From positions 248,001 through 312,000 of the forward strand of contig PHFB01000001.1 in NCBI GenBank assembly GCA_002841355.1: a stretch of 64,000 bases of DNA. Direction: 5' to 3'. Below the pieces are notes generated by a model, which was given only the letters and a program-made list of their open reading frames with translations, did no database searches and was not told the origin of the DNA. A program made the translations under genes and the position numbers. Within the stretch, counting starts at the first letter, position 1, and each line of letters opens with the position of its first letter. The stretch is from Actinobacteria bacterium HGW-Actinobacteria-1. GTDB lineage: Bacteria; Actinomycetota; Coriobacteriia; Anaerosomatales; Anaerosomataceae. Of this stretch, positions 1 through 64,000 are shown in pieces.

Positions 1-1486
1 GGACAAACTGCGCGGCATCATCATCACGCACGGCCACGAGGACCACACCGGTGCCTTGCCGTACCTTCTGCGCGACCTCGGAACGGCCGTGCCGATTCTC
101 GGCACAAAGCTCACGCTTGGCCTCATCAAGGGCAAGCTCGAGGAGCATCGGATCAAGAAGCCGAAGCTGCGCGAGATCAAGCCAGGCGGTCACGTGAGCC
201 TGGGCGTCTTCGGGTTCGATTTCATCGCGATGAACCACTCGATACCGGACGGCGTCGCGGTCTTCGTGCGCACACCTGTCGGGAACCTGCTCCACACCGG
301 TGACTTCAAGCTCGATCAAACACCGATCGACGGCGTCCCCACGGACTATGCGGGCCTTGCCAAAGCAGCCCGTGCAGGCATCACGCTGCTCATGAGCGAC
401 TCCACGAACGCCGAGTCCCTCGGACACACGCCCTCCGAGGCGGTCGTCGGCGTCACGCTGCGCCGCATCTTCGACGGCGCGGACCAGCGGATCATCGTCG
501 CTTCCTTCGCATCGCACATCCACCGTCTGCAACAGGTCTGCGACGCCGCGGTTGCCGCAGGTCGCAAAGTAGCAGTTACCGGGCGTTCGATGGTGAACAA
601 CACGACGATCGCGCGCGAACTCGGCTACCTGCACATCGCCGACGAGGATATCGTCGACGCCTACGCCATGCAGGGTCTAGCCGCCGACAAGGTCGTCGTG
701 CTCTCGACGGGAAGCCAGGGCGAGCCGCTCTCGGCGCTCGCGCGCATGGCCAACCGCGACCACAAGACCGTCGAGATCGAGGCCGGCGACACCGTGGTGC
801 TCTCGGCCACACCGGTCCCAGGCAACGAGAAGGCGGTCAGCCGCGTCATCAACCGGCTGTTCAAAGCCGGTGCGAACGTCATCCACAAGGGTTCGGCACA
901 GGTTCACGTGTCCGGGCACGCGGCCGCCGAGGAACTCAAGCTGATGCTGAACCTCACGAAGCCGACGTACTTCATGCCGATCCACGGCGAGACGCGGCAC
1001 CTTCACGCGCACGCCAAGCTTGCCGAGGCTGTCGGTATCCCGGAGAACAACATCTTCATCCTGGAGAACGGACAGTCGCTGGAGCTGAACGAGACGCATG
1101 CGAAGCGCGGGGACCATGTCGAGTCCGGCGTCGTGTACGTGGACGGAATCAACGTCGGTGATATCGGTGAGGTGGTCCTTCGAGACCGCCAGCTGCTCTC
1201 AAGTGATGGCATCGCGATGGTCGTTGTCGCCGTTGACGCACAGACCGGCAAGGTCGCAGGCGACGCTGAGCTCGTGCTTCGCGGGCTCGTTCTGTCGGGC
1301 GGCGAGGACGAGGCCGTTATCGCCGAGGCGCGCCAGCGCGTCGCAAAGGTACTGCAACGCACGTCGAAGGAGGGTGTCACCGACCACGGTGTCATCAAGA
1401 AGGCGCTCCGCGACTCTCTCGGTCAGTTCATCTGGGAGCGCAGCCGTCGTCGTCCGATGATCATTCCTATCGTCATGGAGGTCTAG
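1..1486 (+). CDS. rnj: Ribonuclease J, 5'-truncated by the window edge
   Basis: RNase J is a metallo-beta-lactamase/beta-CASP nuclease that processes and degrades mRNA and rRNA in the cytoplasm, with endonuclease and 5'-3' exonuclease activities. The frame is open from base 2 and begins inside the first metal-binding motif, HGHEDH (nt 29-46), so the N-terminal ~70-80 residues lie upstream. Later signatures include HTGDFK, SDSTNAES, the beta-CASP stretch VASFASHIHR, HVSGHA and MPIHGE, followed by a C-terminal domain ending in RRRPMIIP. An internal TTG at 56 is not the start, because the conserved metal-binding motif precedes it. The stop is 4 nt before uppP, whose Shine-Dalgarno GGAGG overlaps the end of this gene. 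Confidence 0.95.
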   Translation, partial: DKLRGIIITHGHEDHTGALPYLLRDLGTAVPILGTKLTLGLIKGKLEEHRIKKPKLREIKPGGHVSLGVFGFDFIAMNHSIPDGVAVFVRTPVGNLLHTGDFKLDQTPIDGVPTDYAGLAKAARAGITLLMSDSTNAESLGHTPSEAVVGVTLRRIFDGADQRIIVASFASHIHRLQQVCDAAVAAGRKVAVTGRSMVNNTTIARELGYLHIADEDIVDAYAMQGLAADKVVVLSTGSQGEPLSALARMANRDHKTVEIEAGDTVVLSATPVPGNEKAVSRVINRLFKAGANVIHKGSAQVHVSGHAAAEELKLMLNLTKPTYFMPIHGETRHLHAHAKLAEAVGIPENNIFILENGQSLELNETHAKRGDHVESGVVYVDGINVGDIGEVVLRDRQLLSSDGIAMVVVAVDAQTGKVAGDAELVLRGLVLSGGEDEAVIAEARQRVAKVLQRTSKEGVTDHGVIKKALRDSLGQFIWERSRRRPMIIPIVMEV

Positions 1487-1490
1487 CAAC

Positions 1491-2306
1491 GTGAATGTCC
1501 TGCACGCCGCACTCCTCGGAATCATCCAGGGCGCGACTGAGTTCCTGCCCGTCTCATCGTCCGGACATCTTGCACTCGCCTACAACCTGCTCGGCGACAA
1601 GCCGGACCTCACCTTCGAGGTCTTCCTTCACGGCGCCACGCTTATCGCGATGGTGACGTACTTCTGGGCGGATATCGTTCGCCTCCTGAGTGCGCTCATG
1701 CCGGGTCATGCCGACCGCAAGGATGACCGTCGACTTGTGCTCTTCATCATCATAGCTACCGGCATATCCGGCGCCCTCGCGCTCGTGATGTCGCCATACG
1801 TCGAAGGCATCTCCGCTTCGATGACGTGGGTTGCGGTCGGGTTCCTCGGCACCGCGGCGCTTCTTGCCATGAGCGAGATGCTCTCGAAGCGGATGACCAC
1901 GCTGCAGGGACCAGAGAACCTTGGTCCGGTGAGAACCGCGTTCATCGGCGTCCTTCAAGGAATCGCGGTCCTTCCTGGCATCTCGCGGTCGGGCTCGACG
2001 ATCGCAGCGGGCATGTTCTCCGGGCTCTCCCGGGAGGCTGCTGCCCGATTCTCGTTCCTCCTTGGCATGCCGATCATCGCGCTCGCTGCCGCCAAGGACA
2101 CCGTCGATCTGCTGGGTGGGAGCGCCACGCTCCCCGGCGTCGTACCCTCGATCGTCGGCTTCGTTGCTGCCGGGTTGAGCGGTTATCTCGCCATCGCCTG
2201 GTTGCTCACGCTCGTGAAGCGCCACTCGCTGTATTGGTTCGCGGCATACACTGCGGTGCTCGGCACGGCTATGCTGTTGATGAGCACCGTCTTCGCCAGG
2301 GGGTAG
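1491..2306 (+). CDS. uppP: Undecaprenyl-diphosphatase UppP (BacA family)
   Basis: This integral membrane phosphatase recycles undecaprenyl diphosphate to the monophosphate carrier for peptidoglycan and other wall polymers. The 271 aa length is typical. Both catalytic signatures are present: GATEFLPVSSSGHL near residue 14 and PGISRSGSTI near residue 162. There are about seven hydrophobic segments. It starts at a GTG, 4 nt after rnj, preceded by GGAGG. The family can confer bacitracin tolerance when overproduced. It is tightly packed between rnj and ftsK and probably cotranscribed with them. Confidence 0.95.
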   Translation: MNVLHAALLGIIQGATEFLPVSSSGHLALAYNLLGDKPDLTFEVFLHGATLIAMVTYFWADIVRLLSALMPGHADRKDDRRLVLFIIIATGISGALALVMSPYVEGISASMTWVAVGFLGTAALLAMSEMLSKRMTTLQGPENLGPVRTAFIGVLQGIAVLPGISRSGSTIAAGMFSGLSREAAARFSFLLGMPIIALAAAKDTVDLLGGSATLPGVVPSIVGFVAAGLSGYLAIAWLLTLVKRHSLYWFAAYTAVLGTAMLLMSTVFARG

Positions 2307-2309
2307 TGA

Positions 2310-4544
2310 GTGAGTCCGGCAAAGAAAACACAATCAGGCAAACGATCCACGGGAGCCCGCGCTCCGCAGCGGTCCAAGCAACCGCCCGCGCCGGTGCCGG
2401 TGCTCGATCCCGAAAGTCGTCATGAGATCATCGGGATCGTTCTCGGTGCGATCGCCATCGCGCTTGGCATCACGGTCCTGAGCGAGTCCTCGGGTGTCGT
2501 TCCGCGCGTCGTCGCAGGCGCGCTGCGCCTCGGCTTCGGCCTGGGCGCATACGTGATACCCGTCGTGGTGCTGCTGTGGGCGGTGACCTTCTTCGTCCGC
2601 GCTGTCCGTGTCGATGAGACCCGCGTAGGCATCGGCCTCGCGCTGCTACTCATCTCGGCGATCTCGATGGCCGCCGTGGGCTCGCCTGCGGCGATGCGCT
2701 GGGAACCCGACGTGCTGATATCGCATGGCGGCTATCTTGGCGGGGGAGTGGCCTGGGGTCTATCGGGACTGTTCGGCAACGCCATCGCGTACGTTCTCCT
2801 TGGCGCGATAGCGCTCATCGGCCTGGTGTTCGCCGGAATGTCGATCTCAGAACTGGTCGATTGGGTCACCGACGCGGTTCGCAAGCCCGAAGCCGAGAAT
2901 GTCGAGGAGGAGCCCACTCCTCGCAGGCGCGCTGGTAAGACCATGCCGATCGCGGAGTTCCAGGAGCGCGAGGCCGCGCTTCCGGCCGAGAAGCCCCGTC
3001 GCGGTCCCGATCCCGAAGCCGCTCGGCCGACGGTTCCCACATCGCACGTCACCGCACCACGCGCACTTGAGGGCTTCGAGCTTCCGTCGATGTCTATGCT
3101 TGCCAAGAGCCCACAGAGCGCCGCCGGCAATCGCGCAAGCGAAAAGGAGCTCAAGGCGACCGGCGCGCTCATCGAGGCAACGCTTGCGACCTTCGACATC
3201 ACCGCGCGTGTCGTCGACTGGATATCGGGCCCAACCGTCACCATGTTCGAAGTGGAGCTGGCCCGCGGCATCAAGGTAATGCGCGTCACCGCACTCGCGG
3301 ACGACCTCGCGCTTGCCCTGGCAGCGCCAACCATCCGTATCCTCGCGCCGATTCCCGGCAAGAGCTACGTCGGCATCGAGGTCCCGAACGAGCGTCGCTC
3401 GACGGTCACGCTCGCAGACGTTCTCGACGGCGCTCCGCTCAATCATCCAAGCCCGTTGCTGCTCGGCATCGGCAAGGACGTCAGCGGCGACCAGATCACG
3501 GCAGACCTTGCCGGCATGCCGCACTTGCTCATCGCGGGTGCGACCGGCACCGGCAAGTCCGTCGCCATCAACGCGCTCATCATGTCGCTCCTCATGCGGG
3601 CCACACCCGCCGAGGTGCGGCTCATCCTGATCGACCCGAAGCGCATCGAGCTCAACCTCTACAACGGCGTCCCGCACCTCTACGTGCCGGTCGTGACCGA
3701 ATCGAAGGAAGCAGCCTCGGCGCTTGCCTGGGCGGTGTCCGAGATGGACGCGCGCCTCAAGCGCCTGCAGAAGGCCGGAGCACGCAACATCGCGCAGTAC
3801 AACGCACTGCTCCATGAGGGCAAAGGCCCCGAAGACGCCACCGAGATGCCGTACCTCGTGATCGTCATCGACGAGCTCGCCGACCTCATGATGGTCGCCG
3901 CACGAGAGGTTGAAGACTCCATCTGCCGCCTCTCGGCACTGGCCCGCGCGGCAGGCATCCACCTCATCGTCGCCACGCAACGTCCGTCGACAGACATCAT
4001 CACCGGTCTCATCAAGACGAACATCACGAACCGCATTGCGTTCGCGGTGTCATCGGGCATCGACAGCCGGGTCATCTTGGACCAGCCCGGCGCCGACAAG
4101 CTCGTCGGCATGGGAGACATGCTGTTCTCGACGCCGGCATGGCCCAAGCCTAAGCGCGTCCAGGGCGCATTGGTGACCGAAGCGGAGATCAACACCGTGG
4201 TCGCGCACTTGAAGGAGCAGGCGGAGCCCGAGTACCACGAGGAGATACTTCACCTGAAGCTCGCTGCAACCGGCGGCGGAACCGACATGGGCGACGATGA
4301 TGACGACCCGCTGCTGTGGGAAGCCGCCGACATCGTGGTGACAAGCGGCATGGGCTCCACGTCGCTCCTGCAGCGTCGACTGAAGGTTGGGTACGCGCGA
4401 GCGGGAAGAATCATGGATATGCTCGAGGGCAAGGGCATCGTCGGCGCACCCGACGGTAGTCGCCCTCGCGAGGTGCTCGCCGACGTCGAAGAGCTTGAAT
4501 CAATCAAGGCGTTCGAGCGCAAGGACCGAGAGGAAGCCCAGTGA
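2310..4544 (+). CDS. ftsK: DNA translocase FtsK/SpoIIIE
   Basis: FtsK is a septum-anchored hexameric ATPase that pumps chromosomal DNA during division. The 744 aa protein has about four N-terminal membrane segments (residues ~40-175), a short charged linker, then the motor. Walker A is GATGTGKS (residues 410-417) and Walker B lies in VIVIDELADLMM. A C-terminal winged-helix gamma domain (from about residue 670) ends near DGSRPREVL and reads polar DNA sequences in this family. The linker is short, so it resembles SpoIIIE/SftA-type proteins rather than long E. coli FtsK. The start is a GTG 3 nt after uppP. The next gene, a RodZ-like HTH protein, is a common partner downstream of ftsK. Confidence 0.95.
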   Translation: MSPAKKTQSGKRSTGARAPQRSKQPPAPVPVLDPESRHEIIGIVLGAIAIALGITVLSESSGVVPRVVAGALRLGFGLGAYVIPVVVLLWAVTFFVRAVRVDETRVGIGLALLLISAISMAAVGSPAAMRWEPDVLISHGGYLGGGVAWGLSGLFGNAIAYVLLGAIALIGLVFAGMSISELVDWVTDAVRKPEAENVEEEPTPRRRAGKTMPIAEFQEREAALPAEKPRRGPDPEAARPTVPTSHVTAPRALEGFELPSMSMLAKSPQSAAGNRASEKELKATGALIEATLATFDITARVVDWISGPTVTMFEVELARGIKVMRVTALADDLALALAAPTIRILAPIPGKSYVGIEVPNERRSTVTLADVLDGAPLNHPSPLLLGIGKDVSGDQITADLAGMPHLLIAGATGTGKSVAINALIMSLLMRATPAEVRLILIDPKRIELNLYNGVPHLYVPVVTESKEAASALAWAVSEMDARLKRLQKAGARNIAQYNALLHEGKGPEDATEMPYLVIVIDELADLMMVAAREVEDSICRLSALARAAGIHLIVATQRPSTDIITGLIKTNITNRIAFAVSSGIDSRVILDQPGADKLVGMGDMLFSTPAWPKPKRVQGALVTEAEINTVVAHLKEQAEPEYHEEILHLKLAATGGGTDMGDDDDDPLLWEAADIVVTSGMGSTSLLQRRLKVGYARAGRIMDMLEGKGIVGAPDGSRPREVLADVEELESIKAFERKDREEAQ

Positions 4545-4571
4545 CCGAACGCATGGGAAGGACGGCGCGCC

Positions 4572-5360
4572 ATGCCCGTCGGTGACAAGCTGGCCGCAGA
4601 ACGCCGCAAACAAGGGAAGAGCATCTCGGAGGTAGTCGCCGCCACGAACATCATGGCGCGGCTTATCGATGCGCTTGAGAACTCGCGCTACGACGAGCTT
4701 CCGAGCCAGGCGTATGTTCGCGGCTACATCCAGAGCTACGCTAAGTACCTTGGCCTTGATGTGCCGCCCTTGCTCAAGGAATACGAAGAGGACCTTGGGG
4801 CTGGCAAGCCACGCACCCGGCTAGAAGAAGTACCCGAGCGCACCGTCGTGCCGATGCGTGACCAGCTGCATCACGTACCCACGCGGGCACTCATCACGAT
4901 CGTCATCGCGCTCGTGGCAGTAGGCATAGTGCTCTGGCTCGTTGGAAGCGTCCTCAATCGCGACGATTCGCCGCCTCCGATTCCGCCAGAGATGACGTCC
5001 ACGGTCGAAGCCACCGATACCGTGCCAGGCGTGACCACCGACACGGTCCCGGGCACCGGCACAGTGGATCCTGCGACGAGCACCTCGGACACTTCAGCGG
5101 CACTCACGGGTGACGCGTTCACGCTCAAGGTGACCGTGGCTGAGGGCGCTGCTTCATGGCTGCGCGTCACCATTGACGGCCTGAAGGCGTACGAAGGCAC
5201 GCTCGCCGGCGGGCAGACGAAGGAATGGACCGTGACCCAGAACGCCGAGGTCCGCATCGGCAAGCCTAGTGAGGTCACGGTTACGCGAGATGGCACGCCC
5301 GTTGAGTCCAAATCGGTCGACGGCATCGGCGTCATCACACTCACGACATCCGGAGAATGA
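4572..5360 (+). CDS. RodZ-like helix-turn-helix membrane protein
   Basis: This 262 aa protein has a Cro/CI-type HTH at residues ~5-65 (key stretch QGKSISEVVAATNI, then YVRGYIQSYAKYLGLD), one membrane segment at ~98-118, a Pro/Thr/Asp-rich linker, and a C-terminal DUF4115-like beta domain (~175-260) ending in GVITLTTSG. That architecture is RodZ: a cytoplasmic HTH that in other bacteria contacts MreB, one TM helix and an extracytoplasmic domain, acting in cell-shape control. No mreB is in this window, so the exact partner is unknown. Location directly after ftsK matches the ymfM-type arrangement in Gram-positive genomes. Start ATG at 4572, 27 nt after ftsK. Confidence 0.85.
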   Translation: MPVGDKLAAERRKQGKSISEVVAATNIMARLIDALENSRYDELPSQAYVRGYIQSYAKYLGLDVPPLLKEYEEDLGAGKPRTRLEEVPERTVVPMRDQLHHVPTRALITIVIALVAVGIVLWLVGSVLNRDDSPPPIPPEMTSTVEATDTVPGVTTDTVPGTGTVDPATSTSDTSAALTGDAFTLKVTVAEGAASWLRVTIDGLKAYEGTLAGGQTKEWTVTQNAEVRIGKPSEVTVTRDGTPVESKSVDGIGVITLTTSGE

Positions 5361-5396
5361 CCCGGCGCAATACGCGCCGACGAAAGGAGCACCCCC

Positions 5397-5894
5397 ATGG
5401 CTAAAGACTCGAGTTTCGATGTCGTCTCACAGGTAGACCTGCAGGAAGTCGACAACGCCGTGCAGCAGGCATCAAAGGAACTTATCCAGCGCTTCGACCT
5501 CAAAGACACGCACTCGACGATCACGCTCGACAAGCACGAGGCGACCATCACCATCACGGCGCCCGGCGACTTCGTGTTCAAGCAGGTGCGCGACGTCCTC
5601 GACTCGAAGCTTGTCCGCCGCTCGATCGAGCTCAAGGCGATCACGTGGGGCAAGATCGAGGCGGCATCGGGCGACTCGGTGCGCGTTACCGGGACGATCG
5701 TCAACGGCATCGACCAGGAGATCGCCCGCAAGATCAACAAAGACGTCCGCGACCAGAAGTACAAGGTGAAGGTGCAGATCGAAGGCGACAAGGTTCGTGT
5801 GTTCAGCGCCAGCCGAGACGAACTGCAGGCAGTCATCACGTTCCTCAAGGCCGCCGACTACGGCATTCCGCTGCAGTTCAACAACTACCGCTAG
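5397..5894 (+). CDS. YajQ-family nucleotide/c-di-GMP-binding protein
   Basis: The 165 aa protein matches the YajQ (UPF0234) family across its length: it opens with DSSFDVVSQVDLQEVDNA and ends in PLQFNNYR. YajQ proteins have two ferredoxin-like folds and were first described as RNA/nucleotide binders; in Xanthomonas and Pseudomonas a member binds cyclic di-GMP. Whether this actinobacterial member does so is unknown. A strong AAAGGAG ribosome-binding site precedes the ATG. It lies between the RodZ-like gene and rimO, 7 nt upstream of the latter. Confidence 0.9.
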   Translation: MAKDSSFDVVSQVDLQEVDNAVQQASKELIQRFDLKDTHSTITLDKHEATITITAPGDFVFKQVRDVLDSKLVRRSIELKAITWGKIEAASGDSVRVTGTIVNGIDQEIARKINKDVRDQKYKVKVQIEGDKVRVFSASRDELQAVITFLKAADYGIPLQFNNYR

Positions 5895-5901
5895 GAAGAG
5901 C

Positions 5902-7194
5902 GTGACCACCACACCCGCAATCCACTTCACCACGCTCGGCTGCCCTAAGAACGAGGTCGACAGCGACCGCATGAGCGCATCGCTCGATGCTGCAGGCTTC
6001 CGCCTCACCCAGGACCTTGCCAGCGCGGACGTCGCCGTGCTCAACACGTGCGCGTTCATCTCCGACGCCGTGGAAGAAGCGATAGCCGTCATCCTCGAAC
6101 TCGCCGAGTGGAAGGCGGCCGCTCCCGGTCGCGCAGTGGTGGTGACCGGCTGTCTGCCGTCCCGCTACGGCGACACCGTGGTGCCCGAGTTCCCCGAAGT
6201 CGACGCGTTCGTTCCTGTCGCCGAGGAGAACGGCCTCGTCGATGTTCTCGCAAGGCTGACCGACACCTCGGTCGCCGACGGCGGGGGAGCCCGACGCATG
6301 GTTCCCGGCCCCACCGCTTACCTGCAGATATCCGACGGCTGCCATCGCCGCTGCGCATATTGCACGATCCCATCGATCCGTGGCCCGTATCGCAGCGCTC
6401 CGCTTGATGAAATCGTCGACGAGGCCCGCTTCCTTCTTGAGAACGGAGCACGCGAACTCGTTCTCATCGGGCAAGACATCTCCGCGTACGGACGCGATCT
6501 GGACTCGGCAGAGGGGCTCCCTGACGTGCTGCGCGCGCTTAGCGCGCTTCCGGGCGAGTTCCGCATCCGGCTCATGTACGTCCAGCCTGACGGCGTCACC
6601 GATGAGCTGCTGTCCGTGATAGCCGAGAGCGAGAAGGTCTGCAACTACCTGGACATCCCGCTTCAGCACGCGTCCAGGACCGTCCTGCGCGCGATGCACC
6701 GTTCGGGTGATGCCGAGGCGTTTCTCGGCATGCTGACCCGCATCCGTGCAGCGCTTCCGGACGTCTCGCTTCGCACGACGGTGATGGCTGGCTTCCCTGG
6801 AGAGACGCGCGGTGACGCCCGTACCCTCGAGCAGTTCCTGCGCGACGCAGCATTCGACTACGTCGGTGTCTTCGCGTATTCCCCTGAAGAAGGGACCGAG
6901 GCAGGCGACCGCGCCGACCAGGTACCGCGACGCACGCGACTAGCTCGTGCGCAGCGGCTTCGTGACATCGGCGATACCGTCGGACTCGCGCGCGCGGCCT
7001 CACACGTGGACGATGTCGTGACCGTCCTGTTCGAGTCCATCGACGAAGAGGGCAACAGTGTCGGCCGGACGTGCGGTCAGGCGCCGGAGATCGATGGTGA
7101 AGTCGTCGTCGCCGAACAGGTACCTGTCGGCGAGTTGCGTGTTGCGCGTATCATCGGGAGCGCAGGATACGACCTCATCGGAGAACTCGCCTGA
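5902..7194 (+). CDS. rimO: Ribosomal protein S12 methylthiotransferase RimO
   Basis: RimO is a radical-SAM enzyme with two [4Fe-4S] clusters that adds a methylthio group to an aspartate of ribosomal protein S12. The 430 aa product has the N-terminal UPF0004 domain (TLGCPKNEVDSDRM, later NTCAF and VVVTGCL), the radical-SAM triad in CHRRCAYC, and a C-terminal TRAM domain. The GTG at 5902 was chosen because it follows an AGGA site and sits just before the conserved TLGCPKN. A longer open frame from 5797 overlaps yajQ and has no family similarity. SDR and GCP signatures separate it from the MiaB paralogue at 15714. It overlaps pgsA by 1 nt. Confidence 0.93.
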   Translation: MTTTPAIHFTTLGCPKNEVDSDRMSASLDAAGFRLTQDLASADVAVLNTCAFISDAVEEAIAVILELAEWKAAAPGRAVVVTGCLPSRYGDTVVPEFPEVDAFVPVAEENGLVDVLARLTDTSVADGGGARRMVPGPTAYLQISDGCHRRCAYCTIPSIRGPYRSAPLDEIVDEARFLLENGARELVLIGQDISAYGRDLDSAEGLPDVLRALSALPGEFRIRLMYVQPDGVTDELLSVIAESEKVCNYLDIPLQHASRTVLRAMHRSGDAEAFLGMLTRIRAALPDVSLRTTVMAGFPGETRGDARTLEQFLRDAAFDYVGVFAYSPEEGTEAGDRADQVPRRTRLARAQRLRDIGDTVGLARAASHVDDVVTVLFESIDEEGNSVGRTCGQAPEIDGEVVVAEQVPVGELRVARIIGSAGYDLIGELA

Positions 7195-7829
7195 TGACCG
7201 ACATCAATAACGCCGCGAACCGCGTCACCCTCGCCCGGATCCTCCTGATCCCGGTGTTCCTCGTCGTCCTCCTCGGCGAGTGGCCGCAATTCATCCCGCC
7301 GTCCGAGTTCTGGGGCGCCGCCAAGCCATGGATCGCAGCTGCCATCTTCGCGCTTGTTGCGGCTACCGATGCGGTCGACGGCTATCTCGCCCGGTCGCGC
7401 AACGAAGTCACCACGTTCGGCAAGTTCATAGACCCGCTGGCCGACAAACTCCTCGTGACCGCTGCGCTGGTAGCACTGGTCGATCTGGACCGGCTCCCGT
7501 CGTGGATCGCACTCGTCATCATCAGTCGAGAACTCATCGTCTCCGGTCTCCGGATGGTCGCCGTTGCCGAGGGTAAGGTCATCGCGGCATCGTCGTACGG
7601 GAAGGTGAAGACGATACTGCAGATCATCGCCATCGTCGCCTTCATCGTGAAGGACAGTCCCGTCACGTCGCAGGTGGCAGGGTCAGCGGCTGCTTCCGCG
7701 CTCGCATGGGGCTCGTGGCTTGTGATGACCGCCGCGATCCTACTCACGATCGTCTCGATGGTCGACTACTTCTATCACGCGCGAGACATCATCACCGGTC
7801 CTTGGTCTGGGAAGCGCGATGCCGGCTAG
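7194..7829 (+). CDS. pgsA: CDP-diacylglycerol-glycerol-3-phosphate 3-phosphatidyltransferase
   Basis: PgsA makes phosphatidylglycerophosphate, the committed step to phosphatidylglycerol, in the membrane. The 211 aa protein has the CDP-alcohol phosphatidyltransferase signature D-G-x2-A-R-x8-G-x3-D-x3-D, seen as DGYLARSRNEVTTFGKFIDP plus LADKLL, and four to six hydrophobic segments. NRVTLARI at the N-terminus is typical of PgsA. It starts at the ATG of a TGATG junction with rimO. A second family member with diverged sequence lies at 62126-62719. This copy, in the conserved rimO-pgsA-cinA array, is the better candidate for the housekeeping enzyme. Confidence 0.92.
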   Translation: MTDINNAANRVTLARILLIPVFLVVLLGEWPQFIPPSEFWGAAKPWIAAAIFALVAATDAVDGYLARSRNEVTTFGKFIDPLADKLLVTAALVALVDLDRLPSWIALVIISRELIVSGLRMVAVAEGKVIAASSYGKVKTILQIIAIVAFIVKDSPVTSQVAGSAAASALAWGSWLVMTAAILLTIVSMVDYFYHARDIITGPWSGKRDAG

Positions 7830-9042
7830 AGCACACGCTGCGATTATCACGGTAGGCACCGAACTCGTCACCGGCCAACGCCTCGATACGAACGGCGCAG
7901 AGATCGCAGCTGCGCTGCTTGCGTCGAACCTCGACGTCATCGAGATGCTCTCGGTGGCCGATGACGTCGATCGACTGGCAACTCATCTGGCGCGTCTAAC
8001 AGCCGAATGCGCCGTCGTTGTTGTCACGGGGGGACTCGGACCAACGCACGACGATATCACCCGCGAGGCGGCATCTCGTGCGCTCAAACGGCCTCTCGTG
8101 CGCGACGATGAGATCGTGAGGTCGCTTTCGGGCATTGTTGCGCGGCACAAAGAGCCCGATGCAGCCGAGCACATCCTCACGCAGGCTGACGTCATCGACG
8201 GCGCGACCGTGATCATGCCAACCACGGGCACCGCACCGGGACAGGTCGTTCCGACACCGGGCGGCGTGCTCGTATTGCTGCCCGGACCGCCTAGCGAGAT
8301 GCGGCCGATGCTCACATCGTTCCTCGGAACGGCTCATCGCGCAAGGCCGCCTGTGCGCCTCAGGTCGACCGGCATCACCGAGTCGGACGCGCAGATAGCA
8401 GCTCAGCGAGTGCTGAGCGATGCCCCCGGAGTCGGTCTCACTGTGCTCGCGGCGCCCGCCGACGTCGAAGTGGTGCTGTTCGACGAAGGTGCGGGTCCGT
8501 TCGAGCTCGAACGACTCGGCGCCCTCATCCGTGCTGAGCTTGGGGACGTTTGCTACTCAGCAGATGGTTCCTCACTCGGGGAGACAGTGCTCGCGCTCGC
8601 ACGCGAACGTCACGCGCGGCTGGCCTGTGCCGAGTCGTGCACGGGTGGGAAGATCGCCGCTGCACTCACCGACGTTCCGGGCGCCTCCGATGTGTTCGAA
8701 GGCGGCGTCGTCTCATACTCCAATGAGCTCAAGAGCGGCGTACTCGACGTCCCTGCCGGCCTGCTCGCGCAGTTCGGCGCAGTGAGCGAACAAGCCGCGC
8801 TCGCGATGGCATCGGGTGTCGCGGCGCTCACACACGCTGAGTTTGCCGTGGCCACGACTGGTATCGCAGGTCCCGGTGGCGGTACCGCCGACAAGCCGGT
8901 CGGCCTTGTTTGGTTCGGGCTTCAAACGCCGTCCGGCACAAGCGCCGTGCGTCGCGAGTTCTTCGGGGACCGAGCGGGCGTGAGGACGCGGGCTACGATG
9001 TTCGCACTCGATCTGCTCCGACGCGCGCTTCTGGAGTTCTAG
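7819..9042 (+). CDS. cinA: CinA family protein: MocF-like domain plus NMN deamidase
   Basis: The 407 aa protein has the two standard CinA parts. The N-terminal COG1058 domain (residues 1-~165; IITVGTELVTGQ, VVTGGLGPTHDD) is related to molybdopterin-binding proteins and associated with ADP-ribose pyrophosphatase activity. The C-terminal PncC domain (~250-405; ACAESCTGGKIAAALT, TTGIAGPGGG) is nicotinamide-nucleotide amidohydrolase, which recycles NMN. In competent streptococci cinA is cotranscribed with recA; here recA is two genes downstream but has its own promoter. The ATG lies inside the last codons of pgsA (11 nt overlap). Confidence 0.93.
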   Translation: MPARAHAAIITVGTELVTGQRLDTNGAEIAAALLASNLDVIEMLSVADDVDRLATHLARLTAECAVVVVTGGLGPTHDDITREAASRALKRPLVRDDEIVRSLSGIVARHKEPDAAEHILTQADVIDGATVIMPTTGTAPGQVVPTPGGVLVLLPGPPSEMRPMLTSFLGTAHRARPPVRLRSTGITESDAQIAAQRVLSDAPGVGLTVLAAPADVEVVLFDEGAGPFELERLGALIRAELGDVCYSADGSSLGETVLALARERHARLACAESCTGGKIAAALTDVPGASDVFEGGVVSYSNELKSGVLDVPAGLLAQFGAVSEQAALAMASGVAALTHAEFAVATTGIAGPGGGTADKPVGLVWFGLQTPSGTSAVRREFFGDRAGVRTRATMFALDLLRRALLEF

Positions 9043-9633
9043 TTGAGCATTCGAGCTTTCCTCGGCATCGGACTCGCCCCCCATGTCCGCACCACGCTGG
9101 GTCTGAGCGCAGCCGCGTTCCGCGCGGAATCGCGGCCGTGGCGCGGCGAGAAGTGGGTGCCCGAGGAGAACCTACATGTGACGCTCAAGTTCCTGGGAAC
9201 GGTGGAGGAGCCGAACATCGACGGGATCATCGAAGCCGTCACGGCAGCCGCCGCCGAGTACTCCGAGTACCCGCTCGCCCTGGGCGAGATCCACGCGATT
9301 CCTCGGCTCCGGGCGGCCTCGATGATATGGGCGACGCTCACGGAGGGGGAGACGGCGACCGCAGCGCTCGCTGAAGGCATCGACCAGCACCTGGAACCGC
9401 TCGGATTCGACTCGCCGACCCGGCCGTTCACCGCCCATATCACGCTTGCTCGTGCGCATCGACCCAAGGCGATCGCGTTCGACGCGATCGATGCGGGGAA
9501 CCGGATCCTGTACGCAGCGACCGACCGGGACAAGAGAATGTCAGTGCGGGGGATTACCCTGTACTCGAGCACACTCACCCCACGCGGCGCGCTGTACGAA
9601 GAACTCGCTATCGTTCCGCTCAAGGGTGATTGA
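9043..9633 (+). CDS. thpR: RNA 2',3'-cyclic phosphodiesterase ThpR (2'-5' RNA ligase family)
   Basis: This 196 aa 2H-phosphoesterase has the two catalytic H-x-T motifs, HVTLKFLG near residue 46 and HITLARAH near residue 134, at normal spacing. The family opens 2',3'-cyclic phosphates on RNA ends and can reversibly ligate 2'-5' linkages in vitro. The start is TTG at 9043, immediately after the cinA stop (TAG-TTG), giving the usual start SIRAFLGI. It lies directly upstream of the recA SOS promoter. Confidence 0.9.
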   Translation: MSIRAFLGIGLAPHVRTTLGLSAAAFRAESRPWRGEKWVPEENLHVTLKFLGTVEEPNIDGIIEAVTAAAAEYSEYPLALGEIHAIPRLRAASMIWATLTEGETATAALAEGIDQHLEPLGFDSPTRPFTAHITLARAHRPKAIAFDAIDAGNRILYAATDRDKRMSVRGITLYSSTLTPRGALYEELAIVPLKGD

Positions 9634-9658
9634 CACCGAACGTGTGTTCGTATACGGT
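9630..9658 (+). promoter_or_regulatory. SOS-regulated recA promoter with LexA operator
   Basis: A perfect LexA box CGAACgtgtGTTCG occupies 9637-9650, matching the Gram-positive/actinobacterial GAAC-N4-GTTC consensus. It lies between a consensus -35 TTGACA (9630-9635) and a -10 TACGGT (9653-9658; TANNNT type, 17 bp spacer), so bound LexA would block RNA polymerase. The same -35/box/-10 geometry recurs upstream of the LysM gene at 23648-23676. The promoter drives recA and probably recX. Confidence 0.88.
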
Positions 9659-9707
9659 GAGAACAGCCTTTCAGGGGTCGCCCGCACGGCGAAAAGGAGC
9701 GATTTGA

Positions 9708-10748
9708 ATGCAGAACGACAAGGAGAAGATCCTCGATCTGACGCGCGAGCAAATTGAGCGCAAGTTCGGTAAGGGATCATTGATGCGACTCGGAGAGCAC
9801 GCGCTCTCAGTGGGGATCCAGGGCATTCCCACGGGCTCGCTAGCGCTCGATGCCGCGCTCGGCATCGGAGGAGTTCCGCGAGGTCGTATCGTGGAGATCT
9901 ACGGCCCGGAGTCCTCTGGTAAGACGACGCTGGCGCTGCAGATCGTGGCCGAAGCCCAGCGCATGGGTGGCATCGCTGCCTTCGTCGACGCCGAGCACGC
10001 GCTCGACCCCACGTACGCTGCACGCCTCGGCGTTGATATCGATGACATTCTGATCTCGCAGCCGGACACCGGTGAACAGGCGCTCGAGATCACCGACATG
10101 CTCATCCGCTCCGGCGCGATCGATGTCATCGTCATCGACTCCGTCGCCGCGCTTGTACCTCGAGCTGAGCTTGAGGGTGACATGGGCGACACCTCCGTTG
10201 GCCTCCAGGCCCGGCTCATGAGCCAGGCCATGCGCAAGCTCGCAGGATCGCTCAACAAGTCGAACACCACGTGTATCTTCATCAACCAACTCCGCGAGAA
10301 GATCGGCGTCATGTTCGGCAGTCCCGAGACGACTTCGGGCGGTCGCGCGCTGAAATTCTACGCATCGATCCGCATTGACGTTCGCAGGATCGACTCGATC
10401 AAGCAGGGGACCGAGATCGTCGGCAACCGTGTCCGCGCGAAGGTCGTCAAGAACAAGGTGGCTCCGCCCTTCAGGCAGGCCGAATTCGACATCATGTATG
10501 GTCTCGGCATTTCGAAAGAGGGCAGCTTGCTGGATCTTGGGGTCGAGGAAGGCATCGTCGCCAAGTCCGGCGCTTGGTACAACTACGGCGAGGAACGCCT
10601 CGGCCAGGGGCGTGAGTCGGCCAAGGAATTCCTTGCCGAGCATGCCGACATGCGCGATGAGATCGAACGTCGTCTGCGCGAGAAGCTTGGCCTACCGGAT
10701 CCCGCCGTTCCTCTGGGAACCACGGAACCCGCTGGCGTCGAAGAGTAG
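9708..10748 (+). CDS. recA: Recombinase RecA
   Basis: RecA forms ATP-dependent filaments on single-stranded DNA, catalyses strand exchange and triggers LexA self-cleavage. The 346 aa length is normal. Walker A is GPESSGKT (residues 66-73). Other signatures are [18 protein letters not shown], the L2-region stretch [18 protein letters not shown] and [10 protein letters not shown]. The start ATG follows AAAAGGAG with good spacing. No intein interrupts it. It is transcribed from its own LexA-controlled promoter and is 15 nt upstream of recX. Confidence 0.97.
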
Positions 10749-10763
10749 TAGGGGCACTACGTC

Positions 10764-11420
10764 GTGTCTCCCGGCGTCATTACGGCTATCACGGCCGTGC
10801 GTGTGGGCGGCCGCGCGAGAGTCATCGAGGTAGATGGCGTCGCGTGGCGCACGACCTCTGCGGCGACTATCAGACTGGCCAGCATCCGAGAGGGTGATGT
10901 CGTCACTCTGGAGGCGCTGGAGCAGCAGGTCGATGAAGCGGAACGTCAGGCTCTCAGAGATCGGGCGCTCGCGGTGCTTGCGTACCGCGAGCGCAGCGTC
11001 TCGGAATTGCGCACCAAGCTTCTGGAGGATGGCTATCCTCCAGAGTCTGTCGCGACCACCGTCTCGGCGTTCGAGCGCTCAGGACTCGTGGATGACGTGC
11101 GGTTCGCGGATTCCGTGGCACGCTCGGCGGCCGGCGGAAGGGGACTCGGCAGACGGCGCGCAGAACGCGATCTCGCGAGCCGCGGCGTTGCCGACGATGT
11201 TGCGGCGGCGGCCCTCGACCAATACATGCCGGCAGAGGGCGAACACGCTCGCGCCGTGGAGCTTGCGCTACGTCTCCGCAGAACCAACGAGCGCGTGGAC
11301 CGCCTTGCTGCCCGCCTGGTTCGCAAAGGATTCGCGCCGTTCGTCGCTTTCGGGGCTGCGCGCGAGGCTCTTTCAGACCTCCCTGATGACGACTCGGTCG
11401 CGGAGGATCCTGACCTCTGA
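10764..11420 (+). CDS. recX: Regulatory protein RecX
   Basis: RecX binds RecA filaments and modulates their ATPase and extension. The 218 aa protein has the three-helix repeats of the family: RALAVLAYRERSVSELRTKL, then GLVDDVRFADSVARS, RGLGRRRAERDL and a C-terminal VRKGFAPF segment. The first ~55 residues form a small N-terminal extension also seen in Gram-positive RecX. The start is GTG at 10764, 15 nt after recA, so the two are probably cotranscribed under SOS control. Confidence 0.88.
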   Translation: MSPGVITAITAVRVGGRARVIEVDGVAWRTTSAATIRLASIREGDVVTLEALEQQVDEAERQALRDRALAVLAYRERSVSELRTKLLEDGYPPESVATTVSAFERSGLVDDVRFADSVARSAAGGRGLGRRRAERDLASRGVADDVAAAALDQYMPAEGEHARAVELALRLRRTNERVDRLAARLVRKGFAPFVAFGAAREALSDLPDDDSVAEDPDL

Positions 11421-11468
11421 TTACGCCTCTGAAATGCGATTATGCCGCCAGACATGGTCGAGGTTCCC

Positions 11469-11498
11469 TTGACGCAAGGCTCTGAGGACGGCTACGAT
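11469..11498 (+). promoter_or_regulatory. Candidate promoter for the rny leader
   Basis: TTGACG (11469-11474) and TACGAT (11493-11498) are separated by 18 bp and fit a primary-sigma promoter. Transcription would start near 11505, giving a 5' leader of about 287 nt before the rny start codon. No LexA box is present. Confidence 0.55.
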
Positions 11499-11504
11499 AT
11501 GCGC

Positions 11505-11791
11505 GGCAAATGTGATCGAGACGACAGCCGGTTCGCCGGTCGTCGATATGTATGAGTATTCCGGATAGTCGCGAATCGTTGTTGCAGGGCAGATGCCCTG
11601 CTAGAAGTGTATGTACGCGCATCCTGATTCTCGTACTGGTTCCATCGCAGTTGCCGGGCGCCGTGTCGTCCGGCTTGACGTAGCACCTACAGGGACTCAA
11701 GTCCCTTGTGCGCAAGACGGATGCGACTCGATGAGCTATCGAGACGCTGGTGCCCCCCTGACAGTGTGTGTTCACGACTAAGGAGGGGACT
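11505..11791 (+). ncRNA. Structured 5' leader (possible regulatory RNA) upstream of rny
   Basis: This region has no convincing ORF but several inverted repeats in the sense strand. Hairpin 1 (11520-11544) pairs GACGA with TCGTC and CCGG with CCGG around a TTCG tetraloop, with a 3-nt bulge. Hairpin 2 (11584-11601) pairs GCAGGGC with GCCCTGC. A weaker one pairs GCCGG/CCGGC (11653-11674). Hairpin 3 (11691-11706) is AGGGAC/GTCCCT with a TCAA loop. Hairpin 4 (11724-11747) pairs CTCGAT/ATCGAG plus GCG/CGC. No poly-U tract follows any of them, so they do not look like intrinsic terminators. I do not recognise a known riboswitch class. It may be an mRNA leader, an RNase-processed RNA or a separate small RNA. 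Confidence 0.45.
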
Positions 11792-13324
11792 ATGCCCGAA
11801 TTTCTTTACATCACCGCCTCCCTCGTCATCGGCGCCCTTATCGGATTCGCGATCAACCGCTTCGTCGTCACCGACAAGATCAATCGCTCCCGTGAGTCTG
11901 CGGCGCGAATGCTCGAGGACGCGACCAAGCAGGCCGAGACGACGAAAAAGGAACTCCTGCTAGAGGCGCGGGACGAAATCTTCCAGATGAAGGCCAAGGC
12001 CGAGGAAGAGGCCAAGGAGCGTCGCAAGGACCTCGGTGTCCTCGAGACGAGACTCATGCAGCGCGAGGAATCCATCGAGCGACGTGCTGAGTCGATAGAC
12101 AAGCGCGAGCATCAATTGTCGAGTATGGCGGGTCAGATCCAGAAGCAGGAGAAGGATCTCGAACTTGCCATCGCCGAGGAGAAGCAGCGTCTCGAGCAGC
12201 TCGCCGGGATGAGTACGGACCAGGCGCGCGAAGTGCTGCTCGACCGGGTGCGCGATGACACGACCCACGATGCAGCAATCATCATCCGTGAGACCGAGAC
12301 GCGCGCACGCGAAGAAGCTGACCGCAAGGCTCGCAACATCGTTGGCATCGCGATTCAGCGCGTTGCCGCCGATCACACCGCCGAGTCAACCGTGTCCGTT
12401 GTCCATATCCCAAGCGATGACCTCAAGGGGCGCATCATCGGTCGCGAGGGACGCAACATTCGCGCGTTCGAGCAGCTGACCGGCATCAACCTGATCATCG
12501 ACGACACGCCCGAGGCAGTCATCCTCTCAAGCTTCGACCCGGTCCGTCGCGAGATCGGCCGCATTACGCTTGAGACCCTCATCGCTGACGGACGCATCCA
12601 CCCTGCGCGCATCGAGGAGATGTTCAACAAGGCTACTACGCTCGTTGAGCAGCAGGTCCGAGAAGCTGGCGAGGCTGCTGCATTCGAGATGGGCATCCCG
12701 AACCTCCATGCCGATATCATCCGGACGCTCGGGCGCCTCCGCTTCCGCACCTCGTATGGTCAGAACGTTCTCAAGCACTCGCTTGAGGTCGCGCACCTGG
12801 CGGGCGTCATGGCAGCCGAACTCGATGTCGACGTGAAACTCGCCAAGCGTGCGGGTCTTCTTCACGACCTCGGCAAGGCCATCGACCACGAGATCGAGGG
12901 TCCCCACGCGGTCATCGGTGCGGATCTCGCTCGCCGCCTCGGCGAGCCCAAGGAGATCCTCCACTGCATCGAAGCCCACCACGGTGACGTCGAGCCTACC
13001 ACCGTCGAAGCGGTCCTCGTTCAGGCAGCGGATGCGATCTCGGCATCACGGCCTGGCGCTCGCCGCGAGACGCTCGAGAGCTACATCAAGCGCCTCGAGA
13101 AGCTCGAAGCCCTCGCAGAATCGCACAAGGGCGTTGAGAAGACGTACGCGATGCAGGCTGGTCGCGAAATCCGCATCATGGTCAAGCCGGACGAGATTTC
13201 CGACGCTGAGTCGGTCGTGCTTGCCCGCGATATCGCAAAGCAGATCGAAGAGCAGCTGCAGTATCCCGGCCAGATCAAGGTCATGGTCATCCGGGAGAGC
13301 AGGGCTGTCGAGTTCGCAAAGTAG
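11792..13324 (+). CDS. rny: Ribonuclease Y
   Basis: RNase Y is a membrane-anchored endoribonuclease that starts decay of many mRNAs. The 510 aa protein has an N-terminal membrane helix (residues ~3-22), a long coiled coil (~25-200, rich in E/K/R), a KH domain (~205-270; GRIIGREGRNIRAFEQLTGI) and an HD domain (~330-420; HSLEVAHLAG, HDLGKAIDHE). The ATG at 11792 follows AAGGAGGGG; an upstream in-frame GTG at 11768 is upstream of that site and is not preferred. RNase J and RNase Y therefore coexist in this genome. A structured leader precedes the gene and a GHKL ATPase gene follows. Confidence 0.95.
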   Translation: MPEFLYITASLVIGALIGFAINRFVVTDKINRSRESAARMLEDATKQAETTKKELLLEARDEIFQMKAKAEEEAKERRKDLGVLETRLMQREESIERRAESIDKREHQLSSMAGQIQKQEKDLELAIAEEKQRLEQLAGMSTDQAREVLLDRVRDDTTHDAAIIIRETETRAREEADRKARNIVGIAIQRVAADHTAESTVSVVHIPSDDLKGRIIGREGRNIRAFEQLTGINLIIDDTPEAVILSSFDPVRREIGRITLETLIADGRIHPARIEEMFNKATTLVEQQVREAGEAAAFEMGIPNLHADIIRTLGRLRFRTSYGQNVLKHSLEVAHLAGVMAAELDVDVKLAKRAGLLHDLGKAIDHEIEGPHAVIGADLARRLGEPKEILHCIEAHHGDVEPTTVEAVLVQAADAISASRPGARRETLESYIKRLEKLEALAESHKGVEKTYAMQAGREIRIMVKPDEISDAESVVLARDIAKQIEEQLQYPGQIKVMVIRESRAVEFAK

Positions 13325-13360
13325 TCACACGCACCGGAGACGGAGGGGAGCGACCAGAGC

Positions 13361-14446
13361 ATGGCGGATGACGCCGATCGGCTCATAGAGTTCGTCTCAA
13401 CCGTCTCCGGTGATGCGTATCTCAAGGTAGAAGAGAACCTTGGTGACGGTTTCGTCCGTCTCAAGATATCCGAAGCCGAGCGGAGACAGGCCAAGCACGA
13501 TATTCGCTCATTCGAGGATGTCGTCGTAGAACTACTCCGCAACTCACGTGATGCTCACGCACAGCGGATCTTCGTTGCCACAAGCCGGGACGGTGACACC
13601 CGGACGATGACCGTCATCGACGACGGAATCGGCGTCCCACCGCAGCTGCACGCCGCCATCTTCGAACCGCGCGTCACGAGCAAGCTCGAGACGATGGTCA
13701 TGGACCGCTGGGGTGTTCACGGTCGAGGCATGGCGCTGTTCTCCGTGAAGTCCAACGTCTCATCGGTGACCGTGGCATGTTCGGATCTCCATCGGGGCAT
13801 GGCACTCCGGGTCGTCGCCGACGTTGTGACGTCGCTCCCGGAACGTGCCGATCAGTCCACCTGGCCCGTCGTCGAGCGCGATCCCGAAGACGGTCGGATC
13901 AAGGTCGTACGGGGACCACACAATATCGTTCGGCGCGTTGTTGAGTTCGCGTGCGAGCACCCCGAGATTGACCTCTACCTGGGTTCACCCACAGAGATCC
14001 TCGCCACGCTGCACTGGACCGCACGCGACTTGCTGGACACGTCGGATCTGATGTTCTGCGACGACCGGTCTCGCATGCTGGTATGGCATCGACCGGCGCT
14101 CGGCGCCGATGCCGCCGAGCTCGTCGAGATCGCAGACGAGCTCGGGTTGTCCATCTCGGAGCGTACTGCGCATCGCGTGCTTGCCGGCGACCTCGCGCCG
14201 CTCGACCCGGTCGTGGCACAAGCGGTCGTTGAAGACGAGCCTGCAACCCCCGCGGCGCCCGATATCTACCGCGACCGACGCTCGCTGCGCATCCATCACG
14301 CAGATCTCGACTCCTTCCGTCGCGAGCTCGAGAAGGCCTTCGACATCATCTCGGAGCGCTACTACCTCAACCTTAAGGGTGAACCAAAGGTCACGGTGGG
14401 CTCGAACGAGATCCGGGTGCGGTTCTCGGTGGAGAAGGACGACTAG
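13361..14446 (+). CDS. GHKL-family ATP-binding protein of unknown function
   Basis: This 361 aa soluble protein carries a GHKL (Bergerat) ATP-binding fold. It has an N-box E57-x3-N61-x2-DA in VVELLRNSRDAHA, a G1 box DDGIGVP (residues 87-93) and a G2 box WGVHGRGMALF (117-127). The HGRGM form resembles MutL/MORC-type ATPases more than histidine kinases, and there is no DHp, receiver or sensor domain. The C-terminal half (~190-361) shows no motif I can name. It starts at ATG 13361, 36 nt after rny, and precedes spoVS. The location suggests a role linked to RNA decay or developmental control, but this is only context. Confidence 0.75.
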   Translation: MADDADRLIEFVSTVSGDAYLKVEENLGDGFVRLKISEAERRQAKHDIRSFEDVVVELLRNSRDAHAQRIFVATSRDGDTRTMTVIDDGIGVPPQLHAAIFEPRVTSKLETMVMDRWGVHGRGMALFSVKSNVSSVTVACSDLHRGMALRVVADVVTSLPERADQSTWPVVERDPEDGRIKVVRGPHNIVRRVVEFACEHPEIDLYLGSPTEILATLHWTARDLLDTSDLMFCDDRSRMLVWHRPALGADAAELVEIADELGLSISERTAHRVLAGDLAPLDPVVAQAVVEDEPATPAAPDIYRDRRSLRIHHADLDSFRRELEKAFDIISERYYLNLKGEPKVTVGSNEIRVRFSVEKDD

Positions 14447-14590
14447 ACTCCCGGCACGATGCCTATTGCGTGCCTATGGTCTATACTTGTTTTCGCAGTT
14501 TGCAGCACACTCCTCGAACCAATAGTCGCACTAGCACCGTCGTTCATTTCGAGCTAACGCCGACGCACAGTTGCAGCGTGGGAGGCACCA
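14447..14590 (+). promoter_or_regulatory. Spacer with candidate -10 upstream of spoVS
   Basis: The spacer carries a good -10 hexamer TATACT (14482-14487) without a recognisable -35 at 17 bp. A start near 14494 would give a leader of about 97 nt. No sigma-H-like or terminator hairpin is evident. The spoVS Shine-Dalgarno GGGAGG lies just upstream of its GTG. Confidence 0.35.
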
Positions 14591-14866
14591 GTGGAAGTCC
14601 TCAAAGTCTCGAGCAAGTCCAGCCCCAACTCCGTGGCGGGCGCCCTGGCCGGCGTCATCCGCGAAGCGGGAGTCGTGGAGATCCAAACCGTCGGTGCAGG
14701 CGCTCTCAACCAGGCGATCAAGGCAATCGCTATCGCGCGTGGATTCGTGGCACCTACCGGCGTGGACCTTGTATGCAGCCCAGCATTCGCCGATATCGAA
14801 ATCAATGGCGAAGAGCGCACGGCAATCCGCCTGCTCGTGGAGCCGCGCCCGATGCACCACTCCTGA
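14591..14866 (+). CDS. spoVS: Stage V sporulation protein S (SpoVS)
   Basis: The 91 aa protein matches SpoVS end to end: EVLKVSSKSSPNSVAGALAG, then GAGALNQAIKAIAIARGF and a C-terminal FADIEINGEERTAIRL. SpoVS is a small Alba-like nucleic-acid-binding protein needed for spore coat and cortex formation in Bacillus, but it also occurs in many non-sporulators, where its role is unclear. It therefore does not prove sporulation here. The GTG start follows GGGAGG. The rny-GHKL-spoVS-PHP order may be a functional unit. Confidence 0.93.
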   Translation: MEVLKVSSKSSPNSVAGALAGVIREAGVVEIQTVGAGALNQAIKAIAIARGFVAPTGVDLVCSPAFADIEINGEERTAIRLLVEPRPMHHS

Positions 14867-14877
14867 CGGCCCTTCCC

Positions 14878-15717
14878 GTGCCTGCAGACCTGCACATCCA
14901 CTCAACCGCCTCCGACGGAACGCTCACTCCTGCTGAGCTCGTCAGGTTGGCTCGCGCTGAAGGCATCGCCTGCGTCGCAATATCCGACCACGATTCCGTT
15001 GACGGAGTCGCAGCGGCAGCGGCAGCGGCAGCCGGCGCAGGACAAGGCGTAGACGTGATTCCCGCGGTCGAACTCTCAGCTGAGACCAACGGGCGCTCGG
15101 TACACATCCTCGGCTACTTCATCGACTACTCGAATGAAGGTCTCCTCGCGCACCTCGCGGTCCTACGCCAGACCCGTCTCGATCGCGCGCGTGAGCTTGT
15201 TCGCGTGCTCGCAGATGGAGGGTACGCGATCTCGCTTGACGACGTTCTCGCGCGGACGACGGGTGGCAGTGTCGGCCGCGCGCATGTCGCCCGGGCGCTT
15301 GTGGACGCCGGTCATGTGCCTACAACGGGAGCGGCATTCGATCGCCTGATCGGCCGGGGCAAGCCGTTCTATGTTGCGAAGCCCGTGGCCTCACCTGAAT
15401 CGGTCATCGCCACCATTAGAGGTGCCGGCGGTATTGCAGTGCTGGCGCATCCCGCCGTGAGCGGCGCCGAGGACTTGATCGAATCCCTCCGTGCAGCAGG
15501 GCTCGACGGCATCGAGGTGTTCCACGCACAGCAGAATCCCACCGATCGCGCCCGTCTTCTCGCAATCGCGCAACGACTCGACCTGCTTGTCACGGGTGGT
15601 TCGGATTTCCACGGACCCGGAGAGGGCCGAACCCGCCTAGGCGACGGTGGCCTCGATGACGAGGCGCTGGACACCTTCATTCGACTCGCGACGTCGCGAA
15701 TGGAGCGTCGCGCGTGA
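14878..15717 (+). CDS. PHP-domain metal-dependent phosphoesterase (TrpH/RNase AM-like)
   Basis: The 279 aa protein is a PHP-domain phosphoesterase of the COG0613 type. Metal-ligand motifs are DLHIHSTASDG (near the N-terminus), ISDHDSVDG, and GSDFHGPG near the C-terminus. Characterised relatives degrade short RNA/DNA from the 5' end (RNase AM) or hydrolyse 3',5'-nucleoside bisphosphates. The GTG at 14878 is chosen because the PHP fold starts two residues later; the upstream open frame overlaps spoVS and lacks similarity. It overlaps miaB by 4 nt (GTGA). Confidence 0.85.
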   Translation: MPADLHIHSTASDGTLTPAELVRLARAEGIACVAISDHDSVDGVAAAAAAAAGAGQGVDVIPAVELSAETNGRSVHILGYFIDYSNEGLLAHLAVLRQTRLDRARELVRVLADGGYAISLDDVLARTTGGSVGRAHVARALVDAGHVPTTGAAFDRLIGRGKPFYVAKPVASPESVIATIRGAGGIAVLAHPAVSGAEDLIESLRAAGLDGIEVFHAQQNPTDRARLLAIAQRLDLLVTGGSDFHGPGEGRTRLGDGGLDDEALDTFIRLATSRMERRA

Positions 15718-17045
15718 AGACGTACTTCGTACGAACCTTCGGTTGCCAGATGAACAAGCACGATTCCGAGCGGATCGCGGGCATGCTCGAGACCGAACTC
15801 GGCCTGCATGAAGCCGAGACCCCTGAGGTCGCCGACGTCGTCGTCTTCAACACCTGCGCAGTCCGAGAGGGCGCCGAGGAGCGACTTCGCGGGCACGTGT
15901 CGTCCCTGAAGGCCGCAAAGACAGGTGATAACCCCGACGTGATCATCGCCGTCGGCGGGTGCATCGGGCAGCGCGACGGCGAAACGCTTCTGTCGTACCT
16001 CCCGCACGTGGACATCGTCTTTGGCACGCACAATGTCGGAAGCCTCCCGTCGCTTATCGCCAGCGCCAGCGAGTCCCGCAGCGCCACCGTCGAGGTGCTC
16101 TCCGAAGGCACCGAGTTCGCGAGCGATCTTCCCTCGGTACGCGAGCACCCCTGGCACGCATGGCTTCCGATCACCGTCGGCTGCGACAACTTCTGCACCT
16201 ACTGCATCGTTCCGTACGTCCGCGGGCGAGAGCGCTCACGCCCGATCGAGGAGATCGTCGCAGAAGCCGAGAAGCTCGTGGCTGACGGCGTGGTCGAGAT
16301 CACGCTCCTCGGCCAGAACGTCAACTCATACGGGCGGGACCTCTATGGCGAACCGCGATTCCCTGAGGCACTCCGCCGTGTGGCGGCAACCGGCGTGCGT
16401 CGGCTCCGGTTCGTCACGAGCCACCCCAAGGACCTCTCCGATGAAACCATCGCCGTGATGGCCTCAGTTCCTGAAGTCTGCCGATACCTGCATCTACCGG
16501 TCCAGAGCGGCTCGAACCGAATCCTCAAGGCGATGAACCGCAAGTACACACGTGAGTCGTACCTGGCGCTCGTCGACCGTCTCTACACGGAGATTCCCGA
16601 CCTCGCCGTGTCGACTGACGTCATCGTCGGGTTCCCCGGAGAGACCGATGAGGACTTCGAGCAGACGCTCGACCTCATTCGACGCACAGGCGTCGACCAG
16701 GCGTTCACGTTCCTGTACTCGCCGCGCGCCGGCACACCGGCCGCGGAACTCGAGAACACGGTGCCACGCGAGGTCATGCAGGAGCGGTTCGACCGGCTCG
16801 TCACGGTGGTGCAGTCATCCGCATTCGCTAAGAACCAGCGCTTCATCGGCACGACTCAGGAGGTGCTCGTCGAGGGAACGTCTCGGCGGGACGACACGGT
16901 CATCACCGGCCGCACCGAGAGCAACAAGGTCGTCCACGCGCCGCTGCCCGAGGGCGCGAGCGCGGCATCACTCGGCGGCACGTTCGTTCGCATCACCATT
17001 GACGAAGCACAAACGTGGTTCCTCTCGGGACACTTCAAAGGGTAA
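15714..17045 (+). CDS. miaB: tRNA-2-methylthio-N6-dimethylallyladenosine synthase MiaB
   Basis: MiaB is a radical-SAM methylthiotransferase that converts i6A37 to ms2i6A37 in tRNAs reading UNN codons. The 443 aa protein has FGCQMNKHDSE, NTCAVRE and GGC cysteine motifs for the auxiliary cluster, CDNFCTYC for the radical-SAM cluster, and a C-terminal TRAM domain. FGCQMN separates it from RimO. It starts at a GTG overlapping the PHP gene. MiaA, which supplies the i6A37 substrate, is encoded two genes downstream. Confidence 0.96.
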   Translation: MKTYFVRTFGCQMNKHDSERIAGMLETELGLHEAETPEVADVVVFNTCAVREGAEERLRGHVSSLKAAKTGDNPDVIIAVGGCIGQRDGETLLSYLPHVDIVFGTHNVGSLPSLIASASESRSATVEVLSEGTEFASDLPSVREHPWHAWLPITVGCDNFCTYCIVPYVRGRERSRPIEEIVAEAEKLVADGVVEITLLGQNVNSYGRDLYGEPRFPEALRRVAATGVRRLRFVTSHPKDLSDETIAVMASVPEVCRYLHLPVQSGSNRILKAMNRKYTRESYLALVDRLYTEIPDLAVSTDVIVGFPGETDEDFEQTLDLIRRTGVDQAFTFLYSPRAGTPAAELENTVPREVMQERFDRLVTVVQSSAFAKNQRFIGTTQEVLVEGTSRRDDTVITGRTESNKVVHAPLPEGASAASLGGTFVRITIDEAQTWFLSGHFKG

Positions 17046-17077
17046 GAACGCACGTAGGAACCCGGGAGGTGTTCGTC

Positions 17078-18442
17078 ATGATTGAGATCCTCGGAATCAT
17101 CGCACCGCATCCACCCATCATGGTGCCCGCGGTGGGCGGGAAGGACTCCGACGTTACCGCCGCGTCCTCGGCCGCACTCCGCCAAGCCGCCAGCGTGCTT
17201 GAGGCGTTCGCTCCTCAGACAGTCGTGATCATGTCACCGCACAGTCCTGCCGCACAGGATGCCTTCATTGTCGACACCGCTCCGCGGACCAGCGGGTCAT
17301 TCGGCCAGTTTGGCGCCCCCGGTGCGAAGTACTCGTACTCCACTGACGTTGAGTTCGCGCGTGCCCTGCTCGACGCGCTCGACCACGAAGCCATCGATAC
17401 CATCGATCGCTCGATCACGCCAGCGCTGGATCCCGGAGTGCTCGACCACGGCGTGATGGTCCCAATGAGCTTCCTCGACCCGTCGGGCACGTGGCCGATC
17501 GTGAACATCTCGCTATCGTGGCTCTCGTATCGCCTGCACAGGCGACTTGGCCAGGTCATCGCCGACGTCGCAAACAGACTCGGTAGACGAATCGCATTCG
17601 TCGCCAGCGGTGACTGCAGCCACCGCCTGAAAGAGGGTGCGCCTGCAGGGTATTCGCCCAGAGCCGCCGAGTTCGACCGCAAGTTGGTCGACCTGATCTC
17701 GGCGGGTGACTTCGACGGGCTCATGCAGATCGAGCCGTCATTGGTCGAAGCGGCGGGGGAGTGCGGTCTGCGCTCGTTCATCACGCTCGGCGGCGTCATC
17801 CCCGGCGCCGCAACGAAGGTGCTCTCGTACGAGGGGCCGTGGGGCGTTGGCTATCTCACGGCGCTGGCAGCCGAACCGGCGCTTCTGGACCGCTTGCTCA
17901 CCCCGGAGACTGGAGCGAAGGGCGGCATGCCGGGCAGTGCTGAGTCCGAGCCGGTAGCGCTCGCGCGCAAGGCGGTCGAAGTGTACGTGCGTGAGCGGCG
18001 AGTGATCGACCCGGGTGCAGCCGAGGGCGTTCTCGGCACAAGGGCCGGAGCGTTCGTGAGCCTTCATCGCGAACACGATCTGCGCGGCTGCATCGGCACC
18101 ATCGCGCCGACCGCCGCAACCCTGGCCGAGGAGATCGTGCACAACGCCATCCAGGCGGCCTCCGCAGATCCTCGCTTCCCGGAACTGACGACCGGCGAGC
18201 TCTCAGACCTCGACATCTCGGTAGACGTGCTGCACGAGCCCGAGCCCGCCGAGTTCACCGACCTCGACCCAGCCCGCTACGGCGTGATCGTCACCGCCGA
18301 CTGGCGCCGAGGCCTGCTGCTGCCCGATCTGGAGGGTGTGGACACACCCGAGCAGCAGGTGGCGATCGCGATGCGCAAAGCGGGCATCTCACCCGGCGAG
18401 CGTGTTCGCCTCGAGCGATTCCTCGTGGATCGGTACCACTAG
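17078..18442 (+). CDS. AmmeMemoRadiSam system fusion: LigB-like plus AMMECR1 domains
   Basis: Two domains are fused in 454 aa. Residues 1-~265 look like a class III extradiol-dioxygenase/LigB fold (GIIAPHPPIMVPAVGG, MSPHSP, DHGVMVPMSF, ASGDCSHRL). Residues ~290-454 are an AMMECR1 domain (VSLHREHDLRGCIGTI, DPRFPEL). This matches the family called AmmeMemoRadiSam system protein A, whose chemistry is unknown; the usual radical-SAM partner is not in this window. The ATG at 17078 follows GGGAGG; the frame is open farther upstream into miaB. It sits between miaB and miaA. Confidence 0.85.
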   Translation: MIEILGIIAPHPPIMVPAVGGKDSDVTAASSAALRQAASVLEAFAPQTVVIMSPHSPAAQDAFIVDTAPRTSGSFGQFGAPGAKYSYSTDVEFARALLDALDHEAIDTIDRSITPALDPGVLDHGVMVPMSFLDPSGTWPIVNISLSWLSYRLHRRLGQVIADVANRLGRRIAFVASGDCSHRLKEGAPAGYSPRAAEFDRKLVDLISAGDFDGLMQIEPSLVEAAGECGLRSFITLGGVIPGAATKVLSYEGPWGVGYLTALAAEPALLDRLLTPETGAKGGMPGSAESEPVALARKAVEVYVRERRVIDPGAAEGVLGTRAGAFVSLHREHDLRGCIGTIAPTAATLAEEIVHNAIQAASADPRFPELTTGELSDLDISVDVLHEPEPAEFTDLDPARYGVIVTADWRRGLLLPDLEGVDTPEQQVAIAMRKAGISPGERVRLERFLVDRYH

Positions 18443-18443
18443 C

Positions 18444-19400
18444 ATGCCGGAGACGACAGCCGAGTCCCACGAGCGCCCGATGGTCATCGCCATCGTCGGA
18501 CCCACCGCCGTCGGCAAGACCGACGTAGCCGAACAACTCGCGGCGGATCTCGGTGGCGAACTCGTCAGTGCCGACTCGATGCAGGTGTATCGAGGCATGG
18601 ATATCGGCACGGCGAAGCCCACACCTTCGGCGCGACGTGTGCCATACCACTGCATCGACCTCGTGGAGCCGGGAACCCCGTACTCGGCCGCGCTCTACCA
18701 GCGCGATGCCCGGAGCGCGATCGATGACATCGCCGCACGTGGCAAGGTTCCAGTGCTCTGCGGCGGAACCGGCTTGTACGTGCGAGCGGCGCTCGACGAT
18801 TGGGAGTTTCCAACCGGAGACCTTGCGACCCCCGAGCGCGCTCGGCTCGAGACACTTGCAGGCGAAATCGGTCCGCTCGGCATGCACGAGCGCCTTGCGG
18901 CGATCGACCCTGCTGCCGCTGCGGCCATACATCCCAACAACGTCCGCCGCGTCGTCCGCGCCCTCGAAATGGCCGAGAGCGGCGCCTCCTACGCGGTGCA
19001 AGCCGAGCGATTCTCGGCACGCAACGCCTGGTATCCGGCCACATTCATCGGGCTCACGATGGAGCGGAGCGCGCTGTACGCGCGAATCGATGCCCGTGTA
19101 GACAGCATGCTTGATGCGGGCCTCGCAGCAGAGGTTGCTGACCTGCTGAACGCAGGGTACCGTGACGCGCTCACCGCAGCGCAGGCGATAGGCTACAAGG
19201 AGATCGTCCCGGTGCTGGATGGCGAGAGCACGCTTGCCGACGCCGCGTCGGCCATCAAGCAGGCCACCCGGCGCTACGCGAAGCGCCAGCTCACCTGGTT
19301 CCGGGGCGATCCCCGCATCCAGTGGCTGGATGTCACCGGACTGTCAGCTGCCGAGCGAGCGAGCGATGTGCGCAAGCTGCTAGAATCCTCGGTAACCTGA
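18444..19400 (+). CDS. miaA: tRNA dimethylallyltransferase MiaA
   Basis: MiaA prenylates A37 of tRNAs that read UNN codons, using dimethylallyl diphosphate. The 318 aa protein has the P-loop GPTAVGKT, SADSMQVYRGMDIGTAKP, the substrate stretch PYHCIDLVEPG, GGTGLYVRA and AIGYKE. The ATG at 18444 lies 1 nt after the upstream stop codon; the frame is open farther upstream but that part overlaps the AMMECR1 coding region. It provides the substrate for MiaB. Confidence 0.95.
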   Translation: MPETTAESHERPMVIAIVGPTAVGKTDVAEQLAADLGGELVSADSMQVYRGMDIGTAKPTPSARRVPYHCIDLVEPGTPYSAALYQRDARSAIDDIAARGKVPVLCGGTGLYVRAALDDWEFPTGDLATPERARLETLAGEIGPLGMHERLAAIDPAAAAAIHPNNVRRVVRALEMAESGASYAVQAERFSARNAWYPATFIGLTMERSALYARIDARVDSMLDAGLAAEVADLLNAGYRDALTAAQAIGYKEIVPVLDGESTLADAASAIKQATRRYAKRQLTWFRGDPRIQWLDVTGLSAAERASDVRKLLESSVT

Positions 19401-19440
19401 GTTGCTGCGTCGCTGGATCCGATTCGAAGGGACTTCCATC

Positions 19441-20319
19441 GTGGATCTTTCGTTCACCAAGATGAACGGCCTAGGCAACGATTTCGTGTTCATCGAGGAC
19501 CTTGATGAACTCTGGGATCTCGATCCCGACGCGGTCGCCTGGCTCTGCGACCGGCATTTCGGTGTCGGCGCCGACGGCGTCATCCTCGTTCGTCCCGCGA
19601 CCGATCCGGCAGCGGACTACTACATGCTCTACCACAACGCCGACGGCTCGCTTGCCGAGATGTGCGGCAACGGGGCTCGCTGCTTTGCCAAGTACGTCGT
19701 CGACCGCGGCCTCATCGCACCGGACGCCGATTCGCTCGTCATCCAGACGCTTGGCGGACTCAAGCCGGTCACGTTCACGCGCGACTACGAGGGCAAGCTC
19801 TACTCGGCGACCGTGGACATGGGCGAGCCGGTGCTCACACCGGCGCTGATTCCAGCGACGTTCGACGGCGAGATGGTGTACGACTGTGCCGTCGAGACGG
19901 ATCTTGGCACCTTCAACGTCACTGCCGTCAGCATGGGCAACCCGCATGCGATCGTCTGGGTCGAGGATGTCGAGACCGCACCGGTCACAACCGTGGGCCC
20001 GCTCATCGAGACGCACCCGGCGTTCCCGCGCCACACGAACGTGGAATTCGTGCAGTTCGTGGACGTCGAGACGCTTCGCGCCCGCGTATGGGAACGTGGC
20101 GTGGGTGAGACGCTCGCGTGTGGCACAGGCGCTTGCGCCACCCTGGTGGCAGCCGTTCTCAGCTGTCGCACCGGCCGAAGCGCAACGGTCGAGTTGCCAG
20201 GCGGAGAGTTGCTGATCCGTTGGCACGAGAACGACCGCGTCTACATGACCGGTTCGGCCGCCGAGGTGTTCTCCGGCGTGATACATCTGCCCGAAGAGGA
20301 CGAGGATTCCTGCGACTAG
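19441..20319 (+). CDS. dapF: Diaminopimelate epimerase
   Basis: DapF interconverts LL- and meso-diaminopimelate for lysine and peptidoglycan. The 292 aa protein has both catalytic cysteines, in MCGNGARC and ACGTGACAT, and the N-terminal FTKMNGLGNDFV. The GTG at 19441 follows a GAAGGGA site and gives the usual short lead to FTKM. With dapL next downstream, the window encodes the last two steps of the aminotransferase variant of the DAP pathway. Confidence 0.95.
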   Translation: MDLSFTKMNGLGNDFVFIEDLDELWDLDPDAVAWLCDRHFGVGADGVILVRPATDPAADYYMLYHNADGSLAEMCGNGARCFAKYVVDRGLIAPDADSLVIQTLGGLKPVTFTRDYEGKLYSATVDMGEPVLTPALIPATFDGEMVYDCAVETDLGTFNVTAVSMGNPHAIVWVEDVETAPVTTVGPLIETHPAFPRHTNVEFVQFVDVETLRARVWERGVGETLACGTGACATLVAAVLSCRTGRSATVELPGGELLIRWHENDRVYMTGSAAEVFSGVIHLPEEDEDSCD

Positions 20320-20360
20320 CCGCATGACGCATATATTGACCCGCACTTGAAACACGCTTC

Positions 20361-20369
20361 TGCTACAGT
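20361..20369 (+). promoter_or_regulatory. Candidate extended -10 promoter for dapL
   Basis: TGCTACAGT has the TGn extended -10 element plus a TANNNT hexamer (20364-20369). A TTGACC at 20336 is 22 bp away and probably too far to serve as -35. Transcription from here would give a short leader to the dapL GTG at 20428. Confidence 0.35.
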
Positions 20370-20427
20370 GTTCCGAACGTCGGCGGGTCGCCGGCGCTCA
20401 AGTCGACCGTGAAGGGGAGCCACTACC

Positions 20428-21585
20428 GTGAGGACCGCCCAGCGCATCTCCAATCTGCCGCCGTATCTGTTTGCCGAGATCGACCGCAAGAAGGAGGCGA
20501 AGCAGGCGCAGGGGATCGATGTCATCTCTCTCGGCATCGGTGACCCGGACACTCCCACGCCCGATCACATCGTCGAGGCGATGGCCAAGGCCATCCGCAA
20601 CCCGAAGAATCACCAGTACCCGTCATACGCAGGTTCCAAGGCGTACCGGCAGGCCGCTTCCACGTGGATGAAGACCCGCTTCGGTGTCGATGTCGACCCC
20701 GACACCGAGACGCTGGCGCTCATCGGCAGCAAGGAAGGCATCGCGCACCTGTTCCCGGCGTTCGTGGATCCGGGCGAGTACACCCTCGTACCGGGCTGCG
20801 GCTACCCCGTCTACCACACCGGTGGCATCCTTGCCGGTGGGCTCACTCACTGGATGCCTATGACCGAGGAGAACGGCTTCCTCGCCGACTTCGAGAGCAC
20901 CCCGGCGGATGTTCTCGCCAAAGCGAAGATGATGTTCCTCTCGTATCCGAACAACCCCACCTCGGCAATCGCAACGCCGGAGTACTTCGATCGCGCCATC
21001 GCGTTCGCCCGTGAGCACGACCTTCTGCTCGTTCACGACAACGCCTACTCGGAGATCGGCTATGACGGATACCGTCCGCCGAGCCTGCTTGAGCGCCCGG
21101 GCGCCAAAGATGTTGCGATCGAGCTGTTCAGCTGCAGCAAGGCGTACAACATGACCGGCTGGCGTGTCGCGTTCGCCGTCGGCAACGCCACCGCGATCAA
21201 GGCGTTCGGTACCGTGAAGAGCAACATCGACTCCGGCGTGTTCACCGCGGTGCAGGATGCGGCCATCGAGGCGCTGACCGGTCCGCAGGACTCGATCGTC
21301 GAGCTCAACGCGATGTACCAGCGCCGCCGCGATCTCGTCATGGAAGCGCTCGGCAAGATCGGCCTTCAGGCCGCGACTCCGAAGGCCACCATCTACGTGT
21401 GGGCAAAGGTCCCCGAGGGCTATACGTCTGCCGGATTCGCCAGCAAGATCCTCGACGAGGCAAACGTCATCGTCGCTGCGGGTAGCGCGTACGGTCCGAG
21501 CGGTGAGGGGTACATTCGAATCAGCCTCACCACGCCGGATGACCGCCTTGAAGCCGCGATCGAGCGCATCAAGAACACTCTCTGA
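20428..21585 (+). CDS. dapL: LL-diaminopimelate aminotransferase
   Basis: DapL is a PLP-dependent class I/II aminotransferase that converts tetrahydrodipicolinate to LL-diaminopimelate in one step, using glutamate. The 385 aa protein begins AQRISNLPPYLFAEIDRKK and has ISLGIGDPD, LSYPNNPTSA, HDNAYSEI and the PLP-lysine region FSCSKAYNMTGWR. These N-terminal and PLP-loop stretches are typical of DapL and its close MalY/AspC-like relatives; adjacency to dapF favours DapL. The start GTG follows GAAGGGGAG. Confidence 0.85.
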   Translation: MRTAQRISNLPPYLFAEIDRKKEAKQAQGIDVISLGIGDPDTPTPDHIVEAMAKAIRNPKNHQYPSYAGSKAYRQAASTWMKTRFGVDVDPDTETLALIGSKEGIAHLFPAFVDPGEYTLVPGCGYPVYHTGGILAGGLTHWMPMTEENGFLADFESTPADVLAKAKMMFLSYPNNPTSAIATPEYFDRAIAFAREHDLLLVHDNAYSEIGYDGYRPPSLLERPGAKDVAIELFSCSKAYNMTGWRVAFAVGNATAIKAFGTVKSNIDSGVFTAVQDAAIEALTGPQDSIVELNAMYQRRRDLVMEALGKIGLQAATPKATIYVWAKVPEGYTSAGFASKILDEANVIVAAGSAYGPSGEGYIRISLTTPDDRLEAAIERIKNTL

Positions 21586-21608
21586 GGAGGCGGCGGTACG
21601 CCGCGACT

Positions 21609-22940
21609 ATGAGCACCAACCCGAGACGTTTCACTCCACACGAAGTCATACACGAGGTCATCGACAGAGCCGTTCTTGTCGGTGTGGATCGGGGCCGCGA
21701 GGGCGGCTGGTCGCTCGAGGACGACCTCGCCGAACTCGAACGACTTACCGATACCGCGGGTGCTCTCGTCGTCGGCACGGTGACGCAACGCCTCGACAGA
21801 CCGCACCCCAAGACCTTCGTGGGCAGTGGCAAAGTCGAAGAGATAGCTGACCTCGTTCGTGAGACCGAGGCGAGCCTTGTCGTCTTCGACGACGACCTCA
21901 CGCCTTCGCAGCAATCGAATATCGAAACCGCACTCCCGAACATCAAGGTCCTCGACCGCACTGCGCTCATCCTGGACATCTTCGCGCTCCATGCGAAGAG
22001 CCGAGAAGGGCGCCTCCAAGTCGAGCTCGCCCAGATGGAGTACCTGCTTCCCCGGCTGAGGGGTCTTTGGCGACACTTTGGACAGGCGGCGGCCGCGTCG
22101 GGCGGCGCGGTAGGTATCGGTACCCGCGGCCCGGGTGAAACGCAGCTTGAGACCGACCGGCGCCTCGCCAGAACGCGCATACAGGAACTTAAGCGCGAAC
22201 TGAGGCAGGTAGCGAAGAACCGCGAGACACAGCGGCATGCCCGCAGCCGCTCCGGAGTCTTCCGGGTCGCACTCGTCGGTTACACCAACGCCGGCAAGTC
22301 AACGCTCCTGAATGCGCTCACCGATGCGGACGTACTGGTCGAGGACAAGCTCTTCGCAACACTCGACGCCACCACGCGCAAGCTCGAACTGCCCGAGGGA
22401 CGCGAGATCACGATCACCGACACGGTCGGCTTCATAAACAAGCTTCCTCATGGACTCGTCGAGGCGTTCAAATCGACACTCGACGAGGTCCGAGAAGCGG
22501 AACTGCAGCTCCATGTCGTCGACGCCTCACATGACCTCGCTCGTGCGCAGATCGCAGCGGTGCACGAGGTCCTAGGGGAAATCGAGGCGACGGGCCACCA
22601 GCAGGTGTTGGTGTACAACAAGTGCGACCTCGTCCCGCCTGACGAACTCTTGCAGCTGAAGGCTTCCGAGCCCAACGCAGTGTTCGTTTCAGGCGCTACC
22701 GGCCAGGGGCTCGACTTGCTGCTCGAACGCATCGGCGTTGAAGCATCCCGCGCCGAGACAACGGTCGACGTCCTCGTGCCGTATACGAGAGGGGACCTTG
22801 TCCGGCTCGCGCATGAACGCGGTCATATCATCACGGAGGAGCACACGGGCGAAGGCACTCACCTCGTGTTCAAGGCCAGCCCCGGCGTGACAGCGCAGTT
22901 CATCAACCTGGAATCAGAGCGACCGGCCGAAGAAGGCTAG
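21609..22940 (+). CDS. hflX: GTPase HflX
   Basis: HflX binds the 50S subunit and splits stalled or stressed 70S ribosomes. The 443 aa protein has the N-terminal HflX domain (residues ~20-185; [26 protein letters not shown]), the glycine-rich [17 protein letters not shown] linker, and the G domain with G1 [10 protein letters not shown]3 DTVGF and G4 NKCD. The stop overlaps the convergent lexA stop by 4 bp (CTAG at 22937-22940), leaving no room for a terminator between them. Confidence 0.95.
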
Positions 22941-23563
22941 ATCCGGCGAAAGAGGGCGACGACCTTGCCAAGAATCGTGAGGTCGCGCGCGTAGATCGGG
23001 TCCATCGACGAGTTCTCGGGCTGAAGTCGTACGCGGTCCGGTTCGAGGAAGTACCGCTTCACAGTTGCTTCTTCGTCGATCATCGCAACCACGATGTCGC
23101 CGTTAGTGGCGGTAGGCTGCTGGCGGACAACGACGAAATCGCCATCCAGGATCCCGGCCTCGATCATGCTCTCGCCTTTGACCCTGAGGATGAAGGTCGA
23201 TTCTGCACCACCGAGTTCCGCGGGCAGCGACACAGTCGCCTCGATGTTCTCGGCAGCAAGGATAGGGGAGCCCGCTGCAACAGAGCCGACCAGCGGAACC
23301 GCCTGCACCTTGCCGTAGTCAACCCCGCGGTCGGTATCCCGGTAGTCCAGCACCTCGAGCGCGCGAGGCTTGCTCGGGTCCCTGCGCAGGAAGCCCTTCG
23401 TCTCAAGCGCAGCAAGATGAGAATGCACCGTCGATGACGATGAGAGCCCGATAGCCTCGCCGATCTCCCGCACGGATGGGGGATACCCGCAGCGATGGAT
23501 TTCCGCCCGGATGAAGTCGAGTATCTGGCGCTGGCGCTTCGTAAGCTCGGCGCGGTATTCCAT
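22937..23563 (-). CDS. lexA: SOS repressor LexA
   Basis: LexA represses DNA-damage genes and self-cleaves when RecA filaments form. From the preferred ATG at 23563 the protein is 208 aa: a winged-HTH domain ([20 protein letters not shown]) and a peptidase S24 domain with the cleavage bond A97-G98, catalytic S132 in KGESM and K169 in ATVKRY. An in-frame ATG at 23617 would add 18 residues, but it lies upstream of the predicted transcription start and lacks a ribosome site; the 23563 start follows AGGGGGA. Three LexA-type sites lie in the divergent spacer. Confidence 0.95.
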
Positions 23564-23598
23564 CAAGTCCCCCTGACCGAAAGCACGTTCGTGTTCAC

Positions 23599-23627
23599 AG
23601 TGTACGACGTCCGTCATTGTGGTGCAA
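23599..23627 (-). promoter_or_regulatory. Candidate lexA promoter
   Basis: On the minus strand, TTGCAC (23622-23627) and TACACT (23599-23604) are spaced by 17 bp. Transcription would begin near 23592, downstream of the longer lexA start, which supports the shorter LexA protein. The LexA-like site at 23625-23638 overlaps the -35. Confidence 0.5.
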
Positions 23628-23638
23628 ACATGCGTTCG
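23625..23638. promoter_or_regulatory. Degenerate LexA operator A
   Basis: CAAACatgcGTTCG differs from the GAAC-N4-GTTC consensus at one base. It abuts the predicted lexA -35, so it would serve lexA autoregulation. It is in register with two perfect boxes 30 and 58 bp away. Confidence 0.5.
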
Positions 23639-23647
23639 CTTTTCTAC

Positions 23648-23676
23648 TTGCGCGCGAACATGTGTTCGTATACGAT
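23648..23676 (+). promoter_or_regulatory. SOS promoter of the LysM gene with LexA operator B
   Basis: A perfect box CGAACatgtGTTCG lies at 23655-23668, between -35 TTGCGC (23648-23653) and -10 TACGAT (23671-23676, 17 bp spacing). The arrangement is base-for-base like the recA promoter: 15 nt from the -35 to TATACG, with the operator filling the spacer. It would drive the LysM membrane protein, and may also affect the divergent lexA. Confidence 0.8.
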
Positions 23677-23682
23677 GCTATC

Positions 23683-23696
23683 AGAACATATGTTCG
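23683..23696. promoter_or_regulatory. LexA operator C
   Basis: AGAACatatGTTCG matches the core GAAC-N4-GTTC exactly. It is 28 bp from operator B, close to three helical turns, and lies just downstream of the predicted LysM transcription start. Confidence 0.75.
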
Positions 23697-23771
23697 CTTT
23701 CTGCTCATTCGTGTCAGACCCGATTGCTACTGTCTGATCATCGAATGAGACCCGGCAAGGGGGAGTACACG

Positions 23772-24158
23772 ATGCGCGCCGACATCGCTTCAGCAGTACC
23801 AGAGGCCACGAACTCATACCGATCGCGGCCGACGAGGTCCATGCGCTCAAGACAGCGCCTCAGCGGGCTGGAGATCGCCATCCTCGCGGTATCAGTGCTG
23901 GTGCTTGTCGCTGTCGCTCTACTGCCCGGCCTGCGCGCCTCAGCACCTACGTGGCCCGGTGCCGTGACGGTCAAGGTCGACAGCTCGCAGACCTTATGGG
24001 GCATCGCGCAGGCACATCCCATCGAGGGACTCACCACCGCACAGACGGTTGCCGCCATTCGATCCGCCAACCAACTATCCGACAGCGCGCTCCGCGAGGG
24101 TCAGCTCCTTCGCGTACCGGGAGCTGCGGACAGCTCAGCGGCCATGGCAAGCCGCTGA
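23772..24158 (+). CDS. Small membrane LysM protein, probable SOS cell-division inhibitor (YneA/Rv2719c-like)
   Basis: The 128 aa product has a short basic N-terminus, one membrane helix (residues ~35-58; EIAILAVSVLVLVAVALLPG) and an extracytoplasmic LysM domain (~65-115; VTVKVDSSQTLWGIAQAHP). The ATG at 23772 follows AAGGGGGAG; a longer frame from 23619 runs through the operators and is rejected. A TM plus LysM protein divergent from lexA and under LexA boxes matches B. subtilis yneA and M. tuberculosis Rv2719c, both DNA-damage-induced division blockers. The next gene is nrdR, as in mycobacteria. Function is inferred from architecture, operators and synteny. Confidence 0.75.
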   Translation: MRADIASAVPEATNSYRSRPTRSMRSRQRLSGLEIAILAVSVLVLVAVALLPGLRASAPTWPGAVTVKVDSSQTLWGIAQAHPIEGLTTAQTVAAIRSANQLSDSALREGQLLRVPGAADSSAAMASR

Positions 24159-24212
24159 CCGGCGGTTTCCCCCTCTTCCCTAAGACAAAGTAATCTCAGA
24201 CGCAATTCGCCG

Positions 24213-24241
24213 TTGTAGCCCTATATGTTGTGTGCTAGGCT
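24213..24241 (+). promoter_or_regulatory. Candidate promoter of the nrdR-nrdD-nrdG operon
   Basis: TTGTAG (24213-24218) and TAGGCT (24236-24241) are spaced by 17 bp. A NrdR-box-like sequence fills the spacer, and a second weaker one lies across the predicted start point near 24248. Confidence 0.5.
24218..24233. promoter_or_regulatory. NrdR box 1
   Basis: GCCCTATATGTTGTGT matches the published NrdR box acaCwAtATaTwGtgt at 13 of 16 positions. It lies between the -35 and -10 elements, as expected for repression. Confidence 0.6.
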
Positions 24242-24248
24242 CGTTCAA

Positions 24249-24264
24249 AGCCTAGATGTGGGGG
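24249..24264. promoter_or_regulatory. NrdR box 2, degenerate
   Basis: The sequence around CCTAGATGTGGGG matches only about half of the consensus, but it starts exactly 31 bp after box 1. NrdR boxes usually occur as pairs about three helical turns apart, which is the main support for this call. Confidence 0.35.
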
Positions 24265-24271
24265 TGCGGCC

Positions 24272-24715
24272 ATGCGGTGTCCGTACTGCGGCCACGCAGA
24301 GACTAAAGTCGTGGATTCGCGGGTCTCGGAGTCGGGAGACGCAATTCGGCGACGGCGGGAGTGCCTCCAATGCGAGCAGCGCTTCACGACGTATGAGCGT
24401 CGCGAAGAAATGCCGCTGATGGTCGTTAAGCGCGATTCAAGCCGGGAGCCGTTCGACCGCGCAAAGCTCTTGCGCGGCCTGATCGTCGCGACGGCAAAAC
24501 GGAACGTGACGCCTCAACAACTTGAGGCTCTGATCGACGGAATTGAGACCGAGTTGCACAACTCGTTCTCGTATGAAGTAAGTGCAAAGCACCTTGGAGA
24601 CATGGTCCTGAAGCGTCTCCTCGATTTGGACAAGGTCGCCTACATCAGGTTCGCCTCTGTCTACAAGCAATTCCAGGATCTGGACGAGTTCACATCTGAG
24701 CTCAAGAAGCTGTGA
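24272..24715 (+). CDS. nrdR: Transcriptional repressor NrdR
   Basis: NrdR represses ribonucleotide reductase genes and senses ATP/dATP. The 147 aa protein has the N-terminal zinc ribbon (CPYCGH, then [12 protein letters not shown]) and an ATP-cone domain (residues ~47-137; [20 protein letters not shown]). It starts at ATG 24272 and lies 57 nt upstream of nrdD. The sites upstream suggest it controls its own operon. Other class I or II reductase genes are not in this window. Confidence 0.96.
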
Positions 24716-24772
24716 TGCGCACTCGTTGATTCATCTTGCTAAGAAAGCGTCGGCACCCAGGAGGAGCACGAG

Positions 24773-26905
24773 ATGGTTCTGGAACGCGTGATCAATGTAA
24801 TCAAGCCTGCGACCTCGCCGCAGGGCGCCGATGCTATGGATATCGCTCTTCTGGTCTCGACAACATCGCGGCAGGAGATCGACACCTGGGACCGCTCCAA
24901 GATCGCCGAGTCGCTGGTCAAGGAGACGGAGATCGCACCCCGCCTGGCAGAGGAGATCGCTCTCGCAGTCGAGGATCGCATTGACGGTACCAACCTGATG
25001 ACGGTCACCACCGCCATCATCCGTGAGTTCGTCGACCTCGAGCTGCTCGACAGAGGGCTCACCACCACCCTCAAGAAGCACACGCATATCGGCCTGCCGA
25101 TGTGGGACGTTGAGCAGATCATCACGAATGCGAACAAAGAGAACAGCAACACGACCCACAATCCCGAATCGATCAACCTCACGCTCGCCGAGACGATTCT
25201 CAAGGAGTTCGCCCTTCGCAAGGTGTTCTCCGATGACGTCGCTGAAGCCCACTATGTGGGCGACATCCACCTGCATGACCTCGGATTCATCATCCGTCCG
25301 TACTGCGGCGGACACAGCCTGGAGTACATCAAGAAGTTCGGCCTGAAGCTCCCGAACATCACATCGGTCTCCAAGCCCGCCAAGCACCCGGAAGTGCTCA
25401 TCGGCCACATGGTGAAGATGGCCAGCGCCCTTCAGGCCCACTACGCCGGTGCGGTTGGCTGGGAAGCAGTGAATGTCTTCATGGCTCCGTACCTCGTAGG
25501 GAAGAGCGCGGAGGAGCTCGACCAGCTTGCCCAGATGCTCATCTTCGAGTTCAACCAGCTTGCTGGTGCCCGTGGTTCGCAGGTCGTCTTCACCGACTTC
25601 AACCTGTACTACAACGTGCCCCGTCACTTCGCCGACACGCCCGCGATCGGCCCGGGCGGAGAGTACACCGGCAAGACGTACGCCGCATACGAGAAGGAAG
25701 CACAGTCGTTCCTGAAGGCGATGTTCAACGTCTACATGCGCGGAGACGCCCACGGCAAGACGTTCGTCTTTCCAAAGCCGTTGCTCCACATCAGCGAGGA
25801 CTTCTTCCGCACCGAAGGACATGAGACGTTCCTCGACCAAGCGTGCGCGGTGGCAAGCAAGCAGGGCATCACGTACTTCGTGTTCGATCGCGGCGATGAG
25901 GTCACGGTTTCCCAGTGCTGCAGGCTCAAGCTCAAGTTGAGCCAGGATCAGCTCAAGGAAACGGTCACCCCAGAGAAGATGCGCTTCTCGGCGCTTCAGA
26001 ACGTGACGATCAACCTGCCGCGAATCGCCTACAAGGCACACGGCAGCGATCAGGCGCTCTTCATGGAGATCAACAGGACCCTTGAGCTGGTGGGCAAGGC
26101 GCACGCACAGAAGCGGGCGTTCATCCAAGAGCTGTTCGACCTGGGAGACGAAGGCCCCCTCGGCATGCTCACCCTCGACCTCGACGGGAGCCCATACTTG
26201 AAGATGGACCGGCTCACGTATCTAGCTGGCCTCATTGGGCTCAATGAGCTCGTTCAGGTTCACACCGGACAGCAGCTTCACGAGTCGGACGACGCCCTCA
26301 GGTTCGGGTTGAAGGTGATATCCGCTATGAGTCTCAAGTGTCGGGAAATCTCTGAACGCTACGGCATCAACCTCGTGCTCGAGGAGAGCCCGGCCGAGTC
26401 TGCGGGCTACCGCCTCGCCAAACTCGACATGAAGTACTGGCCCGAGCAGACCGCTGCTGTCGTGAAGGGTGACCTCACCAGTACCAACTACTACTACACC
26501 AACTCCATCCACCTTGCAGCAGACGCGCCTATCGACTACATCACGCGGGTCGAGAAGCAGTCGCGCTTCCATCCGCTCATCGAGGCCGGCGCCATCGTGC
26601 ATGTATGGCTCGGCGAGAGCGAGCCGGATCCGTCAGCGATCCGTTCGTTCGTGGAGAAAACGTTCCGGAATACGCAGTGCTCGCAAATTGCGTTCAGCCC
26701 CGAGTTCACCGTGTGCGAGTCATGCCGTCGGACGAGCCGCGGCCTCAAGGCGCAGTGTCCGCTGTGCGGATCGATGGATGTCTACGGAGTGACCCGCATC
26801 GTCGGATACTTCAGCAAGGTGCAGACCTGGAACAGAAGCAAGGTCGGCGAACTCTACGATCGAGTTCGTACCGACCTCTCCGATTCTCAGATCGTCTCGG
26901 CGTAG
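24773..26905 (+). CDS. nrdD: Anaerobic ribonucleoside-triphosphate reductase
   Basis: NrdD is the class III, glycyl-radical ribonucleotide reductase, which makes dNTPs without oxygen. The 710 aa protein has an N-terminal ATP-cone-like region (residues ~1-95) and a catalytic barrel with IHLHDLGF, YCGGHS and NVFMAPYL. The C-terminal zinc site is C648-x2-C651 and C662-x2-C665, followed by the glycyl-radical loop RIVGYFS with G678. The AGGAGGAGC ribosome site precedes ATG. The operon continues with a small thioredoxin-like protein and the activase nrdG. Its presence indicates at least facultative anaerobic growth. Confidence 0.95.
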   Translation: MVLERVINVIKPATSPQGADAMDIALLVSTTSRQEIDTWDRSKIAESLVKETEIAPRLAEEIALAVEDRIDGTNLMTVTTAIIREFVDLELLDRGLTTTLKKHTHIGLPMWDVEQIITNANKENSNTTHNPESINLTLAETILKEFALRKVFSDDVAEAHYVGDIHLHDLGFIIRPYCGGHSLEYIKKFGLKLPNITSVSKPAKHPEVLIGHMVKMASALQAHYAGAVGWEAVNVFMAPYLVGKSAEELDQLAQMLIFEFNQLAGARGSQVVFTDFNLYYNVPRHFADTPAIGPGGEYTGKTYAAYEKEAQSFLKAMFNVYMRGDAHGKTFVFPKPLLHISEDFFRTEGHETFLDQACAVASKQGITYFVFDRGDEVTVSQCCRLKLKLSQDQLKETVTPEKMRFSALQNVTINLPRIAYKAHGSDQALFMEINRTLELVGKAHAQKRAFIQELFDLGDEGPLGMLTLDLDGSPYLKMDRLTYLAGLIGLNELVQVHTGQQLHESDDALRFGLKVISAMSLKCREISERYGINLVLEESPAESAGYRLAKLDMKYWPEQTAAVVKGDLTSTNYYYTNSIHLAADAPIDYITRVEKQSRFHPLIEAGAIVHVWLGESEPDPSAIRSFVEKTFRNTQCSQIAFSPEFTVCESCRRTSRGLKAQCPLCGSMDVYGVTRIVGYFSKVQTWNRSKVGELYDRVRTDLSDSQIVSA

Positions 26906-26920
26906 GCTAGGGAGTCTCAC

Positions 26921-27166
26921 ATGGAAGTCAAACTCTTCGTCAAACAGGATTGTCCCCGCTGCCCGGCTGCGAAGAAGGCGTGCGAGGGACTTCTGGGTGT
27001 CTCGGAGTACGACGTCGATTCAATCGACGGCCTTGCCGAGGCATCGTTCTACGGCATCATGGCTACTCCGTCTGTACTTGTGTTCGATTCGACCGGTCGT
27101 GAAGTGGCCGGCTGGCGCGGCGAGGCTCCGCCGGTCGACGACCTGCACACCCTGCTCGCGAACTGA
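26921..27166 (+). CDS. Thioredoxin/glutaredoxin-like protein with CPRC active site
   Basis: The 81 aa protein has a thioredoxin-type start VKLFVKQDCPRC (C11 and C14) and a cis-proline in ATPSVLVF. It is shorter than thioredoxin and close to NrdH/glutaredoxin size. Between nrdD and nrdG it is probably the electron donor to NrdD: some class III enzymes use a thioredoxin or glutaredoxin-type reductant instead of formate. It starts 15 nt after nrdD. Confidence 0.8.
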   Translation: MEVKLFVKQDCPRCPAAKKACEGLLGVSEYDVDSIDGLAEASFYGIMATPSVLVFDSTGREVAGWRGEAPPVDDLHTLLAN

Positions 27167-27177
27167 GAGGTACGTCC

Positions 27178-27909
27178 TTGAGCGTTTCGCCCACACGCAT
27201 TTCGACTGCACAGGGCCCCACACAGCGGCTTGCCGGGTGGCTGCCTGCCGGAATGCTCGATTGGCCAGGACGTCTCTCTGCGACGATGTTTCTCGGCGGA
27301 TGCGACTTCCGCTGTCCGTTCTGCCACAACGCCGCACTGATCAGCACGCCTACGGAGCCTGCGTCATGGAGCGGCTTGGCTGAACACCTTGAGGCCAAGC
27401 GCGGTTGGCTCGACGGGGTGGTCATCACCGGCGGGGAGCCCACCACCGACCCCGATCTTGTGCGTACGCTTGAGTACTTCGCCGAGATGCATATGCCCGT
27501 CAAACTCGACACCAACGGGAACAACCCTGGTGTGCTCGAAGCAGTTCTCGCTGCCGGCCTGGTGTCGTACGTCGCGCTCGACATCAAGACCGCGTTCGAT
27601 CGGTACGACGCACTCACAGGAGCCCGCGATGCAGCGTCCCGTGTGAGCCGTTCTGTCGACTTGATCATCTCGGGTGGTGTCCCACACGAATTCAGAACGA
27701 CCGCATACCCCGGTGCCGTCATGCTTGACGACCTCGTGGATATCGCTCTCTCACTCGAAGGCGGAGACCGCTACGCGATACAGCAATTCGTGCCAGAGAC
27801 CACGCTCGACCCCAGGGCCTCGGGCGTTCTTCCGTACAGGCCCGATGCGCTCGTACAGGTCGTCGAACGATGCAACACCTACATCCCTACGGTACTGAGG
27901 GGCGCCTGA
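27178..27909 (+). CDS. nrdG: Anaerobic ribonucleoside-triphosphate reductase activating protein
   Basis: NrdG is a radical-SAM activase that installs the glycyl radical on NrdD. The 243 aa protein has the radical-SAM triad CDFRCPFC near residue 42, then [14 protein letters not shown] and KLDTNGNNP. It resembles the longer Gram-positive/archaeal activases (~230 aa) rather than the 154 aa E. coli enzyme. The start is TTG at 27178, 11 nt after the thioredoxin-like gene. Confidence 0.9.
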
Positions 27910-27911
27910 TT

Positions 27912-28343
27912 GTGAAGATGGAGATACTGCAACTCGACCCAAGTCTGCCGCTACCGGCGTACGCACACACCGGCGATGCTGGGCTCGATCTGTATGCCGC
28001 CGAAGACTGCGTACTGCAGCCCTTTCAGCGCGCGCTCGTGCCTACGGGCATCGCCGTTGCGATACCGGTGGGGTTCGCCGGATTTGTTCAGCCGAGAAGC
28101 GGGCTCGCAATCAAGCGCGGGTTGAGCCTTGTTAACACGCCCGGGCTCATCGACAGCCATTACCGAGGCGAGATCAAGGTCATCGCGATCAACCTCGATC
28201 CCACAGTTCCGATCGAAATCGTGCGTGGCGACAAGGTTGCTCAACTTGTCATCCAGCGCGTCGAACAGGTCGAACTCGTTCCTGCAGCCGAGCTTGACGT
28301 GACGGAGAGAGGGGAGGGCGGCTTTGGCAGCACGGGCGTCTGA
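27912..28343 (+). CDS. dut: Deoxyuridine 5'-triphosphate nucleotidohydrolase
   Basis: dUTPase hydrolyses dUTP to dUMP, keeping uracil out of DNA and feeding dTMP synthesis. The 143 aa trimeric-type enzyme has all five motifs in order: [40 protein letters not shown] and [10 protein letters not shown]. The GTG at 27912 is 2 nt after nrdG (ATG at 27918 is an alternative). Placement after nrdG makes a compact dNTP operon. Confidence 0.95.
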
Positions 28344-28803
28344 CCGCCCCCGGGTACGGGTCGCTGCGATCATCATCATCGACGACTCCATCGTGCTCGT
28401 TCGCCAGCGCCGAACTGCCGCGCCCTACTACCTGCTTCCCGGCGGGGGAGTCGACACCGGGGAGACTCTGGCCAACGCACTCGTGCGCGAGGTCGCGGAG
28501 GAGACCGGGCTCCAGTGCACGCCCGTCCGACCGATCTTCATCAACGACACCATCTCGCCTGCGCGCGATCGACACCTCGTCAACATCACATTCCTGACCG
28601 AAGTCACCGGTGGAAGCATACTCGATCAGCCCCTCGATACGAGTATCGAGGCCGTCGAGGTTGTCCCCATTTCACGCCTCACGGAGTTGGACTTCCGTCC
28701 TGCGATCGCGCGTCAGATCCAGGATGCGTACGCGACTGGCTTCACTGCGCCAACCTCGTATCTAGGATCGATTTGGACGCCGGAGACGGGTCACCAATCA
28801 TGA
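28324..28803 (+). CDS. Nudix hydrolase
   Basis: The 159 aa protein contains a full Nudix box GX5EX7REUXEEXGU, split here as [12 protein letters not shown] and [11 protein letters not shown] (residues ~43-65). It hydrolyses a nucleoside-diphosphate-linked substrate that cannot be told from sequence. The TTG at 28324 lies inside the end of dut (20 nt overlap), preceded by GGGGAGGG. Its place after nrdD-nrdG-dut suggests nucleotide-pool cleaning. Confidence 0.8.
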
Positions 28804-28896
28804 GATATCACTTCACACTTTACATAAGTCCACAGTTTGCGACATTGCTCGCGCCGAAAGGGGGAATGGCACCGAGACGCTAAGGGGTAGATCGGC

Positions 28897-28926
28897 GTGA
28901 CCGTTGGGGCGGTCACGGCAACCGTG
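28897..28926 (+). other. Hairpins in the leader of the AzgA-type permease gene
   Basis: A 7-bp stem GTGACCG/CGGTCAC (28897-28916) overlaps a second one, CACGG/CCGTG (28914-28926), so the two are mutually exclusive. Upstream, CGCCGA (28852-28857) can pair with TCGGCG (28892-28897). The 161-nt spacer has no conserved core of a purine, ZTP or guanidine riboswitch that I can recognise. It may be an attenuator-like leader. Confidence 0.35.
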
Positions 28927-28964
28927 CGTAACTGACAAGCAAGTCCTAGGGAAGGGCTGGTGCG

Positions 28965-30326
28965 ATGGAAAAGTTCTTCAAATTCAAAGAGCGCGGTACC
29001 AACGTGAGGACCGAGATCCTCGCGGGCGTCGTCACGTTCATGACGATGGCCTATATCATCTTCGTGAACCCGGGCATCCTCTCGGCCGCCTTCGGTGAGA
29101 CCGGAGCGACCTGGATTCCTGCCCTCGCGACCGCAACCACGCTCGGTGCGGCGCTCATGTGCATCTGCATGGGCGTCTTCGCGAACCGCCCGTTCGCGCT
29201 GGCTTCAGGCATGGGCCTGAACGCCGTGGTTGCCTTCAGCATCATCCTCGGCGCTGGAGTGCCCTGGCAGGTCGGCATGTCGGTCATCTTCGTCGAGGGC
29301 ATTCTCATCCTGCTCCTCGTCATGACCGGACTCCGCGAGGCCGTCATGAACGCGATCCCGCTTGATCTCAAGCGTGCGATCGGCGTCGGCATCGGCCTGT
29401 TCATCACCTTTATCGGCCTCGTTGACGGCAAGGTCGTCGTGGGCGACCCGAACACCCTTGTCAAGCTCGGCGACTTCACGCAGCCGGCCGTCTGGGTCAC
29501 GCTCATCGGCCTCGTTGCGATCATCGCCTTCATGGCGCTCAAGGTTAAGGGCGACATCCTCTGGGGAATCGTCGTTGCCACCGTCGCAGCTCTCATCCTC
29601 GGCGTGACGAAGCTTCCTACCGGCCAGCTGTTCGCGATGCCGGTATTCGACACATTCTTCGCCCCGTTCCAGACGCCTGAGGGCACAAGCTCGATCGCGC
29701 TCTTCCAGGTCTTCACTCCCACGTTGCTCCTGTTCGTCTTCGCCACGATGCTCACCGACTTCTTCGACACCATGGGCACCGTCATCTCCGTCGGCGAGCA
29801 GGCCGGCTTCGTTGAGAAGGACGGCTCGATCCCGGGCGTCCGCAACATCCTCGCGGTCGACTCAGTCGCTGCGGCAGTCGGCGGCCTGTTCGGCGCCAGC
29901 TCGATCACGACCTATATCGAGTCCGCATCAGGTGTCGCCGAGGGTGGACGCACCGGCCTGACTCCGATCGTGACCGGCGTCCTGTTCGCTCTGTGCGCCT
30001 TCTTCACCCCGATCATCGCAATGGTCGGCGGTGCGCTCCCGATCACCGCTGGCGCACTCATCGTCGTCGGCTTCCTCATGATGGGTAGCGTGCGCGACAT
30101 CCCGTGGACCGACTTCGAAGAAGCGTTCCCTGCGTTCCTCACCATCGTCGGTATCCCTCTGACCTACAACATCAGCTACGGTATCGGCCTTGGCTTCATC
30201 AGCTACGTGCTCATCAAGGTCTTCCACGGCAAGGCAAAAGATGTCCACTGGCTCATGTGGATCGTGAGCGTAGCCTTCGTCGTCAGCTTCATCCTGCCCG
30301 CCATCCAGAAGCTCGTCGCTGGGTAG
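28965..30326 (+). CDS. NCS2 nucleobase permease, AzgA type (guanine/hypoxanthine)
   Basis: The 453 aa protein belongs to the AzgA subgroup of NCS2 transporters (COG2252), seen in ILAGVVTFMTMAYIIFVNP, GMGLNAVVAF and the AAVGGLFGASSITTYIESA stretch. It has 12-14 hydrophobic segments. Members are H+ symporters for guanine, hypoxanthine or adenine. The neighbouring hpt and apt salvage genes in this window (43-46 kb) would use such substrates. Exact substrate is not determinable. Confidence 0.88.
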   Translation: MEKFFKFKERGTNVRTEILAGVVTFMTMAYIIFVNPGILSAAFGETGATWIPALATATTLGAALMCICMGVFANRPFALASGMGLNAVVAFSIILGAGVPWQVGMSVIFVEGILILLLVMTGLREAVMNAIPLDLKRAIGVGIGLFITFIGLVDGKVVVGDPNTLVKLGDFTQPAVWVTLIGLVAIIAFMALKVKGDILWGIVVATVAALILGVTKLPTGQLFAMPVFDTFFAPFQTPEGTSSIALFQVFTPTLLLFVFATMLTDFFDTMGTVISVGEQAGFVEKDGSIPGVRNILAVDSVAAAVGGLFGASSITTYIESASGVAEGGRTGLTPIVTGVLFALCAFFTPIIAMVGGALPITAGALIVVGFLMMGSVRDIPWTDFEEAFPAFLTIVGIPLTYNISYGIGLGFISYVLIKVFHGKAKDVHWLMWIVSVAFVVSFILPAIQKLVAG

Positions 30327-30338
30327 CACTGCAAACGT

Positions 30339-30368
30339 GGGACCGCCCGGCGCGCGTCGGGCGGTCCC
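30339..30368 (+). terminator. Strong intercistronic hairpin between two permease genes
   Basis: An 11-bp perfect GC-rich stem, GGGACCGCCCG/CGGGCGGTCCC, closes an 8-nt loop. It is followed by TCCGAAG rather than a U-run, so it is more likely a partial terminator or RNA-processing/stability element than an efficient terminator. uraA starts 33 nt later. Confidence 0.6.
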
Positions 30369-30401
30369 TCCGAAGACAAGAAACTGAGGTGGGAGAGTAA
30401 C

Positions 30402-31748
30402 GTGGCACTTGATCGCGGAGTGATTCAAACCGATGAGACACTGCCTATCCTTCAGGCGATTCCGCTCTCATTGCAGCACCTGATGGCCATGTTCGGGGCG
30501 ACGGTTCTCGTCCCGATCCTGACTGGCCTCGATCCCGGCGTCGGCCTGATGACATCGGGCATCGGCACCATCCTGTATCTGATATGCGTTCGCAACAAGA
30601 TTCCGAGTTATCTCGGATCAAGCTTCGCCTTCATCGGCCCGCTGATCGCCGTCGGCGGCGGCTCTGCTGCCATCGCTGGCGGAACCGGTCACCTGCCCGA
30701 GGCGCTCGGCGGCCTTGTTGCGGCCGGCTTCGTGTACATGATCGTTGCGGCCATCGTGAAGATGTTCGGCAGCGCATGGCTGAGCAAGCTGCTCCCGCCG
30801 GCACTTGTCGGCGCCGTTGTCATCATCATCGGCCTTGGTCTCTCCGCCACTGCCGTGAAGATGGCTATGTTCCCGCTTGCTGACCCGGCGCAGGGCATCA
30901 ACCTCACCGGGCTTCTGGTAGCCTTCATTACCCTCGCGTCGGCGATCGCTTTCTCCTCGTACTTCAAGGGCTTCCTGAAGACCATCCCGGTCCTCATGGG
31001 CATCATCGTCGGCTACGTGGTCTCGATTCCGCTGGGGCTCGTGAGCTTCGACGGTATCGCCAAGGCCGCCTGGATCGGTCTGCCGAACATCACGCTCCCG
31101 AAGTTCGACATCACCGCCATCGCGATCATCGCTCCTGTCGCCATCGTGGTCATAGTCGAGCACATCGGGCACCTGTTGGTCATCAACGAGATCACAGGCA
31201 AGGACTTCACCCCGATGCTGCCCGAGTCGCTCTTCGGAGACGGTATCGCCACGGCGATCTCCGGCGCGCTGGGCGGCACGCCGTCCACCACGTACGCCGA
31301 GAACATCGGCGTCATGGCGGTTACCAAGGTCTACGCGACGCAGCTCTTCTGGTACGCCGGTGCTTTCGCGTTCATCATCGGCGGTTTCGTGCCCAAGTTC
31401 GGTGCGGCGATCTCCTCGATCCCGACGCCGGTCATGGGCGGCATCTCGCTACTGCTGTTCGGTCTCATCGCCTCGAGCGGTCTGCGCCTCCTGGTGAACA
31501 GTGGCATCGACTTCAGCCACAGCCGTAACCTGATCATGGCCTCGGTCGTGCTCGTCGTCGGCATCGGCATGGAGACCGGTGGGTTCTCGATCCCGCTCGG
31601 CAAGTACTCTGTTCCGGGTATGGCGCTAGCGACCTTCATCGGCATCCTGCTCAATCTGGTTCTGCCGAAGGAATCCGAGGGGCTCGCGGTGGATTCGCCG
31701 GACTTCACGGGCGAGTTCCAGGCGGAGTCAGCCGAGGATGCCTCGTAG
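30402..31748 (+). CDS. NCS2 uracil/xanthine permease (UraA type)
   Basis: The 448 aa protein is of the UraA/PyrP-xanthine permease subgroup (COG2233): LQHLMAMFGATVLVP at the N-terminus, the substrate-site glutamates in VEHIGHL and TTYAENIGV, and SSIPTPVMGG. About 14 membrane segments. Relatives import uracil or xanthine by proton symport. It starts at GTG 30402 after GGTGGGAGAG, and ends the + strand nucleotide block. Confidence 0.88.
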   Translation: MALDRGVIQTDETLPILQAIPLSLQHLMAMFGATVLVPILTGLDPGVGLMTSGIGTILYLICVRNKIPSYLGSSFAFIGPLIAVGGGSAAIAGGTGHLPEALGGLVAAGFVYMIVAAIVKMFGSAWLSKLLPPALVGAVVIIIGLGLSATAVKMAMFPLADPAQGINLTGLLVAFITLASAIAFSSYFKGFLKTIPVLMGIIVGYVVSIPLGLVSFDGIAKAAWIGLPNITLPKFDITAIAIIAPVAIVVIVEHIGHLLVINEITGKDFTPMLPESLFGDGIATAISGALGGTPSTTYAENIGVMAVTKVYATQLFWYAGAFAFIIGGFVPKFGAAISSIPTPVMGGISLLLFGLIASSGLRLLVNSGIDFSHSRNLIMASVVLVVGIGMETGGFSIPLGKYSVPGMALATFIGILLNLVLPKESEGLAVDSPDFTGEFQAESAEDAS

Positions 31749-32065
31749 GCACCAAAGAGTGACCGTACGCTAGACCGAATGGTCCGGCGTGCGCGCTCGA
31801 CACATGACGGCCCCGGGCTGCGCGTATGGACGCGGTCCGGGGCTGCTTCATTTCTCGCACAATGACTGTGTCACGTGTGCGCGATATGGTGGGCACAGCC
31901 ACCATGCTGCCCGTTCGGTAGGGGTACCTGCTCAAGCACACCTGCTACGCCGGATAATACATCTTATGTTAAGTCCACTATTTGGTGTCCCACACCCTGC
32001 TGGGACATAACCCTGGGATTGAACCGAACGTGCCCGAAGATGGGGCGCAACGCACTAGCGTCGGA
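31749..32065. other. Convergent intergenic region
   Basis: This 317-bp region separates uraA (+) from a minus-strand cluster. It holds the terminator at 31810-31852, a 7-bp inverted repeat TGTCCCA/TGGGACA (31986-32007) and the sequence TAAGTCCACTATTTG (31970-31984), which resembles one at 28825-28839. No credible ORF or RNA gene was found. Confidence 0.6.
31810..31852 (+). terminator. Probable intrinsic terminator after uraA
   Basis: GCCCCGG (31810-31816) pairs with CCGGGGC (31837-31843), and inside it CGCGT/ACGCG closes an ATGG loop. TGCTTCATTT follows, a weak U-rich tail. This fits the end of the nucleobase-permease transcript. Confidence 0.65.
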
Positions 32066-32383
32066 CTACTGCTCCAGCAGCTGCGGGAAGTACGCGTCTT
32101 CGAACTCGGTGTTGGTCATCTCGCCGAGATCCTCTTGGGCGGCCTCAAGCCAGGCGTACGCTTCATCCTGCGAGCCGAAGCGAGCCAGCACGGTGATGGC
32201 ATCGTCGTTGTCGAACTCGACCGCCTCTACGCGGTAGACCTCTTCTTCCGTGAGGCGCTCTGAGGGGGGCCTACGCCACAGGATGTCCTCACGCCATTCA
32301 AGATCAGGGGAGTCGCCCTCGTCGACGTGCTTGACGCGCAAGCGATAGAACTCCCCTGCGTTCCCAATGACCTTGCGCCCCAT
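32066..32383 (-). CDS. Conserved small acidic protein of unknown function
   Basis: I do not recognise this 105 aa soluble protein. It is acidic, with aromatic patches (LEWREDILWRRPP, EAYAWLEAAQEDLGEM) and no membrane segment or cysteine. Its ATG follows GGAGGGA. It is the last gene of a minus-strand run (paaK, a membrane protein, an SH3 protein, this gene) with 17-27 nt spacing, so cotranscription is likely. Confidence 0.6.
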   Translation of the reverse strand: MGRKVIGNAGEFYRLRVKHVDEGDSPDLEWREDILWRRPPSERLTEEEVYRVEAVEFDNDDAITVLARFGSQDEAYAWLEAAQEDLGEMTNTEFEDAYFPQLLEQ

Positions 32384-32400
32384 CGACGTCCCTCCTACCG

Positions 32401-32832
32401 CTACTTCGACAGTTCGGTGTAGTTGCCACCCGCGGCGACCCAGCCCTCATCGCCTGCGTCATCACGCACCCGATACCAGCCGTTCGCTGTCTCGAGCAAC
32501 TCCAGCGCCGTGCCTCGCTTGAGCTTCTTTATGACGTCCGAATTGGTCATCGGCTTCGTCCGCAAGTTGAGACCCTCGGCGAGCACCATGACGACAGGTG
32601 TCGTTGCTTCTCCGGTCGCGGTCCCCTCCCCGCTCGGATCGACGACATCCGTCGGCTCAGCAGATTGCGTAGTCTCCGAGCTTGTCGAGGTGTCGGGGGT
32701 CTTCGGAGCGCTGCGGTAGTCGCCATACCAGCTGAAGGCGATCGCAGCGAGGAGGACGAGCAGCGCCCAGGCCACCAGGCGTCTACCGATGCGCGCGAGG
32801 TCGTACATGCCTTCCGACTGCGGTTCCGCCAT
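32401..32832 (-). CDS. Membrane-anchored SH3b-domain protein
   Basis: The 143 aa protein has a cytoplasmic N-terminus, one membrane helix (residues ~19-36; LVAWALLVLLAAIAFSW), a Ser/Thr/Pro linker (~45-80) and a C-terminal bacterial SH3 domain (~83-140; GLNLRTKPMTNSDVIKKLKR, GWYRVRD, EGWVAAGG). SH3b domains usually bind peptidoglycan or wall peptides. There is no catalytic domain. ATG follows GGAGGGGAC. Confidence 0.75.
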   Translation of the reverse strand: MAEPQSEGMYDLARIGRRLVAWALLVLLAAIAFSWYGDYRSAPKTPDTSTSSETTQSAEPTDVVDPSGEGTATGEATTPVVMVLAEGLNLRTKPMTNSDVIKKLKRGTALELLETANGWYRVRDDAGDEGWVAAGGNYTELSK

Positions 32833-32858
32833 ACCGTCCCCTCCTTCGACCGTCGGTC

Positions 32859-33401
32859 TTAGATGTACAAGCCGCCTCCATACACCGCCGTGTCATCCAC
32901 ATCGTATCGCTCGGCCTGTTCGCCGAGTAGCCGCACACCCTCATCGACGTGCGTGCGGACTCGTCCCAGATCGACCTCACCGAGCGCGTCAAGCGCCTCG
33001 ACGCCTTCTTTCCCGGTGAGTCCGCCCGTCTGCCGCATCAGTTCCTTTGCGGCATCAGCCAGTTCGTTGGCAGCATCGTACAGATGCTTCGGCAACGGCA
33101 TCGTCGCCAGCTCGTCAGAGAGTATGGCCATCTGCTGCGCAACCTCTTCGAGCGTCTTGCGCTCCTCGGCAGACGCGTCGAGCGCGAATGCCACGAGCTC
33201 GCCGTCAGTCGCCTTCGCGAGCGTCCCTACCAAGCTCTCGACGGTCTTCAGTGCCGCCTGCACGCCCTCGCGCTTTCCGATAAGGGTGACAACATATCGA
33301 CGCACGGTTCTGCGCCATAGGAAGATCCCGGCGACGACCAGTCCGGCAACTGCAAGCAGCGCCACCACGACGATGAGAGCGATTGTCACACCCTGTGTCA
33401 C
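32859..33401 (-). CDS. Membrane-anchored helical protein of unknown function
   Basis: The 180 aa protein has an N-terminal membrane helix (residues ~6-28; IALIVVVALLAVAGLVVAGI) followed by a basic patch (RRTVRRY) and a long predominantly helical region, ending in AVYGGGLYI. No named domain was recognised. The GTG start follows GGAGGTACTGC. It lies 27 nt after paaK and before the SH3 gene, which suggests a shared envelope role, but that is context only. Confidence 0.6.
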   Translation of the reverse strand: MTQGVTIALIVVVALLAVAGLVVAGIFLWRRTVRRYVVTLIGKREGVQAALKTVESLVGTLAKATDGELVAFALDASAEERKTLEEVAQQMAILSDELATMPLPKHLYDAANELADAAKELMRQTGGLTGKEGVEALDALGEVDLGRVRTHVDEGVRLLGEQAERYDVDDTAVYGGGLYI

Positions 33402-33428
33402 GCAGTACCTCCACTTGACCGCGGGCGC

Positions 33429-34733
33429 CTAGTCCGTCCGACGGTTGTCCACAACTCGCTTCGCCTTGCCGGCGGTTCGCTCTATAGTACCAGCTTCTAC
33501 CAAGCGAACCTTCGCGTGGAGACCGATCACGGCGTAGATGCGCTCGGCCACGCTCTTGGTGAATGCGACCATGTCAGCCATCACATCCGAGAATATCTCC
33601 TCGGCGACCTCAATCCTGACTTCGATGTCGTCCATCGCGCCATCCCGGTCGATCACGATGAGGTAGTGGGGCTGTATGCCCTCGATCTTGAACAGGACAT
33701 CCTCGATCTGCGATGGGAACACGTTCACGCCTCGGATGATCAGCATGTCGTCCGTGCGCGCGCGCACCTTGCGCATCCGTGCCGCCGTACGCCCGCATGC
33801 GCATGCCGAGGTGTCGATGACCGTGAGATCGTGCGTGCGGTACCGCAGTACAGGAAACGCCTCCTTGGTGAGCGTCGTGATGATGAGCTCGCCCTCCTCC
33901 CCTTCTGCGACTGGTTCGCCGGTCTCGGGATGAACGACCTCGAACAGGAAGTGATCCTCGGCCATATGCAGACCGCACTGATGCTCGCATTCCCCAGACA
34001 CGCCTGGACCCATGACTTCGGACAGCCCGTAGTTGTCTGTGGCAAGAATTCCCAGCCGCTTCTCGATCTCCTCACGCATACCTTCGCCCGACGGCTCCCC
34101 ACCGAAGAGTCCCACGCGGAGCGGAAGCGACCGAACATCGATGCCAGCCTTCTCGGCCACCTCGGCGATGTAGAGCGCGTAGCTCGGCGTGCACACAAGC
34201 GCGGTGGTGCCGAAGTCCTGCATCATCATGAGCTGTCGCTCGGTGTTGCCCGCACCCGCCGGGAAGACGGTCGCACCGACGCGCTCGATGCCGTAGTGCA
34301 TGCCCCATCCGCCCGTGAACATGCCGTATAGGAACGCCATCTGCACGCGATCGGCAGCCGTGACCCCTGCTGCCGACGCGATACGTGCGGTCAGCTCCGA
34401 CCACGTGTTGAGGTCGCCTTTCGTGTACCCGACAACGATCGGCTTGCCCGTCGTGCCCGACGAGCTATGCACGCGAACGACCTGCTCAAGCGGCACGGCG
34501 AACATCCCGTACGGATACGTGTCGCGCAGCGCCGCCTTGTCAGTCATCGGCAGGCGCCGCACGTCATCGAGCGAGCGGATGTCCCGTGGGCGAACGCCAG
34601 CAGCGTCAAGGGCATCGCGGTAGAACGGAACTCGCTCGTACACCCATTCGACCGTAGCCTGCAGTCGCCTTAGCTGAAGCGCCGCGAGGTCCTGTCTCGG
34701 CATGGATTCGTATTCAGCGTTCCAGATCGGCAT
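33429..34733 (-). CDS. Phenylacetate-CoA ligase family enzyme (PaaK), copy 1
   Basis: PaaK activates aryl acetates to CoA thioesters with ATP, forming AMP and PPi. The 434 aa enzyme has the AMP-binding P-loop [10 protein letters not shown] (~residue 90), YGLSEVMGPGV, RYRTHDLT and [19 protein letters not shown]. It is the last catalytic gene of the ior-liv cluster: IorAB would make aryl-acetyl-CoA from aryl pyruvates, and PaaK could make or use the same thioesters from free acids. Substrate (phenylacetate, indoleacetate, hydroxyphenylacetate) cannot be fixed. A paralogue lies at 56236-57540. Confidence 0.88.
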   Translation of the reverse strand: MPIWNAEYESMPRQDLAALQLRRLQATVEWVYERVPFYRDALDAAGVRPRDIRSLDDVRRLPMTDKAALRDTYPYGMFAVPLEQVVRVHSSSGTTGKPIVVGYTKGDLNTWSELTARIASAAGVTAADRVQMAFLYGMFTGGWGMHYGIERVGATVFPAGAGNTERQLMMMQDFGTTALVCTPSYALYIAEVAEKAGIDVRSLPLRVGLFGGEPSGEGMREEIEKRLGILATDNYGLSEVMGPGVSGECEHQCGLHMAEDHFLFEVVHPETGEPVAEGEEGELIITTLTKEAFPVLRYRTHDLTVIDTSACACGRTAARMRKVRARTDDMLIIRGVNVFPSQIEDVLFKIEGIQPHYLIVIDRDGAMDDIEVRIEVAEEIFSDVMADMVAFTKSVAERIYAVIGLHAKVRLVEAGTIERTAGKAKRVVDNRRTD

Positions 34734-34742
34734 CGCTTCCCC

Positions 34743-35474
34743 CTACTCGTTGCCGTGCCATGCGCCGAGGTAGATCAAGCGCACATCGTCGTTATCTGCC
34801 AGTTCTGCCGCGGTTCCGCTCATCACAACACGCCCGGAACGCATCACATGGCCATGTTGCGCATGTTTGAGCGCAAGGTTCGCATCTTGTTCGACGAGCA
34901 GGATGCCGAGACCGTCGGCGCGTAGTGCATCCAGGACTTTGAAGATATCGGCGATCACCTTCGGCGCGAGGCCGAGCGATGGCTCGTCGAGCAGCAGTAT
35001 TCGCGGCCGTGACATGAGCGCGCGGGCGATGGCGAGCATCTGCTGCTCGCCGCCAGAAAGCGTCGCCGCGGGCTGCTCGGAGCGCTCCGCAAGAACGGGG
35101 AAGAGCGTGTGCACGCGCTCCAGGTCGGCCGCCACCTCGGCAGCCACGCGCCTGGTATGAGCTCCGAGCGCAAGGTTCTCCGACACAGCCATCGGTCCGA
35201 AGAGCATGCGGCCCTCAGGAACAAGCGCGAGTCCCTGACGGACGAGCTTCTCCGGAGCGAAACCCGTGACTTCGTGCCCATCGAGCATCACGCGCCCCGC
35301 CGTGGGGCGCACGAGTCCAGCCAGCGCTTTGAGCAACGTGGACTTGCCGGCGCCGTTGGCGCCGATGATCGTGACGATCTCCCCGCGCGACACATCGAGA
35401 GACGCCTCACGCACGACAGGCACGTGGCCGTATCCGACATCGAGCGCAGTCACGGCAAGCAACGGCTCAGGCAT
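34743..35474 (-). CDS. livF: Branched-chain/aromatic amino acid ABC transporter ATPase LivF
   Basis: One of two ATPases of a Liv-type importer. The 243 aa protein has Walker A GANGAGKST, the signature LSGGEQQ, Walker B ILLLDEPSLGL and the C-terminal LIYLG motif typical of LivF. It overlaps livG by 8 nt. Liv systems carry leucine, isoleucine, valine and sometimes aromatic amino acids; nearby ior genes suggest the latter are relevant. Confidence 0.93.
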   Translation of the reverse strand: MPEPLLAVTALDVGYGHVPVVREASLDVSRGEIVTIIGANGAGKSTLLKALAGLVRPTAGRVMLDGHEVTGFAPEKLVRQGLALVPEGRMLFGPMAVSENLALGAHTRRVAAEVAADLERVHTLFPVLAERSEQPAATLSGGEQQMLAIARALMSRPRILLLDEPSLGLAPKVIADIFKVLDALRADGLGILLVEQDANLALKHAQHGHVMRSGRVVMSGTAAELADNDDVRLIYLGAWHGNE

Positions 35475-36237
35475 CGACGATCACCTCGCCCAGGTACGCT
35501 TCGATGACCGCTGCGTCCTTCTGGATAAGCCGAGGCGATCCCTCGGCGATCTTCCTGCCGCGATCGAGCACGATGATCTCGTCCGAGATCTCCATGACCA
35601 ACCCCATATCGTGCTCGACTATGAGAATCGTTGTCCCGTCAGCCTGGATACGGCGCAGACTCGCCGCAAGGGCGACCGTCTCGGTATTGTTCAACCCGGC
35701 AGCCGGTTCGTCGAGCAGCAGCAGCTTTGGAGCGGACGCGAGCGCGCGCGCGATTTCCACAAGCCTCCGCACGCCATGCGGCACGTCGGCTCCCGGCGCA
35801 TCCCCGAACGCGTCGGCGCCCACCAGTCGCAGGAGGTGGTTTGCTCGCGCGATCGCGTCGCGCTCGACCGCCCGTGTGGGGGGCAGCCTCAGTGCCCCGG
35901 CAGCGAATCCTGTGCGCAAACGCGTATGCATGCCAACCAAGACGTTCTCAGTGACCGTCATCTCACCAAACATCTGCGTGTTCTGGAACGTGCGCGCCAT
36001 GCCTGCGCGAACGACGCGGTGTGGCTGCAGCCCGACGATCGAGGTGTCGGCGAAGAGGACTTCGCCGACGTCTGGCCGGTCGAAACCCGTGAGCAGATTG
36101 AACAGGGTGCTCTTCCCCGCTCCATTGGGTCCTATGAGTGCCTTGATCGTCCCTTCATAGACGTCGAACGAGACGTCATCAACCGCGACGAGTCCTCCGA
36201 ACCGCTTTGAGAGCCCCCGTGCAGCCAAGAGCGTCAT
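35467..36237 (-). CDS. livG: Branched-chain/aromatic amino acid ABC transporter ATPase LivG
   Basis: The 256 aa partner ATPase has Walker A GPNGAGKST, FNLLTGFDRPDVG, Walker B LLLLDEPAAGLN and IVEHDM. The LivG-type signature region VPHGVRRLVEIARAL replaces the canonical LSGGQ with PHGVR. Many LivG proteins show SYGQQR or similar here, so this is a divergent signature worth noting. It overlaps livM by 4 nt. Confidence 0.93.
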   Translation of the reverse strand: MTLLAARGLSKRFGGLVAVDDVSFDVYEGTIKALIGPNGAGKSTLFNLLTGFDRPDVGEVLFADTSIVGLQPHRVVRAGMARTFQNTQMFGEMTVTENVLVGMHTRLRTGFAAGALRLPPTRAVERDAIARANHLLRLVGADAFGDAPGADVPHGVRRLVEIARALASAPKLLLLDEPAAGLNNTETVALAASLRRIQADGTTILIVEHDMGLVMEISDEIIVLDRGRKIAEGSPRLIQKDAAVIEAYLGEVIVDA

Positions 36238-37229
36238 TCGGCCTCACCCACCCTCGGCGAGCGCCGCAGCAACCCGGCCACGCCACCTGGTGCGAAGAGG
36301 AGCACCAGGATCATCACGATGCCGGCGATATCGGCCTCCCAGTCCTGGAGGAACGAGACGACCTCTCTCGGCAGTCCCGGAACGAGGGCGTCTACGTACG
36401 GAAGCAGGGTCAACAGCACGCAGGCGACGACTGGACCGGTGACAGAGCCCGTTCCACCAAGGACCACCATGGCAACAAGGAGCACCGAGAACTCGAGCGA
36501 GAACGTCGTCGGCGAGATGAACCCGACTGCGCTCGCGTAAAGCGCACCTGCGAGGCCGGCCAACCCGGCGGACAGTGCGAACACCTGGACCCTGAGGCGC
36601 CCGGTATCGATCCCGCATGCCTGTGCACCAAGCTCAGCTCCATGAAGCGCACGCAGGGCTCGGCCAGGGCGCGTGCGCACAAGGTTCGCTGCAAGAACGA
36701 GCACGACGATCGCCGTGATCCAAACGAGGAGGTACACACCGCTGGGAGTATCGATCTTGAATGACCCCAGCGACGGATACGGAATCCCCCGCAAGCCGTC
36801 GTTACCGCCAGTAATGCCTCGCGCCTCGATGAACAGCACGGTCATGATCTCGCTGAACCCGAGAGTCGCCATCGCGAGATAGTGTCCCTTCAACCGAAGC
36901 ATCGGCAGGGAGAGCACGAAGCCAACCAGGGCAGCCAGAAGCGCAGCGACGAGCGTGGCCACGAGCCAGGGAACGGCGGCCTCCCCGGTCAGGTACCCGG
37001 CTGTATACGCACCGATCCCGAAGAACGCCGCGTGCCCAAGTGAGATCTGCCCCGCATAGCCGAACAGGAGCGCAAGACCGGCGACCACGATGAGATTCAA
37101 CCCCACGAATGTGAGGACCTTGAAGAGATACCGGTCGGTCGTCATAAACGGCATTGCCAGTACGAGGATGACGCCGACGGCTGGCACAAGCGTACCGGCA
37201 AGCCGACTACGCATCGATGTCGGCCTCAC
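36234..37229 (-). CDS. livM: Branched-chain/aromatic amino acid ABC transporter permease LivM
   Basis: The 331 aa membrane permease has LivM signatures: GYAGQISLGHAAFFGIGAY, AMATLGFSEI, RALRALHGAELGAQACGID and GGTGSVTGPVVA. About nine hydrophobic segments. It overlaps livH by 4 nt at its start and livG at its end. Confidence 0.92.
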   Translation of the reverse strand: MRPTSMRSRLAGTLVPAVGVILVLAMPFMTTDRYLFKVLTFVGLNLIVVAGLALLFGYAGQISLGHAAFFGIGAYTAGYLTGEAAVPWLVATLVAALLAALVGFVLSLPMLRLKGHYLAMATLGFSEIMTVLFIEARGITGGNDGLRGIPYPSLGSFKIDTPSGVYLLVWITAIVVLVLAANLVRTRPGRALRALHGAELGAQACGIDTGRLRVQVFALSAGLAGLAGALYASAVGFISPTTFSLEFSVLLVAMVVLGGTGSVTGPVVACVLLTLLPYVDALVPGLPREVVSFLQDWEADIAGIVMILVLLFAPGGVAGLLRRSPRVGEAE

Positions 37230-38104
37230 ACCTTCTCCCTTCCGCTCTTGCCGAGCAGCCCCTGCGGACGCAGGAACAGCACAGCGAGAAGCAACACCAG
37301 GGAGATCGCATCCTTGTACGTACTCGAGATGAACGCCACCGAGAGACTCTCCAGCACGCCGAGTACGAGCCCGCCCACAACCGCAGCGATCGGATTGCCG
37401 AGCCCACCGAGAATCGCAGCAGCGAAACCCTTCAGGCCCGCCCGGGCACCAACGTCGAAGGCGGTCTGCGTGAGCGGCGCAACCGCTGCGCCGCCCAGTG
37501 CGCCGAGTGCTGCGGCCAGACCGAAGGAGATCATCACCACCCCAGCGGTATCGATCCCCATGAGGCGAGCGGCATCGTGGCTGAGCGAACTCGCACGCAT
37601 CGCTCGCCCAAGTTTCGTCTTGGTGTACAGAAGCGTAAGCCCGACGACCGCCACGATCGTCAGCCCCCAGATCCAGAGCACCTGCCGGTCGATAGCAGCG
37701 CCAAGCAATAGAACCGGTGGTCCTGGCGTGAAAGCTGGGAGCGCCATCTCGTTCGGTCCGAAGATGTGCCGGGCGAGCGATTTGAGCACCATCGATGCAC
37801 CGATGGTGATAATGATGAGCACCAGCGCACCTGAATCACGGCGGGGTCGCAACGCGAAACGCTCCATCGCTACTCCCACCCCAGCCGAGAGCAGCACGGC
37901 CGCGAGAATGGACAGCGGCAACGGCAGACCCATACGCACGCCAGCGACGGCAAGCATCCCGCCCAGCATGAAGAACTCGCCCTGAGCGAAATTGATGATG
38001 CCGGTTGAGGCGTAGACAAGCGTGAACCCGAGACCGACGAGTGCGTACACCGCACCGTTCTGGAGTCCCGATATCAGGAACTGCAGCAGCTCCGAGCTAC
38101 TCAT
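37226..38104 (-). CDS. livH: Branched-chain/aromatic amino acid ABC transporter permease LivH
   Basis: The 292 aa membrane permease opens LQFLISGLQNGAVYALVGLG and has STGIINFAQGEFFMLGG and GGLGNPIAAVVGGL, typical of LivH. About eight hydrophobic segments. It lies 21 nt after the binding-protein gene. Confidence 0.92.
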   Translation of the reverse strand: MSSSELLQFLISGLQNGAVYALVGLGFTLVYASTGIINFAQGEFFMLGGMLAVAGVRMGLPLPLSILAAVLLSAGVGVAMERFALRPRRDSGALVLIIITIGASMVLKSLARHIFGPNEMALPAFTPGPPVLLLGAAIDRQVLWIWGLTIVAVVGLTLLYTKTKLGRAMRASSLSHDAARLMGIDTAGVVMISFGLAAALGALGGAAVAPLTQTAFDVGARAGLKGFAAAILGGLGNPIAAVVGGLVLGVLESLSVAFISSTYKDAISLVLLLAVLFLRPQGLLGKSGREKV

Positions 38105-38125
38105 CGATCACCCGAGCGAGTCTCG

Positions 38126-39316
38126 TCACTTGTCCAGTACCCACGTCGCACCGTCGACACGATAGAAGACAAGCTCCTCTTCGGTGAGACCGTTATGGTC
38201 CTCGGGACTGTAAGCGAAGGTACCACCGACACCCACAAGCCCATCCGTCGCTTCAATCGCGTCCCGTAAGGATGCGGGTGTTGCTTCACCTTCGACTCGC
38301 TTGAGCGCGTCGGTCACCACCAGGAACGCATCGAATGCGTGACCTGCGAAGATGTCCGGAGCAACGCCGTACGCGAAGGAGTAGTCGGCGATGAACTTCT
38401 GCGCGACCTCGAACGCAGGCGTGCCCTCTCCGTACGCCTCGGGAACGAGGATCTTGCCGGCTGCGAAGCGGAATCCCTCAGCGGCGTCACCCGCTCCCTC
38501 GATGAATTCACGGCGGCCGTTGCCCGGACTGCCAACGAGCGGCACCGACATCCCGAGCTGCTTGATGTTCTTAGCGACGATGGCCGCTTCCTTGCCGGCA
38601 TTCCACATCAGCACAACATCGGGAGACGCTGCTTTGATCTTCGTGAGCTGGGCGGTCATGTCGGTATCACCGGGGTTGAAGGTCTCATCGGCGACGATCT
38701 TCACGCCAGCGGTATCCGCGTCTTTGAGTATCAGATCATGTCCGTCTTTGCCGTAGCCGCCGGTATCAGAAATCACGGCGACGTTAACGAGACCTCGATC
38801 CTTGAGCGCCTTGAGTGTGAACGGAACGACGATCCGGTTCGGCCATGGTGTCTGGAAGACGTTCTTGTCGAACTCGGCGGTGATGACCGAACCGCCGGCC
38901 ATGGAGACCTGCGGGACACCTGCGCGATCGATATCATCGCGCAGCGCCATGGTCTGGCTCGTGCCGGTCGCGCCGATGACGGCGATGACGTTCTCCTGCT
39001 CGAGCAGACGCGCAACCGCGGCCTGGGCTTTCGCCGGGTCGGTGGCGTCGTCCTCGAAGATGACCTCGACCTGTCGGCCGTTGATGCCGCCAGCGTCGTT
39101 GATGCGCTTCATCTCCATCTCGATCGCCTTCTGCTCAGGCGTGCCGAGACCCGCATAGCTGCCCGAAAGCGAGACGATCGCACCGATGCGATACGGCTCG
39201 GCGCTCCCCTCTCCCGTCGCAGACCCGCTGCTGCCCTTGCTCGAGCAGCCTGCGACAGTCGTCACCATGAGCATCGCGACAAGTGCTGCCGCAACCACCC
39301 TCCGCCGTGTCTTCAT
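38126..39316 (-). CDS. livK: Branched-chain/aromatic amino acid ABC transporter binding lipoprotein
   Basis: The 396 aa protein starts with a basic signal and a lipobox ending in C24 (TTVAGC), so it is a membrane-anchored extracytoplasmic lipoprotein. The mature part is a periplasmic-binding-protein type I fold (Peripla_BP_6): IGAIVSLSGSYAGLGTPEQ, INDAGGINGRQVEVIFEDD, ATGTSQTMA. It probably captures a branched-chain or aromatic amino acid. ATG follows GGAGGG. Confidence 0.92.
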   Translation of the reverse strand: MKTRRRVVAAALVAMLMVTTVAGCSSKGSSGSATGEGSAEPYRIGAIVSLSGSYAGLGTPEQKAIEMEMKRINDAGGINGRQVEVIFEDDATDPAKAQAAVARLLEQENVIAVIGATGTSQTMALRDDIDRAGVPQVSMAGGSVITAEFDKNVFQTPWPNRIVVPFTLKALKDRGLVNVAVISDTGGYGKDGHDLILKDADTAGVKIVADETFNPGDTDMTAQLTKIKAASPDVVLMWNAGKEAAIVAKNIKQLGMSVPLVGSPGNGRREFIEGAGDAAEGFRFAAGKILVPEAYGEGTPAFEVAQKFIADYSFAYGVAPDIFAGHAFDAFLVVTDALKRVEGEATPASLRDAIEATDGLVGVGGTFAYSPEDHNGLTEEELVFYRVDGATWVLDK

Positions 39317-39354
39317 AGCGCCCTCCGATCCCCGGTTCCCCTTGGTAGTACAGA

Positions 39355-39780
39355 CTACGCGGAAGCGATCTCCGCCTGACCGACCAGCCGCACGGGCTTG
39401 TCGGCCAACAGATGGAGCGCCCGCTCCACGTCGGCCACATTCACAACGACATATGTCGCGATGAGCGAGTATACATACTCGATGTTCACACCAGCTGCAG
39501 AGACCAGTTGTAGAACGCCGGCGAGCCCGCCCGGCACGTCCGGTAGATCGATGCAGATGACGTCATCCTCACGAACGGTGAATCCAGCTGCGCGAAGGGC
39601 GCTTGCAGCGTCCTCGGGCCGATCCACGATGAGCCGGAGAATCCCGAACTCGGCGGTGTCCGAAACGGAGAAGCCCCGGATGTTGATCCCGCCATCCCCA
39701 AGGATCCCGGTCACTTCACTGACTCGACCAGACTTGTTCTCGATGAACACCGACAGCTGCTTGACGCTCATCTCGTTCAC
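39355..39780 (-). CDS. Tandem ACT-domain protein, copy 1
   Basis: The 141 aa protein is two ACT domains (residues ~5-68 and ~72-138) with no catalytic domain: LSVFIENKSGRVSEVTGILG and VPGGLAGVLQLVSAAGVNIEY. ACT pairs commonly bind amino acids and regulate enzymes. Between iorB and livK it is a good candidate sensor of aromatic or branched amino acids for this operon. It starts at GTG, overlapping iorB by 4 nt. A homologue lies at 55801-56232 beside the second paaK. Confidence 0.85.
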   Translation of the reverse strand: MNEMSVKQLSVFIENKSGRVSEVTGILGDGGINIRGFSVSDTAEFGILRLIVDRPEDAASALRAAGFTVREDDVICIDLPDVPGGLAGVLQLVSAAGVNIEYVYSLIATYVVVNVADVERALHLLADKPVRLVGQAEIASA

Positions 39781-40370
39781 AGATCACACACCCCTTTCGC
39801 ACACGCGGCGCGACCAAGTTCGAACGCACGAAGGTTGTCTTCTACCGTCTTCGGTGGGACCCGAGCGGCAATGATATCCCGCCAGGTCTGCTCGGCGAAT
39901 GGCAGCCCGTACGATGCCGCGCCGAGGAGCACGACGTTGGCGGATCGCGGACTGCCCGCCTCACACGCCAGGGCTTCGGCGTCGATGAAGACCGCCCCTT
40001 CGTACTGCAGCTCCGCTTCCACGCCCTGCGCCGGCCCGACCGCGCCGGTGAGAACGGGCAGCGGCTGGATGGTACGGCTGTTCACGACGAGCCGACCTGT
40101 CTTGGACAGGTACTGCAGCTTGCGGGCGGCCTCGGTTATCTCGAACGCGATGAGGTGATCCGCAACCCCGGTGTCGATAATGGGCGCGTGGACCTTCTCA
40201 CCGAATCGGACAACGGTATCGACGGAACCGCCGCGCTGGGCCATGCCGTGGACCTCCGAGAGCTTCACGTCATGACCTTCGGCGACGGCGACCTTGGCGA
40301 TCACGTCACCGGCGAGAATCGTTCCTTGCCCGCCCACGCCTACGAGGACAACGGTGGTCACTTCACTCAT
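39777..40370 (-). CDS. iorB: Indolepyruvate:ferredoxin oxidoreductase beta subunit
   Basis: The 197 aa protein is the gamma-type domain of 2-oxoacid:ferredoxin oxidoreductases: VLVGVGGQGTILAGDVIAKV, SEVHGMAQRGGSV, and PRSANVVLLGA. It pairs with IorA to convert aryl pyruvates plus CoA to aryl-acetyl-CoA, CO2 and reduced ferredoxin. It overlaps iorA by 4 nt. Confidence 0.93.
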   Translation of the reverse strand: MSEVTTVVLVGVGGQGTILAGDVIAKVAVAEGHDVKLSEVHGMAQRGGSVDTVVRFGEKVHAPIIDTGVADHLIAFEITEAARKLQYLSKTGRLVVNSRTIQPLPVLTGAVGPAQGVEAELQYEGAVFIDAEALACEAGSPRSANVVLLGAASYGLPFAEQTWRDIIAARVPPKTVEDNLRAFELGRAACAKGVCDL

Positions 40371-42124
40371 TTCAGACCACCTCCGAAGTCACATGCGGGT
40401 CCAACGGTGACGATGGCGTTGTAGCGGCAGACTTGCACGCATTGCCCACATCCAACGCAGATCGCCGTATCGATCACGGGCTGCCCGGTCTGAAGCTTCA
40501 TGATGGCGGGACAGCCGAGCCGTACGCAGACACCGCACCGGGTGCAGAGTTCCTCATCGATCGCAACGGGATCGGCGTCGGACCGGACGATGAGGGCGCA
40601 TGGGGACTTGGCGATGATGACGCTCAGGCCATCGCGCTCCGTCTCCTCGGTGAGTGCGGCCAATGTGGCAGTCATGTCGAGAGGATCGACTGTACGGACC
40701 GATCGCACTCCAAGCGCGGTACACAGGGCGACAAGATCAAGCGCGGGTGCCGGATCCCCGACAAGCGTCTTGCCCGAGACCGGATTACCCTGGTGGCCAG
40801 TCATTGCGGTCGTCCGGTTGTCGAGTATCACGATCGTGCCCTCGGCACCGTTGTAGACCATGTCGAGGACACCGGTGATGCCCGAGTGAGCGAACGTCGA
40901 ATCGCCGATCACGCCAACCACCGGGCGCCCTTCGGTCGCGCCAGTCATGCCAAGACCGTGCGCCATTCCAACGCTCGCTCCCATGCATACACACGTATCC
41001 ATGGCCGAAAGCGGCGGCAGTGCGCCGAGGGTGTAGCACCCGATGTCGCCCGTGACGACCGCCTTAAGCTTGCCGAGTGCCCAGTACACCCCGCGATGAG
41101 GACAGCCGGGGCAGAGCAACGGCGGCCGGGGTGGTAGATCGTTGATCGCATCGCGGAGCTCTGCCGGCTCAGCACCGAACGCACGGGCGATAAGCCCCGG
41201 CGAGAGCTCGCCTATTGCCGAGAGCCCGGTCTCTACAAGCTTGATACCGAGTGCTTTCAACCTCGACGTAAGGTACGGGTCAAGCTCCTCGACCACGGCA
41301 AGCCGCTCGACTTTCGATGCGAACTCAGCAATGAGCGCCTCGGGTAGCGGGTTGACCATGCCGATCTTGAGGATCGACGCCTCGGGCAGAGCTTCGCGCA
41401 CGTACTCGTACACGATGCCAGAGCAGACAATCCCAAGGCCCGGGTCCCGCATCTCGATGCGGTTCAGGTCGCACTCGTTGGAGAACGCCGAAAGCCGCTC
41501 CAACCGGGCGGCAAGATCGACCCGGCGGGCGCGTGCGTTCGCCGGCATCATCACCCATTTGCCGGGCTGCTGCTTGAACTCGACCGGAGCGGCTACCCTT
41601 CGTTCCCCGACCTCGACGAGACTCTTGGAGTGCGAGATGCGCGTGGTGGATCGAATAAGGACCGGCGTGTCGAACTGCTCGGAGATATCGAACGCGGCGC
41701 GCGTGAACGCAAGCATCTCCTGGCTATCCGAGGGCTCGAGCATCGGCACCTTCGCGAAGGCGGCGTAGTTGCGGCTGTCCTGCTCGTTCTGACTCGAATG
41801 CATTCCCGGGTCATCCGCGACCAGCAGAACATAGCCTCCCCCGACACCGATATATGACAGCGTGAAGAGCGGGTCCGCGGCGACATTCAGGCCCACATGT
41901 TTCATGGTCACCAGCGCGCGCTTCCCGCCGTAACTGACGCCGGCGCCCACTTCGGCGGCGACCTTCTCGTTCGGTGCCCACTGACAATTGACGTCGTCGT
42001 ACTTCGACAGGTTCTCGAGGACCTCAGTGGATGGCGTCCCGGGGTAGCCGACCCCAACCGAGACACCGGACTCCCAGGCCCCTCTCGCAACCGCCTCATT
42101 CCCCGACATGAGCGAGCGCGTCAA
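40367..42124 (-). CDS. iorA: Indolepyruvate:ferredoxin oxidoreductase alpha subunit
   Basis: The 585 aa protein has the pyrimidine and TPP-binding domains of IorA (YPGTPSTEVLENL; CPGCPHRGVYWALG; VVGVIGDSTFAHSG with the TPP Gly-Asp and a downstream ILDN) and two C-terminal [4Fe-4S] clusters, C527-x2-C530-x2-C533-x4-C538 and C556-x2-C559-x2-C562-x3-C566. It is oxygen-sensitive in characterised relatives. The TTG start at 42124 is supported by GGAGGT with 7-nt spacing; ATG 42109 is the alternative. It leads the ior-ACT-liv-paaK array. Confidence 0.93.
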   Translation of the reverse strand: MTRSLMSGNEAVARGAWESGVSVGVGYPGTPSTEVLENLSKYDDVNCQWAPNEKVAAEVGAGVSYGGKRALVTMKHVGLNVAADPLFTLSYIGVGGGYVLLVADDPGMHSSQNEQDSRNYAAFAKVPMLEPSDSQEMLAFTRAAFDISEQFDTPVLIRSTTRISHSKSLVEVGERRVAAPVEFKQQPGKWVMMPANARARRVDLAARLERLSAFSNECDLNRIEMRDPGLGIVCSGIVYEYVREALPEASILKIGMVNPLPEALIAEFASKVERLAVVEELDPYLTSRLKALGIKLVETGLSAIGELSPGLIARAFGAEPAELRDAINDLPPRPPLLCPGCPHRGVYWALGKLKAVVTGDIGCYTLGALPPLSAMDTCVCMGASVGMAHGLGMTGATEGRPVVGVIGDSTFAHSGITGVLDMVYNGAEGTIVILDNRTTAMTGHQGNPVSGKTLVGDPAPALDLVALCTALGVRSVRTVDPLDMTATLAALTEETERDGLSVIIAKSPCALIVRSDADPVAIDEELCTRCGVCVRLGCPAIMKLQTGQPVIDTAICVGCGQCVQVCRYNAIVTVGPACDFGGGLK

Positions 42125-42174
42125 CCGGTCACCTCCAGAACGGATACCTACCGCGAATGAGCGGAATTCGCTGA

Positions 42175-42183
42175 ATCATAGCA
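42175..42183 (-). promoter_or_regulatory. Candidate extended -10 promoter of the ior-liv operon
   Basis: On the minus strand TGCTATGAT gives an extended -10 (TATGAT at 42175-42180), with no good -35. Transcription would start near 42168, 44 nt upstream of the iorA start. Confidence 0.45.
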
Positions 42184-42250
42184 CAGCAAAGCATGCAAAA
42201 GCCCTCGTCGGAAGCACCAGCGAGCACCGTTCAGACCGGCCTTGGCGACT

Positions 42251-43369
42251 CTAGAAGCGGGACGCTCCAACGTAGTCGCCGCTCTTGGAGATGCGATCGG
42301 TGAGTGACGACACTTTCACGACGTCACCCGTGCTCGGCGCGTGGACGTAGTTGCCATTGCCTACGTAGATGCCGACGTGATGGATCCGCGATGCATCACC
42401 CGCCGTACCGAAGAAGACCAGGTCGCCCGCGCGCAACAGATCCAGGCGGTTGGCGGCGATATGCGCGCCGACGTTGTATTGGCTTCGGCTCGTTCGCGGA
42501 AGCGTGATACCGAGCTGCTTGTAGACGTATTGGCAGAGTCCAGAGCAGTCGAATCCTGAGGGTGTCGTACCACCCCACTTGTAGGGGACGCCAAGGTACT
42601 GGAGCGCGATTCCTACGGCCTCGGGGTGCCCGGCCGGAAGATTCCCTTCCGAGGTGGGCGGCCGCCCGCCGGATCCGTGCGCCGCCAGCGCCGCGGCCTG
42701 AGCCGCTCGCTCTGCCGCCAGCTTCGCCTGACGTTCCTTCTCGGCCTCGATCAGTGTCTTGACCTCGGCGTTAAGCGACGCAACGTACGCTTCCTGCTTC
42801 GCGATTTGCGCCTCGATGCCTTTGGCGCGTGTCTCCGTCTCCGTCTTGAGCGCCACTTGCTCGGCCTCACGGCTCAACAGCGAGGTCTCAAGAGCCTCGA
42901 CCTGAGCCTTCGACGCCTTCACCTGCTTCACGAGTTCGGCATCGCTCCGGTTGATACGCCTGAGCAGTTCAACGCGGCTAACGAAGTCTTCGAACGACGT
43001 CGTGCCGAGCAACACGCCCAGCACGTTCGTGCTCCCCTCCTTGTAGATGGCTGCAGCACGATCGCCCAACCGTGCCTGCGCATCGGCGAGATCACGATTC
43101 GCGTTCTCCAAATCGGCTTGCGTGCGACGGATATCCTCGCGCGTCTTGTCGAGAGCTTCGGAAATCGCGTTGTATTCCTCGACCTGAACCTCGAGTTCGG
43201 TGGCCATCGCATCGAGCTTGTCCTGGGCGACATTGGCCTCGCTGCGCTTCTTCTCGATGGCGGCGTTGCTCGGTTCGGCAGATGCTGGCACCGTGCCGAA
43301 AAGCAGTGTGATGGCGATCGCGCAGACAAGGAGCGCACGCCAGGGTTGACTCACGGATGTGGACCGCAC
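42251..43369 (-). CDS. Secreted NlpC/P60 peptidoglycan endopeptidase with coiled coil
   Basis: From the GTG at 43369 (GGAGG, 6-nt spacing) the protein is 372 aa: a signal peptide (cleavage likely after VPASA), a long coiled coil (~40-225), an Ala/Gly linker and an NlpC/P60 domain (~255-372). Catalytic cysteine is in FDCSGLCQYV (around residue 274) and the histidine in IHHVGIYVG. This RipA/PcsB-like layout hydrolyses peptide stems during cell separation. The frame is open another 29 codons upstream without a signal-like sequence. Confidence 0.88.
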   Translation of the reverse strand: MRSTSVSQPWRALLVCAIAITLLFGTVPASAEPSNAAIEKKRSEANVAQDKLDAMATELEVQVEEYNAISEALDKTREDIRRTQADLENANRDLADAQARLGDRAAAIYKEGSTNVLGVLLGTTSFEDFVSRVELLRRINRSDAELVKQVKASKAQVEALETSLLSREAEQVALKTETETRAKGIEAQIAKQEAYVASLNAEVKTLIEAEKERQAKLAAERAAQAAALAAHGSGGRPPTSEGNLPAGHPEAVGIALQYLGVPYKWGGTTPSGFDCSGLCQYVYKQLGITLPRTSRSQYNVGAHIAANRLDLLRAGDLVFFGTAGDASRIHHVGIYVGNGNYVHAPSTGDVVKVSSLTDRISKSGDYVGASRF

Positions 43370-43470
43370 GATGCACCTCCAACTGCGTCTGTAAGCTACG
43401 TCAAGAGGGCGGCCGGTCGATCTGAAACCGAACGAACACACTTCGGATATTACCACAATCGGGTAAGGCA

Positions 43471-43500
43471 GAGAGGCCGTCGGACATCCGACGGCCTCTC
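43471..43500 (-). terminator. 13-bp perfect hairpin after apt
   Basis: GAGAGGCCGTCGG pairs perfectly with CCGACGGCCTCTC around a 4-nt loop. It lies 22 bp past the apt stop and before the NlpC gene on the same strand. No strong U-run follows, but the stem strength supports transcript termination or 3' end protection. Confidence 0.7.
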
Positions 43501-43522
43501 GTTACCTTCGAAGCGAACGTCG

Positions 43523-44038
43523 CTAGTCGACGTGTATGAGCGAGATGATCTTGGAGTCGCCGAGCTTCTCACGACCCCCGAGGAAATCGAGCTCGATGAG
43601 GAATGCGAACCCTGCCGTACGAGCGCCGGTAGCCGCGACAAGCGCGTTCTTGGCCGCAGCCGTGCCGCCAGTTGCGAGGACATCGTCGACGATCAGAACG
43701 ACATCACCAGGCTCAAGCGCATCGGCATGAATCTCGAGCGAGTCGGTACCGTACTCAAGTTCGTACTCGGCCTTCGTGGTTGTCCACGGGAGCTTGCCCG
43801 GCTTGCGGGCCGGTACGAAACCCGCTCCGAGCTTATAGGCAAGCGCACCACCGAAGATGAAGCCGCGTGCCTCGGCGCCGAGAACCTTCGTGATCCCTGC
43901 GTCGGCAAACGCCTCGGCGATGGTGTCGATTGCGCCACGAAAACCCTCTGGGCTCGCCAGAAGCGGCGTGATGTCCTTGAAGATGATGCCTTCTTTGGGG
44001 AAATCCGGGATGTCGCGAATGTACGTAGACAGATCCAC
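43523..44038 (-). CDS. apt: Adenine phosphoribosyltransferase
   Basis: Apt salvages adenine with PRPP to AMP. The 171 aa protein has the usual IRDIPDFPKEGIIFKDITPL start, the adenine-site GAEARGFIFGGALA and the PRPP motif VVLIVDDVLATGGTA. The GTG at 44038 follows AAGGAGACGC; the frame extends upstream without similarity. It is the last gene of an operon that also has hpt. Confidence 0.95.
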   Translation of the reverse strand: MDLSTYIRDIPDFPKEGIIFKDITPLLASPEGFRGAIDTIAEAFADAGITKVLGAEARGFIFGGALAYKLGAGFVPARKPGKLPWTTTKAEYELEYGTDSLEIHADALEPGDVVLIVDDVLATGGTAAAKNALVAATGARTAGFAFLIELDFLGGREKLGDSKIISLIHVD

Positions 44039-44111
44039 TAGCGTCTCCTTATTGAAGCGGTCGGAACACGCGTTCCACAGTAGCGCGGAACCGCGGCGAT
44101 AACCAGTACGA

Positions 44112-45098
44112 CTAGAGGTGCGAGCCGAGCGTCGCGAGTTGAGCCCGGGTTCCCAGAACCACCAGCTCGTCCCCTGCCGCAAAGATAGTCTCGGCGGGCG
44201 GGTTCGCATTCAGAACGCCCGAGGGCGAACGCACGGCGAGGATGTACGCGCCCGTGCGATCTCGGATCTGTGCCTCGCGGATTGACTTCCCTATCAGTGG
44301 GGATGCTGTGCCAACTGTGACAGAATCGAGACGGAACTCGATCTCATCTCCGTGCGTCACGACATCCAGGTAATCCGAGACCACGGGGTGCAGGACCATG
44401 TCGGCCATGCGCCGTCCGCCGATGACATTCGGCGTGAGAACCCTGTCTGCGCCTGAGCGCAGGATCTTGGCCTCGGAAACCACTGATGATGACCGGGCAA
44501 CGATGTAGATCGAAGGATTCAGGGAGCGGGCGGTCAGCGCAACGAAGAGGTTGTCGGCGTCGGTGTCGACGGCCGTGACCAGTCCTTTGGCGCGTTCGAC
44601 TCCGGCCTCCTTGAGCACAGCCTCGTCCGTAGCGTCACCGTGTACGAAGAGCCAGCCCGCCTCCTCGGCAGCCTGACGGCACTCCTCACAGCTGTCGATT
44701 ACTACGAACGTGACGCCCTCATCCGCGAAAGACCGCGCAACGACCGAGCCGACTCGACCGATGCCGACGACGATGTGATGATCCGACAGTTCGCTGATGC
44801 GCTTATGCATGCGGCGTCCCTCCAGGAGTGTCCGCAGGTGGCCTTCGAACATGAACTCGATGATGGTTCCGAACGAGTATGCGATACCGCCGACTCCGGC
44901 GAAGATGAGCCCGATCGTGAATATCCTTCCGGCATCCGAAAGCGGTGCGACTTCCCGGTAGCCGACGGTTGCAATCGTTATGACCGTCATGTAGAGCGAA
45001 TCCAGCAGTCCCCAGCCCTCGAGCACCTGATACCCCACGGTACCCGCCACCAGCACAGCCAAGAGAAGCGACGCGGCGATGATCACGCGACGGAGCAT
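44112..45098 (-). CDS. Potassium-channel-like protein with RCK (TrkA) domains
   Basis: The 328 aa protein has two membrane helices flanking a pore loop (residues 1-90), a TrkA-N Rossmann domain (~108-225; HHIVVGIGRVGSVVA, VIDSCEE, GDATDEAVL) and a C-terminal TrkA-C domain. The layout is MthK-like. The selectivity filter reads TVGYR (residues 44-48; R codon at 44955-44957) where classical K+ channels have TVGYG, so selectivity is uncertain. The ATG overlaps the hpt stop (TGATG); longer frame upstream overlaps hpt. Confidence 0.85.
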   Translation of the reverse strand: MLRRVIIAASLLLAVLVAGTVGYQVLEGWGLLDSLYMTVITIATVGYREVAPLSDAGRIFTIGLIFAGVGGIAYSFGTIIEFMFEGHLRTLLEGRRMHKRISELSDHHIVVGIGRVGSVVARSFADEGVTFVVIDSCEECRQAAEEAGWLFVHGDATDEAVLKEAGVERAKGLVTAVDTDADNLFVALTARSLNPSIYIVARSSSVVSEAKILRSGADRVLTPNVIGGRRMADMVLHPVVSDYLDVVTHGDEIEFRLDSVTVGTASPLIGKSIREAQIRDRTGAYILAVRSPSGVLNANPPAETIFAAGDELVVLGTRAQLATLGSHL

Positions 45099-45646
45099 CA
45101 GCCCATCACGCCATCGTGAAGCGTTGCCAGGAACGGCAGGTTGCGATAACGGCCACCGAGGTCCATTCCGTATCCCACCACGAATCGATCGGGGATTCGC
45201 GTCCCAACGTAATCGATCGCCAGATCCGCGATGCGACGCACGTCTTTGTCGAACAGCGCGCACACCGCGATGCTCGCCGGTCTGCGCTGCCTGAGAACTC
45301 CGAGCAGGTAGTTCAATGTCAGGCCGGTGTCGATGATGTCCTCAACCACCAGGACATCTCGGCCGGCGATGGAGTCATCCAAGTCCTTGGTGATACGAAC
45401 AGCGCCGCCACCGTCTCCATACGCCGAGATCGCGAGGAAGTCGAGCGTCAGTGGGAGATCGATCGCGCGACACAGGTCCGCGATGAAGACGAATCCACCG
45501 CGGAGCACGGTCACCAGCGCGAGATCACGTCCCTGGTAGTCGGCGGTGATCTGGGAGCCGAGCCGGGCAACGATCTCAGCGATCTCCTCCGAGGAGTACA
45601 TAACGCCCTCAAGCGCGGGGTCGTGGAACGCGTGATATCCCTTCAC
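45098..45646 (-). CDS. hpt: Hypoxanthine phosphoribosyltransferase
   Basis: Hpt converts hypoxanthine (and often guanine) plus PRPP to IMP/GMP. The 182 aa protein has LVTVLRGGFVFIADLCRAI, the PRPP motif VLVVEDIIDTGLTL and DYVGTRIPDRFVVGYGMD. It starts at a GTG overlapping the previous gene by 4 nt. Together with apt and the two NCS2 permeases it makes a full purine-salvage set in this window. Confidence 0.95.
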   Translation of the reverse strand: MKGYHAFHDPALEGVMYSSEEIAEIVARLGSQITADYQGRDLALVTVLRGGFVFIADLCRAIDLPLTLDFLAISAYGDGGGAVRITKDLDDSIAGRDVLVVEDIIDTGLTLNYLLGVLRQRRPASIAVCALFDKDVRRIADLAIDYVGTRIPDRFVVGYGMDLGGRYRNLPFLATLHDGVMG

Positions 45647-46086
45647 TCGTCAGACCCCGGGTCCGTACCGCGGGCGGCGTCCAGTCCCCCACCCTCGCTA
45701 TGCGAGCGCTCCTGAACGGGAATGCCGTACTTGAAGAGAAGCCGACGGAAGTCCTTCTGGTACAGGATCTTGATGTTGATCTCCGGATAGAGTTCCTTCA
45801 AACGCCGAACCTTGCGGTTCTTCTTTGTGACGAGTTTCTGGTTCATCGTGGTGAGCTCGATGAACAGCCCGAAGTCCGGGAGGTAGAAGTCTGGCGCGAA
45901 TGATGCGATGACGTTGCCCTCTCCATCCCATTCGATCGGGAACGACCGGGGCTCGTACTCCCATTCGATCCGATAGAAATCGAGAATCTGGGCCGCCACA
46001 CGTTCGCTTGGATGCGCGAAGGAGATACCTGCGACTCTGGCCGAGACAGGCAGTGACTCGCCGGGCTCATCGATCCTGTCGGTCAT
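45643..46086 (-). CDS. PD-(D/E)XK nuclease-like protein of unknown function
   Basis: The 147 aa protein has a layout reminiscent of PD-(D/E)XK nucleases: a helix SERVAAQILDFY, then PDFYLPD (D66) and FIELTT (E77), with downstream K/R-rich helix KKNRKVRRLKELYP and strand INIKILY. The E-x-K lysine is replaced (E77-L-T79), though nearby lysines (K84, K88) could substitute. This fold assignment is by eye only. It is encoded between MerR and hpt, overlapping hpt by 4 nt. Confidence 0.55.
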   Translation of the reverse strand: MTDRIDEPGESLPVSARVAGISFAHPSERVAAQILDFYRIEWEYEPRSFPIEWDGEGNVIASFAPDFYLPDFGLFIELTTMNQKLVTKKNRKVRRLKELYPEINIKILYQKDFRRLLFKYGIPVQERSHSEGGGLDAARGTDPGSDE

Positions 46087-46092
46087 AGCGCC

Positions 46093-46803
46093 CTACATGA
46101 CATCGTCGAACACGCGCGCCAGCGCGCGATGGAGCATCGAGCGCTTGAGCGCGCCTGTGAGCTCCATCAATTCATTGAGTGTATCCATGAGCTTCTGTCG
46201 AATCTCCGGCGTACGGTGCCGGACAGACGGCATCAGGGCCTGCGAGAAGAACGTTGCCTCACGCTCGGCGAACGTTTCATACATGCGAAGATGACGCGGC
46301 TCGATTCCGAACTTCCGCAGATCCCAGCACGCGTGAGCGATAGCGATATCAGAACCGACGATCTCATCCCCCCGCTCGCCCGCAACGAGCCCAACGAGAC
46401 CGAAATCGGAGAGCTCCTTCACGAACGATGTAGGCAGACCAAGAACATCCGGAGCCTGTGAGACGGGAATCGCTTCGGCATCGTCAAGCGGAAGCGCCAT
46501 CGTCTCGCTTCGCGAGACCGCAGGCTGCAGCTCCGGCGGAACCCGACCCTTGTCGATGTCCTTCAGCTTCTCGCGAATCACTGCAAGCGGCATGAAATGC
46601 TCCTTCTGCAGCCGCAGAACGAGCTCTATACGCGAAACATCCGCCGGGTGGAACTTCCGGTATCCCCCACCCGTGCGTTCTGGCGAGACAAGACCTTCGT
46701 CCTCGAGGAAGCGGATCTTCGAGATCGAAAGGTCCGGGTACTGTTCGGTGAGCTTGTCGACGACCTCGCCGATCGTCATGTACTCGCGGTGGGAATCGGC
46801 CAT
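46093..46803 (-). CDS. MerR-family transcriptional regulator (FtsR/Rv1828-like)
   Basis: The 236 aa protein has an N-terminal winged HTH (residues ~8-75; YMTIGEVVDKLTEQYPDLSISKIRFLEDEGLV, split across the wing at GGGYRKFHPADVSRIELVLR) and a C-terminal domain without metal-binding cysteines. It resembles actinobacterial FtsR/Rv1828, a MerR-type activator linked to cell division. It starts 1 nt after the FHA gene. The same FHA-MerR pairing (garA-Rv1828) occurs in mycobacteria. Confidence 0.8.
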   Translation of the reverse strand: MADSHREYMTIGEVVDKLTEQYPDLSISKIRFLEDEGLVSPERTGGGYRKFHPADVSRIELVLRLQKEHFMPLAVIREKLKDIDKGRVPPELQPAVSRSETMALPLDDAEAIPVSQAPDVLGLPTSFVKELSDFGLVGLVAGERGDEIVGSDIAIAHACWDLRKFGIEPRHLRMYETFAEREATFFSQALMPSVRHRTPEIRQKLMDTLNELMELTGALKRSMLHRALARVFDDVM

Positions 46804-46804
46804 A

Positions 46805-47251
46805 CTATGCGCCCCCTCCGGAGAGATAAATCATCCGGAAACGTCCGATCTGAAGCGAATCACCATTATGAAGAAGCGCCTTGTCGACCAGAACGTCGTT
46901 CACATATGTGCCATTGAGCGATCCTGCGTCCTCGACGGTGACCCCCTCCGGCGACCGTCGGAGCCGAGCGTGGCTGCGTGAGACGGTGACGTCGTTCAAG
47001 AAGATCGCCGATTCTGGATCGCGCCCGACCGACAGATCGTCGTCGTCGATGTAGAAGCGCTCACCTATCTCGGCTCCCTTGTGAACCACCAATACCGGGC
47101 CCTCAGCATGTGCTCCCTCGGGAACACCCGTGACCTCTTCGGCAGCGATGGGCTCGAAGGACGCCGTAGCGCCCACAAGGCGCGCGCCGCACGAGGCGCA
47201 GACGCGATCATCTGCGCGTACAGCACTGTCGCATGCGGGACATCTGTCCAT
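46805..47251 (-). CDS. Zinc-ribbon and FHA domain protein
   Basis: From the ATG at 47251 the product is 148 aa. It has an N-terminal zinc ribbon (CPACDSA and CASCGA, four cysteines, residues 4-21) and a C-terminal FHA domain (~55-145) with GR76-77, SRSH 91-94 and LNGTYVN. FHA domains bind phosphothreonine. Mycobacterial GarA has an N-terminal phospho-acceptor tail instead of this zinc ribbon, so the mode of control may differ. A GTG six codons upstream is the alternative start; the AGAGGTGG site favours the ATG. Confidence 0.82.
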   Translation of the reverse strand: MDRCPACDSAVRADDRVCASCGARLVGATASFEPIAAEEVTGVPEGAHAEGPVLVVHKGAEIGERFYIDDDDLSVGRDPESAIFLNDVTVSRSHARLRRSPEGVTVEDAGSLNGTYVNDVLVDKALLHNGDSLQIGRFRMIYLSGGGA

Positions 47252-47290
47252 ATCGACCACCTCTATCACTGCGCAGGGATGAGGCGCGTA

Positions 47291-47551
47291 CTACTCCAGG
47301 AAGCCGAACTCGCGCTTCTTGAACGACTGTGCGATCTGCTCTTCAAGTGCTGCCCCGACTTCCGGGTTCTCAAGCACGCGAGAGAGCTTCTCCTCGCTCA
47401 GACGGTTCTTGACATACGGATCGTGGAGCGCCTCGGTGAGCTTCCTGCCGTTGTGCACCTCACGGATGACGTACTCGACCACGCGCTCTTCGATGACATC
47501 GATGGCGAGATCGTTCAGAAACGCCTGGATCTTCTCGGCAACAGTCGACAC
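47291..47551 (-). CDS. Small helical protein of unknown function
   Basis: The 86 aa protein looks all-helical, with a repeating pattern of charged and aliphatic residues (KIQAFLNDLAIDVIEERVVE, then RVLENPEVGAALEEQIAQSF). I recognise no domain. The GTG at 47551 follows GAGGAGG; an ATG at 47572 is the alternative. It lies between the RsiG-like gene and the FHA gene in one operon. Confidence 0.65.
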   Translation of the reverse strand: MSTVAEKIQAFLNDLAIDVIEERVVEYVIREVHNGRKLTEALHDPYVKNRLSEEKLSRVLENPEVGAALEEQIAQSFKKREFGFLE

Positions 47552-47593
47552 GCTTCCTCCTCGTGAATTCATACCTTCTGCGGCGTTGTCGGC

Positions 47594-47914
47594 CTACTCG
47601 TCCCAGTCATCGTTCTCGTTGATGGCAGCGACGTCGAACTTGGATACCCCGTGCAGGTCGCTCGACATGATGTCTATGAGACGTTCGATATCGTGACCCG
47701 ACACCACGTCCCCACCGGATTCCCGCTGGGATTTGAGACGACGGACCAACTCGGCGCGAAGAATGTCGATCTTGCCGTGAAGCACCCGTCTGCGATAGCT
47801 GACCTTCTGCTCGTCTTCGTACAGGTCGTCGAGCAGCTCTCTGAGCTCCTCCACGGACTTGTCCTCGAGGTTGAGCAGCGCATCATCGATGTTGCGCTTC
47901 TTGTCCTCGCCCAT
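47594..47914 (-). CDS. RsiG-like coiled-coil protein, candidate c-di-GMP binder
   Basis: The 106 aa protein is mostly helical, with a hairpin-like coiled coil (residues ~17-62) and an acidic tail. It contains E35-x3-S39-x2-R42-x3-H46-x3-D50 in EQKVSYRRRVLHGKID. In RsiG of Streptomyces and Rubrobacter the c-di-GMP motif is E(X)3S(X)2R(X)3Q(X)3D; only Q is changed, to H. The following ILRAELVRRL is also typical of RsiG/AmfC-like proteins. RsiG is an anti-sigma factor that holds WhiG when bound to c-di-GMP. No WhiG-like sigma gene is in the window. Function is inferred. Confidence 0.65.
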   Translation of the reverse strand: MGEDKKRNIDDALLNLEDKSVEELRELLDDLYEDEQKVSYRRRVLHGKIDILRAELVRRLKSQRESGGDVVSGHDIERLIDIMSSDLHGVSKFDVAAINENDDWDE

Positions 47915-47955
47915 CGTCCCTCCCAGTGTCAGGGAACCCTTCGGCCCATACCCGG

Positions 47956-47964
47956 ATTGTAGCA
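47956..47964 (-). promoter_or_regulatory. Candidate extended -10 promoter of the RsiG-like operon
   Basis: On the minus strand TGCTACAAT includes a TGn extension and TACAAT (47956-47961). Transcription would start near 47949, giving a ~35-nt leader to the RsiG-like ATG. No good -35 is visible. Confidence 0.5.
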
Positions 47965-48010
47965 GAAAGCACCGACATGACCCGCCTCTACCTCGGCCTT
48001 ACCTCGACCC

Positions 48011-48781
48011 TCACGGCATGAGTCTGAACTCATCGACGCAAGCCTCGGCATAGCGCACTTCAGAGTCCGTCAATCGATCTGGCTCGAGCTTGATTCCGAG
48101 GGTCGACTCGAAGCCCTTACGAACCGCAGTGATGATCGATTCGGATGGCGGAACGTCGCCGAGAACGTCGGACAACGTGGCGGTCGCGGCGCGCAGTCGG
48201 CCGGAGCCTTCCTGTCCGAGGCGGAATACCGACGCCTCAGCGTCGGTATCGCGACTGCGCACGAACGACCCGTGCTGGAGCACCGAGTCGTGCTCCCAAA
48301 CCTGCGCACTCCCGGAGAGCTTAGCCGCGCCAAGCGAGAGATCGGCAGGCGTGGCGTGCAGATAGCATGCGCCCGAGCCCTTCTCGCCATGCGCGCGAGC
48401 CGTGAGATCCGCCGGGACTCCAAGCGTCTGGTATGTTGCCGCAAGTGCCCCGCACAGCAGTTTGTAGCTGGCGCTTACACCCCTGGGCATGCCGTCTGCG
48501 ATACCGGCGACCACAGAGTACGTCACCTCGTCATCGTGCAGCACGCCGCGACCGCCGGTAGGGCGCCGCACAACGTCGAAACCACGCATGACGCAGTACA
48601 TGAGGTCCACGTCGTTGACCGACTGGAACCGTCCAAGCGTGACCGTCGGCGCGCGCCAAGCGTACACGCGAAGCGTGGGAGGAGACTCCCCCGCTTCGCG
48701 AGACGCAAGGACGGCCCGGTCAACGGCCATGTTCCATGCGCCGTCTTGCGGGCCGTCCTCTATGAATCGCCATGTCTGCAC
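48011..48781 (-). CDS. Lipoate/octanoate-protein transferase (LplA/LipM family)
   Basis: The 256 aa protein belongs to the BPL/LplA/LipB fold: RRPTGGRGVLHDDEVTYSVV, SYKLLCGAL, and AAKLSGSAQ with LQHGSF. A cysteine in GACYLHATPADL sits where LipM octanoyltransferases carry their catalytic Cys, so a LipM-like octanoyltransfer to GcvH is likely; LplA-type ligase activity is the alternative. It closes the gcv operon, 21 nt after gcvPB, matching its role in lipoylating GcvH. Confidence 0.82.
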   Translation of the reverse strand: MQTWRFIEDGPQDGAWNMAVDRAVLASREAGESPPTLRVYAWRAPTVTLGRFQSVNDVDLMYCVMRGFDVVRRPTGGRGVLHDDEVTYSVVAGIADGMPRGVSASYKLLCGALAATYQTLGVPADLTARAHGEKGSGACYLHATPADLSLGAAKLSGSAQVWEHDSVLQHGSFVRSRDTDAEASVFRLGQEGSGRLRAATATLSDVLGDVPPSESIITAVRKGFESTLGIKLEPDRLTDSEVRYAEACVDEFRLMP

Positions 48782-48802
48782 GCGCAGCAGCGCCTCCTGG
48801 AG

Positions 48803-50281
48803 CTACTCCGCGGGCTTCCACGCAAGATCGGGCTGCTTCACCGCTGCGGCCTCGTCGAGCCTGCGAACGGGCGTCGTATAGGGCGCCTCGTGAAGCATCT
48901 CAGGATTCTCTTCCACCTCGCGGGCGATGGCGAGCATCGCATCCACAAACTCGTCGAGCACTTCCAGGCTCTCGGTCTCGGTGGGCTCGATCATGATCGC
49001 TTCGTGCACGAGCAGCGGGAAGTACACCGTCGGCGGATGAACGCCGTGATCGAGCAGACGCTTGGCCATATCCAGCGTCCTCACGCCGTGCTGCTTACGC
49101 TGCCGTTCGCCTGAGAGCACGAACTCGTGCATGCAGGTACGGTCATACGCGAGGTCAAACGCTCCCCGCAGCCGCTCTTTGACGTAGTTCGCCGAGAGGA
49201 CGGCTTGCTCGGATACTTCCGTGATGCCTTCAGCACCGAGCGCCCGGATGTACGTGTACGCGCGCACGAGCACGCCGAAGTTGCCGAGGAACGCCTTGAT
49301 GCGGCCGATCGAGCGCGCCGGCGTCGCAAGCGCGAAGCTGCCATCGGCATCCTTCACGACAACCGGACCCGGCAGGAACTCGGCAAGCGCGTCCGTCACG
49401 CAGACCGGGCCTGCACCCGGTCCGCCGCCGCCGTGCGGCGTGGCGAACGTCTTGTGCAGGTTGATATGCATGGCATCGAAGCCCATATCACCCGGACGCA
49501 CCTTGCCGAGGATAGCGTTCAGGTTCGCGCCATCGCAGAACGCAAGCGCGCCGACTGCGTGCACCATATCGGTTATGGCAACGATGTTCTCGTCGAACAG
49601 CCCGAGGGTGTTCGGGTTCGTCAACATGAGCGCAGCGACATCGGTGTCCAGCGCGGCCTTGAGCGCTTCAAGGTCGACGCCGCCGCGGTCGTTACTCGGC
49701 ACCTGGGTGACCGAATAGCCGCACATCGCAACGGTAGCGGGGTTCGTACCGTGCGCGGTGTCAGGGATGATGACGCGCTTGCGCGCGTCGCCGTTAGCCA
49801 CGTGGTACGCGCGGATCGCCATGAGCGCGGTGAGCTCGCCATGAGCGCCGGCCGCCGGCTGTAGCGAGACGGCGGGCAGCCCGGAGATCTCACCAAGCGC
49901 GTCCTGGAGGCCGTGCATCAGCCCAAGCGCGCCCTGGACGGACTCGGCAGGCTGATACGGATGGATTGCCGAGAACCCGGGCAGGCGACACGCCCACTCG
50001 TCGATGCGCGGGTTGTACTTCATGGTGCAGGAGCCGAGGGGGTAGAACCCGCTGTCGACGCCGAAGTTCACGCTGGCGAGGTGCTGGTAGTGCCGGGCGA
50101 TCTCGATCTCGGTCACGTGCGGAAGACGCACGGCACGCGAACGCGCGCCCGAGCCGAGCGTGGCCGCCATATCGATGTCGGGCACATCGAGCGTCGGCGC
50201 CTCAACACAGCGAGACTCGGGCGAACCGATCTCGAAGATGAGCGGGCGTGCCACCGCTTCGCGCTTCATATGCTCGCTCAC
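48803..50281 (-). CDS. gcvPB: Glycine dehydrogenase (decarboxylating) subunit 2
   Basis: The C-terminal half of split P-protein, the PLP-containing glycine decarboxylase. The 492 aa protein has PLGSCTMKYNP, HGTNPATVAMCGY and the PLP-lysine region NLHKTFATPHGGGGPG. It pairs with GcvPA, whose gene it overlaps by 4 nt. Split P-protein is common in Gram-positive, archaeal and thermophile lineages. Confidence 0.96.
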   Translation of the reverse strand: MSEHMKREAVARPLIFEIGSPESRCVEAPTLDVPDIDMAATLGSGARSRAVRLPHVTEIEIARHYQHLASVNFGVDSGFYPLGSCTMKYNPRIDEWACRLPGFSAIHPYQPAESVQGALGLMHGLQDALGEISGLPAVSLQPAAGAHGELTALMAIRAYHVANGDARKRVIIPDTAHGTNPATVAMCGYSVTQVPSNDRGGVDLEALKAALDTDVAALMLTNPNTLGLFDENIVAITDMVHAVGALAFCDGANLNAILGKVRPGDMGFDAMHINLHKTFATPHGGGGPGAGPVCVTDALAEFLPGPVVVKDADGSFALATPARSIGRIKAFLGNFGVLVRAYTYIRALGAEGITEVSEQAVLSANYVKERLRGAFDLAYDRTCMHEFVLSGERQRKQHGVRTLDMAKRLLDHGVHPPTVYFPLLVHEAIMIEPTETESLEVLDEFVDAMLAIAREVEENPEMLHEAPYTTPVRRLDEAAAVKQPDLAWKPAE

Positions 50282-51606
50282 AGCGACACCACCTCTCCGA
50301 CGAAGCGGTCCATCTGTGCGCGTGTGCGCTTCTCGGTCACTGCGAAGAGCACGAGTCCGGCGTAGTCGTCGGAGAACCGCGACACGTCGAGACCCGCCAG
50401 GAAGCCGCGCTCCAGCATCGCGTGCTGCATCGCGGCGATGTCGCCGTCGTAGCGCAGCGCGAACTCATTGCCGAACGCAGCATCGCTCACCGCCGAGAAC
50501 CGACCTGTTGCGATGAGAACGTCGTGCAGGTAGTGCGCCTTGGCGATGCACGCACGGCCGATGCCCTCAAGTCCCACGGTTCCGACCGACGCCAGGTACA
50601 CTCCGGCAGCAAGCGCGTTGAGCGCATGGTTCGAGCAGATGTTGGATGTCGCCTTCTCGCGACGGATGTGCTGCTCGCGCGTTTGCATCGTGAGCACGAA
50701 GCCGGGACGACCATCCACGTCGGTGGTTCGTCCGGCGATACGTCCGGGCATCTGGCGGATGAACTGCTCCTTGCACGCGAAGAACCCGAAACCGGGGCCT
50801 CCGAACGCCATCGCATTGCCGAGTGGCTGCCCCTCGCCGACAACGATGTCAGCACCAAGAACGCCGGGTGCCTCCATGACGCCGAGTAGGATCGGGTTGG
50901 ACGCAACCACAACAAGCGCGCCCGCCTCATGCGCCACCGCCGCGATTGCGGGAACGTCCTCCACGCAGCCAAGAAACGACGGCGATGCGACAAGCACTGC
51001 GGCCGCGTCGACGGCAAGGCCAGTGAGCGCCTCGATGTCGGTCACGCCCGCTGTGGCAGGGCAGGTCACGACCTCGATCATGCCCGACTCGGCATAGGTC
51101 GCGAGAACCTCGAGCCACTCGGGGTGGGCCGCTCCGCTGACGACGACGCGGTGGCGTTTCGTCACGCGAGCGGCCATAAGGGCCGCCTCGACGAAGGCAG
51201 TCGCCCCGTCGTACATCGATGCGTTAGCGACGTCCATTCCGGTTAGGGCACACACCATCGACTGATACTCATAAATGGCCTGAAGCGTGCCCTGGCTGAT
51301 CTCAGGCTGGTATGGCGTATACGCCGTGAAGAACTCGGGCTTGCTCACGACCGAATCCACGATCGCCGGGATGTAATGGTCGTAGCAGCCTCCGCCGAGG
51401 AACGACACGAGCCCGCCTGTGTTCGAGACAGCGAGCGCCTCGATCTCGGCAGCGAGGTCGATCTCGCTCATGCCCGATGGCAAAGCGAGCGGCCGCGCAA
51501 GGCGGACGCTCGCAGGTATGACTTCGAAGAGCTCGTCGACGGTGCGCGCACCGACGGCGTGCAGCATGGTCTCACGCTGCTCGCAGGACACCGGTATGAA
51601 GCGCAT
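50278..51606 (-). CDS. gcvPA: Glycine dehydrogenase (decarboxylating) subunit 1
   Basis: The N-terminal half of split P-protein, 442 aa: FIPVSCEQRETML, FLGGGCYDHYIPAIVD, YTPYQPEISQGTLQAIYEYQ and ALTGMDVANASMYDGATA. It forms the heterotetrameric decarboxylase with GcvPB. It starts 3 nt after gcvH. Confidence 0.96.
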   Translation of the reverse strand: MRFIPVSCEQRETMLHAVGARTVDELFEVIPASVRLARPLALPSGMSEIDLAAEIEALAVSNTGGLVSFLGGGCYDHYIPAIVDSVVSKPEFFTAYTPYQPEISQGTLQAIYEYQSMVCALTGMDVANASMYDGATAFVEAALMAARVTKRHRVVVSGAAHPEWLEVLATYAESGMIEVVTCPATAGVTDIEALTGLAVDAAAVLVASPSFLGCVEDVPAIAAVAHEAGALVVVASNPILLGVMEAPGVLGADIVVGEGQPLGNAMAFGGPGFGFFACKEQFIRQMPGRIAGRTTDVDGRPGFVLTMQTREQHIRREKATSNICSNHALNALAAGVYLASVGTVGLEGIGRACIAKAHYLHDVLIATGRFSAVSDAAFGNEFALRYDGDIAAMQHAMLERGFLAGLDVSRFSDDYAGLVLFAVTEKRTRAQMDRFVGEVVSL

Positions 51607-51609
51607 GCC

Positions 51610-51993
51610 TTAGGCTTCCTCAGCGATAAAGGCTTCGTACTCCTCGGCGGACATAAGCTCGTCGAGCTCAGCAGCGTCGCTCATCTTGATCTTGAGCATC
51701 CAGCCGTCGCCGTACGCATCCTCGTTGACCGTCTCGGGAGCATCGCCCAGGGCGTCGTTCACTTCGACGATCTCACCGGTGAGCGGCGAGAAGAGCTCGG
51801 AGACGGACTTCACGGACTCGATCTCACCGAAGCTCTCGCCTGCGGCAACCTCGTCACCAACGGAGGGCAGATCGACGTAGACGACCTCGCCGAGCTGGTC
51901 CTGAGCGAAATCGCTGATGCCGATGATGGCAACGTCGCCATCGAGTTTGACCCACTCGTGCTCTTTGTCGTACTTGAGATCCTTCGGATACAT
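51610..51993 (-). CDS. gcvH: Glycine cleavage system H protein
   Basis: The 127 aa lipoyl carrier shuttles the aminomethyl group between P- and T-proteins. The lipoylated lysine is K62 in FGEIESVKSVSEL, with EHEWV at the N-terminus and EYEAFIAEE at the end. The AAAGGAGC site precedes ATG. It lies between gcvT and gcvPA. Confidence 0.97.
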   Translation of the reverse strand: MYPKDLKYDKEHEWVKLDGDVAIIGISDFAQDQLGEVVYVDLPSVGDEVAAGESFGEIESVKSVSELFSPLTGEIVEVNDALGDAPETVNEDAYGDGWMLKIKMSDAAELDELMSAEEYEAFIAEEA

Positions 51994-52020
51994 TCGGTTG
52001 TGCTCCTTTCGGGTGTCTGT

Positions 52021-53127
52021 CTACGACGAAAGCGCCGAGAGTGACGTCTGCTTGACGAACGGTGGTCGGACGACCGTGGCTGCGACTTCCTTGCGGCGAA
52101 TCGCGATCACAAGCTCCGTGCCAGGCGCGGAAAGCTCCGCTGGAACGTATGCCGTCGCGATGCCGTGGGCAAGCGTCGGTGAGTACGTGCCGCTTGCCAC
52201 CTTACCCACCTCGGTGCCTTCATGCAACACAGGATACTCGTGCCGTGGAACACCCTCCGACACCTCTAGGCCAACGAGCTTGCGTGCAGGTCCCGATTCC
52301 CGCACCCGCGATATTGCCTCGGCGCCGATGTAGCCCGTCTTCGCCTTCGGAACGACCCATCCCAGACCAGCCGAGATGGGATCGACGCCGCGGTCCATGT
52401 CGCTGCCGTAGAGCGGGTAGCCCATCTCGAGCCTAAGCGTGTCGCGAGCCCCGAGCCCACACGGCGTGACCTCGGCGAATGAGAGCAGCAGGCGCCAGAC
52501 GGCAACCGCATGATCCGCATGGCAAACGATCTCGACGCCGTCCTCGCCTGTGTAACCGGTCCGCGCGAGCAGAACCGGGATCTCATCGAGCCGAGCCTCG
52601 GCGATATGGAAGCGAGCCGGCGGCTCGAACCCTTCGCCTGCAAGGCTGGCGATGACCTCAAGCGCCTGTGGGCCCTGAACAGCGATCAGACCGGTCCGAT
52701 CCGATTCATCCACTGCCTCGACGCCCTCGGGCAGGTGTGAAGTGATCCAGTCCCAGTCGGTCTGGCGGTTGGCAGCATTCGCGATGATGAGGTACTCGAG
52801 GTCACCGGTGTGGTACACGATGAGGTCATCGATGATGCCGCCGTCCTCATCACACATGACGGTGTAGAGCGCGCTGCCGAGTTCATCGATCTTGTGAAGA
52901 TCGTTCGTGACGATCGACTGAAGCGAATCGAACGCCTCGAACCCGAAGAATCGGAATTCGGCCATGTGGCACACATCGAAGATTCCCACCGAGGAGCGCA
53001 CGGCCTTGTGCTCCTCGATGATGCCGGCGTATTGCACCGGCATCTCCCAGCCGGCAAACGGCACGATGCGCGCATTAAGCGCGAGATGTTCCCGGTACAA
53101 GGGGGTTCGCAGCAAGTCCTCTGTCAT
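52021..53127 (-). CDS. gcvT: Glycine cleavage system T protein (aminomethyltransferase)
   Basis: GcvT moves the methylene group to tetrahydrofolate and releases ammonia. The 368 aa protein has TPLYREHLALNARIVPFAGW, VGIFDVCHMAE, RTGYTGEDGVEI, GLGARDTLRLEMGYPLYG and a C-terminal barrel. The ATG at 53127 follows GGAAGGGA; an in-frame GTG at 53151 would overlap the dacF stop. The dihydrolipoamide dehydrogenase needed to close the cycle is not in the window. Confidence 0.95.
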   Translation of the reverse strand: MTEDLLRTPLYREHLALNARIVPFAGWEMPVQYAGIIEEHKAVRSSVGIFDVCHMAEFRFFGFEAFDSLQSIVTNDLHKIDELGSALYTVMCDEDGGIIDDLIVYHTGDLEYLIIANAANRQTDWDWITSHLPEGVEAVDESDRTGLIAVQGPQALEVIASLAGEGFEPPARFHIAEARLDEIPVLLARTGYTGEDGVEIVCHADHAVAVWRLLLSFAEVTPCGLGARDTLRLEMGYPLYGSDMDRGVDPISAGLGWVVPKAKTGYIGAEAISRVRESGPARKLVGLEVSEGVPRHEYPVLHEGTEVGKVASGTYSPTLAHGIATAYVPAELSAPGTELVIAIRRKEVAATVVRPPFVKQTSLSALSS

Positions 53128-53147
53128 GATCGTCCCTTCCACGTCGG

Positions 53148-54398
53148 TCACAGCACCGTGACCGTCTCAGCTTGTAGTTGCCCGCCGAATACCTTGCGCC
53201 ACAGGCGCGTCACACCTATCTTGAAGCGCTCCCAACCTCCCGGTGCCGCAACATCCGCCGCCGAAATGATCGGGACCTGCGCGATGAGCCGACCGCCCTG
53301 CTCAACACTGAGCGTTCCCAGCCGCTGACCCTTGGCAACGGGAGCCTTGATCTGCTCGGTAATGCTCGTACGCGAGGTGACATCACCGAGAATATCGAAC
53401 ACCGGTGTGGACGTTGTCTCGGCTATGACCGCCGGAACGGTCACATCGAGGTAGTCGGTCACCGTCACTAGAGCGGCAGTCGTCTCGGCACTGGTGACCT
53501 CGCGAACGCCATAGTGCGCAAATCCCCAGTCCAGCAGCCGCTTCGCCTGGACGAAGCGTGCGTTCTCGGTCTTCGTGCCCAGAATCACGGCAAACAGCTC
53601 GATCCCGCCCCGCTTTGCCGAGGCGACCAAACAGTAGCCGGCGTCGTTCGTCCAACCGGTCTTGACCCCGGTGGCACCTTCATATGTCCCGAGAAGCAGG
53701 TTGCTGGCATCGAATCGCTTGGTCACGTTGCCGGCAGGGACGCTGACCGTCTTCTCGCCGACCATCTCGCGGAATGCCGGCTTCTGCATGGCGTACTGGG
53801 CCATGGTGGCGAGGTCCGCCGCGGACGTGTGGTGCCCGCTCGCGTCGAGACCGTGCGGGTTCGTGAACTGCGTATGCTCAAGGTCGAGGCTCAGGGCCTT
53901 CTCGTTCATAAGGTCGACGAAGCCCGGAATCGAACCACCCACATGCACGGCAAGCGTCGTCGCGGCGTCGTTGCCCGAGTGAACGAGCATGGCTTCGAGC
54001 AGCTGGCGAACAGTGAGCTTCTGCCCCGTTCGCAGGCCGACATCGGCTTCGCCGACACTTGCTGCCTCGGCAGGGACCGTGACCATCTCGGAGAGATCCG
54101 ATACAGCCTCCAGCACAACGATCGCAGTCATGATCTTGGTGGTGCTCGCCATCGCCCGCTCGGCGCGTGCGTCACGCGCCCAGAGGAGTTGACCATCGGC
54201 GGTCTCAAGCACGGCAGACGGCGTTGTCATATCCGGGGCAGCGGCTTCGAGGTCGGGAGAGCTGCTGACCTGACGCTCCCCCACCAGATCGGTTCCACGG
54301 ACCTCCGCCAGTGCTGGGGAAGCGAACACCAGCGACACGGAGAGCAGCGCAGTTACGCCGACCAAAAGGCGGCGAGCGGACACGCTGCGAACGAGCAT
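53148..54398 (-). CDS. D-alanyl-D-alanine carboxypeptidase (PBP5/DacF family)
   Basis: The 416 aa protein is a low-molecular-weight penicillin-binding protein: a signal peptide (likely cleaved after SPALA), catalytic SxxK (ASTTK), SxN (SGND) and KTG (VKTGW), then a PBP5 C-terminal beta domain (~285-375) and a short tail. It trims terminal D-Ala from peptidoglycan stems. ATG at 54398 (GGAG upstream) is chosen; the GTG at 54434 coincides with the predicted -10. It appears to head the gcv operon. Confidence 0.9.
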   Translation of the reverse strand: MLVRSVSARRLLVGVTALLSVSLVFASPALAEVRGTDLVGERQVSSSPDLEAAAPDMTTPSAVLETADGQLLWARDARAERAMASTTKIMTAIVVLEAVSDLSEMVTVPAEAASVGEADVGLRTGQKLTVRQLLEAMLVHSGNDAATTLAVHVGGSIPGFVDLMNEKALSLDLEHTQFTNPHGLDASGHHTSAADLATMAQYAMQKPAFREMVGEKTVSVPAGNVTKRFDASNLLLGTYEGATGVKTGWTNDAGYCLVASAKRGGIELFAVILGTKTENARFVQAKRLLDWGFAHYGVREVTSAETTAALVTVTDYLDVTVPAVIAETTSTPVFDILGDVTSRTSITEQIKAPVAKGQRLGTLSVEQGGRLIAQVPIISAADVAAPGGWERFKIGVTRLWRKVFGGQLQAETVTVL

Positions 54399-54434
54399 CG
54401 GCTTCTCCGTGAGCAGATAGCGGGACAGTGTCAC

Positions 54435-54440
54435 ATTGTA
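54435..54440 (-). promoter_or_regulatory. Candidate -10 of the dacF-gcv promoter
   Basis: TACAAT on the minus strand lies 37 nt upstream of the chosen dacF ATG. A -35 is not clear. Its place shows that the longer dacF frame is unlikely. Confidence 0.4.
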
Positions 54441-54497
54441 GAGGTTTCGCCCGCGCAGTGCCGAGCCCTCATGTGTCGACGTAACGATGCCGATGAA

Positions 54498-54526
54498 CTG
54501 ACTGCGCCTAAGCTATCGACTATACT
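54498..54526 (+). promoter_or_regulatory. Candidate promoter of the pilin-like gene
   Basis: CTGACT (54498-54503) and TATACT (54521-54526) are spaced by 17 bp. Transcription would start near 54533, 33 nt before the GTG. It is back to back with the dacF promoter. Confidence 0.5.
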
Positions 54527-54565
54527 CGCGTCATCGCAGGGGTATCGTTCGTTCGGGGGGATACA

Positions 54566-54925
54566 GTGAAGTTGCTCGTAGGTAAGAGCACCGACGACCA
54601 CGATCGCGGCTTCACGATCGTCGAGTTGATGGTCGTGGTCCTCATTGTTGGCATCCTCGCCACAATCGCCATCGCCTCGTATCGCAGCCTCACAACACGG
54701 GCCGCACAAGCCGCATGTCTTGCGAACCAGAGAACGCTCTACGACGCCGTCGACGTGTACCGTATGCAAAACAACGGAAGCGTCCCCGACACGACATCCA
54801 TCGACTTCCTTCAAGACTACGCGAACACGTGGGAGTTCATCAGCGTTTGCCCGCTTGACAAGTCACCGCTGACCTTCGATTCCACCACACGCAGCATCAT
54901 CTGTCCGAACCACCCGTTCCCGTAA
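54566..54925 (+). CDS. Type IV pilin-like (prepilin) protein
   Basis: The 119 aa protein has a class III signal: charged leader, G15 then F16-TIVE with the conserved E at +5 (E20), and a hydrophobic stem (LMVVVLIVGILATIAIASY). Prepilin peptidase would cut after G15. The C-terminal part has three cysteines that could form a disulphide (C55, C99, C112). No pilus assembly genes (pilB, pilC, pilD) are in the window. The GTG start is 42 nt upstream of a GGDEF-like membrane protein with which it may be cotranscribed. Confidence 0.82.
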   Translation: MKLLVGKSTDDHDRGFTIVELMVVVLIVGILATIAIASYRSLTTRAAQAACLANQRTLYDAVDVYRMQNNGSVPDTTSIDFLQDYANTWEFISVCPLDKSPLTFDSTTRSIICPNHPFP

Positions 54926-54967
54926 GATGCAACCGGTTCGACCACGGAGTCCAAGGAGGACCCAACG

Positions 54968-55804
54968 TTGAAATACTCGCGATTCGAACTGCTCATGATC
55001 TCCCTCGGCGTCATCGTCGTCGTGGGAAGCGTGATTCTGGGTCCGGGTACCGCGACCGTCTCATGGCAAGAGGTCATCGCGCAGGTGCTTATCCTCGGCG
55101 TCCTTGCGGCGGCGCTCCACTGGGGGCGTGACGGCGGATCGGTCGCCGCGTTCGCCGCGATTCTCGTGTACGTGATCATGCGTATACCGCTCCTGAGCAC
55201 ACTTGGGCCCTCACAGAACCTCATCATCATGATCGTGACTCGCGCCCTGACCTACGCCCTCGTGGGCATAATCGGCGGCGAGTTCTTTGGCAGGATCAAG
55301 TACGTCTTCGCACGCATCGACGGCAACTCGATGCTCGATGAGCTCACGCAGGTCTACAACCGCACGTACTGCTCGCAGTCGCTCAAGAGCGGACTCGGCC
55401 AGTTCCAGCGGTACCAGACCCCGTTCTCGATCGCGATACTCAGCCTGGCGCCTGGCCTCCTGTCAGATCTGCGTCCTTCCCGCCAGCGCCTCTTGTTGCG
55501 CAGCGTTGCAACACACATCCGCAATGACGTCAGGCTTGTGGACGACGTGGGTTACCTGGGTGACGGGCGATTCATCATCATGCTGCCTCAGACCCCCAAG
55601 ACGGGTGCGGAAATCGCGAGCGACCGCATCCGTCGTTCTGTCCGAGATCTTGTCGGCGCGAAAGACGACTCCGTCACGTCAACGCCGCTCGGCTGCCCGG
55701 GAGACTCCGCAGCGATCTGCGACCTCGCACGCTCGCTCGACCCGGAGCCAGAGTCTCGGGTAGAGGACGTATGCGGTCCGACGGAGACTCCGATCGAAGC
55801 CTAG
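54968..55804 (+). CDS. Membrane protein with degenerate GGDEF domain
   Basis: The 278 aa protein has about four N-terminal membrane segments (residues ~7-104) and a GGDEF-like fold (~120-230) with DELTQVYNRTY at its start. The active-site signature is GYLGDGRF (residues 195-202) where an active enzyme has RYGGDEF, so cyclase activity is very unlikely. It may be a GTP- or c-di-GMP-binding or structural protein. TTG start follows AAGGAGGAC. Its stop overlaps that of the convergent ACT gene by 4 bp. Confidence 0.78.
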   Translation: MKYSRFELLMISLGVIVVVGSVILGPGTATVSWQEVIAQVLILGVLAAALHWGRDGGSVAAFAAILVYVIMRIPLLSTLGPSQNLIIMIVTRALTYALVGIIGGEFFGRIKYVFARIDGNSMLDELTQVYNRTYCSQSLKSGLGQFQRYQTPFSIAILSLAPGLLSDLRPSRQRLLLRSVATHIRNDVRLVDDVGYLGDGRFIIMLPQTPKTGAEIASDRIRRSVRDLVGAKDDSVTSTPLGCPGDSAAICDLARSLDPEPESRVEDVCGPTETPIEA

Positions 55805-56232
55805 TCGGCCACGTAGAGAGCGCCCGGTTCCACGACGACAATGCCCTGCGTCGCAAGCGCCGACTTCGCGCGTGTGGGGTCATCGACGCGGAATATGTCC
55901 ACTGCCGCATCTCCCGTGGATTCCACGAAGCAGTACGCATATTCGACATTCAGCCCCTGCGTCCCGAGCGTCTCGAGCACGTCGGCCAACCCGCCCGGAC
56001 GATCGGGAACCGCGACAGCGATCACCTCGGTGATGGACGCGCCAAAGCCGCCGTCTTCCAACACCCGCAGGGCACGTCTTGGCTCGTCGCAGATCAGCCG
56101 CACGACACCGAACTCTGCGGTGTCTGCAACCATCAGGGCACGCATGTTGATGCCCGCATCGCCGAGGACGCGTGTCAGCTCGGCGAGTCGACCGCTCTTG
56201 TTCTCAAGAAAGACAGAGATCTGCTCGATCAT
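55801..56232 (-). CDS. Tandem ACT-domain protein, copy 2
   Basis: The 143 aa protein is two ACT domains, homologous to the one at 39355-39780 (shared SVFLENKSGRLAELTRVLGD-type start and PGGLADVLETLG). It is 3 nt after paaK copy 2, so ACT and PaaK genes are paired at both loci. It probably binds an amino acid to regulate aryl-CoA metabolism. Confidence 0.83.
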   Translation of the reverse strand: MIEQISVFLENKSGRLAELTRVLGDAGINMRALMVADTAEFGVVRLICDEPRRALRVLEDGGFGASITEVIAVAVPDRPGGLADVLETLGTQGLNVEYAYCFVESTGDAAVDIFRVDDPTRAKSALATQGIVVVEPGALYVAD

Positions 56233-56235
56233 CGG

Positions 56236-57540
56236 TCACTCACTCCCCTCGTTGCGAAGGTCCAAGACGCGCTTTGCCTTACCCTCGCTGCGCTGTATCG
56301 ACTTCGGTTCCACCAGCTTGACCTCGATCGAGATGGCCAGCGCCGAGGCGATCTCCGCACCCACGCGCCGCTGCAGGTGCTCGAGCGCCTTGATTTCGTC
56401 GAATGCGAAGTCGGGACCAACCTCCACGTGAACCTCAACGTGATCGAGCGATCCCCGCTTCTTGAGCACGACCTGGTAGTGTGGCGCCACGCCAGGGATA
56501 CCGGTGAGCACCTGCTCTATCTGGCTGGGGAACACGTTGACGCCCCGGATGATGAGCATGTCGTCGGTACGCCCGCCGACACGCTGCATTCGGCGGAACG
56601 TCCGCCCGCACGAGCATGGGCCGGGGATGATCCGCGATATGTCGCGAGTGCGATAGCGGATTACCGGAATGCCTTCTTTGGTGATCGTGGTGAACACGAC
56701 CTCCCCCATCTCGCCATCGGGCACCGGCTGCAGCGTCGCTGGGTCGATGATCTCGATGATGAAGTGGTCTTCGTTGACGTGCAGCCCGTTCTTGCACTCA
56801 CATTCGGCCGCCACGCCGGGACCGAGCACCTCGGAGAGCCCGTAGATGTCGATCGCCAGGATGCCGAGCGCCTCTTCAAGCTGGGTCCGCATGTTCTCGC
56901 TCCACGGCTCCGCGCCGAAGACCCCGGCCTTGAGCGGCAGTTTGCGAGGATCGATTCCCATCTCAAGCGCGGTCTCGGCAAGCATGAGTGCGTACGACGG
57001 CGTGGCCGCGAGGACGGTGACCCCGAAGTCCTTCATGACCTGGATCTGACGCTTCGTGTTGCCGCCGGAGATCGGAATCGTCGCCGAACCAAGGCGCTCG
57101 GAGCCGTAGTGCACGCCCAATCCGCCCGTGAACAGCCCGTAGCCATAGCTGATCTGCACGATGTCGTCGGCGGTTGCGCCGGCCGAGGCCAGCGTCCGTG
57201 CCATGAGGTCGCCCCAGCGGTCGATATCGCCTTTGGTGTACCCAACAACCGTGACCTGCCCGGTGGTCCCCGAAGAAGAATGAACGCGCACGATGTCACG
57301 CATCGGAGCAGCGAACATCCCGTACGGGTAGGCAGCCCTCAGGTCGTCCTTCACCGTGAACGGGACGTTTGCAAGATCACCAAGGGATCGCACCATACTC
57401 GGATGCAGTCCTGCGTCATCGAACTTCGCACGGTATGGCGCAACGCGCTCGTAGACGCGGTCGAGCGTCTTGTTCAGGCGCTCAAGCTGCAGCACCTCCA
57501 GATCCGTGCGAGGCATCGCCTCGAAATCAGGCTGGAACAT
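56236..57540 (-). CDS. Phenylacetate-CoA ligase family enzyme (PaaK), copy 2
   Basis: The 434 aa enzyme has [29 protein letters not shown] and [19 protein letters not shown]. It is clearly homologous to copy 1 along its length but has diverged, so substrate may differ. The P-loop position after GTTG is Q instead of K. It lies between the VanW gene and its ACT partner. Confidence 0.88.
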
Positions 57541-57576
57541 GCCCTCCCCCTTCGATCATGTGTCCCCGACCGCCGC

Positions 57577-59478
57577 CTACGGTGTCGTTGTGGACGGCGT
57601 CGACGGCGTTACCACCTTCGTACCGACCCGAACGACCTCTTCGGCCGGCTTGTACACGGACTTGAACGTGTCGGTGCGAATCACGGCGCCGTTCTTCTTC
57701 ACGACCCGAGTCACGACCACGGTTCGACCGCTCGCCCCCTTCTCATCAACGATCTTCGTGCCCACAGGCAACGTCGGATCCTTGATCTCGCGCACCGGGA
57801 ACGCGACGGTGTTCGTGAACGGACCGGTCTGATACTCGACCTTGTAGCCGGTCTCGGTCCCGTACAGCGATACCGTGACCGACGAGTTGGTGTACGCCGT
57901 GGCAACGAGAATCCAATTCGACGTGTCGTTCCTGAACTTAAAGTCCGGCCCGCCCCACGAAACCGTGGCATCTCGGCCCTTGGGATAGTGGCTGATGTAC
58001 AGCGAGTGATTGTGTCGCTCCACGACAGGAAGACCTGAGAAGAACACCGTGTTGAAGATCGTCGTTCCGATCTGGCACACGCCACCGCCAAGCTGCGGCA
58101 CCAGCTTGCCGTTCACGATCGCATTGGCTTCCTGGTACCCCTTCTCGGCGGTCCTTGGCCCTATGGTCTCGTTGAACGAGAACACGCCTCCAGGCGGAAT
58201 GAGCGTACCGTCAAGCGCATCGGCAAGAAGATGGATGTTGTTTACGCGCGGCTTGTTGCTTGCCGAGTAGGTGGTCGTGTAGGTGGCAAGTCGAGTCGAG
58301 ATGCCCATCGACTTCGCCATATCGGTGGTGATGGCCGGCTCAACACGCTTCATCGCCAGCTCGGCGACTCGCTCGCCTCCGCCGGTCAATGCCTGGATGA
58401 GGCGCGCAGCAAGATCCTCGGCATCGACGCCAAGACCATCCTGCGCGGGTACGATGCTTACTGTGCCGTTCGACACCTTGAAGGTGGCGTCCTTCGCGAC
58501 CTTGCCCACCTCTTTGACGAGAGGCACGACCGTTGCGGACACCTCCGCGCTGTCGAGATAGCATTCGAGCGTCCCCGCGCCAGGTTCAACGCCCCCGGTC
58601 GCGCCTACCGAGCGGAAGGCCAGCCATCCGCCCACGGTCTGCGCCGAGACTTCCCACTTCTTCGTGTCGTAGACGAGTGTGAGCGGTCCGCTCACCATCT
58701 TGAGCGCCGTGTCGTATGCTGCACGCGCGCCATCTTCACTGATCGCCGCACCCCGCGTGACGAGCGCTAAATCAACGGTGCGCTCTTCAGAGGCGAACGC
58801 CTTGATGATGCGCTCCCTCGCTGCTGTCCTGTCTATGCCTTTGCCGTCGATCGATGGCACGAGACGCACGTCGGTCCCAGTGACTTCGACAGAAGCGTCG
58901 ACCGCCGCAACGCCGACGGCGTCATCGATCTGCCCGAGTACGCTGCTCACGAGGGCCTCATCGACGCTCACGGCGAAGGGGATATCCTCGCGCCCGAACC
59001 ACGCAGCAAGACGCTCACCCACCACGCCGCCGAGCCCGGTGCCTCGCCCGATTCCGTACGCCGCAGTGGCTAATGCCGACGCATCGACCGAGGCGCCGAC
59101 CTGCGCAGCAGTGAGATCCCATGAATCCGCTTCGGCTGTAACCTTGATCGGACGCTCGAGCAGCGGCTTGATTCCAGTATCGATCGCCGCGATCGCCTCA
59201 GTGCGGGTCATGCCTCCGACAGCTACGCCCGCAACACGCACACCGGGGTGAATGCGCCCCGCCGAAAGCCCCATGTCGGCGCCAACGGCAACCAGAAGGA
59301 GCACGACCAGCGTCGCGCCCACGATGATGCTCCAGCGCGCGGCTGCAGGCATGCCTGAAAGCCAGCCAAGTACAGCGCGCTTCGGGGCGCGATGCGCACG
59401 TCCACGTGAGCGCGCAGGCGTCGAGACTACAGTCGGTTCTTCGATCTTCGACGTTTCCGTCTCAGTCGTGTCAGTCAT
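57577..59478 (-). CDS. VanW/PG-binding/G5 cell-wall protein
   Basis: The 633 aa protein has a cytoplasmic basic N-terminus, one membrane helix (residues ~48-70), two YoaR-type putative peptidoglycan-binding domains (~80-360), a VanW domain (~405-545; PPGGVFSFNETIGPRT, GGGVCQIGTTIFN) and a C-terminal G5-like domain ending in a Thr/Pro tail. VanW's activity is unknown; the family is linked to wall metabolism. The ATG at 59478 is downstream of a candidate -10 at 59518-59523, so the longer upstream frame is rejected; 59484 and 59490 ATGs are close alternatives. Confidence 0.85.
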   Translation of the reverse strand: MTDTTETETSKIEEPTVVSTPARSRGRAHRAPKRAVLGWLSGMPAAARWSIIVGATLVVLLLVAVGADMGLSAGRIHPGVRVAGVAVGGMTRTEAIAAIDTGIKPLLERPIKVTAEADSWDLTAAQVGASVDASALATAAYGIGRGTGLGGVVGERLAAWFGREDIPFAVSVDEALVSSVLGQIDDAVGVAAVDASVEVTGTDVRLVPSIDGKGIDRTAARERIIKAFASEERTVDLALVTRGAAISEDGARAAYDTALKMVSGPLTLVYDTKKWEVSAQTVGGWLAFRSVGATGGVEPGAGTLECYLDSAEVSATVVPLVKEVGKVAKDATFKVSNGTVSIVPAQDGLGVDAEDLAARLIQALTGGGERVAELAMKRVEPAITTDMAKSMGISTRLATYTTTYSASNKPRVNNIHLLADALDGTLIPPGGVFSFNETIGPRTAEKGYQEANAIVNGKLVPQLGGGVCQIGTTIFNTVFFSGLPVVERHNHSLYISHYPKGRDATVSWGGPDFKFRNDTSNWILVATAYTNSSVTVSLYGTETGYKVEYQTGPFTNTVAFPVREIKDPTLPVGTKIVDEKGASGRTVVVTRVVKKNGAVIRTDTFKSVYKPAEEVVRVGTKVVTPSTPSTTTP

Positions 59479-59517
59479 CCTCATCCTCATGTGAATGGGT
59501 ACTTGAAAGCCTGGTGA

Positions 59518-59523
59518 AGTATA
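59518..59523 (-). promoter_or_regulatory. Candidate -10 upstream of the vanW-like gene
   Basis: TATACT on the minus strand preceded by TG (TGTATACT). It lies about 40 nt before the chosen ATG. A convincing -35 was not found. Confidence 0.4.
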
Positions 59524-59590
59524 CAGGACGCGCAGGCAGGACCGCACGCGCGACACGAGGGCGTTACCAGCAAGGAGCACGCCGAATGCG

Positions 59591-62104
59591 CTACTCCTCG
59601 CGGATCGCCGCCTCGACGAGTGCGACATAGCGGTCTGCTATGGCATCAGCCGCCGAGTCCGAGTCGCCCTCGGTGAAGACTTCCACGATCGCATCGCTTG
59701 CATGCGGAAGCACGAGTGCCCACCCCTCGTCCTCCACGACACGCACACCCTCGGTCATCTCGACCTCGCGATGCTGACCGAATTCGGCCATCTGTCGCAT
59801 CACGGCGCCCTTGCGGTCGAATGGGCAGAAGACCTGCCGTCGCCGCAAGTGGAATGGCGGCAGAGCATCCACGACCTCATCGAGCGTCATGCCGAGTCGA
59901 TCCAACATGCGCAGCGTCATGCCAAGGCTCATCACAGCATCATACGAAGCCAGGAATGAAGGGAAGACGAACCCGCCCGTCTGCGACCCGGCGAAGCCGA
60001 TCTCTGGATTCAATGCCGCCGCCGAGAGTGACCTCCGCGACGTTCCCACACGAGATACGCAGTGACCGGTCTCGCTGGCGATGGCCTCGATCACACGAGA
60101 GGCGGTCAGCGGGACTGCGGCGCATCGGTCGCCGTGATCCGTCCGGCACCACATGTACAGCATCGCATGCAGCGCAGTGTCCGCGTCGAGCACTCGCCCA
60201 CTTCCGGTAACTAGCGTGACTCGCTCGGCCGTGCTATCCATGGATATGCCGAGGTCAGCCCGGAAGATGTCCATGGAGCGCGCCATTTGCTGCAGAACCT
60301 CGTCCCGGCCGGGGCCGACGGGTGCGGTGCTCTCGGAGTCGACGAACGGACGCAGCGCAATGACCTCGACATCCCAACGGCCTGCGACCTGCGGCAATAC
60401 GAACGACGCCGGGCTCATGCCCATATCGACCACAATCGTCTGCCGTCGCGACATCAGCGCCCTCGTCCCGTCGAGCGCATCCATCAATCCGGCCGTGTAG
60501 TACTCGAGAGCCCGCGGCGGATAGATGATCTCGCCGATCTCGCCGAAGAAAGCGCGCCTGAATTCCTGACGGAAGTACAGGCGCTCCACCTTCTTCTCGA
60601 TCCACGGCGCCAGGTCGATTCCGGCTTTATCGTAGAAGTGAAGCTCCAGCGTTTGTGGATCCTTCGAGGACGCGCAGACGTGGACGCCACCCTCGCAACG
60701 GGTGTCGCGCGTGGTGAACCGGGTGATGCCTGGCGAGGCCACGCGCAAATCCCGAACGTGATTGCCGGTCGAGTTCAAACCAGCCACGATCGCCCGTTTG
60801 ACCATCCGGGCGCCCCGGCTGGAGTCACGACTGACAACGACGTGGGCCTTGCTCGGCAGGATGCTGCCGAACGCCTGCGCTACCCTGAGCGCAAGTTCAG
60901 GCGTGATGTCGATGTTGACCAGACCCGCGACCCCGTCCGCGCCGAACAGCGAACGGATGCCAGTGCTCTCCCAGATGAGCGAGGACGCGACAAGCGCGCC
61001 CGCCTCGATCCGCTTGTACGGGTATACCTGGACGCCATTGCCCACGATCGCACCGTGTCCTACCACGGTCGCGTCACCGATGGCAGCGCCGGGCTCGATT
61101 CGTGCGCGAGCACGGATGTCGACACCGCGACACACCACGGCTCCGCGCAGTTCTGACCCGGCTCCAACGAAAGAATCAGACCAGACGATCGAGTGCTCGA
61201 GCACTGTGTCGTATCCAACGAGACAGTTGTCGCCGATGACGGTGTAGTCGTCCACGTGAGCGCCGGCTCGAACTCGTGTGTTCGCGCCGACAACAACTTT
61301 ACTGCCGATGACCGCGCCCGGGTCGATGTCCGCTCCCTTGCCGACCCACACGTCGTTGCGCGCTTTGGCTCCAGGAACGTAGATCTTCGCCTTGCCATCG
61401 AGGATGTCCCGGTGAACCTCCACGTACGATTCGAGGCTCCCCACGTCGCACCAGTACCCGTCTGTGACGAATCCATAGAGGCTGTGGCCTGCGGCCATCA
61501 GCGCCGGAAAGAGCTCCGACGAGAAATCGTACGGCACACCTTCGGGGATGAAGTCGAAAACGATCGGATCGAGCACGTAGATGCCCGTGTTGATCGTGTC
61601 CGAGAAGACCTGGCCCCAGGTGGGTTTCTCGAGGAACCGCTGGATCTTGCCATCGTCGTCGGTGATGACGACTCCGAAATCGAGGGGATCCGGCACTCGA
61701 GTGAGCGCAATCGTCACGGGACCATCATGTGATGCATGGAACTCGATCACCTCGGCGAGGTCGATGTCGGTAAGGGCATCCCCCGATATGACGACGAACG
61801 GTCCGCCTCGGAGCGCGTCCTCGGCGTTCTTGACCGATCCAGCAGTGCCGAGAGGTGACTCCTCAACCGCATACGTGATCGTCGTGCCCCACTCTTCGCC
61901 GTCCCCGAAGTAGTCCTCGATGACCTGGGGCATGAACGCGAGCGTGGCGACGACTTCGGTGATTCCGTAATGCTTCACAAGCCCGAGGATATGCTCCATC
62001 ACCGGCTGGTTGACGATCGGCACCATTGGCTTTGGACGCGTGCTCGTGAGCGGGCGCAGACGCGTTCCCTCGCCGCCTGCCATGATGACTGCTTTCACCG
62101 ACAC
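59591..62104 (-). CDS. Sugar-1-phosphate nucleotidyltransferase fused to phosphomannomutase-like domain
   Basis: The 837 aa protein has an N-terminal NTP-transferase domain (residues 1-~235; [20 protein letters not shown]), hexapeptide repeats (~250-370) and a phosphomannomutase/phosphoglucomutase-like domain (~375-837). The phosphoserine loop survives as [14 protein letters not shown] (~residue 425), but the metal-binding DGDGDR-type motif is not evident (MDSTAERV instead), so mutase activity is doubtful. The family is annotated as mannose-1-phosphate guanylyltransferase. It probably makes an NDP-sugar for surface glycans. Confidence 0.85.
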
Positions 62105-62125
62105 GACCCTTCCCTGTGGCTACAC

Positions 62126-62719
62126 CTACACCGAACGGGCTGCAGCTCTTGCTTTGTCGAGTGCCAGCCTCGCGCTGAACGTGTACTTCACAGCCGTGAT
62201 GAGCGACAGCACCATTCCAACGTAGACGAGCCAGATGCCGAGAACGGTGCCCCCAGCTGTCGGCCAACCGGCGATCAAAGAAGAGAAACCGGTCAGCAGA
62301 ATCGCCGTCGTGATCTTGCCGATGTAGGTGACCGGCAGGATGATCCTGTCCTTCTCAAGGACATAAGAGCCGTACAGCAGGTAAACGTCGCGGAGCACAA
62401 GCACAACCGGGATCCAAAGCGGAAGCTCGCCGATGATGTAGAGACCGATGACGCCCGAGGCAAGCAGCAGGCGATCGACAAGGGGGTCGATGACCTTCCC
62501 GACCTGCGTGACCGTGTGTGTGCGCCGTGCGATCTGTCCGTCGATCCAGTCCGTGGAGGCAGCGAGGGCATACAACGCGAACGCAGCAAGTCTCGCCCGC
62601 TCCGAATCGCGAATGAGCATCGCGAAGAAGAACGGAACCAGCAACAGGCGCAATACCGTGACCAGGTTCGCCACCGAGTAGATCCCGGAGTGAACCTCTT
62701 CCGTACCTTCTTCTACCAC
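62126..62719 (-). CDS. CDP-alcohol phosphatidyltransferase, second PgsA-like enzyme
   Basis: The 197 aa membrane protein has a CDP-alcohol phosphatidyltransferase signature DWIDGQIARRTHTVTQVGKV followed by IDPLVDR. It is a diverged paralogue of pgsA at 7194; it could make another phospholipid such as cardiolipin, phosphatidylinositol phosphate or a second PG phosphate pool. The GTG at 62719 follows AGGAGAG and overlaps corA by 7 nt; an upstream extension within corA is not supported. Confidence 0.82.
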   Translation of the reverse strand: MVEEGTEEVHSGIYSVANLVTVLRLLLVPFFFAMLIRDSERARLAAFALYALAASTDWIDGQIARRTHTVTQVGKVIDPLVDRLLLASGVIGLYIIGELPLWIPVVLVLRDVYLLYGSYVLEKDRIILPVTYIGKITTAILLTGFSSLIAGWPTAGGTVLGIWLVYVGMVLSLITAVKYTFSARLALDKARAAARSV

Positions 62720-63666
62720 CAGTCTCTCCTCTTGAAGTACCACAGCATCCAGACGGTGATCGCGACCATCGAGCCGATGATCGCCGGGAACGACCACACC
62801 GCGTTGATTGGTGGCCACATCCCTTTCACCACGTTCATCCCGTATATGCCCGAGATGAGCGTCAGTGGCATGAAGATCGTCGCGATTATGGTGAGTTGCT
62901 TCATGATCGCGTTCATGCGATTGCTGACCGAGGACAGATAGATGTCCATCGTTCCCGACGCGACGTCCCGATAGGTGTCGACCTGATCGGCGACGCGCGC
63001 CAGATGATCACCGATGTCCTGGAAGTACATGTACGCGTCGGGCTCAACGAACGCCTCAAGGCGGGCAAGACCACGGACCACATCGCGCTCGGGTCCAACC
63101 ACCTTGTGGAGCTGAACAAGAGCCCGCTTTGCCGCGTACAGCCGCTGGAGACTGGTTGGACGTGCATCGGCCAACATGAGGTCCTCAAGCTCCTCGAGCT
63201 CGTCCGAGAGCGTCTCGATGACCGGGAAAACCTCGTCGACCGCGATGTCCAACATCGCGTGCAGCGTCCACTCAACGCCTCGCTTGAGGTACTCTTCCGC
63301 GTGAGCTGCCACACGGTTGACGACTTCGATCTCTTCTCTGTGCACCGTGACGAGATGTTCTTCGCCGAGAAACACGTCGAGTTCCTGCGAAGCGATACCG
63401 TCGCCCGGTACTAGCCTTGGCAGCAGCCAGATGAGGAACGAGACATCGGGGTATGCGTCGATCTTGGGACGCTGCGGGAAGTGAAGGCAGTCCTCAACGG
63501 CGAGCGGCGGAAGCGAGAACCGCGCGGCAACGGCTGCCAGTGAGTCCATATCCACGTCCACGATGTCGATCCAGACGGCGCCGGTCAACTCGTCGGGTAA
63601 GGAGTGCATGCCATCCGCTCGCAGAACGCCATCGTCGATCCAGCGTACGGTGATTCGCGCAGCCAT
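62713..63666 (-). CDS. corA: CorA-family divalent metal transporter
   Basis: The 317 aa protein has a large soluble N-terminal domain and two C-terminal membrane helices with the CorA signature YGMN (in SGIYGMNVV). CorA channels carry Mg2+, sometimes Co2+ or Zn2+. The loop after the signature reads VKGMWPP, lacking the MPEL motif of classical CorA, so ion preference is open. ATG at 63666. Confidence 0.9.
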   Translation of the reverse strand: MAARITVRWIDDGVLRADGMHSLPDELTGAVWIDIVDVDMDSLAAVAARFSLPPLAVEDCLHFPQRPKIDAYPDVSFLIWLLPRLVPGDGIASQELDVFLGEEHLVTVHREEIEVVNRVAAHAEEYLKRGVEWTLHAMLDIAVDEVFPVIETLSDELEELEDLMLADARPTSLQRLYAAKRALVQLHKVVGPERDVVRGLARLEAFVEPDAYMYFQDIGDHLARVADQVDTYRDVASGTMDIYLSSVSNRMNAIMKQLTIIATIFMPLTLISGIYGMNVVKGMWPPINAVWSFPAIIGSMVAITVWMLWYFKRRDWW

Positions 63667-63740
63667 CGTCTCCCCCAGTCGAGAACGTAGACCACTCCGC
63701 TGCCAGGATAGCAGAGGAGCTCGGCCGTACGGGGCGCGGG

Positions 63741-64000
63741 CTACTCTCCGAACACGTCCTGGTAGACCTGCTTCGCTCTCAGGAACTCGTCGTACGTGGA
63801 CGCGAACGTCTGAGAGCCATCCTTGCCGGTCAGCACGTAGTAGTAGTACTTCGTTTTTGCAGGCGCGGCAGCTGCCTCAAGCGCGGCAAGTCCGGGATTG
63901 CTGATCGGCCCCACCGGCAGCCCGTCGTGGATGTACGTGTTGTACGGGCTGTCGATCTTCGTGTCAGCATTCGTGAGCTTCGTCGTACCCTCGGGCATCT
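63741..64000 (-). CDS. mltG: Endolytic transglycosylase MltG, 3' end only
   Basis: The C-terminal 86 or so residues run into the window edge. They contain SPYNTYIHDGLPVGPISNPG and ATTKYYYYVLTG-like sequence (seen as KTKYYYYVLTGKDG) characteristic of the YceG/MltG C-terminus. MltG cuts nascent peptidoglycan glycan strands. The catalytic glutamate and membrane anchor lie outside the window. Confidence 0.88.
   Translation of the reverse strand, partial: MPEGTTKLTNADTKIDSPYNTYIHDGLPVGPISNPGLAALEAAAAPAKTKYYYYVLTGKDGSQTFASTYDEFLRAKQVYQDVFGE

What the first reader, a model, noticed from the sequence alone, without database searches (positions are those of the whole stretch)
47594..47914. RsiG-like protein with a near-complete c-di-GMP motif heads an FHA/MerR/purine-salvage operon
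The sequence shows E-x3-S-x2-R-x3-H-x3-D within an SYRRRVLHGKID helix, one residue (H for Q) from the RsiG c-di-GMP signature E(X)3S(X)2R(X)3Q(X)3D known from Streptomyces and Rubrobacter anti-sigma factors. One motif copy suggests a homodimeric Rubrobacter-like form. The acidic C-terminal tail is unusual. A GGDEF-like and a YajQ gene are also in the window. An RsiG ancestor outside filamentous actinobacteria would extend the evolution of this switch.
Basis: partly seen in the sequence, partly recalled or inferred. Interest (0 to 1): 0.68.

Follow-up and report, generated by a model that had tools for sequence, protein, structure and literature searches.

The report
The small protein is a genuine RsiG, a c-di-GMP-dependent blocker of the sigma factor WhiG, and in this lineage of Coriobacteriia without flagella the pair most likely decides when the cell makes type IV pili; the switch is known from other actinobacteria, but I found no report of it in this class, nor beside a second, FlgM-like candidate blocker.

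Summary
Confirmed. The minus-strand ORF 47594-47914 (106 aa) is a true RsiG: Pfam RsiG 68.5 bits (cut-off 27), best solved match Rubrobacter RsiG. The H-for-Q is not a defect: the RsiG paper accepts [Q/H], and all 30 order relatives checked have H. The genome (Coriobacteriia, order Anaerosomatales) encodes the partner, a WhiG/FliA sigma with the K-G-R residues that touch c-di-GMP in crystal structures. Of 149 Coriobacteriia, 61 have both genes, 81 neither. There are no flagellar rod genes but type IV pilus genes. WhiG-type promoters (T[AC]AAG-N14/15-GCCGATA) precede pilA (26 of 27 relatives), a minor-pilin operon, a diguanylate cyclase and a small FlgM-like gene (6 of 6 genomes). So this is most likely the Rubrobacter-style switch: c-di-GMP-loaded RsiG dimer holds WhiG and keeps pili off. 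New as far as I found: presence in Coriobacteriia; an rsiG-FHA-ftsR gene order shared by all single-motif RsiGs examined (one natural fusion) and not seen beside twin-motif ones; a second candidate anti-sigma. c-di-GMP binding, WhiG binding and promoter activity are inferred, not measured. RsiG outside filamentous actinobacteria was already known.

The parts
47594..47914 (-). rsiG, 106 aa single-motif RsiG anti-sigma factor
   Evidence: PF22802 68.5 bits vs cut-off 27; PDB best match Rubrobacter RsiG; conserved in the order
47765..47812 (-). c-di-GMP signature E35-x3-S39-x2-R42-x3-H46-x3-D50
   Evidence: direct reading; S39, R42, H46 and D50 invariant in alignment A3, E35 nearly so
47720..47854 (-). 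predicted long helix, residues 21-65 (coiled-coil arm in the Rubrobacter structure)
   Evidence: AlphaFold2 model, residues 21-60 with block pLDDT 88-93
47956..47964 (-). conserved extended -10 element (TGCTACAAT) of the rsiG unit
   Evidence: TCTG(C/A)TACAAT upstream of rsiG in 9 of 9 relatives, compared by eye; not WhiG-type
47291..47572 (-). 93-aa conserved protein of unknown function
   Evidence: 43 of 65 rsiG loci; no Pfam family above cut-off
46805..47269 (-). Zn-ribbon + FHA protein (OdhI/GarA-like)
   Evidence: PF00498 and PF13248; OdhI model 115.5 bits, below its cut-off of 200; next to rsiG in 64 of 65 loci
46093..46803 (-). MerR-family regulator FtsR
   Evidence: NF050798 202.7 bits vs cut-off 150; 64 of 65 loci
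45643..46086 (-). 147-aa conserved ORF between ftsR and hpt
   Evidence: 42 of 65 loci
45098..45646 (-). hpt, hypoxanthine phosphoribosyltransferase
   Evidence: TIGR01203 180 bits vs cut-off 150

Best explanation
The gene encodes a single-motif RsiG. Two copies form an antiparallel coiled coil that holds a dimer of c-di-GMP, and this complex captures the sigma factor WhiG (263 aa, G000:C1:190786-191577, outside the window), keeping it off RNA polymerase. When c-di-GMP falls, WhiG is released and transcribes the major pilin gene, a minor-pilin operon, at least one diguanylate cyclase (feedback) and a FlgM-like gene, so pili are made. Shown by computation: RsiG membership, the intact motif, a WhiG orthologue with the c-di-GMP-contact residues, co-occurrence, absence of flagellar rod genes, and conserved WhiG-type promoters at pilus and cyclase genes. 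Inferred from the Rubrobacter and Streptomyces structures: dimerisation, c-di-GMP binding, WhiG capture and the direction of control.
For: RsiG family and PDB matches. WhiG: TIGR02479 286 bits vs cut-off 189.6; best PDB match Streptomyces WhiG 6pfj, E=1e-93; K57/G61/R62 equivalents present as KYVAGR, whereas the FliA sequences in the alignments lack G and R, and KYVAGR found in 24 of 27 order WhiGs read. Co-occurrence: 61 both, 4 WhiG only, 3 RsiG only, 81 neither of 149 Coriobacteriia. No flagellar rod family, ten well-scoring GGDEF domains, pilus genes. TAAA-N14-16-GCCGATAA: 28 hits in 61 genomes against 1 for the reversed pattern. At least 10 of 12 consensus letters in front of pilA in 26 of 27 relatives, 76-106 nt before the GFTLVE codon. 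In own sequence, four sites score 20 or more in 318 kb, none in six dinucleotide shuffles: pilA, minor pilin, PAS-GGDEF cyclase, FlgM-like gene. The minor-pilin site recurs in 15 loci although the scoring matrix was built from pilA sites only. Rubrobacter uses the same switch for pili and cyclases (PMC8325347). Cultured Anaerosomatales are non-motile rods with pili (PMC9686372).
Against: No biochemistry and no expression data. About 318 of 2442 kb of the genome was scanned with the matrix, and the stretches were chosen around pilus, sigma and GGDEF genes, so the regulon is incomplete and the scan is biased. The fold search with the predicted model gave nothing, as expected for one helix. Co-occurrence reflects few evolutionary events, so the Fisher p-value overstates it.
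Confidence: 0.85

Rival explanations
1. It is an RsiG that still binds WhiG, but c-di-GMP is not the decisive signal: WhiG is mainly controlled by the FlgM-like protein, and RsiG is a minor or constitutive brake.
For: A FlgM-like gene under a WhiG-type promoter in 6 of 6 genomes looked at; one member reaches the Pfam FlgM cut-off (26.2 vs 25).
Against: The c-di-GMP residues of RsiG and the K-G-R contacts of WhiG are conserved, which would not be expected if ligand binding had been lost. FlgM assignment is marginal: only 3 of 6 members match at all.
Confidence: 0.1
2. RsiG here mainly serves its neighbours: it acts with the FHA protein and FtsR in cell division or 2-oxoglutarate metabolism rather than as a WhiG anti-sigma.
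For: rsiG-FHA-ftsR order kept in 64 of 65 loci from several classes and next to every single-motif RsiG in the phylum sample; natural RsiG-Zn-ribbon-FHA fusion in one genome.
Against: RsiG is present or absent together with WhiG in Coriobacteriia (whether the gut order keeps ftsR was not tested here). Rubrobacter RsiG binds WhiG (PMC8325347).
Confidence: 0.04
3. The motif is a chance look-alike in an unrelated coiled-coil protein.
For: Short helical protein; coiled coils attract weak matches.
Against: Family score 2.5 times the curated cut-off, partner sigma and regulon present.
Confidence: 0.01

Closest known systems
Rubrobacter radiotolerans RsiG-(c-di-GMP)2-WhiG switch (Schumacher et al. 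2021, PMC8325347; PDB 7lq2-7lq4)
   Same: Single motif, small protein, WhiG partner with the same sigma2 contacts to c-di-GMP, promoters at type IV pilus and cyclase genes, unicellular host.
   Different: H instead of Q in the motif, an acidic C-terminal tail, a FlgM-like second candidate anti-sigma among the predicted targets, a different class.
Streptomyces venezuelae RsiG/WhiG (PDB 6pfj, 6pfv)
   Same: Same motif and same sigma family.
   Different: Streptomyces RsiG is a twin-motif monomer and controls sporulation; no FHA or ftsR gene within 1.5 kb of rsiG in the eleven best-scoring phylum loci, which I take to be Streptomyces.
FlgM/FliA flagellar anti-sigma system
   Same: Sigma of the same clade, same promoter consensus, FlgM-like gene under its own sigma.
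   Different: No flagellar rod genes; main anti-sigma is RsiG; the FlgM-like protein matches the family only marginally.
odhI/garA-ftsR cluster of Actinobacteria (PMC6683498)
   Same: FHA gene followed by ftsR.
   Different: Here rsiG stands in front; that paper says the region upstream of odhI varies, and the passages read do not mention rsiG.

Membership tests
RsiG (PF22802) | Family profile above curated cut-off | tested here: met
   68.5 bits vs 27
RsiG (PF22802) | E(X)3S(X)2R(X)3[Q/H](X)3D motif in a long helix | tested here: met
   [Q/H] from PMC8325347
RsiG (PF22802) | WhiG partner with K-G-R contacts in the same genome | tested here: met
Single-motif (dimeric) RsiG | One motif copy in a protein of about 80-130 aa | tested here: met
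Single-motif (dimeric) RsiG | Antiparallel homodimer | not testable with these tools
   only single chains can be modelled
RsiG (PF22802) | Binds c-di-GMP and WhiG | not testable with these tools
   needs biochemistry
WhiG/FliA sigma (TIGR02479) | Above the curated cut-off | tested here: met
   286.4 bits vs 189.6
WhiG-dependent pilus regulon | Consensus promoters at pilus and cyclase genes, conserved between species | tested here: met
   pilus genes; cyclase promoter seen in this genome, its conservation not tested
FlgM (PF04316), for the G000:C1:86570-86833 protein | Family profile above cut-off | tested here: inconclusive
   one homologue 26.2 bits vs 25; the protein of this genome itself does not match; 3 of 6 members match; TIGR03824 23.4 vs 40.75; profile's best PDB hit is a FlgM at E=0.18
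OdhI/GarA, for the FHA neighbour | NF041660 equivalog cut-off | tested here: not met
   115.5 bits vs 200
FtsR, for the MerR neighbour | NF050798 equivalog cut-off | tested here: met
   202.7 bits vs 150

The most novel reading that the evidence does not exclude
In Anaerosomatales the sigma factor WhiG is held by two different anti-sigmas: RsiG, armed by c-di-GMP, and a FlgM-like protein made from WhiG's own promoter as negative feedback, in a cell without flagella. The pilus machinery would have taken over the flagellar sigma circuit whole, and this may be close to the ancestral actinobacterial state, with rsiG-FHA-ftsR as the founding operon.
Probability: 0.4. Interest if true: 0.7.

Novelty: new member of a known kind. 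Interest (0 to 1): 0.55.

Why it matters
It takes the c-di-GMP/anti-sigma/sigma switch into a class where I found no report of it, with a concrete, conserved target list, and suggests that the pilus role, not sporulation, is the old one. Cultured members of the order exist, and one makes pili only with solid ferrihydrite (PMC9686372), so whether the switch governs pili during mineral contact can be tested directly. The FlgM-like gene would contradict the earlier statement that WhiG-bearing actinobacteria encode no FlgM-like protein (PMC4255298), if its function is confirmed.

Tried and rejected
Chance motif: rejected. 'Near-complete' motif: rejected, H is an accepted variant. H in 64 of 65 loci was not used as evidence of invariance because a search peptide (VLHGKIDI) contained H; the 30 loci were used instead. 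Control of the window's own pseudopilin (54566-54925), rsiG or whiG by WhiG: no good site (best 9.8, 4.6, none). The window's best WhiG-type score (16.3, at 56294) lies in front of an ACT-domain gene and is not persuasive. The other sigmas of G000 stay below the FliA/WhiG cut-off. Fold search of the model: no match. FlgM-like protein against PDB by single sequence: chance hits only. Literature for RsiG with Coriobacteria or with FHA: only chance hits of the letters; only openly licensed papers could be searched.

Full report
What is there. The ORF 47594-47914 reads on the minus strand as a 106-aa protein with one E-x3-S-x2-R-x3-H-x3-D motif. It matches Pfam RsiG with 68.5 bits against a cut-off of 27, and its best solved matches are the R. 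radiotolerans RsiG chains 7lq4, 7lq3 and 7lq2, then Streptomyces RsiG 6pfj. It is the only RsiG in the genome. The predicted structure is one confident long helix (residues 21-65), a shorter helix (73-87) and a disordered acidic tail; a fold search adds nothing because one helix is not distinctive.

Where it comes from. The closest public relatives are Coriobacteriia genomes, several labelled Anaerosomatales. The order was described from two non-motile isolates covered with pili-like appendages (PMC9686372).

The motif. The RsiG paper itself notes that Q is often replaced by H in helix 1 and that H can make the same stacking contact (PMC8325347). All 30 order relatives fetched by protein search have H, while Rubrobacter-type relatives have Q or H. 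So the motif is complete.

The partner. A FliA/WhiG sigma scores 286 bits against a cut-off of 189.6 at G000:C1:190867-191544. It lies between xerC/dprA-type genes and pyrH/frr-type genes (my reading of the ORFs). Streptomyces WhiG is its best solved match. The three residues by which Streptomyces WhiG touches c-di-GMP (K57, G61, R62) are present as KYVAGR; the FliA proteins in the alignment lack the G-R. Of 149 Coriobacteriia, 61 have both genes, 4 only WhiG, 3 only RsiG and 81 neither; all those with either belong to the order of this genome, the rest to other orders. Several single-gene cases are incomplete assemblies, and G051, which lacks a detected WhiG, has three perfect consensus sites. 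The p-value of the table (6e-33) ignores shared ancestry.

The regulon. The genome has no flagellar rod-family hit, ten well-scoring GGDEF domains and several pilus-type ATPases. The flagellar/WhiG consensus with all 12 letters occurs once in the genome, in front of the major pilin gene at C1:429579-429605. In 61 relatives the pattern gives 28 hits against 1 for the reversed control. Reading upstream of the pilin gene itself, 26 of 27 relatives have at least 10 of 12 letters at nearly the same place. A matrix from these sites finds four strong sites (20 or more) in 318 kb of own sequence and none in six shuffles: pilA, a minor-pilin operon, a PAS-PAS-GGDEF cyclase, and a small gene. A weaker site (15.8) precedes another GGDEF gene. 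The minor-pilin site recurs at about the same distance in 15 loci, although it was not used to build the matrix. This is the regulon type shown for Rubrobacter: pili and c-di-GMP enzymes.

The FlgM-like gene. The small gene (G000:C1:86570-86833, 87 aa) lies upstream of a second pilB-type gene. Homologues were found in four further genomes by reading the expected neighbourhood and in G045. In all six the same kind of promoter ends 7-10 nt before the start codon. One homologue passes the Pfam FlgM cut-off narrowly, three of six match at all, and a profile's best PDB hit is a FlgM at E=0.18. I regard FlgM kinship as likely but unproven. A 2013 survey found no FlgM-like protein in WhiG-bearing actinobacteria (PMC4255298).

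The operon. rsiG has its own conserved extended -10 element. rsiG, the Zn-ribbon FHA gene and ftsR stand in this order in 64 of 65 loci from Coriobacteriia, Aquicultor, Solincola-type and Solirubrobacterales genomes, and beside every single-motif RsiG in a phylum-wide sample as far as the contigs reach, Rubrobacter-type ones included, but not beside the twin-motif ones, where only 1.5 kb on each side was seen. In one Rubrobacter-type genome RsiG and the Zn-ribbon FHA protein are one reading frame (L169). The FHA-ftsR pair is known as conserved (PMC6683498); rsiG in front of it I have not found described. It suggests that single-motif RsiG was in this operon early, and may hint at a link with the FHA protein.

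What is shown and what is inferred. Shown by computation: family membership, motif, partner, co-occurrence, promoter conservation, gene order. Inferred from the known structures: homodimer, c-di-GMP dimer binding, WhiG capture, pili repressed at high c-di-GMP. Not tested: any of the biochemistry. Distribution: RsiG in 248 of 396 phylum genomes, so the family is widespread and the protein as such is ordinary; the interest lies in the class, the conserved regulon, the FlgM-like gene and the shared operon.

Noticed in passing
G000:C1:86570-86833 (L248:2571-2834), outside the window: FlgM-like 87-aa gene under a WhiG-type promoter in a genome without flagellar rod genes; same arrangement in six genomes of the order.
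   Followed up: partly
L169:1429-2241: Natural fusion of RsiG with the Zn-ribbon FHA protein in one Rubrobacter-type genome.
   Followed up: partly
window 54566-55804: A pseudopilin-like gene followed by a membrane protein with a degenerate GGDEF domain (LGDGR where GGDEF is expected), about 7 kb from rsiG; kept in over 20 relatives. No convincing WhiG-type promoter.
   Followed up: partly
window 47291-47572: 93-aa protein of unknown family between rsiG and the FHA gene, conserved in Coriobacteriia and Aquicultor-type genomes but not found in the Solirubrobacterales loci.
   Followed up: no
L133, L139, L140: Perfect WhiG consensus about 175-225 nt before related, apparently secreted proteins ending in a conserved NHEIWHIIDWRDNG-type stretch (possibly metalloprotease-like); may be further WhiG targets.
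   Followed up: no
L131: Perfect WhiG consensus upstream of a multihaem cytochrome-like protein in G009, possibly linking the switch to extracellular electron transfer.
   Followed up: no
window 5397-5894: YajQ-family protein, a reported c-di-GMP binder elsewhere (my knowledge).
   Followed up: no
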